A stretch of DNA of 33,243 bases, taken from NCBI GenBank assembly GCA_015488565.1, contig WFNQ01000262.1:1-33243 (forward strand), given 5' to 3'. Positions within the stretch are counted from its first letter, which is position 1. Each line of letters starts with the position of its first letter. Under the pieces are notes generated by a model. The model saw only the letters and a list, made by a program, of their open reading frames with translations. It made no database searches and was not told the origin of the DNA. Below are positions 1 to 33,243 of the stretch, one piece after another. Source of the stretch: Thiomicrorhabdus sp. GTDB taxonomy: Bacteria; Pseudomonadota; Gammaproteobacteria; Thiomicrospirales; Thiomicrospiraceae. The position numbers and the translations under genes were made by a program.

Positions 1-1199
<1,199 letters not shown>

Positions 1200-1295
1200 T
1201 CACTTTTATAATTAAATTGAATAAGTAACGACTCAGCGACTTCGGTTATTTATAACTCGAAGAATCGTTCTTGAATGATTCTTTACTCGACAAAA

Positions 1296-2471
1296 TCATG
1301 CACTAACAACGCACCATTGACCACCGTCATTCGATAAATACTGGTCGCCTTTCATCAAAGTATTCGCATCATACATTTTAATGACTTTCATACCAGATGC
1401 CTTCAACGCCACTATTTTTTCTTGCAGTGCTTTATCGGCTTGTGAGGGTGCATACACCACGCCCGCTTGCAAAACAGGCGCTGACTCAAGCAAGTCGAGT
1501 GCTAAACGTAAATCCAAACTAAAGCCCGTTGCAGGTAACGCTAACCCAAATTCAGAACCAATGTTATCGTAACGTCCACCTTTACAAATCGGTAACAAAA
1601 ACCCATCGGCACTGTAACAGGCAAAAATAATGCCCGTATGGTATTGATAACCACGAATATCGGCTAAGTCTAAATGAATGGCGTTACTGTGCATAGCACT
1701 TAAAAATGAGATGACCGTGTCTAAACGCTCAACCGCATCGTTTAACACAGGCGAGATAGGCGATAAACACGTTTTTGCTTGTGCAATCACATCTGTTGCA
1801 TCACCACACAAAGTCAATAAAACAGTAAACGCACCCGAAACCGGTTCAGGCAGGGTCGTTTCAGCCAAAAACTGTTTATACTCAGGTAACGCTTTGCGCT
1901 CAAAAATATCAATTAATTGAGTCGTTTGCCCTTCATTTAAACCAGCCAGTGAAATCAACTCATCCACAATACCCACGTGTCCCAAGCTAACCTTACTGTT
2001 TTCTAAATTCAGCATCTGCATGGATTCAAGCATTAATTCAATGATTTCAATATCACTTTCAACCCCTGCATGACCAAACATTTCAGCACCAAGCTGAATA
2101 GGACTACGAGATCCTTTCGCTTTATTGTTGCGTGTTTTCAATACTTCGCCGGCATAACATAAACGAGAAATACGATCGGATGCTTTTAAACGATTGCTGA
2201 CAATACGAGCCACTTGTGGTGTCATGTCTGCACGAACGCCCATCATTTTACCGCTCTCTTGATCGGTAAAACGACACGTATCGACCGCCATATGACGTGC
2301 TGTTCCAGTCAACAACGAGTCGGTAAACTCGGCAAGTGGTGGCAATACCAAATCGTATCCTGACAGGTTAAAGCCATCCATTAACTTACGGCGATAATAT
2401 TCCAGTTTTTGGGCTTGAGGGGGCAGAAGGTCTTCTAAACCATCTGGCGTAAACCAAGTAGATTGTTGCAT
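1296..2471 (-). CDS. hisZ: ATP phosphoribosyltransferase regulatory subunit HisZ
   Basis: 391 aa, class II HisRS-like; MQQSTWFTPDGLEDLLPPQAQKLE..., directly upstream of purA as in many gammaproteobacteria. Confidence 0.93.
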   Translation of the reverse strand: MQQSTWFTPDGLEDLLPPQAQKLEYYRRKLMDGFNLSGYDLVLPPLAEFTDSLLTGTARHMAVDTCRFTDQESGKMMGVRADMTPQVARIVSNRLKASDRISRLCYAGEVLKTRNNKAKGSRSPIQLGAEMFGHAGVESDIEIIELMLESMQMLNLENSKVSLGHVGIVDELISLAGLNEGQTTQLIDIFERKALPEYKQFLAETTLPEPVSGAFTVLLTLCGDATDVIAQAKTCLSPISPVLNDAVERLDTVISFLSAMHSNAIHLDLADIRGYQYHTGIIFACYSADGFLLPICKGGRYDNIGSEFGLALPATGFSLDLRLALDLLESAPVLQAGVVYAPSQADKALQEKIVALKASGMKVIKMYDANTLMKGDQYLSNDGGQWCVVSA

Positions 2472-2538
2472 TAAATCACTTCTTTCTAATTACTAAATTG
2501 GAGGAGTTGTCTGTTTTTCATTACAAAAACAGACAAAA

Positions 2539-2730
2539 TCATTCACTTAAAAACATTAATACCAACATGCCAATGGTAATGGATACCAATCCCATGATGC
2601 GTAACTCTTTTTCTGAAGCCTGAACTGCGGCGGTCATCATTCGCTTCCAAGCATTTGGAAAGACAAAAGGTAAAATACCTTCAATAATAAAGACCAAAGC
2701 AATGGCTGCAATTAAAGTTGTTTCTAACAT
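2539..2730 (-). CDS. DUF2065 family small membrane protein
   Basis: 63 aa, two hydrophobic segments, ...IEGILPFVFPNAWKRMM...; position between hflC and hisZ is typical. Confidence 0.85.
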   Translation of the reverse strand: MLETTLIAAIALVFIIEGILPFVFPNAWKRMMTAAVQASEKELRIMGLVSITIGMLVLMFLSE

Positions 2731-2754
2731 TTTTTGAGACCTTTATTCGGCCAT

Positions 2755-2778
2755 AAAAAAGGCGAGGAGACCCCCACC
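2755..2778 (-). terminator. Putative intrinsic terminator/attenuator downstream of hflC
   Basis: Minus strand reads GGTGGGG-GTCT-CCTCGCC-TTTTTT (7-bp stem with G:U pairs followed by a T tract). Confidence 0.5.
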
Positions 2779-2797
2779 TTGATACAATCAGCTTCGT

Positions 2798-3655
2798 TTA
2801 CTGAGATGACTGATTAAAATATTTAAAGAAATCTGACTTAGGATCAACTAATAAAATATCGGATTTATCTTTAAAAGAGGCTTTGTATGCATTGATACTA
2901 TGATAGAAAGAGTAGAACTCAGCATCCAAATTATACGCCTTAGCATAAATCTCAGCCGCTTTCGCATCCCCCTTACCACGAAGAACCTCTGCTTCACTGT
3001 ACGCATCCGCTAGGATAACCACGCGCTGACGATCGGCATCGGCTCTGATTTTTTCAGCCGCTTCCGACCCTTTTGAGCGTAAGTCTTTCGCAACACGATT
3101 ACGTTCCGCTTCCATTCTACGGTAAACCGATTGACTAATGTCTTTCGCTAAATCAATTCGTTTAATACGAATATCTTCAATTTCAATACCAAATGAGTTG
3201 GCCGCTAATGCCGTTGTGGCTTTAATTTTATTTGCGATATCAACACGTTCTGCTGAAATCACCTCTTTAACGGTACGATTACCAAATTCAGCTCGTAAGC
3301 CATCTTTTACAATCTGTCCCAGTTTCATACCCGCTTGACGGTTATCCCCGTTCATGGTGGTATAAAACATCTCAACATCTGAAATACGCCACTTTACAAA
3401 CGAATCCACGACCAAGTTTTTCTTTTCACTCGTCAAGTAACGCTCTGGATTTGCATCCAACGTTTGTAACCGTGCATCAAACTTACGTACATTATTAATA
3501 AATGGCATTTTAAAGTGTAAGCCAGGCTCTACATCTGCTTTTACAATTTCCCCTAAACGAAGAACCACTCCGGTTTCCCATTGGTTCACCACATAAACGG
3601 AGTTACTGCCCACAAATAAAACAGCCGCCGCTAATATTCCAAGTATCGGTTTCAT
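2798..3655 (-). CDS. hflC: Protease modulator HflC (SPFH/Band 7)
   Basis: 285 aa, N-terminal TM, VNQWETGVVLRLGEI..., RMEAERNRVAKDLRSKGSEAAEKIRADADRQ. Confidence 0.96.
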   Translation of the reverse strand: MKPILGILAAAVLFVGSNSVYVVNQWETGVVLRLGEIVKADVEPGLHFKMPFINNVRKFDARLQTLDANPERYLTSEKKNLVVDSFVKWRISDVEMFYTTMNGDNRQAGMKLGQIVKDGLRAEFGNRTVKEVISAERVDIANKIKATTALAANSFGIEIEDIRIKRIDLAKDISQSVYRRMEAERNRVAKDLRSKGSEAAEKIRADADRQRVVILADAYSEAEVLRGKGDAKAAEIYAKAYNLDAEFYSFYHSINAYKASFKDKSDILLVDPKSDFFKYFNQSSQ

Positions 3656-4893
3656 TAACGTAGTTCCCTATTTTTCAAATAATCACGAATATTGGTTTTC
3701 TGACTGCTTGAAGTATTTTGATGATTATTTACCGCCCCAGTGTTAACAGGCGCAACTTGTTGCGGTGGTGCAAACGGAATGCTTGCTTGACCTTGATTGA
3801 CCATTTTATCTAACGGTAAATACAATAAATTATTACTGCTATCCGATCCAACAAACACCTTACTGGTATTACTTAATACCGTTGACATCGCATCAATATA
3901 CAGACGATTACGCGTGACTTCTGGTGCTTTTTGATACTCGGTAACAATACTGGTAAAACGGGCTGCCTCACCGACCGCCTGAGCAATCACTCGATCATGA
4001 TAAGCACTGGCTTCTTCTAGCTCTCGCGCTGCTTTACCACGAGATTTTGGTAAAATATCATTTGAATACGCTTCGGCTTCGTTAATCAAACGCTCTCTGT
4101 CTTCTCGCGCCTTAACCACATCCGCAAAAGCCGATTGTACTTGCTCTGGTGGTTGAGCATCTTGCAAGTTAACACTGGTAACAATTAACCCCGTTTTATA
4201 CTCATCTAAGCGGTCTTGTGTTAACTCTTTTACACGAGAAACAACTTCATCACGCCCTTCTGTTAAAACAAAGTCCATCGTGCTTTGTCCAACGACTTCT
4301 CGCAAGGTGCTCTCTACAACTGCACGTAACGTCATATCAGGATCTGATACGTCAAATAAATATTGATTGGCACTTTGTATTTGATATTGCACAGCAATTT
4401 TTAAGTCCACAATATTTTCATCTTTGGTCAACATCAAAGACTCATTTGGAACAGTTCCAGTTTTAGTACGAGTGGTATCAGAACGATAACCAATTTCAGC
4501 GGTACGAATTTGATCGACGTTCACAATACGAACGGTTTCAATAGGGTAAGGAATGTGCCAGTGCGGCCCGGCTTTTGTCTCTTCAACAAACGAACCAAAC
4601 TGAGTGACAACACCTCGCTCTGCAGGGTCAACAATATAGATACCCGAGAGCAACCAAACGGTTCCAACGACACCCAAAATAACTGAACCACCTCGACCAC
4701 CGATGCCTCCGCCACCTTTTTTGCCAAACTTATCGCTTGCGCCCCCAAAAATCTTCTGAGCCTTTTTCAGTAACTCATCAATATCATCATTTTTTGGGTT
4801 TCTAGGGGGCTTTTGATCGCCACCACCATTATTGTTTTTTCCTGAGTTTCCCCAAGGATCCTGCCCAGACTTACCGGGTTCATTCCAAGCCAT
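3655..4893 (-). CDS. hflK: FtsH protease activity modulator HflK (SPFH/Band 7)
   Basis: 412 aa, MAWNEPGKSGQDPWG..., Gly-rich N-terminus, IYIVDPAERGVVTQFGSF; abuts hflC. Confidence 0.97.
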   Translation of the reverse strand: MAWNEPGKSGQDPWGNSGKNNNGGGDQKPPRNPKNDDIDELLKKAQKIFGGASDKFGKKGGGGIGGRGGSVILGVVGTVWLLSGIYIVDPAERGVVTQFGSFVEETKAGPHWHIPYPIETVRIVNVDQIRTAEIGYRSDTTRTKTGTVPNESLMLTKDENIVDLKIAVQYQIQSANQYLFDVSDPDMTLRAVVESTLREVVGQSTMDFVLTEGRDEVVSRVKELTQDRLDEYKTGLIVTSVNLQDAQPPEQVQSAFADVVKAREDRERLINEAEAYSNDILPKSRGKAARELEEASAYHDRVIAQAVGEAARFTSIVTEYQKAPEVTRNRLYIDAMSTVLSNTSKVFVGSDSSNNLLYLPLDKMVNQGQASIPFAPPQQVAPVNTGAVNNHQNTSSSQKTNIRDYLKNRELR

Positions 4894-5045
4894 TCAAACA
4901 TCTCCATGTTTCGTGCAATCGTTTTTAGAAAATCTAAAAACCGCATCAATCTAGTGATCTGCATTTTTACAGACACGATTCCTCATATTCTAGTGAGATT
5001 ATCGCTAAAAGTCACCTATTAAAATAATTTATAACAAATATTTAT

Positions 5046-6341
5046 TCAACCCAAAACATTTGCCTGAATCAATTCAGGCCAGTTTTTAACGACATTCCAC
5101 TCTTGAATGGTTAAGGACATTTTAAATAAACTATTGCCTTCGTCATCAAATCCTTCCTCTAAAATCGACCCTAAAGAGTATAACTCAGCACGCTTTTTAC
5201 CCGCATCGACTTTAAGTGTTAACGACACAGTTAAAAATGCCCCCTTAAAAAAGGAAGCAACAGCCTCTAATAATAAGTCCATACCATCGCCGCTTTTAGC
5301 CGACACCCAAACACGCTGCGAGACGCCCTCATCATTACAGTCCACTTTCGCCTCAACACTAGGCTCTAACCGATCAATTTTATTAAACACCATTAGTTGT
5401 GGTACCGATTCTGCACCCACCTCTTGAATCACCTCATGTACGTCGGCAATTTTTTCGTCTCGATGCGGATCTGATGCATCCACTAGATGAACCAACAGGT
5501 CTGCCTCACGCGTCTCTTCCAGTGTAGAGCGAAATGCGGAAACTAAGTCATGAGGAATGTGCCGAATAAAGCCAACCGTATCGGCAAAAATAACGCGCCC
5601 TGCTCCGGGAAGGTGTACTCGACGCAAAGTTGAATCTAAGGTTGCAAACAAGCGATCTTCCGCATACACACCTGCCGAAGTCATTTGATTAAATAGAGTG
5701 GATTTTCCCGCATTGGTATAACCAATAATGGTTATTACTGGAATTTCCGTACGCTTACGTGCCTCTTGCCCCAAACCACGTTGTTTACGGACTTTTTCAA
5801 TTTTTCTTTCAAGCGACTTAATGCGCCCTTGAACCAAGCGTCGATCCGACTCAAGTTGAGTTTCTCCTGGGCCGCGTGCCCCTATCCCACCTTGGCGATC
5901 CAGATGTGTCCACCCCTTTACTAAGCGAGTTGACATGCGCTTAAGCAGCGCCAATTCAACCTGTAATTTCCCCTCATGAGAGCGCGCTCTTTGGGCAAAA
6001 ATATCTAAAATCAATCCGACTCGATCCAATACCTGACATTGCACGAGTTCAGATAAATTACGCTCTTGAGCTGGTGTTAATGCATGGTTCACAATTACTA
6101 CATCGGCTTCATGCAACTCAACCGCTTGCTGGATTTCCTCTGCCTTACCTTTGCCTACAAAATATTTAGAATCGGGTCTTTGACGCTTAGTACCGAGTAA
6201 AGTGCAAACCTCCGCACCTGCGGAATCAACCAGCTCATAAAACTCATCCAAATCTTCACGATCTGATTCATGATAAAAATCGACATGAACCAACACGGCT
6301 TTTTCAAGCTCACGCCGTTCAAGACGGTCAAATAATTCCAT
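5046..6341 (-). CDS. hflX: Ribosome-associated GTPase HflX
   Basis: 431 aa; GPGETQLESDRR, GYTNAGKSTLFN, DTVGFI, NKID motifs. Confidence 0.97.
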   Translation of the reverse strand: MELFDRLERRELEKAVLVHVDFYHESDREDLDEFYELVDSAGAEVCTLLGTKRQRPDSKYFVGKGKAEEIQQAVELHEADVVIVNHALTPAQERNLSELVQCQVLDRVGLILDIFAQRARSHEGKLQVELALLKRMSTRLVKGWTHLDRQGGIGARGPGETQLESDRRLVQGRIKSLERKIEKVRKQRGLGQEARKRTEIPVITIIGYTNAGKSTLFNQMTSAGVYAEDRLFATLDSTLRRVHLPGAGRVIFADTVGFIRHIPHDLVSAFRSTLEETREADLLVHLVDASDPHRDEKIADVHEVIQEVGAESVPQLMVFNKIDRLEPSVEAKVDCNDEGVSQRVWVSAKSGDGMDLLLEAVASFFKGAFLTVSLTLKVDAGKKRAELYSLGSILEEGFDDEGNSLFKMSLTIQEWNVVKNWPELIQANVLG

Positions 6342-6374
6342 ATAGCATTACATCTCTTATTTTTATTTTTTTGA

Positions 6375-6428
6375 CAAAAAAAATCCCCCAGATTTTCACA
6401 CTCAATCGTTCCGTGAAAAAGAGGGGGA
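6375..6428 (-). terminator. Intrinsic terminator/attenuator between hfq and hflX
   Basis: Minus strand: CCCCCTCTTTTTCAC...GTGAAAATCTGGGGG followed by ATTTTTTTT. Confidence 0.65.
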
Positions 6429-6453
6429 GGTCTTTTTTAAAAAAAGGGTTAAA

Positions 6454-6723
6454 TCACTCAATGGATTCTTTTGAATCAAACGATTCTTCATAAAGTTTAG
6501 GATCACGTGCAGGCACAATGGTTGAAATAGCGTGTTTATACACCATCTGCGTCACCGTGCTTCTTAACAACACCACAAACTGATCAAACGAATCTACTTT
6601 TCCTTGCAATTTAACCCCATTCACCAGGTAAACCGAGACATTAATGCGCTCTTTGCGTAAAGCATTTAAATAAGGATCCTGAATCGGTAATGCTCTAGCA
6701 CTCTTTTTCTCTTCCATGGTCAT
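6454..6723 (-). CDS. hfq: RNA chaperone Hfq
   Basis: 89 aa; [59 protein letters not shown]. Confidence 0.98.
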
Positions 6724-6753
6724 TCCTATTATTATATTTTTTTAAAAAATAAC

Positions 6754-8070
6754 TCAGTTAATTTCTTGCTCATCTTCTTTAAACTTGCGGAAATATTTTC
6801 GAACAATCGTGCCTGCAGGCATACTGTCCACTTTTGAAAAGATAACATAACTAATAACCGCATGGATGACTAACGTAATAATTAACCCTTCAAAAATACC
6901 GACCTGAAAAACCAATAAACCACAAACCGTTGCAAGCAATACGGCATAAGGACCATGAGTTGCCACATGCAACAGACCCAACACCATTTTAATCCCCACA
7001 AACGTCATAATAATAGCTAATGCAAAGTACGGTAAATTATCTAAATACTGAACATTAAAGACAAAGAAAGCGATTAACAAACCAATCACCAACACCGATA
7101 ACTTAGTATAAGCTCCGGCTAAACGGTTGGTTGAAGACTTGGCTAGTCCATCTAAATTGGTCATTCCGCCAAAAAAGCTGGCTCCCATATTAGAGACCCA
7201 AATAGACAGTAACGAATTGTTCGAATTACAAGGGCGTTTTAATGGATCAATTTTTTCAATCGCCGCATTACTCATAACCTGCTCAATCACATCAACTACC
7301 GCCAGCATTAATGCAAAAAAGATAGCATACACCCACAAATAAACCGAATCAAAATCAGGAATAGGTAAACCAATATTAAACTCAACGTCCTCTACCTTCA
7401 GCATTCTGACATCAATCAAAAGCGATGCCACAATACCAAATACAATCAAAGCAAAATACGGTAATGCAGGCTTGGTATCCTTAAACTTCTTAAACAACCC
7501 AAGAAATAAAATTGCACCAATAATAGACAAAACAATCACTTGAATACGTGCGTCCGTCCAAAACTCTTCACCCACCGCCATGCCTACCGGTAGCATCCAA
7601 AGAAACGGTAAAAACTTCAAGGCGATTTTTAAACCAATCCCAGCTAACAACCCCTCGACCAAATAAGGAGGAACCGCTTTTAACAGATAGCGTTGCCAAT
7701 CATACTTCCAAATAATGGCTTGAAAAGTGGCCGTCATAAAAATAACAAACGCCATATTTTCAATACCAAATGTTGCCACACCCATCGCTAAAATAGGGGC
7801 TAATCCAGCGGCAATCCCCGGTGCACCAATAAAGTTACCAGGACGAAACCAAGCAAATAAAAAACCGATAAAAGAAGCAAAAGCAACCGTCGCTAATCCC
7901 ACCTGAATAGGGTAATCAGACATCATTGCAATACCAATTGACAATGGAATCGCCATCGTCGCCGTAATCACACCCGCTTGAATATCTCGACCAGCATATT
8001 TAGCCACAAATGCAGCAGAACCGTGTTCGACGCTCTGAGTTTCCTCAGTATTTATATTTTTTTTAGTCAT
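6754..8070 (-). CDS. SulP-family (SLC26-like) anion transporter without STAS domain; possible inorganic carbon or sulfate permease
   Basis: 438 aa multi-TM; AGVITATMAIPLSIGIAMMSDYPIQVGLATVAFASFIGFLFAWFRPGNFIGAPGIAAGLAPI; short C-terminus with no STAS. Confidence 0.8.
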   Translation of the reverse strand: MTKKNINTEETQSVEHGSAAFVAKYAGRDIQAGVITATMAIPLSIGIAMMSDYPIQVGLATVAFASFIGFLFAWFRPGNFIGAPGIAAGLAPILAMGVATFGIENMAFVIFMTATFQAIIWKYDWQRYLLKAVPPYLVEGLLAGIGLKIALKFLPFLWMLPVGMAVGEEFWTDARIQVIVLSIIGAILFLGLFKKFKDTKPALPYFALIVFGIVASLLIDVRMLKVEDVEFNIGLPIPDFDSVYLWVYAIFFALMLAVVDVIEQVMSNAAIEKIDPLKRPCNSNNSLLSIWVSNMGASFFGGMTNLDGLAKSSTNRLAGAYTKLSVLVIGLLIAFFVFNVQYLDNLPYFALAIIMTFVGIKMVLGLLHVATHGPYAVLLATVCGLLVFQVGIFEGLIITLVIHAVISYVIFSKVDSMPAGTIVRKYFRKFKEDEQEIN

Positions 8071-8226
8071 CGTTTTATTATAACCTTATCGTAATAGACC
8101 CATTAAGCGCAAGGAACCTCTGGGATTGCGCGGTACATTAAAGCACGTGCTAATATAACCACAAAACACGCCCTTGTAAATCTTAGTCGCCACCCACTGT
8201 TACAGAGATACAGTAAATAAAGTAAC

Positions 8227-9183
8227 TTAAACCGCCTTTTTCAAACAATCTAACAATAGCCCAAGACGCTCTTTTGGCGTGGTTTGATAGGGGTCTATTT
8301 TAATTAAATCGGGTTCTTTTCTTAACCATGTTAATTGGCGTTTTGCCAGTTGGCGTGTCGCGACCAATCCTTTATATACAAACATTTCGTAGTCGTATTC
8401 GCCTGTTAAAAACAGCCAAGCTTGGCGATAACCTACACTGCGCATAGAGGTGGTATCAGCGGTTAGATTACCCTGTTCAAACAGAGATTTCACTTCGGAT
8501 AAAAAACCCGCTTCGAGCATGGACTCAAATCGCTTACCAATTTGGGCGTGGAGTTTGGCGCGATCCTCAGGGATAAGTCCTATTTTGATGAGCTTAAATG
8601 CCGTTAAGCCGGCTTTGGGTTCCGCGCGTAATTCGGTTAACGTTTTACCCGAAATGTCATACACCTCTAAAGCACGAATAAGCCGCTGGGGATCATTGGG
8701 GTGAATACGTAACGCAGATTCAGGATCGATTTTTTCTAAACGCTGATGCAGCTTTTCTGGGCTGTCTTGCCAAATCTTTTGCAACGTTGCTCGAATGGCC
8801 TCATTTGCGGAAGGTAGCTCATTCATTCCCTGTTGTAAGGCGTTGTAATACATCATCGTTCCGCCCACTAACACAGGCAGTTTGCCACGTGAAAATATCT
8901 CTTCAACCAGCCGAGACACATCTTCAACAAACTCAGACGCCGAATAGCTCTCTTGTGGGTCATGGGTATTAATTAAATGGTGTGGCACGGCTTCTTGCTC
9001 TTGGCGACTGGGTTTAGCCGTGCCAATATCCATTTCCCTGTAAATCAAAGCGGAATCCACACTGATGATTTCAATTGGCAGTACCTTGGCTAAATCCATC
9101 GATAACTGACTCTTGCCTGAAGCCGTTGGCCCCATTAAGGCCAAACACTGTTTTTGCTCAATAAGCTTTTGAATAAGTTCCAC
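8227..9183 (-). CDS. miaA: tRNA dimethylallyltransferase MiaA (GTG start proposed at 9183)
   Basis: The ORF track starts at 9261 inside mutL. The conserved protein starts VELIQKLIEQKQCLALMGPTASGKSQ; GTG codon at 9183 sits just after the mutL stop (9186-9188). Confidence 0.93.
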   Translation of the reverse strand: MELIQKLIEQKQCLALMGPTASGKSQLSMDLAKVLPIEIISVDSALIYREMDIGTAKPSRQEQEAVPHHLINTHDPQESYSASEFVEDVSRLVEEIFSRGKLPVLVGGTMMYYNALQQGMNELPSANEAIRATLQKIWQDSPEKLHQRLEKIDPESALRIHPNDPQRLIRALEVYDISGKTLTELRAEPKAGLTAFKLIKIGLIPEDRAKLHAQIGKRFESMLEAGFLSEVKSLFEQGNLTADTTSMRSVGYRQAWLFLTGEYDYEMFVYKGLVATRQLAKRQLTWLRKEPDLIKIDPYQTTPKERLGLLLDCLKKAV

Positions 9184-9185
9184 GA

Positions 9186-11066
9186 TTACTGTCCACGCAT
9201 AAATAAGCTGTCTAACTGTTCCATCGAAATCTGTACCCACGTCGGGCGACCGTGATTGCACTGATCCGAACGTTCGGTTACTTCCATCTCACGCAGTAAC
9301 GCGTTCATTTCGGCGAGCGTTAACTGCCGATTGGCACGTACGGCACCATGACACGCCATGGTGGAAAGCATTTCATTAATTAAATCTTCAACTTGTTGCG
9401 TTTGCCCTGCTACAGATAAATCAGCAATCATGTCATTGATTAACCCGACCACATCACTTTTTACCAGTAAAGCGGGCACGGCGGTAATTTTCAACTGCTC
9501 TGGTCCAAGTGGTTCAATTTCGAACCCGAGTTTATTAAACCCGGCCTGATTTGATTGCCACACCGCAATTTGAGAGGCATCTAATGCCATCGCGATTGGC
9601 ACCAATAACGGCTGACTAATGAGGCGATCACTCTCCCACTGTTTTTTAAATCGCTCATACACCACGCGTTCATGTGCCGCGTGCATATCAACCAAGACTA
9701 ATCCGTGTTGATTTTCGGCCAAAATATAGACCCCATGTAACTGTGCTTTGGCAAACCCCAAGCGGGGCGTATTGCTTGAATCGGTTAACACGGAGTCGTA
9801 GGCGGTTACTGGCTCAGCCACACCCTCTTTTCGTCGCTGATCGATCATACTTTGCAATTCACGATTGACACTGGACGATTCGTTCGGCTGTTGAAATGCC
9901 ATCGCCGTCTGCACATCCTGTTGCGACAAACCTTTTGAAAAGAAGGCAGGCGAACCGCTTGAAAAGCTGCCCGTGGAAGGAAGTCCCATCGCCTGATTAA
10001 GCGATGCGCCACTGCCCGATTCGGATGCCACGGGTTTGGCAACAAAGTCGCGTATAGAACGGCGTAAAAAATCATACACCCAGCGGCCATTGGCAAAACG
10101 CACTTCATACTTAGCGGGATGTACATTCACATCCACTAACGCATTGGGAATCTCTAAAAATAATAAATACGCGGGATGGCGACCGTGATACAGCACATCG
10201 GTATACGCCTGTTTCACCGCATAAGACAACAAGCGATCTCGTACAATACGACCATTTACAAATAAATACTGCATATCCGTTTGACTGCGATTAAAGGTGG
10301 GCAGTCCTACCCAGCCTGTGATGCGAATATCTTGTGCCTCGCAGGTAATCTCTAAGGACTGCTCGACAAACGGTTTTCCCACCAATTGTGATAAGCGCTT
10401 AATTAAACTGTTTTGATCGGTCACAGCTTGAACTTGACGCACCACTTTTTGATTATGTAGCAGCTTAAAACTAATTTCGGGACGACTTAACATCACTCGC
10501 TTAACCAGTTGGTCAATATGGGTAAATTCGGTTTTAGCGGCTCTTAAGAATTTTTTTCGAGCGGGCGTATTAAAAAATAGATCGGTCACACTAATGCGTG
10601 TACCAACATTGCCTGAGGCAGGTTTTAACGTACTCCACGCCCCTTCCCCTTCGGAACGCAATAACCACGCGGCCTTGTCCGATTCATGTCGGCTCACAAT
10701 TTCAAATCGAGATACCGAGCTGATACTGGCCAATGCCTCGCCTCGAAATCCAAGCGTGCCAACTTCGGCCAAATCCGCTCCTGTTTTAATTTTACTTGTG
10801 GCATGGCGGCTCACCGCTAAAAGCAGTTCATCCTTAGGAATCCCCGAGCCATTATCTGAGATGACAATGGATTTCTCCCCCCCCTCTTCAATCCAGATAT
10901 CAATCGACGTCGCCCCCGAATCCAGTGCATTTTCCAGCAACTCTTTCACTACCGAGGCGGGGCGTTCGACCACCTCGCCCGCGGCAATTTGATCGGCCAA
11001 GTAAGAGGGCAGCGCTTCAATGGCTTGTCGTGTCATGGGTGGGGAGGGTTGAGAAACGGTCTTCAC
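9186..11066 (-). CDS. mutL: DNA mismatch repair protein MutL
   Basis: 626 aa; IAAGEVVERPASVVKELLENALDSGA, DNGSGI, TLGFRGEALASISSVS, C-terminal CHGAVRANRQLTLAEM. Confidence 0.98.
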   Translation of the reverse strand: MKTVSQPSPPMTRQAIEALPSYLADQIAAGEVVERPASVVKELLENALDSGATSIDIWIEEGGEKSIVISDNGSGIPKDELLLAVSRHATSKIKTGADLAEVGTLGFRGEALASISSVSRFEIVSRHESDKAAWLLRSEGEGAWSTLKPASGNVGTRISVTDLFFNTPARKKFLRAAKTEFTHIDQLVKRVMLSRPEISFKLLHNQKVVRQVQAVTDQNSLIKRLSQLVGKPFVEQSLEITCEAQDIRITGWVGLPTFNRSQTDMQYLFVNGRIVRDRLLSYAVKQAYTDVLYHGRHPAYLLFLEIPNALVDVNVHPAKYEVRFANGRWVYDFLRRSIRDFVAKPVASESGSGASLNQAMGLPSTGSFSSGSPAFFSKGLSQQDVQTAMAFQQPNESSSVNRELQSMIDQRRKEGVAEPVTAYDSVLTDSSNTPRLGFAKAQLHGVYILAENQHGLVLVDMHAAHERVVYERFKKQWESDRLISQPLLVPIAMALDASQIAVWQSNQAGFNKLGFEIEPLGPEQLKITAVPALLVKSDVVGLINDMIADLSVAGQTQQVEDLINEMLSTMACHGAVRANRQLTLAEMNALLREMEVTERSDQCNHGRPTWVQISMEQLDSLFMRGQ

Positions 11067-11068
11067 GC

Positions 11069-11989
11069 TTAACGACGTCCTCTTTTAAAGCGCGATTTAC
11101 CATCACTTAAATCATGAATGGTTTTTTGCTTACGATTTAACTGTTTATTCATCGCTCTGGCTTGTCGGTCGGTGGTTTTAATTCGGCCTTGCTGACTGCG
11201 CATATCAGGACGTGCTTCTTCAGATAAATCAACCGATTTAAGTAGTTGATTCACTTGTTTCCACGATAACTCTTCGGTTTTTCCTTTGCGTAGGTTTTTA
11301 GGAATGGTAAACAGGCCGTAACGTACGCGGTGCAAACGACTGACAGGATGCCCTTGAGACTCCCAAATACGGCGTACTTCACGGTACTTTCCTTGTTTAA
11401 GGGTGACTTTAAACCATTTATTTTGTCCTTCGTCTGCTTGTTTCATTTTTTGGATGCGAGTAAAACGTGCCACGCCATCTTCCAACGTCACGCCTTTGAG
11501 CATTTGCTTAATCGTGGCCTCGGTCACATCGCCAAACACACGCACCGTATATTCACGCTCCATCTCATAGGAGGGGTGCATCATTCGATTGGCCAGTTCA
11601 CCATTATTGGTTAAAATCATCAAACCGCTGGTGTTTAAATCCAAACGCCCAATACTAATCCAGCGCCCATTTATAATACGAGGCAGTTGCTCAAAAATAG
11701 TCTCCCGCCCTTTTTCATCGTTTCGAGTACAAATTCGCCCTTCGGGTTTATTGTAAAGAATGACTTTAGTGGGCTGCCTTTCAAGACGTGACTCTTTAAT
11801 TAAGCGATCTTTTACCATGATGCGATCATCTTCTGTCGCACGATCACCTAATTTTGCGACACGTCCATTGACCTTAACATGCCCTTCTGCAATCAGCGGT
11901 TCAACCGAACGTCTGGAGCCAAAACCGGCTCGGGCTAAAATTTTTTGTAGTTTTTCACTGTTGGGGTTAGGCGTTGTAGACGATGTCAT
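11069..11989 (-). CDS. rluB: 23S rRNA pseudouridine(2605) synthase RluB (ATG at 11989 preferred over TTG at 12010)
   Basis: S4 domain EKLQKILARAGFGSRRSVEPLIAEGHVKVNG; GRLDLNTSGLMILTNNGELANRMMHPS. Confidence 0.93.
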   Translation of the reverse strand: MTSSTTPNPNSEKLQKILARAGFGSRRSVEPLIAEGHVKVNGRVAKLGDRATEDDRIMVKDRLIKESRLERQPTKVILYNKPEGRICTRNDEKGRETIFEQLPRIINGRWISIGRLDLNTSGLMILTNNGELANRMMHPSYEMEREYTVRVFGDVTEATIKQMLKGVTLEDGVARFTRIQKMKQADEGQNKWFKVTLKQGKYREVRRIWESQGHPVSRLHRVRYGLFTIPKNLRKGKTEELSWKQVNQLLKSVDLSEEARPDMRSQQGRIKTTDRQARAMNKQLNRKQKTIHDLSDGKSRFKRGRR

Positions 11990-12056
11990 TCTGTTCTCTT
12001 TGGTTATCAATAAGGGGGGGGGAGAAATTTCTGTGCCGCTTTTTAAAGCGACTTGA

Positions 12057-12719
12057 TTAAACGCCTACCAAGCTAAATAGGAGCCCTTTTATTATTTCAA
12101 AAGGCCCTATAATTAAGGGAGCAAGCCAGCCTAAGAGCATTAATCCAATTAAGATAAAAAAGCCATAGGGTGCAATACGGTTAAACTGCCAAGCCAAACG
12201 TTTTGATAAAAATGCTGAGGCAATGTGACTGCCGTCTAATGGCGGAATAGGCAGTAAGTTTAGAATGCCTAAAATTAAGTTAATGCTAACCCCTGCCACG
12301 CCACTGTAAATCAAAAACAGCCCAATATCAGGACTACTCGCCTGCAACAGCATCCCTATTTTAAGTATCACAGCCCACGCAATGGCCATTAAAAAATTAG
12401 ATACGGGGCCAGCAATAGCGACCCACGCCATATCTCTACGCGGTGATTTAAAGTTATTGGCGTTTACAGGAACGGGTTTTGCCCAACCAAAGACAAAGCC
12501 AGTAAAGGTCAGCAATACGATTGGCACTAAAATAGTTCCAATCGGATCAATGTGTTTAATTGGGTTCAAGGTTAAACGCCCTAACATTCTGGCAGATTGA
12601 TCGCCAAATTTAGAGGCCACCCAACCGTGGGCAAATTCATGAACGGTAATGGCAAAAATAACGGGCAACGCCCAGACTGCTATTTTTTGTATTAACGTAA
12701 GCTCGGGTAATCCCATCAT
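12057..12719 (-). CDS. Site-2 protease-like M50 metallopeptidase
   Basis: 220 aa membrane protein with HEFAHGWVA and LNLLPIPPLDGSHI motifs. Confidence 0.92.
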   Translation of the reverse strand: MMGLPELTLIQKIAVWALPVIFAITVHEFAHGWVASKFGDQSARMLGRLTLNPIKHIDPIGTILVPIVLLTFTGFVFGWAKPVPVNANNFKSPRRDMAWVAIAGPVSNFLMAIAWAVILKIGMLLQASSPDIGLFLIYSGVAGVSINLILGILNLLPIPPLDGSHIASAFLSKRLAWQFNRIAPYGFFILIGLMLLGWLAPLIIGPFEIIKGLLFSLVGV

Positions 12720-13354
12720 CAGTTTACAAACTCTCCTTGTCCTTGACGAAGCAACTTTGGCTCGTCTTCGGTAAAATCAATCACGGTAGTCGGTTCAAAC
12801 CCACTGTAACCTCCGTCTAATACGGCATCTAAAAGATGCCCTAACTCTTCTTGAATCGACCAGCCATCCGTCATGGGGTGCTCCTCTCCCGGTAAAATAA
12901 GCGAGGCTGTCATCAACGGCTTATCAAAAAAGGCCAATAACGCATTGGTCACAATATTAGGTGTGACACGTAACCCTATATTTTTACGCTTAGGCGACTG
13001 CAGCCTCTTAGGTACTTCACGACTGGCGGGCAAAATAAAGGTATACGGGCCAGGCAAATGACTTTTTAAATAACGAAACTGCGTGTTACCTACTTTAGCG
13101 TATTCCGATAAATTGCTTAAATCGCGGCACATCAACGTAAAATCATGCTTATCGTCCAATCGACGAATAAAACGAATAATTTCCACCCCTTTTTTACTGT
13201 CTAACAAACAGCCCAAAGCATACCCAGACTCCGTTGGGTAAGCAATAACCCCCCCTTTATTTAATATGGCAACCACTTGTTCCAGCAGTCTTTTTTGTGG
13301 ATTGTCGGGGTGTACGCTAATATAAGCGCAAGGATTTGGTAAAATTTTATTCAC
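12719..13354 (-). CDS. YrdC/Sua5/YciO-domain protein (threonylcarbamoyl-AMP synthase-like)
   Basis: 211 aa; GGVIAYPTESGYALGCLLDSKKG..., LPGPYTFILPAS, GLRVTPN. Confidence 0.9.
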   Translation of the reverse strand: MNKILPNPCAYISVHPDNPQKRLLEQVVAILNKGGVIAYPTESGYALGCLLDSKKGVEIIRFIRRLDDKHDFTLMCRDLSNLSEYAKVGNTQFRYLKSHLPGPYTFILPASREVPKRLQSPKRKNIGLRVTPNIVTNALLAFFDKPLMTASLILPGEEHPMTDGWSIQEELGHLLDAVLDGGYSGFEPTTVIDFTEDEPKLLRQGQGEFVN

Positions 13355-13427
13355 TAAATTGTCCAGCTCAAATTTAAATATAATACCCTAAATTATACCG
13401 CGTTAAATTGCTTCTTAAGTACATATC

Positions 13428-14297
13428 TTAAGGTGTTTCAGCGGTTTCAAAAATCACTCCTGTTTTAAACAGTGTCCAAACAGGGGTGACTTTACTGGGT
13501 AGAGGGGCTAACCAACCCAACCCCCGCCAGCTATGTTCGGGGCGATGAAAATCCGACCCTAATGAGGCCGCCAGCCCCTGCGCACAGGCTCGGTCAGCCA
13601 TGCCCGTAATATCGGCAGAGTGACGAGGCTGGTTAACCACTTCCATCGCTTGTCCACCCGCTTGCTTAAAGTCAGTAATCAAGGCATTCAACTTACGGCT
13701 GGTCATTTTATAGACTTTAGGGTGTGCGATAACAGCCACGCCCCCTGCTTGAATAATCCACTGCACTACCTCCGCTAAAGGTGGCCAATCATGTTTCACA
13801 TAGCCCACACGACCTTTTTTTAGGTAACGATCAAATGCTTGCGAAGCGTCTTTTACTAAACGCTCTTCAATCAACAGTTGTGCAAAATGGCCGCGCCCCA
13901 CCACGCCTTCGCCCACCATGCACTCTATTTTAGAGCGTACATTCTCTACATTAAAATCATGACGCGCTTCCAGCTTGCTCATGATTTGGGTTGCTCTTTC
14001 CCAGCGAGAGGCGCGAATCCCTGCCAAACCTTGCTGTAAACCGACATGAGTTACATCGACATCCAACCCAACAATATGAATCGTGCTGCCTCGCCATTCG
14101 CAGCTGATTTCAACCCCCGAAATCAATTGCACCTGATTCTGCTGCGCATACTCAATGACCGATTCATAACCAGCGGTGGTATCGTGGTCGGTAATGGCAA
14201 GGCATTTCACCTCATGCTTTACCGCTAAATCAATTAACTGCTTCGGTGATAATGCCCCATCCGATGCCGTGGTATGACAGTGAAAATCCAGTTTCAT
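13428..14297 (-). CDS. PHP-domain phosphoesterase (RNase AM / YciV-like)
   Basis: 289 aa; MKLDFHCHTTASDGALSPKQLIDLA, AITDHDTT, ISGVEIS, VIAHP, GSDFH. Confidence 0.92.
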   Translation of the reverse strand: MKLDFHCHTTASDGALSPKQLIDLAVKHEVKCLAITDHDTTAGYESVIEYAQQNQVQLISGVEISCEWRGSTIHIVGLDVDVTHVGLQQGLAGIRASRWERATQIMSKLEARHDFNVENVRSKIECMVGEGVVGRGHFAQLLIEERLVKDASQAFDRYLKKGRVGYVKHDWPPLAEVVQWIIQAGGVAVIAHPKVYKMTSRKLNALITDFKQAGGQAMEVVNQPRHSADITGMADRACAQGLAASLGSDFHRPEHSWRGLGWLAPLPSKVTPVWTLFKTGVIFETAETP

Positions 14298-14387
14298 ATA
14301 CTATTTATAGTCCATTTACTTTTAATCAAGGGGAAACCCATATAAAATCTTACGCACAATCCCCCAAAAAACCCAAAAAGGTTCTGA

Positions 14388-14978
14388 ATGAAGTTATTAT
14401 TTGACATGTTTCCCGTCGTGCTATTTTTTATCGCGTATAAGATGTACGATATTTACACAGCCACCGCGGTTATTATTGCTGCGACCATTGTACAGGTGCT
14501 TTACGTTTATATAAAACATAAACGAGTGGAAAAAATACATGTTATTACACTGGTTTTAGTGGTGTTACTTGGTGGACTTACCTTAATACTGCAAGACGAA
14601 AACTTTATTAAATGGAAACCCACTATTGTTAACTGGGGGTTTGCTGTCGTCTTCTTAGGCAGTCATTACATTGGTCAAAAGCCCATTATTCAACGCATGA
14701 TGGATGGTATGATTGGCTTACCTGAGCTAGTTTGGAATCGCTTAAGCTGGTTATGGATTGGGTTTTTTATACTTTCAGGTGTCGCTAATATCTATGTGGC
14801 CTTTAATTACGACACCGATACGTGGGTTAATTTTAAACTATTTGGCTTAATGGCCATGACCATTGTGTTTATTATTTTGCAAGGCGTCTACATCAATCGC
14901 CACATGCAAGATGTAGAACCCGCGCCCAATACAAACGACACCGAACATTCAACCGATAAAAATGACACGACAAAATGA
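14388..14978 (+). CDS. yciB: Inner membrane-spanning protein YciB (IspZ/septation protein A family)
   Basis: 196 aa; MKLLFDMFPVVLFFIAYKMYDIYTATAVIIAATIVQV, WVNFKLFGLM. Confidence 0.95.
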   Translation: MKLLFDMFPVVLFFIAYKMYDIYTATAVIIAATIVQVLYVYIKHKRVEKIHVITLVLVVLLGGLTLILQDENFIKWKPTIVNWGFAVVFLGSHYIGQKPIIQRMMDGMIGLPELVWNRLSWLWIGFFILSGVANIYVAFNYDTDTWVNFKLFGLMAMTIVFIILQGVYINRHMQDVEPAPNTNDTEHSTDKNDTTK

Positions 14979-14991
14979 GAGTTTAAATAAG

Positions 14992-15297
14992 ATGCTATAT
15001 TCTATCTTTGCTTACGATGTAAAAAACAGCCTTCCCCTTAGGGCACAAGCTCGCACTGAACATATTGCTCGATTAAAAGCACTTGATGAGGCGGGTCGTT
15101 TACTGCTGGCGGGCCCAAACCCCGCCATTGATAGTGACACGCCGGGCGAAGCTGGGTTTACAGGCAGTTTAATTGTCGCCAAATTTAAAAGTTTAGAAGA
15201 GGCCAAATTATGGGCTTCTCAAGACCCCTATATTGAGGCAGGTGTCTATGACAAAACCGAGGTTAAACCCTTTAAAAAAGTATTGCCAGCCGTTTAA
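14992..15297 (+). CDS. yciI: YciI-family protein (start corrected to internal ATG)
   Basis: MLYSIFAYDVKNSLPLRAQARTEHIARLKALDEAGRLLLAGPNPA...; downstream of yciB. Confidence 0.9.
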   Translation: MLYSIFAYDVKNSLPLRAQARTEHIARLKALDEAGRLLLAGPNPAIDSDTPGEAGFTGSLIVAKFKSLEEAKLWASQDPYIEAGVYDKTEVKPFKKVLPAV

Positions 15298-15315
15298 TCA
15301 ATTAAGGAATCCCCC

Positions 15316-15801
15316 ATGTCCAATGTCGCCTATTTAATTCCAAAACGAAATCAAAAAACCGCTCTTACTGCCCTCACGGCATTAGAAAATGGATTAGACG
15401 CGCCCGTCGAATTAATGGACACTGAATTTATCCAAATTCCTTTGCTCGGCTGGACTTCCGCTGGAGAACCAATTCAAATAGAGATGGATTACGATACGGT
15501 CTCTGTCCCCGCCAGCATGGTCAAAAAAGAGACCTTCGCCCTGCGCGTTAAAGGTAATTCGATGATTGATGAAAACATTAAGTGTGGCGACATTGTGATT
15601 ATCGAACGCCGCTCTTCTGCCGAAAATGGGGAATCGGTGGTGGTTCGCATCAATAATGAAGAGGTCACCATGAAAAAACTCTACATCGAAAAAACAGGGG
15701 TACGACTGCAACCCGCCAATTCCGATATACCTCCTATTATTTTAAAGAATGCCGATATTGAAATATTAGGCATTGTGACTGGTATTTTAAGGCAACCTTA
15801 A
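15316..15801 (+). CDS. LexA-like S24 autopeptidase domain protein lacking an HTH
   Basis: 161 aa; LLGWTSAGEPIQ (Ala-Gly cleavage-like site), RVKGNSMID (Ser), NNEEVTMKKL (Lys), ENIKCGDIVII; N-terminal ~40 aa do not resemble the LexA winged HTH. Confidence 0.85.
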   Translation: MSNVAYLIPKRNQKTALTALTALENGLDAPVELMDTEFIQIPLLGWTSAGEPIQIEMDYDTVSVPASMVKKETFALRVKGNSMIDENIKCGDIVIIERRSSAENGESVVVRINNEEVTMKKLYIEKTGVRLQPANSDIPPIILKNADIEILGIVTGILRQP

Positions 15802-15807
15802 GGAAGT

Positions 15808-16341
15808 ATGGCGATGCCCCAATCCAACCTAAAAAACCAAAATTCTCCCCCCCCTATTCGGCTTTTTGTCACTGGTGGAACACTGGATAAACAGTATCAA
15901 GAAACCACTGGCGAGCTTGTGTTTCCTAATACCCATTTGCCGATTATATTACAAGAAGCCAATGTCTCTTTACCCATAGAAACCACCGTATTAATGCAAA
16001 AAGACAGTTTAGAGATTACCGAAGACGAACGAATTCAAATTTGCCAAGCGTGTATTGAGACCCCTCAGCAAAAAATTATCATCACCCATGGAACAGATAC
16101 CATGGTGAATACCGCTACAGCACTCAGCCGAACCCCCGAGCTGAAGAATAAAACCATTATTCTCACCGGCGCAATGCGGCCTTTTATGCTCGGACACTCC
16201 GATGCCAGCTTTAATTTAGGCTCGGCACTCATGGCAGTACAACTTGCTAAAACGGGCATTTACATTGCCATGAACGGCCAACTATTTCAAGCTAACCAAG
16301 TACAAAAAAATCGACGACTTGGCTTGTTTACTGAGCTTTAA
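15808..16341 (+). CDS. Short asparaginase (N-terminal domain only)
   Basis: 177 aa; IRLFVTGGTLDKQYQETTGEL, IIITHGTDTMVNTA, KTIILTGAMRPF; no C-terminal asparaginase domain. Confidence 0.85.
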   Translation: MAMPQSNLKNQNSPPPIRLFVTGGTLDKQYQETTGELVFPNTHLPIILQEANVSLPIETTVLMQKDSLEITEDERIQICQACIETPQQKIIITHGTDTMVNTATALSRTPELKNKTIILTGAMRPFMLGHSDASFNLGSALMAVQLAKTGIYIAMNGQLFQANQVQKNRRLGLFTEL

Positions 16342-16395
16342 AAAGCTAAGTAAACAACCCAAATACACCTAATTTAAAACTAAAACGAGCTCTGC

Positions 16396-18447
16396 ATGTC
16401 ACCCAAATTCTCCCCCCTATCAACCACACTATTCACTTGCTTAATCGCCACATCGCTTACCACTCATGCCAATACCACCCTACTGGCTCCTGTGGTTGTC
16501 ACGGCTGACTTACGAGAAGAAGCGGAGCAAAATCTGCCTGCCAGCATTGAGGTAACGACTCAAAGCGAACTGCAAGATCAAGGCGTCATGCATTTTGATG
16601 ACATACTGCTTAAAACAGCCAATGTAAACGTCTCTGGACAAAGCTCCCGAGCGCGTCATATTCAAATTCGTGGTATTGGTCAACGAGATGAGTATACCGG
16701 AGCACCGAATGCCAGCGTTGGGTTTACCATTGATGACATGGATTTCAGTGGCATTGCCATGACGGCAAACCTCTTTGATATCAAACAAGTTGAAGTGCTC
16801 AAAGGCCCTCAAAATATCCGCTTTGGTCAAAGTGCGATTGCAGGTTTAATTAACCTCCAAACCAATGAGCCCACCCCTTATCAAGAAGGCATGGTCGAAG
16901 CCACCATTGGACAAGACAATCAAAGAGAGCTGGGGGTTATGAGCAGTGGCGCATTGGGTGACCAAAAAAATGCGCCACAATATCGCATTGCTCTGTTTAA
17001 ACATAACAGCGATGGCTTTCGACGTAATGCTACATTAAATCGTAACGACACCAATGCGCGTGATGAGCAGATGCTTCGAGCTAAGCTTCGCTTCTTTCCA
17101 AGCCAAGATGCTCAAATAGACGTTACCTTACTTCACAGTGATTTAAACAATGGCTATGATGCATGGGCACGAGACAATCGCTTTACCACTTACTCTAATC
17201 AACCAGGTAAAGACACGCAACTCTCTAATGGGCTTTCCATTAAGGCCACATCAACGGCCAACCCTAATTATCAATTGATTGCAAAAACCAGCCTTGTAAA
17301 TTCCGATATGTTGTATAGCTACGATGAAGATTGGACCAGTGCCTCCAATGGAACGTACCTCAATAAAAAACACCGTAGAACACTCAGCCAAGAGTTACGC
17401 TGGATATCAACCCCTCAATCTCGTATTGCCAATCAGATCGACTGGCTCTTTGGGCTGTATGCCTCTAAACTGGATGAACGCAATAAAACAGAATATTGGG
17501 GCAATTCAGCCAGCGATTTTACACTGGTTAAAACGGCCGCCTTTACCCAGTTTGATTACCACCTCTCCCCTAAATCAACCATTACGATTGGTGCGCGTGC
17601 CGAACAAAATAGCAGTGACTTTAGCAATAGTGCCAATGAAAACGACTCACCCGAAGAAGCGTTATGGGGAGGCAACTTAGCCTATCGCTACACTTTCAAC
17701 CCCAATTACACAGCATTTGCAGGCATTACCCGTGGCTATAAAGCAGGTGGGTTTAATACGGGGCAACCCAGTGGCACCGCAGAGCAATATTTAAAGTACC
17801 AAGATGAAACCTTAATTAATTATGAAATTGGCTTAAAAAGTCACCGACCAGAGCTGGGATTAAAAACCAATATCTCCGCGTTTTATATGGATCGTATTGA
17901 CCCTCAATTTGATGGCTATACCTACGATCCCAGCTCTTTTACCAACTGGGTCTTTTATACCGAAAATTTTGATTCGGCTCAAAACTACGGTATAGAGGCC
18001 GACTTTAATTGGCAACTAAACAACCAGTTCACCGCCTATGGCAGTCTAGGGTTATTACAAACCTCGGTGTCTGGTACACCTTTAAACAGTGCCTTTACCG
18101 TTGACGGACGCGAACAAGCACATGCACCCACTTATCAAATCAATTTAGGCACAACCTACCGCGCCAGTAATGGATGGTATGCCCAAGCCGATATAACAGC
18201 GTTAGACCGCTTTTATTTTGATAACGTACACAATGCCCAATCAAATAACTACCGACTTATCAATGCTCGCATTGGCTTTGAAGACAAAGACTACGAGATA
18301 TATCTGTGGGCCAAAAACCTAACCGATGAAACCTACGCCACACGCGGTTATAATTTTGATTTTAACGCCCCCTACACCAACCCAACCACCTATGTACGCT
18401 TAGGCGACCCAAGACAATTTGGTGTCACAAGCCGAGTGTATTTTTAA
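16396..18447 (+). CDS. TonB-dependent outer membrane receptor
   Basis: 683 aa; signal-like N-terminus, plug domain (IQIRGIGQRDEYTGAPNASVGFTIDDMDFSG...VEVLKGPQNIRFGQSAIAGLINLQT), C-terminal ...FGVTSRVYF. Confidence 0.94.
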   Translation: MSPKFSPLSTTLFTCLIATSLTTHANTTLLAPVVVTADLREEAEQNLPASIEVTTQSELQDQGVMHFDDILLKTANVNVSGQSSRARHIQIRGIGQRDEYTGAPNASVGFTIDDMDFSGIAMTANLFDIKQVEVLKGPQNIRFGQSAIAGLINLQTNEPTPYQEGMVEATIGQDNQRELGVMSSGALGDQKNAPQYRIALFKHNSDGFRRNATLNRNDTNARDEQMLRAKLRFFPSQDAQIDVTLLHSDLNNGYDAWARDNRFTTYSNQPGKDTQLSNGLSIKATSTANPNYQLIAKTSLVNSDMLYSYDEDWTSASNGTYLNKKHRRTLSQELRWISTPQSRIANQIDWLFGLYASKLDERNKTEYWGNSASDFTLVKTAAFTQFDYHLSPKSTITIGARAEQNSSDFSNSANENDSPEEALWGGNLAYRYTFNPNYTAFAGITRGYKAGGFNTGQPSGTAEQYLKYQDETLINYEIGLKSHRPELGLKTNISAFYMDRIDPQFDGYTYDPSSFTNWVFYTENFDSAQNYGIEADFNWQLNNQFTAYGSLGLLQTSVSGTPLNSAFTVDGREQAHAPTYQINLGTTYRASNGWYAQADITALDRFYFDNVHNAQSNNYRLINARIGFEDKDYEIYLWAKNLTDETYATRGYNFDFNAPYTNPTTYVRLGDPRQFGVTSRVYF

Positions 18448-18713
18448 TGAGAATTTCCATCGACATCAGTATGTACCCATTACAGGACGCTTACTGCCAA
18501 CCCATTCTTGATTTTATTGAACGGGTGGAGCAACTTCCTAATATCAACGTTCAGCGTAATAGCTTAAGCACGCAAATATTTGGCGAATACCGTTCCGTAA
18601 TGGATGCGTTAGACCATGAAATACAACACGTATTAAAAAAAATACCTGAAACGGTATTTGTGATAAAGCTCATTGGTATGGATCGAAATAAAGCCAATAT
18701 TCATGCTTGTTGA
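18447..18713 (+). CDS. YkoF-like / thiamine-binding domain protein
   Basis: 88 aa; MRISIDISMYPLQDAYCQPILDFIERVEQ...VQRNSLSTQIFGEYRSVMDALDHEI; overlaps the TonB receptor stop (ATGA). Confidence 0.75.
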   Translation: MRISIDISMYPLQDAYCQPILDFIERVEQLPNINVQRNSLSTQIFGEYRSVMDALDHEIQHVLKKIPETVFVIKLIGMDRNKANIHAC

Positions 18714-19338
18714 AAATGAGATAAGTCTCTTTAACACCATAACAACCAGCTTGCTTGCACAGTCTGGTTGGGAGTGGCTGGCGGCCAGCTTAGGCATAAC
18801 TTATGTATTATTAGCCTCCAAAACCTCTATTTGGTGTTGGCCTGCGGCGTTTGTCAGCACACTCATTTACACGTTATTATTTTGGGAAGGACAACTTCCC
18901 ATGCAGATGCTACTCAATGCTTACTACATGGGCATGGCCATCTACGGCTTTGCTCTCTGGCGACAACACAGCCAGTCCAATGCCACGCTTTCCATCACTA
19001 ATCGTCCACTTATATTTCACCTAACCTTCATAGGAGTAGGCATCCTATTAACAGGCATCATCGGTTTTTATTTAGCCAACCAACCCAATGCCAAACTTCC
19101 CTATCTTGATGCCATTATTATGGTTTTTTCGGTAATGAACATGGTTTTAATGGCAAAAAAAATCATCGAAAGCTGGCTCTATTGGATGGTCATTAACACG
19201 CTGGCGATTATGCTTTTTTTTCAAACGGGTTACTACGCCACCCTTATTATGTACTCTGTCTATTTAATACTCGCTTTTTATGGGTATTACCACTGGAAAA
19301 AGCTTAAAACCGCTCAGGATGCGCCATCCAACAATTAA
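18703..19338 (+). CDS. PnuC-family vitamin transporter (PnuT-like candidate)
   Basis: Multi-TM; LGITYVLLASKTSIWCWPAAFVSTLIYTLLFWEGQLPMQMLLNAYYMGMAIYGFALW typical of PnuC; internal ATG at 18703. Confidence 0.85.
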   Translation: MLVENEISLFNTITTSLLAQSGWEWLAASLGITYVLLASKTSIWCWPAAFVSTLIYTLLFWEGQLPMQMLLNAYYMGMAIYGFALWRQHSQSNATLSITNRPLIFHLTFIGVGILLTGIIGFYLANQPNAKLPYLDAIIMVFSVMNMVLMAKKIIESWLYWMVINTLAIMLFFQTGYYATLIMYSVYLILAFYGYYHWKKLKTAQDAPSNN

Positions 19339-20341
19339 AATCCCGCACGCCCAATACATTCATTTGAAACAACAATACGCGATACACCAATCGCGCTAAC
19401 GTTAAATCCGGTAGTGCATGATACGGTGTATAAACCGACAAAAACACTTCCGCTTGCTTTGGCGTTAATACATATTCCAGCATCACCAACTCTAGCTCTC
19501 TGGGGGCCCACACCATTGCATCTAAATCCAGCAACGCTAAATTTCTCCCCCCCTCTAATTGCAAAAATTGATCCCAACGGAAATCCAGCATAATCGGTTG
19601 AAAGCCATTGATGTTCAATTCATCCACTAAAGCCACCGTTCTCTCCATCGTCTCAACAGGAACGGTTGGGGTTTTATTTAACATCAATAACGTCTGTTTT
19701 AGGTTACGCTTCCATCTCGTTTTAGTCTTATGGCTAGAAGCCATGCTCTCCTCAAACAGCGCCCCAAAACAAGGCGCACTGTGTTGATGCAATAACGCTA
19801 CATGTTCGGCAATTTTCGCCACCTGATTTAAAGTCAATCGTTCCGCCGTAAGCCCTTGTCCCTCTAAATACTCTGTTAATAAAAATCCTGAAAATCTTAC
19901 TCCAGAGCACCCTCTCTTGAGCAAGCTCAATTCACCTTGCACTCCAGAGCACCCTCTCTTGAGCAAGCTCAATTCACCTTGTATCCCCCCCTCCTCCAAT
20001 GCATCCTGACTAGAAGCTGAATGAAGCAGCTTAGGAATAACCAAGGGTGACCAAGTGGCGATGCTTTGATACACACGGGCGTATTGGCCAAGACTGGATG
20101 CCAATTCAAATTCAAACACCCCCTCAACGGCTTGCCAAAAAGCAGGCGAGGCGCCATTGGATGTTGAGGACAGCTTTAAAAAACGCTTTTCCGAATCAAA
20201 CTGACACAACCAAAGTTGATGCGTACCATCCTCAAAGCCAGAGGGAATATTTTTAGCCCATTCACAACCCGAAAACAACGCCTGGTGCTCTGCACTTAAC
20301 AATGAATAAAAACAGGGGGGGGAAAAATTAAGCTTGCTCAA
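19304..20341 (-). CDS. APH/choline kinase-like phosphotransferase; 5' end uncertain, contains a repeat-derived 42-bp tandem duplication
   Basis: PIMLDFRWDQFLQLEGGRNLALLDLDAMVWAPRELELVMLEYVL; convergent with the pnuC-like gene. No ATG at the 5' end: TTG at 20341 lies within a repeat element. Confidence 0.65.
   Translation of the reverse strand: MSKLNFSPPCFYSLLSAEHQALFSGCEWAKNIPSGFEDGTHQLWLCQFDSEKRFLKLSSTSNGASPAFWQAVEGVFEFELASSLGQYARVYQSIATWSPLVIPKLLHSASSQDALEEGGIQGELSLLKRGCSGVQGELSLLKRGCSGVRFSGFLLTEYLEGQGLTAERLTLNQVAKIAEHVALLHQHSAPCFGALFEESMASSHKTKTRWKRNLKQTLLMLNKTPTVPVETMERTVALVDELNINGFQPIMLDFRWDQFLQLEGGRNLALLDLDAMVWAPRELELVMLEYVLTPKQAEVFLSVYTPYHALPDLTLARLVYRVLLFQMNVLGVRDFNCWMAHPERF
19899..19982 (-). 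repeat. 42-bp perfect (41/42) tandem duplication inside the kinase CDS
   Basis: actccagagcaccctctcttgagcaagctcaattcaccttg(c/t) at 19899-19940 and 19941-19982; encodes the duplicated peptide QGELSLLKRGCSGV. Confidence 0.97.
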
Positions 20342-20401
20342 AAGAGGGTACTCTGGGGCAGATTTTTTTCAATGTGATTTTGTTGCAATTTTCTCCCCCC
20401 C
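20315..20401. repeat. G8...C7 bounded REP/MITE-like element
   Basis: GGGGGGGGAAAAATT...AATTTTCTCCCCCCC inverted ends; internal agcttgctcaaaagagggtactctgg (20331-20356) matches 24/26 with each of the two copies in the kinase CDS. Confidence 0.8.
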
Positions 20402-20632
20402 TGCGTTTAAGTCCATATTATAAATGCTGTCGGCATAAAAAAAGGCAAAATGCCTAAACTACCCAGCATTAATGCATGCATAACTCGACACATAACTATT
20501 TAATTCGTACGAAATCCCCCCCCTCTCTTCCATCTATCCGCATCTATCTCAACTTATCATTTATAAAACCCTTTTTTTTAGATATAATCGCGGGATTAAA
20601 AAAATCGACATTACTTAAAAAAGGATATTCGC

Positions 20633-21289
20633 ATGGATTTAGATCAGGCTCGTTTTTTCATGGTAGAACAACAAATTCGACCTTGGGATGTCCTTGACCC
20701 AAAAATTCTTGATTTATTATTGGAAACACCACGCCACCTTTTTGTTGAAAAAGAGCATGAAGCACTGGCTTATAGCGACATTGAACTGCCCATTGGTCAA
20801 TCACAAACGATGATGTTCCCTCGTGTGGAAGGTCGTTTATTGCAGGCGGTTGATATTGATGATTCCGAAAAAGTATTGGAAGTTGGAACAGGAAGTGGTT
20901 ATTTAACGGCCTTAATCGCAAAACAAGCCAAATCGGTTGATACGGTTGAACTGCACCCATCCATTCAAGAGAGCGCAAAAGCGCGTTTAAAGGCATTTGA
21001 TAACATCAAGTTCCATACAGGCGATGCAATTGATCGCTGGAATGATGGCCAAGAGTACGATGTGATTATACTGACTGGCTCAGTAAGAGAAGTATCACAA
21101 GCGTATAAAGAAAAACTGACATTAGGAGGGCGTTTATGTGTTGTTGCTGGTCATTCACCCGCGATGACCGCTCAAGTCGTCACTCGAATTAGCCCAGAAG
21201 AGTGGGAAGTTGAAACGTTATTTGAAACCGATTTAACAGCGCTTACCTCTCCAAAACAATCAAATGCTGAGAACCGCTTTACTTTTTAG
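20633..21289 (+). CDS. pcm: Protein-L-isoaspartate O-methyltransferase family protein
   Basis: 218 aa; VLEVGTGSGYLTALIAKQAKSVDTVELHPSI, IELPIGQSQTMMFPRV. Confidence 0.88.
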   Translation: MDLDQARFFMVEQQIRPWDVLDPKILDLLLETPRHLFVEKEHEALAYSDIELPIGQSQTMMFPRVEGRLLQAVDIDDSEKVLEVGTGSGYLTALIAKQAKSVDTVELHPSIQESAKARLKAFDNIKFHTGDAIDRWNDGQEYDVIILTGSVREVSQAYKEKLTLGGRLCVVAGHSPAMTAQVVTRISPEEWEVETLFETDLTALTSPKQSNAENRFTF

Positions 21290-21313
21290 CCCGCCCCCAC
21301 GACAACAAAGAAA

Positions 21314-21430
21314 GGGCTTACAGAAAACAAACAAATAAACGTCTGCTCTTTTACCCCCTGACAAGGGAAGGGCCTGCGGAAAACAAACAATAAACGCTTG
21401 CTCTTTTACTCCCTCCCCTGACAAGGGGAG
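21314..21430. repeat. Two imperfect ~56-61 bp tandem repeats ending in a CCCTCCCCTGACAAGGGGAGGG palindrome
   Basis: gggcttacagaaaacaaacaaataaacgtctgctcttttaccccctgacaagggaa / gggcctgcggaaaacaaacaataaacgcttgctcttttactccctcccctgacaagggga; between convergent pcm and fliT. Confidence 0.85.
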
Positions 21431-21444
21431 GGCTGGGGTGGGGT

Positions 21445-21735
21445 TCATTCAAGATAGGACTTAATCGAAGAAATATTCTTAGTATTTTGTCCCAGCTCTT
21501 TTGAAAGTGTCTTCTGCTTTGATTCAACACATGCCTGAATTTTTTGATTATCTTTCAAAATTTCCAGCCCTACTTGCCTTAATTCATCACCATACTGGCT
21601 AACAGAGGATTGTAACCGTTCCAGCCAACCGCTTTCTAAGGCCGATAACCGAGACCAATCACTCTGTTGTGCCGCATCCAGCATGTTTTTAGAATGGGAC
21701 AAAAGTTGTAACTTTGTCATTTCAAGCGTATTCAC
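21445..21735 (-). CDS. fliT: Putative flagellar chaperone FliT-like protein
   Basis: 96 aa helical protein immediately downstream of fliS; MNTLEMTKLQLLSHSKNMLDAAQQSDWSRLSALESGWLERLQ. Confidence 0.65.
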   Translation of the reverse strand: MNTLEMTKLQLLSHSKNMLDAAQQSDWSRLSALESGWLERLQSSVSQYGDELRQVGLEILKDNQKIQACVESKQKTLSKELGQNTKNISSIKSYLE

Positions 21736-21739
21736 CAGT

Positions 21740-22174
21740 TTAACCTTTCACTTTATCGAGTTGCTCTTTTGAAACCCGTTTAAAATTGTCGGGCATCTCC
21801 CGCCAAGCCTCACTGACTATGGTAATGTGGCCTAATACCTCATCTAACAATGTCATATCATTATGGGCCGATACTTTAAACAAGGTACGATAGCAATAGT
21901 CGTATAAGTCGTATAAATTTTGTGCGACATCCCCCCCTTTTTTTAGGTCAACACCAACTCTTAAAGCATTTAGAATGGCAAGTGCTTTATTAATATGCTC
22001 CGCCTTCTTTTCATAGTTTTTTTGTTCAATAAACACTTTTGCTAGGTTCATGTTTTTAATGGCTCCGTCATAGAGCATTTCAACCAATTTGTGAGGTGTC
22101 GCTTCAGACACCGCGGTTTCAACATAGTTATTAGCATATTGTTTTATAAATTGTTTTTTAAGCGCTAAATTCAT
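21740..22174 (-). CDS. fliS: Flagellar export chaperone FliS
   Basis: 144 aa; YANNYVETAVSEATPHKLVEMLYDGAIKNMNLAK. Confidence 0.94.
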   Translation of the reverse strand: MNLALKKQFIKQYANNYVETAVSEATPHKLVEMLYDGAIKNMNLAKVFIEQKNYEKKAEHINKALAILNALRVGVDLKKGGDVAQNLYDLYDYCYRTLFKVSAHNDMTLLDEVLGHITIVSEAWREMPDNFKRVSKEQLDKVKG

Positions 22175-22192
22175 GGCGTCATCCTACCAACA

Positions 22193-24514
22193 TTAGTTGT
22201 TATTATTATTTGAAAAGGTTGCGGTTAAAAAATCACTGGTTTGCTGTGTACTGGACAACAACGTTTGCAAGGCCCCAAAATCTAATTTATATTTTAATAA
22301 AAGCTTATCGTAACGGAGATCTAACTTCTCTCTTTTTTCTTCATAGTCGGTGCTCTTTTCACTCAATGATTCAATTCGATTTTTAACCAACCCGTTATCA
22401 TCTTCAAACAGACGCTGAATCGTCTCTTCTAAACGACTTGCAAACCCTTGTGAAAAGTTAATATCCCCTCTGGCTCCCGTAATACCGCCTAAGACTTCAA
22501 ACTCCAGTCCTCGTACTTCTGCAGGTGTGGCTCCAATTGCAGCATAATCGGATATTTTAATTTTTCGTCCATCCACACTGTCTACATAAGCCCCCAAGCT
22601 CAAAGAGCCCGATGCGGTGGTAATTGTGCCATCGACATTGACCCCCGTATCGGTTAAGTTTGCGGTTAACCCAGCATTAGCAAAACCAGAGAAATTTGAT
22701 AAGCTAACATCGGAAGCGAGTCCATAACGATCAGAAGTAATTGCTAATACACCACCTGAGCTAGAGACACTCACACCAGCACCCGATGAGGCGACCTCTG
22801 AAAGTCCATTAATGGTGTTTTGTAGGTTATTGGATAACTCATCTAACGTATACTTTCCTGCTCCAATGGTGGCCGTTACGGCTGTCGAAGCATCAATAGA
22901 AACATCCAGTGTGGCTGGCGTTGCTAAATCGATTAATGGATCACCGGTATAAGCCGTATTCGCAGAAAAACCTTGATTTCCCATGCTCACCAACGAGGAT
23001 AAATCAAGCGTACCATCTGCCGTGGTTAACTCATAGCGGGATTGTGAACTGTCATACGCCACCGAAACGGTTGGCCCCGCTAACGCCGCATTAATATCAG
23101 CCTGCATTTGAGTGGCAACGTCCTCTTTGGTTGCATAAGTACCTGCGGTCAAACTTACTGCAACATTGGCCGCTCCATTAATCGAAACTTGCAACCCAGC
23201 ACCAGCATCAACGGTTAAAGCCGCTAATGGATCAAAGACACGATCGCCATTGGCTCTAAACTCATTGGCCGCATAAGTGACTGCACCGCCAGAAACGGTC
23301 GCACGTTCGGCCACCTGAGTAATATCAAGGGCATAATTTCCTGCTAAGGTCTCTTCATTCCCCCCTATGACATTAATTAATGGGTCGGTGCTGGCTCCCC
23401 CTTTGGCAAAAATAAAACTCAACGACTCCAAGTTATTCATAGCCACGCTGTTTAATAACGCACTGTCCAGAGCCATTTTCCCATCTCGATCAAATGAGAT
23501 TCCTACGGATGCGAGGGTATTCGGATCGGTTAACTGAGGAATAGCACCGCTCAACGCATCTCTTAATTGCCCTTTTAAATCTCGTAATAAAGAGCTACCC
23601 GATAGATCGCCAAAATAATCAAACTCGGGTGACTCTTGCTCTGCGGCAGTCAAAGAACGATAAGAACCTAAATCAGCCAAAATGGTATCAAGTTGGTTAT
23701 ATACCTCGACAAAATTAGAAACCGTATCCACTATTTTTTGTGAATCCGATGCGACACTGACGCTTTGTGCAACGCTTGAAACCGAATTTAACTGAATACT
23801 TAGCCCATCAATCACATTGCTAAAATCATTGGTGCTATTGGCAACATTTAATCCATTAATGGTCATAACCGCATCTTGGGCTTCACTGGTCGTCGTCATG
23901 CCATTCACATCAAAATCGGCCAATCCTGATAGGGTAATATTAGAGGCGGCACCGGTATTTTTAGAGGTAAACATGATTTGATACTGTCCACCATTGTTCA
24001 CAATGGCGGCGTTAACACCGTAGTCACCATTATTTACAATGGCCTGCAAACCTTCTAATGTATTGTTGGAGGCATCAATCACAATGTCTTTTGTCTGCCC
24101 ACCCACACTAATGCTTAATGTACCTGTCGAAATGGTATCTGACGCCGAACTGTAAGCCTTGTTAGAAACAATGGTATTGGCCTGAGCTAACTGTTTTGAT
24201 TCAATTTGATACGCACCCGAAACCGTTTCCCCCGTTGCTTGTACCGAGACAACCGACTCATCCGAAGAGGTGACTAGGCGTGATTCAAAAATGTTAGGGG
24301 AGGATAAATCAACAAGATAGGAGTTAAAGGCTTGAATATTGGTTTCTAAGTACGTTAATGCACCCAGTTCCGTATTGGTTTTTTCTTCTTTTTTATCTAA
24401 GATTGCACGCGGGCCTGCAACACCTGCTTCTGCCAGCACCTTTGCCATGTTGCCGCTGTCAAATGTGCTGTTTGTTAGGCTATTTAATAACGTAGTACCA
24501 ATATCGTTTGCCAT
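22193..24514 (-). CDS. fliD: Flagellar filament cap protein FliD
   Basis: 773 aa; FliD N-terminal (IFESRLVTSSDESVVSVQATG...GAYQIESKQLAQ) and C-terminal features (VEVYNQLDTILADLGSYR, GLEFEVLGG, LDLRYDKLLLKYKLDFGALQTLLSSTQQTSDFL). Confidence 0.94.
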   Translation of the reverse strand: MANDIGTTLLNSLTNSTFDSGNMAKVLAEAGVAGPRAILDKKEEKTNTELGALTYLETNIQAFNSYLVDLSSPNIFESRLVTSSDESVVSVQATGETVSGAYQIESKQLAQANTIVSNKAYSSASDTISTGTLSISVGGQTKDIVIDASNNTLEGLQAIVNNGDYGVNAAIVNNGGQYQIMFTSKNTGAASNITLSGLADFDVNGMTTTSEAQDAVMTINGLNVANSTNDFSNVIDGLSIQLNSVSSVAQSVSVASDSQKIVDTVSNFVEVYNQLDTILADLGSYRSLTAAEQESPEFDYFGDLSGSSLLRDLKGQLRDALSGAIPQLTDPNTLASVGISFDRDGKMALDSALLNSVAMNNLESLSFIFAKGGASTDPLINVIGGNEETLAGNYALDITQVAERATVSGGAVTYAANEFRANGDRVFDPLAALTVDAGAGLQVSINGAANVAVSLTAGTYATKEDVATQMQADINAALAGPTVSVAYDSSQSRYELTTADGTLDLSSLVSMGNQGFSANTAYTGDPLIDLATPATLDVSIDASTAVTATIGAGKYTLDELSNNLQNTINGLSEVASSGAGVSVSSSGGVLAITSDRYGLASDVSLSNFSGFANAGLTANLTDTGVNVDGTITTASGSLSLGAYVDSVDGRKIKISDYAAIGATPAEVRGLEFEVLGGITGARGDINFSQGFASRLEETIQRLFEDDNGLVKNRIESLSEKSTDYEEKREKLDLRYDKLLLKYKLDFGALQTLLSSTQQTSDFLTATFSNNNNN

Positions 24515-24585
24515 CTTTATTCTCCTCGTCGGTAAGACATTTTTTAAAACTAAAAAGCTTAACCAAGTATTACATTCCCTGAATT

Positions 24586-24603
24586 AAGCACTAAAAATGC
24601 CAA
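24586..24603 (-). promoter_or_regulatory. Candidate sigma-54 (-24/-12) promoter for fliD-fliS-fliT
   Basis: Minus strand TTGGCATTTTTAGTGCTT; GG/GC spacing of 12 nt as in TGGCAC-N5-TTGCW, two mismatches. Confidence 0.5.
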
Positions 24604-24721
24604 TACCTAATTTTTATCGTTTCGCATACCTAAAGAAATCGGCTCATTGTAAAAAAACTTTAGGAAAGAACGACGAACCTGTCTGAGAATAAAACAAATA
24701 CCAGTAAAATTAACTCCTAGG

Positions 24722-24869
24722 GAGCCTGTCGGACTTAGGTGGTCGTCACGAGAAAAAGCCATTTTTTCGATCATTTGAGGCGAACATTGAGTATATTTAA
24801 CAAAATTGATCGGAAAAATGGGCCTAAATAGCTTTTTCGCAGTAGATTCATCCTAAATCCGACTGGCTC
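24722..24869. mobile_element. MITE-like palindromic element (no ORF), 148 bp
   Basis: Terminal inverted repeats GAGCCTGTCGGACTTAGG / CCTAAATCCGACTGGCTC plus inner arms GAAAAAGCCATTTTTTCGATCA... / ...TGATCGGAAAAATGG...GCTTTTTC. Confidence 0.8.
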
Positions 24870-25646
24870 TTAACCTGCTCGTAAAGACAAAATATGAGCG
24901 ATACTACTTTTATCTTGATATGGAAGAAAGGCTTTTTCTTTACGCTGAATCGCCAACATAGACATTCTATCGGCAAGTTCATTACCTTCTACACCAACAT
25001 GCCCATTCACATGAAGTACTTGAACCTGATTTTTAATCGTTTGATAACGCGCAAACATCTCTTGAATGAGAGGGAGGTTTTTAATTTCCCCCCCCGCCTT
25101 TTTCCACCCCTTTTTTTGCCACCCCACCGCCCATTGCGTTATACACTGAATGGCGTATTTAGAGTCACAAAAAATGGCCACACTTTGTCCAGATTCGCTT
25201 TCTGTTTTTGCTAAGATAAACGCTTGATTTAGCGCATTCAGCTCTGCGGTATTATTGGTTCCTGCTGGATTATAACAACCATACCAAAGCGACTCTAACG
25301 CCTCATTACGATACACAGCCATTCCTGAACCTGCTTTACCAGGATTAGGATCACAACCGCCATCGGTATACATTTTAACGTTGATGGGCATGTGAGCAAT
25401 CTCAGCGGCCGTATAGGTTTTAACGCCATTGGCCGTAGACTTTCGTGAGGTTGATTTCGATTTTTTTTCTCCCCCCCCTGTTGCGCTTGAACGCCCTGTT
25501 TTAAAAGCGGCTTCGGCCTCCTGTAAACTTAAAAAAGACTTATACTTTGCCCCTGCAAACTTATCAATCTGCTGTTTACAACTGTTCCAATCACGATAAA
25601 TTCCTGGCGTTCTGCCCTGCCATACAACGTAAAATTTCTTGGCCAT
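24870..25646 (-). CDS. rnhA: Ribonuclease H1 with N-terminal viroplasmin-like hybrid-binding domain
   Basis: 258 aa; KKFYVVWQGRTPGIYRDWNSCKQQIDKFAGAKYKSF (HBD), MYTDGGCDPNPGKAGSG, NNTAELNAL, DSKYAI, HVNGHVGVEGNELAD. Confidence 0.94.
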   Translation of the reverse strand: MAKKFYVVWQGRTPGIYRDWNSCKQQIDKFAGAKYKSFLSLQEAEAAFKTGRSSATGGGEKKSKSTSRKSTANGVKTYTAAEIAHMPINVKMYTDGGCDPNPGKAGSGMAVYRNEALESLWYGCYNPAGTNNTAELNALNQAFILAKTESESGQSVAIFCDSKYAIQCITQWAVGWQKKGWKKAGGEIKNLPLIQEMFARYQTIKNQVQVLHVNGHVGVEGNELADRMSMLAIQRKEKAFLPYQDKSSIAHILSLRAG

Positions 25647-26500
25647 TAATTACTTTCCGCCATTTTTAAACGCTCTTGACGCCTCTCTTCTTCTGCCAGT
25701 ACCGCTTTAATTTCTTCTAAAACAGAATCGACATTCGCCGTTTCTTCTTTTACGTGATACAAGCCCGTAAGCTCCAAATCAAGATGTAAATCACCTGCTT
25801 CAAACAGTGCCCACATCTCTTTGGCGTACTGTGTTTTTAACAGTTCTGGTGCATATTGGGCATAGTAATTAGTGATGTTATCCACATCACGCGTAAGCAT
25901 CCGCTTAGCACTATTATTGGCAGCGGCATCAACCGCTTGAGGCAGGTCAATAATAACTGGACCATACTCATCAACCAATACATTAAACTCCGATAAATCA
26001 CCATGTATCACCCCCACACACAGCATTCTCATAATGTAGTTCATCACAATCTCATGATCTTCTCGTGCTTGTTCTGCACTCATCGAAATATCATTTAAAC
26101 GTGGAGCAATATCTCCCTCTTCATCGGTAATCAGCTCCATGAGTAATACGCCATCAAAACAGCCGTAGGGTTCTGGTACTCTAATTCCTGCATTGGCTAA
26201 CTTATAGAGCGCGTCCACTTCGGCACTTTGCCAAATAGTTTCTTGCTCTTTACGCCCAAACTTAGACCCTTTTTGCATGGCACGAGCACGGCGGCTGTTA
26301 CGAACTTTTCGCCCTTCTTGATACTCAACGGCTTTTTTAAAACTGCGTTTACTGGCTTCCTTGTATACTTTGGCACAACGGATTTCATCGCCACAGCGCA
26401 CTGAAAAAACATCGGCCTCTTTACCACTCATTAACCGACGAATGACTTCATCAACTAGCCCGTCCTCTACCAGAGGTAAAATTCGTTTAGGTGTTTTCAT
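25646..26500 (-). CDS. RIO1-type atypical serine/threonine kinase (start moved to internal ATG)
   Basis: MKTPKRILPLVEDGLVDEVIRRLMSGKEADVFSVRCGDEIRCAKVYKEASKRSFKK..., VIHGDLSEFNVLVDEYGPVIIDLPQAVD; ORF track extends to 26569. Confidence 0.9.
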   Translation of the reverse strand: MKTPKRILPLVEDGLVDEVIRRLMSGKEADVFSVRCGDEIRCAKVYKEASKRSFKKAVEYQEGRKVRNSRRARAMQKGSKFGRKEQETIWQSAEVDALYKLANAGIRVPEPYGCFDGVLLMELITDEEGDIAPRLNDISMSAEQAREDHEIVMNYIMRMLCVGVIHGDLSEFNVLVDEYGPVIIDLPQAVDAAANNSAKRMLTRDVDNITNYYAQYAPELLKTQYAKEMWALFEAGDLHLDLELTGLYHVKEETANVDSVLEEIKAVLAEEERRQERLKMAESN

Positions 26501-26600
26501 ACAGAGTAATTTCCCCCTACTCCTACTGTCCAATTCGAGAAAAGATTTTTGCAACGAAATCTTTTTCATTTGCTGATTTTACAGGATTTTGCTTTTTTAG

Positions 26601-26630
26601 ACATAAAAAAAGCGCTCAACGCGCTTTTAT
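26601..26630 (-). terminator. Intrinsic terminator downstream of the rhodanese gene
   Basis: Minus strand AAAAGCGC-GTTGA-GCGCTTTTTTT. Confidence 0.7.
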
Positions 26631-26657
26631 AAAATAGTAAAACAGCTCTTACTCATA

Positions 26658-26957
26658 TTAACCAGTACACTGATTCCACGCCATATAGGACCCTAAATTA
26701 TGTACCTCATTAAACCCTTGAGATAGTAAAATTTGCATCGCCATATGAGAACGTTGCCCAGAACGGCAAAAAACCACAACAGGTAACTCTTTTTGTAATT
26801 TATGAATTCCTATATAATCAATGTCTTGTAAAGGGATATTAATTGCACCAGGCAACTTACTGCTTTCAAACTCTTCTGGCGTACGAACATCCACCAATTG
26901 GGCATTCTTCTCTTTAATCAAACGCTTTGCATCTTCACACGGAATAAACATAACCAC
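26658..26957 (-). CDS. Single-domain rhodanese-like protein
   Basis: 99 aa; AQLVDVRTPEEFESSKLPGAINIPL, VVFCRSGQRSHMA (catalytic Cys loop CRSGQR). Confidence 0.92.
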   Translation of the reverse strand: MVMFIPCEDAKRLIKEKNAQLVDVRTPEEFESSKLPGAINIPLQDIDYIGIHKLQKELPVVVFCRSGQRSHMAMQILLSQGFNEVHNLGSYMAWNQCTG

Positions 26958-27221
26958 TTAATCTCCTAAAATAGGCCTTGCTCCCAGCCCTTATCGTTTA
27001 CCATCTCAAATTTGTTGCGTAATATACCTTAAATACTCAAAAAAGGCCAAGTGCAAATCATATCAGAGATCAATAATAATAAGTAAATCTTACTGATTCA
27101 AAAAAGACAACCTCACCTTATTTTAATACGTTACTTTTTGTCGCTCTCTAAGAGCACCAAGGTACGGCACTATTAAACGTATTTTCTATATGCTGATTAA
27201 GGTTATAATAGTCGCCACTAA

Positions 27222-28670
<1,449 letters not shown>

Positions 28671-28699
28671 ATATACTCCCCCCTCTCAGCCAAACAACA

Positions 28700-28725
28700 A
28701 GCCCCACGATTGGGGCTTTTTATTT
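28700..28725 (+). terminator. Intrinsic terminator after purB
   Basis: AGCCCCACGATTGGGGCTTTTTATTTT. Confidence 0.85.
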
Positions 28726-28767
28726 TCTCCCCCCCCCTCTTTTCTAAATCGACTCAAGGCCTCTCTA

Positions 28768-29952
28768 ATGATTCAATTTAACGACACCACTTTACATACT
28801 TTTTTAAATGAATTTTGGCAAAAAAAACCACTGGTACTTCGCAATGCACTGCCTAATTTTGAAAGCACCCTGTCTGCTGAAGAGCTAGGCGGCCTTTCAC
28901 TAGAAGAGGAAGTCGAGAGTCGCATTGTTATCCAGAAGGGAGAAAAAGACTATCAACTACTCAAAGGGCCCTTTACGCCACAAACCTATGAAACACTGCC
29001 CGATTCCCACTGGACATTACTGATTCAAGGGGTCGACCGTCTTATTCCTGAAGTGACCGATCTACTAAATGATTTTGATTTTCTACCACGCTGGCGCATT
29101 GATGACATCATGATTAGCTACGCCGTTAAGGGGGGGAATGTAGGGCCTCATTTTGATCACTACGATGTTTTTTTACTGCAAGCGGCGGGTCAACGAAACT
29201 GGAAGCTCACCTCAAAAGACTGCACCATAAATAACTACATCCAAGGCGTTGATTTACGCTTAATGGAAACCTTTCAAGTCGAAGAAGAATTTACCTTTAA
29301 AGCAGGCGACATACTCTACCTTCCCCCTAAATGGGGACATCACGGTGTCGCACTGGACGATGAATGCATCACTTACTCCATCGGCTATCGAAGCTACCGA
29401 GGCCAAGAACTCTGGGACAGCTTTGGCGACCACCTATGTGAAATGAACGCCTTTAAAACCCTTTACTCCGATCCAACTTGGCCAGAAAACCTCAACCCTG
29501 CCGAAATTACCCAAGCCGCCAGTCAACAGGCACAAACGTTACTGCAAAGCGTGCTACAAGATGAGAACTTAATCAAAACATGGTTTGGACGCTTTGCCAC
29601 ACAACTTGACCAACAAGCCGCACAGCAACTTCCCGAGCCACTAACCGAAACAGAAACCCCCACATTCGAAGATTTTATTGGCGCACTTCAAGTCGAAATA
29701 GGCTTTATTAAAGACCCTGTGTGTCGATTTGCTTACAGCCATGTTAAAAATCAAGACGAAAAAACACAAACCCTACTCTATATTAACGGCGCAATCTGGA
29801 ACACTTTTTCAGCCAGTCCACACTTTATCGCTCAACTCGCCAACCAGTCCTTTTTAACCCAAGAAGAGATTCAACAAGCCAGTCAAAATGAAAACAACAT
29901 CAAGCTTCTATTTGACCTGTGGAAACTGCAATACTTAATTTTTATCGAATAA
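28768..29952 (+). CDS. roxA: JmjC/cupin-4 ribosomal oxygenase (YcfD/RoxA-like)
   Basis: 394 aa; WQKKPLVLRNALPNF, VGPHFDHYDVFLLQAAGQRNWKL (HxD), LYLPPKWGHHGVAL. Confidence 0.9.
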   Translation: MIQFNDTTLHTFLNEFWQKKPLVLRNALPNFESTLSAEELGGLSLEEEVESRIVIQKGEKDYQLLKGPFTPQTYETLPDSHWTLLIQGVDRLIPEVTDLLNDFDFLPRWRIDDIMISYAVKGGNVGPHFDHYDVFLLQAAGQRNWKLTSKDCTINNYIQGVDLRLMETFQVEEEFTFKAGDILYLPPKWGHHGVALDDECITYSIGYRSYRGQELWDSFGDHLCEMNAFKTLYSDPTWPENLNPAEITQAASQQAQTLLQSVLQDENLIKTWFGRFATQLDQQAAQQLPEPLTETETPTFEDFIGALQVEIGFIKDPVCRFAYSHVKNQDEKTQTLLYINGAIWNTFSASPHFIAQLANQSFLTQEEIQQASQNENNIKLLFDLWKLQYLIFIE

Positions 29953-29992
29953 GCGCCATCATCCTGAAATAAATCTGTCATAAGATCATAAC

Positions 29993-30021
29993 TTTACACT
30001 TATATAAATTTAACTTATAAT
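29993..30021 (+). promoter_or_regulatory. Near-consensus sigma-70 promoter
   Basis: TTTACA (29993-29998) - 17 nt - TATAAT (30016-30021), upstream of the 47-aa ORF. Confidence 0.75.
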
Positions 30022-30065
30022 GAGCTAATAAAATTTATGAACAGACATTGAAGGAAAATTAACCA

Positions 30066-30209
30066 ATGAAAAAAATATCACGAAACAAACAAAAAGACAG
30101 ACGACCTCTCGCAGGCCTATTCGGACTCAAGCAAATATTGCTTGTTCCTTTATCCATTTTTGGCATCATAGCCTCCCTTACCAACATAGCGATATACAGC
30201 GCACTATAA
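30066..30209 (+). CDS. Small basic single-TM membrane protein (47 aa), absent from the supplied ORF track
   Basis: ATG at 30066 preceded by AAGGAA: MKKISRNKQKDRRPLAGLFGLKQILLVPLSIFGIIASLTNIAIYSAL*; flanked by own promoter and terminator. Confidence 0.7.
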   Translation: MKKISRNKQKDRRPLAGLFGLKQILLVPLSIFGIIASLTNIAIYSAL

Positions 30210-30243
30210 ACTCCCGCCTATTTATCCCATAAATAGGATTTAT

Positions 30244-30292
30244 AACGATTCAGATTACCCACAAAAATAAGTCATCTGAATCGTTCCTTTTT
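30244..30292 (+). terminator. Intrinsic terminator after the 47-aa ORF
   Basis: Perfect 12-bp stem AACGATTCAGAT...ATCTGAATCGTT followed by CCTTTTTT. Confidence 0.85.
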
Positions 30293-30362
30293 TACCCTAT
30301 TCCCCTCATAAATCATGTAGCATAGATAACCTACTTAATTACAATAAACAGGTAATGATCTC

Positions 30363-30995
30363 ATGAAATTTATTACTCTAATCTCTACAGCTCTGTTAGT
30401 CGGTTTTTTATTTATCTGGTTTGGCCTCTTTAATATGTCAGCAAAAGATAAACACTGGGACATTACAACAGAATTGATTGAATTCGTTCGAGAACGATCC
30501 ATTGAAGTACGTGCTGAAACCATTCAAGTGCCTGATTTATCCAGTGCCGAAATGATTTCAAATGGCGCTAAAAACTTTGATGCCATGTGCTCTCAATGTC
30601 ACTTAGCCCCTGCCATGGAACCAACAGAGTTACATCTAGGCCTCTACCCTCAACCCCCCGTTTTTTATAAAGAAAAACACAACGATCATGGTTCTGAAAA
30701 CACCTTTTGGGTCATCAAAAATGGGCTTAAAATGACAGGAATGCCAGCTTGGGGTGACTTTCATACAGATGGACAAATATGGGAAATGGTTGCCTTTATA
30801 AACAACTTCAGTGGCATGTCTGAAACGGAGTACAAAAATTTAGTCGGTGAAGGTGGACATACTCACAAAGAGGGCTTTGGACACGATAGCCATGATACCA
30901 AAACAGATTCAACCTCCCATGACTCACTGCTTAATACAAATGAGCTACCCAGTAACAACGATCATAGCGATTCACATGACGATCACAGTCACTAA
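30363..30995 (+). CDS. Membrane-anchored monoheme cytochrome c with His/Asp-rich C-terminal tail
   Basis: 210 aa; N-terminal TM, CSQCH heme motif, MTGMPAWG distal Met region, tail HTHKEGFGHDSHD...DHSDSHDDHSH. Confidence 0.88.
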   Translation: MKFITLISTALLVGFLFIWFGLFNMSAKDKHWDITTELIEFVRERSIEVRAETIQVPDLSSAEMISNGAKNFDAMCSQCHLAPAMEPTELHLGLYPQPPVFYKEKHNDHGSENTFWVIKNGLKMTGMPAWGDFHTDGQIWEMVAFINNFSGMSETEYKNLVGEGGHTHKEGFGHDSHDTKTDSTSHDSLLNTNELPSNNDHSDSHDDHSH

Positions 30996-31001
30996 AAATA
31001 C

Positions 31002-31045
31002 AAAATGGCTGGCGAATGACGGAACTACTCACCGCCAGCCATTTT
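31002..31045. terminator. Strong 13-bp stem-loop after cytochrome c gene
   Basis: AAAATGGCTGGCG...CGCCAGCCATTTT; short T-tract only, so terminator function is tentative. Confidence 0.55.
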
Positions 31046-31094
31046 AAAAGAGATTACCGAACTTCGTGAGTTTAATGTTGTTTTGTTGAACCAA

Positions 31095-31139
31095 GGGGGG
31101 GGAAAAATATTTTGGATTAAAATTTTCTCCCCCTCCCCC
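31095..31139. repeat. Short G8/C5 inverted-repeat element
   Basis: GGGGGGGGAAAAATATTTTGGATTAAAATTTTCTCCCCCTCCCCC. Confidence 0.8.
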
Positions 31140-31170
31140 TGCTTTTACTATCTACTCTATTCAAATAAAT

Positions 31171-31200
31171 AAAAAAAGCCCCGATTAACTTCGGGGCTTA
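31171..31200. terminator. Bidirectional intrinsic terminator
   Basis: AAAAAAAGCCCCGATTAACTTCGGGGCTT; minus strand ends in TTTTTTT, downstream of the PEP-CTERM gene. Confidence 0.85.
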
Positions 31201-31230
31201 ATATCAATATCGTAAGATCGATATTTTTGG

Positions 31231-31887
31231 TTAGGCTGTTTTTCTTCTGGCAAAAAAGCCAATGCCGGCCAATCCAAGTGCCATAAGTGTCAATACTGAG
31301 GGTTCAGGTACTGGAGAAACATTAAATGAGCTAATATCCCATCGAATCTGGTCATCGCGGAAATTGCCTGTCGTTGATACGCCAAAATCCATCCAGTGCC
31401 AGTCTGGGTTATTTATGTCAGCTAATGAAATGTTTGTCCAGTCTGACAGATCAGGAAGCAGGGTATCATTCCAAAGCTGGCCATCAGCATTGTCTTTAAG
31501 TACACCAAATTGCATGCTGCCTGTTGTGTAACCATTCAGCGGCGTACTGGCAAAGCCGCTTCCCACTGTAAACCCATCCGCAGGTTGAGTTGCCGAGCCA
31601 TTTTGCTGGTCATTTTGAACATTAAAATAACTGCTACCTGTTGAGCTGGCTGTGAAGATGCTACCCAAAGATATTGAAAATGATAACAAGCTATCAGATG
31701 AGCTAAGGTCTGAGTCGTAAGTGAAAGAGCCTTGTACAGAGTCATTTAAACTGACGGTACTACCAGAAAGTAAAGAGCCTAAGTCCGTCACGGAACCCTC
31801 ATAGTCAACCTGAATAATTGCAGATTGAGATACGGAGCTGAAAAGTAAAGCGGAAGCGCCTATCAATAGAATTTTATATTTATTCAT
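31231..31887 (-). CDS. Secreted PEP-CTERM sorting-domain protein
   Basis: 218 aa; signal peptide, C-terminal VPEPSVLTLMALGLAGIGFFARRKTA. Confidence 0.92.
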   Translation of the reverse strand: MNKYKILLIGASALLFSSVSQSAIIQVDYEGSVTDLGSLLSGSTVSLNDSVQGSFTYDSDLSSSDSLLSFSISLGSIFTASSTGSSYFNVQNDQQNGSATQPADGFTVGSGFASTPLNGYTTGSMQFGVLKDNADGQLWNDTLLPDLSDWTNISLADINNPDWHWMDFGVSTTGNFRDDQIRWDISSFNVSPVPEPSVLTLMALGLAGIGFFARRKTA

Positions 31888-32060
31888 GCTATATCCCTCT
31901 ATAATTTTTTATAATTATTGCTGGTATTTTTAGTTACTTATCATGAAACATGCAGTATTTTATAGCAAACAACTGCACTAAGTAAAAACACGGTCAGTAT
32001 AGCATAAATATGTCACTAGGTCGTGACTAATTTTATGGAGTCCCTGCCAAAAAAGAAGAC

Positions 32061-32205
32061 AGGGGTCAAATCTTGACTTAATATAATTTATTCTCAGTAT
32101 ATTATGATTTTTTTATCCTGTTTTTATCATTGCACATAGCGGGAATGGACACTTATTTCCCAAAAAAACTCTTTCTTAACTATATTAAATCAAGATTTGA
32201 CCCCT
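32061..32205. mobile_element. MITE/REP-like element with 25-bp terminal inverted repeats, no ORF
   Basis: AGGGGTCAAATCTTGACTTAATATA (32061-32085) versus TATATTAAATCAAGATTTGACCCCT (32181-32205), 24/25 complementary. Confidence 0.85.
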
Positions 32206-32224
32206 TTATCCACAAACGAAATTT

Positions 32225-32971
32225 TTATATGGGGATGAGCGTTTTAGCTTGAATTTCTTCAAAGCTCATATTAGGCATATCAATCAAATCAAAATCATAC
32301 AGTGTTTTAGCTGTATTTCCGGGAGCTAATGTTTGAAAATACCAAGGGTATTTTTGCTTCGTTAAAATAGACACATGCTTAACAAGTTGGTTTGTACAGT
32401 TTTTGAAAAGCAGGTGATACATTTCAGGCTTTTCATTGAGTCTATTCACTTCGGCAGCAATGAGCATAAATAATTCACGTGCTTTTTCTTTAGTCTCTTT
32501 TATAGGATAAAGATGTGTAGATTCTCGGTTCAATTTACGAATCCCAAACAGATCGTCGGGCGTGGCGAGTACATAGATCAACTCAAACTGAGCGAATAAC
32601 CCGCCTTGTATGGAAAATTTTTCGCCCACTTCTCGCCTTGCTTCAACAGATACGCCAAGTTCTCGCCCATCATCCAGTACAAAAACCAAAAAGACATGTG
32701 CAACCTCACTAATCACAGAGAAATGAGAGACGGCGACTTTAAGCCCTACAATTTTATCTAGCTGAAATTGCATGTCTTGGTAACTAACCTTGCTTACCGA
32801 CTCCCATTTATAATCACGAATATTTTTTACGCGAATACTTGGATTATCTTTATCACCTTGAATGTCGACCCGCGCTAATAAACGATGTTCATCGACCCAA
32901 TTTCCGTTTTGTTTTGGCTCGGTAAAAAAGTACAGCATGGCCATGGCTAAACTCAAAAAAATGAGCGGCAC
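32225..32971 (-). CDS. DUF4105 (Lnb-like periplasmic domain) membrane-anchored protein; start uncertain (GTG at 32971)
   Basis: 248 aa; KNIRDYKWESV, SHFSVISEVAHVFLVFVLDDGRELGVSVEARREVGEKFS, YHLLFKNCTNQLVKHV. Confidence 0.8.
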   Translation of the reverse strand: MPLIFLSLAMAMLYFFTEPKQNGNWVDEHRLLARVDIQGDKDNPSIRVKNIRDYKWESVSKVSYQDMQFQLDKIVGLKVAVSHFSVISEVAHVFLVFVLDDGRELGVSVEARREVGEKFSIQGGLFAQFELIYVLATPDDLFGIRKLNRESTHLYPIKETKEKARELFMLIAAEVNRLNEKPEMYHLLFKNCTNQLVKHVSILTKQKYPWYFQTLAPGNTAKTLYDFDLIDMPNMSFEEIQAKTLIPI

Positions 32972-33105
32972 GACAAACCATTTAATAAAAATTTTAAAAA
33001 TCTTTTTGATAAGAGATGTCCTACCATGATGAATGAATATAACTGATTATATCGACAAAAAACACCTTGATCCCACTTATTCGACTATCTCTGGTTGCCA
33101 GTAGA

Positions 33106-33149
33106 GGGGGGGGGAAATATTTTGGATTGTAAAATTCTTCCCCCCCCCC
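33106..33149. repeat. Short G9/C10 inverted-repeat element
   Basis: GGGGGGGGGAAATATTTTGGATTGTAAAATTCTTCCCCCCCCCC; same core as the element at 31095. Confidence 0.85.
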
Positions 33150-33243
33150 TCCCAGGGCCAACGCATTAAAATAATTGTTATTAATCATGAGCTTATGGTT
33201 TTACCTGTATTTTAGGGAAGATTATTTTTACTAAACTAAGAGC

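Follow-up and report, generated by a model that had tools for sequence, protein, structure and literature searches.

The window (the whole stretch of 33,243 nucleotides analysed here) belongs to a draft genome of Thiomicrorhabdus sp., 1.79-Mb in size and 80% complete, which we call G000. The locus under study lies at positions 20315-20401, where a 345-aa ORF with no Pfam match begins (19304-20341, minus strand); the neighbours of this gene are a PnuC-type transporter and PCMT. The locus itself opens with a G8 tract (20315-20322) and closes with a C7 tract (20395-20401), and its two sides form an inverted match (20307-20329 with 20387-20409) that is 83% complementary. An earlier note had taken the two tracts as the ends of a single REP/MITE-like element whose core recurs inside the adjacent gene. 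All the sequences it named are in place, and they belong to two distinct features, of which one sits inside the other: a G-tract motif and a 42-bp unit.

Read from left to right, the locus runs from the G8 tract through a unit minus its first third and an AT stretch to an inverted motif copy ending in C7. The left half of the inverted pair is a copy of the G8 motif (A-GGGGGGGG-AAAAATT; 20314-20329, plus strand) and the right half a second, inverted copy (GGGGGGGAGAAAATTGC; 20385-20401, minus strand); the degenerate 42-bp unit, its 5' third lost (AATTAAGCTTGCTCAAAAGAGGGTACTCTGGGGC; 20326-20359, plus strand), contains a 26-bp core. This core recurs on the opposite strand, with 2 mismatches, at 19902-19927 and again at 19944-19969, within two exact 41-nt copies that lie 42 bp apart (19899-19939 and 19941-19981) and share their strand with a G7 tract (19985-19991). 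Here the unit is intact and in tandem: the G7 tract (minus strand) is the 5' part of a motif occupied by two units, the first (19941-19982, minus strand) in frame in the 345-aa ORF, where it reads QGELSLLKRGCSGV, and the second (19899-19940, minus strand) followed by the motif's AT half (AAGATTTT) and empty in a close relative, G011. The sequence TTGAGCNNGCTCAA is exact in both 41-nt copies, and its third occurrence has one mismatch, at 20328. In short, the first of these loci (20315-20401) is what remains of a unit inside an inverted motif pair, and the second (19899-19991) consists of two units inserted in tandem into the adjacent gene.

The G011 spacer corresponding to 20315-20401 has neither G tract nor unit. 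A unit-free motif (GGGGGGGAGAAATTT; 19539-19553, minus strand) stands at Gly-Gly codons of the 345-aa ORF, and G011 has it too. Upstream of the PCMT gene lies a motif-like G8 tract (20516-20523, minus strand), and imperfect direct repeats of 48-bp and 30-bp, ~55 bp apart, are found beside the same gene (21305-21427). The TTG start of the 345-aa ORF falls inside the degenerate unit (20300-20341, minus strand), so the insertion may have supplied the start codon or N-terminus of this protein.

The 42-bp unit and its sites

The unit (ACAAGGTGAATTGAGCNNGCTCAAGAGAGGGTRCYCTGGRGT) is present in ~30 copies in G000 and in 1-10 copies in each of five further genomes of the same clade, with none in the 26 other genomes of the genus. 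Copies read with their flanks take the form ACAAGGTGAATTGAGCTTGCTCAAGAGAGGGTGCTCTGGAGT, standing alone or as two or three tandem copies, as a rule with a G tract before and AGAAATTTT after. A chance origin of the core repeats is excluded, since a 121-bp query from the locus gave 21 significant matches in its own genome and the core pattern gave 31 matches at up to three mismatches in G000, against 0 for a reversed-pattern control. Among 85,462 species genomes (from which G000 itself was possibly left out) the exact core occurs in one contig, and G011 has the same core. Phages, plasmids and viral contigs contained no match to the unit, and a phage or plasmid origin was rejected accordingly; a search for a known RNA family returned one sub-threshold, meaningless hit.

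Within the unit, the palindrome TTGAGCNNGCTCAA shows changes on both sides at 3 of its 6 pairs, that is, compensatory ones, a score reached by 7 of 500 shuffles; the second half of the unit is less well supported. The unit folds with an ordinary energy when set against shuffles (z -1.2 to -1.4), and a strong single-strand fold was discarded as a candidate feature. In genes, the sense frame of the unit reads the same QGELSLLKRGCSGV as above; a length of 14 codons and a single open sense frame let the unit survive inside proteins. It sits in frame in unrelated genes that have empty orthologues, as do palindromic elements of the Rickettsia type.

Comparison of filled and empty sites defines how the unit sits in its target. 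One orthologous pair reads AGGGGGGGGAGAAAATTCA when empty and AGGGGGAGGG-unit-AGAAAATTCA when filled, a net gain of 42 bp, and four more pairs were found. Among these pairs, the 345-aa ORF carries its two units where G011 reads GAAGAGGGGGGTAGAAATTTTTCAGG, the proteins differing by exactly 28 residues; a sugar-isomerase-like gene reads ATGACAGGGGGGGGAGAAAATTCA in G045 and, in G000, the same plus 42 bases, and three more agree. At a KpsF-like gene, a G8 tract lies near the site in G022, and G045 lacks one. The unit inserts between the G tract and AGAAATTT, is never reversed, duplicates no target sequence and preserves the frame in genes. On its 5' side a run of four or more Gs is found in 23 of 29 copies and a C4+ run in 0, the remaining 6 having no clear G4 run, and most filled sites have one G tract only. 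The core has ~30 copies in G000, and relatives have both filled and empty sites. This supports the earlier note's proposal of a small element dispersed over coding and noncoding sequence, since the outcome that the note would have taken as refuting it, a core confined to this locus and relatives lacking polymorphic sites, is not what we see.

Some units of G011 and G045 sit in a larger repeat with the ends GAGACCTTTGCACGA/TCGTGCAAAGGTCTC, at CACGG^AT and AGCT^AT, which shows that the unit can enter other DNA as well. This larger repeat, which looks like a MITE of its own, carries the unit at two different internal positions (loci L274, L277, L278, L280, L282, L284 and L288 in G011; L134, L149 and L273 in G045).

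The G-tract motif

The motif that receives the unit has the consensus A-G7-10-A[AG]AA[AT]TTT. Our statistics come from genome-wide pattern counts and from samples of 314 kb (G000) and 400 kb, and all genomes are drafts, three of the six that bear the motif being <90% complete. In 314 kb of G000 there are 101 runs of G7 or longer where ~8.5 are expected, and 69 of G8 or longer where 1.8 are expected; in 400 kb, G045 has 171 G7+ runs and the outgroup G042 has 2. The tracts of G000 range from 7 to 13 in length and are flanked by A at -1 (87%), A at +1 (73%), A or G at +2 (88%) and A at +3 and +4 (~73%), and those of G045 show the same pattern. G7+ tracts occur about once per 2.3-3.1 kb, mostly without the 26-bp core.

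This motif is restricted to one clade. The form RGGGGGGGGAGAAA has 27-117 copies in six Thiomicrorhabdus genomes and 0 in the other 26 of the genus, and these six form a single clade in a MutL tree (support 96/88). Of a longer form, G000 has 63 copies, and none of the 368 other gammaproteobacteria in a sample of 369 has more than one. Such strong over-representation in its own genome is a hallmark of DNA uptake sequences. About two thirds to 70% of motif sites lie in genes, at a density of 0.26-0.32 per kb, against 0.86-1.41 per kb between genes, a 3- to 4-fold higher value (samples of G000 and G045, the G000 densities being somewhat inflated as its contigs were picked partly for holding matches, those of G045 being the longest). 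Between genes, motifs also face each other in pairs, with 4 such pairs in G000 and 9 in G045, a modest excess. The window itself holds an intergenic motif (GGGGGGGGGAGAAATT; 12014-12029, plus strand) whose orthologues in other clade genomes also have it, a unit-free motif (AGGGGGGGGAGAATTTT; 15839-15855, minus strand), and two unit-free inverted pairs, one between convergent genes (31094-31136, plus strand) and one of the form G9 ... C10 (33105-33150, plus strand).

How did the motif come to lie in genes? In mutL (10870-10885, minus strand) it reads AGGGGGGGGAGAAATC at the residues EEGGEKS, which are coded GAAGAGGGGGGGGAGAAATCC in G000, G011, G045 (with one change outside the motif), G016 and G043 and by a variant form in G022, the six being the whole clade; outgroup mutL codes the same residues as GAAGAGGGTGGCGAAAAGTCG and similar (GGTGGC, GGTGGT and the like). 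The mutL motif arose by synonymous substitution, with no indel. An RNase H gene has one motif at a Gly codon pair (GGGGGGGGAAATTAAA; 25080-25095, minus strand), gapless against the outgroup's AGGCGGAGAAATTAAA, and another in its linker (AGGGGGGGGAGAAAA; 25465-25479, minus strand). We made 24 motif-site alignments and left out four that hit G016, a clade member; among the 20 to true outgroups, 15 are gapless across the motif, several of these 15 being poorly aligned. Base substitution as the origin of copies in genes, together with enrichment between genes, is again what is seen with uptake sequences. We also considered that the G8 motif might be the scar left by excised units, and rejected this because the mutL motif comes without any length change.

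These results bear directly on the idea that G8 and C7 bound one element of a plain MITE or REP family, mobilised by a RAYT or another transposase. Its copies are dispersed, empty sites exist, the palindrome is internal and the clade does have Y1/RAYT genes, all of which would suit such a family; however, the tracts behave as an independent motif, several times commoner than the core and standing alone at hundreds of sites, and in mutL the tract was made by substitution and not by insertion. Moreover, both the tract and the AT half remain at empty sites, and most filled sites offer only the one G tract. As the unit has no terminal inverted repeat and filled and empty sites reveal no target duplication, MITE is the wrong model for it. 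Nor does the RAYT connection hold: Y1 genes, present in 22 of 32 genomes, occur with and without the unit and show no association with it, RAYTs have different flanking repeats, and no Y1 locus that we read has the unit at its ends. We found no transposase or other enzyme linked to the unit, and consider this explanation improbable. The RAYT-type genes of G000 and G011 (L258, L259 and L089) are flanked by repeats of their own, AAAGGGGACGCTACCCTTT and AAGGGGTCAAAGCCCTTTTTTGT.

Could the tracts instead be a functionless product of mutation and slippage, through homopolymer growth or as contingency loci, with insertion of the unit merely reflecting fragile DNA? Their variable length (7 to 13) would fit, and poly-G tracts serve phase variation in other bacteria. 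Against this, the AT-rich right flank and the left A are fixed, tracts lie in the housekeeping gene mutL without frameshift, 26 sister species lack them, and longer tracts are the better conserved: between G000 and G045, 77% of G8+ runs are kept and 31-44% of G4-6 runs (small numbers, 13 and 172 runs), with A runs following the opposite trend. Slippage on its own strikes us as an unlikely account, and the best reading is that the motif is kept by DNA-level selection or biased import.

One further observation concerns exchange between species. A stretch holding two G8 sites is 97.8% identical between G000 (L091) and G022 (L057), species that are otherwise ~77-83% identical at the loci compared, which suggests a recent exchange.

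Motifs of relatives and the question of function

Relatives outside the clade have a different motif, CCAGGCCTGGTA, which is palindromic and occurs in G042 at a density similar to or higher than that of the G8 motif. Exact copies of CAGGCCTGGTA number 948 in G042, 935 in G021, 730 in G008, 655 in G015 and 402 in G014, with 0-1 in each of the six G8-motif genomes. The relatives' palindrome can occupy the tip of terminator-like hairpins. Other members of the genus have further motif forms (GCAGGCCTGC, AACAGGCC and ACCGGCCGGT), and some show none. Since the G8 lineage is nested among CCAGGCCTGGTA lineages in the MutL tree, the simplest reading is a replacement, in which the six genomes lost CCAGGCCTGGTA and the G8 motif took its place.

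What might such motifs do? In its pattern the G8 motif is most like the dialects of DNA uptake sequences, and it would behave as one of them. We posit two layers, a clade-specific, uptake-like motif and a 42-bp transposase-less unit that inserts into it, and hold this to be somewhat better than an even proposition. On the first layer, the competence machinery would preferentially import fragments that bear the motif, which recombination would in turn spread and maintain, mostly at Gly-Gly codons through base substitution in genes, and also as inverted pairs between genes; the G8 motif would have replaced an older CCAGGCCTGGTA-type motif that relatives still have. On the second, the unit, with its internal palindrome, enters the motif where the G tract meets AGAAATTT, always the same way round and sometimes in tandem, as a guest that would be inserted by some strand-specific activity, perhaps a recombinase acting in trans. 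A ComEC domain was found in 29 of the 32 genomes, whether or not they carry the G8 motif; being genus-wide, it does not separate the motif dialects. Two points speak against the uptake reading: at about one per 2.3-3.1 kb, G tracts are sparser than classical uptake sequences, and it would be unusual for a recognition sequence to have a homopolymer as its core.

A different function deserves consideration: the motif could be a Chi hotspot, a KOPS segregation guide or a HIP1-like palindrome tied to methylation, with the unit merely targeting it. Its high copy number in and between genes and its conservation between species would suit any of these, and the outgroup motif is palindromic, as HIP1 is. 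In G052, from another genus of the family, the CAGGCCTGGTA sites listed over the first 1.1 Mb (~60) are all on the plus strand (totals 131/110), a clustering that points to replichore polarity there, though not in G055; this suits a replication-polar Chi or KOPS better, and misfits an uptake sequence in that genus, which keeps the non-uptake alternative alive. The G8 motif, however, is not palindromic and shows no strand polarity within contigs, neighbouring sites lying on the same strand in a fraction of 0.50-0.54, as uptake sequences would and unlike the replichore polarity of Chi and KOPS; moreover, that sister lineages differ in their motif is reminiscent of uptake dialects. We regard a non-uptake site as possible, though clearly the less probable reading beside the uptake-like motif and its guest.

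One could go further within the uptake reading and speculate that the clade gave up an ancestral uptake sequence of the CCAGGCCTGGTA type in favour of poly-G, and that the 42-bp unit is a parasitic element that evolved to insert at the uptake motif, profiting both from transformation and from its frame-neutral entry into genes. This fuller scenario we offer tentatively, and with a good deal more doubt than the two layers themselves.

Known systems compared

To our knowledge, only Neisseriaceae and Pasteurellaceae have established uptake sequences, and in the open-access literature we found no report of them in the Thiomicrorhabdus group. Should the uptake reading be true, environmental sulfur oxidisers would join these two families as a third lineage, one whose sister clades have no fewer than two different motifs. 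Comparison of dozens of genomes could then test directly how uptake motifs originate and replace one another, and an element that targets such a motif would connect selfish DNA with self-recognition during transformation in a new way. Even if the motif does not serve uptake, it is conserved and spread over the whole genome.

For the unit, two comparisons suggest themselves. The palindromic elements of Rickettsia, as we know them, are likewise small, transposase-less and palindrome-bearing, lie in frame in genes as well as in spacers, and have empty orthologues; our unit differs in being only 42 bp long, in its fixed orientation, defined G8 target and tandem arrays, in its unrelated sequence and in its gammaproteobacterial hosts. 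Like the repeats of REP/RAYT systems, it is short and palindromic, keeps one strand relation to its target and duplicates no target sequence, but it has no linked RAYT and no identifiable GTAG/GGAG foot at the hairpin base, and it occurs inside genes.

For the motif, HIP1, the highly iterated palindrome of cyanobacteria that is tied to orphan methyltransferases (PMC4390886), offers a parallel as a very abundant short genomic motif, comparable to the relatives' CCAGGCCTGGTA; unlike HIP1, the G8 motif is not palindromic. The nearest known systems are the USS of Pasteurellaceae and the DUS dialects of Neisseriaceae (PMC1626085, PMC3630211, PMC2346458). The motif described here departs from them in its G7-10 homopolymer core, where theirs is a mixed 9-12-mer, in its lower density and in belonging to another bacterial family. 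What it has in common with them is a presence in hundreds of copies on both strands, in genes and enriched between them, with the copies in genes made by base substitution and a different sequence in sister lineages.
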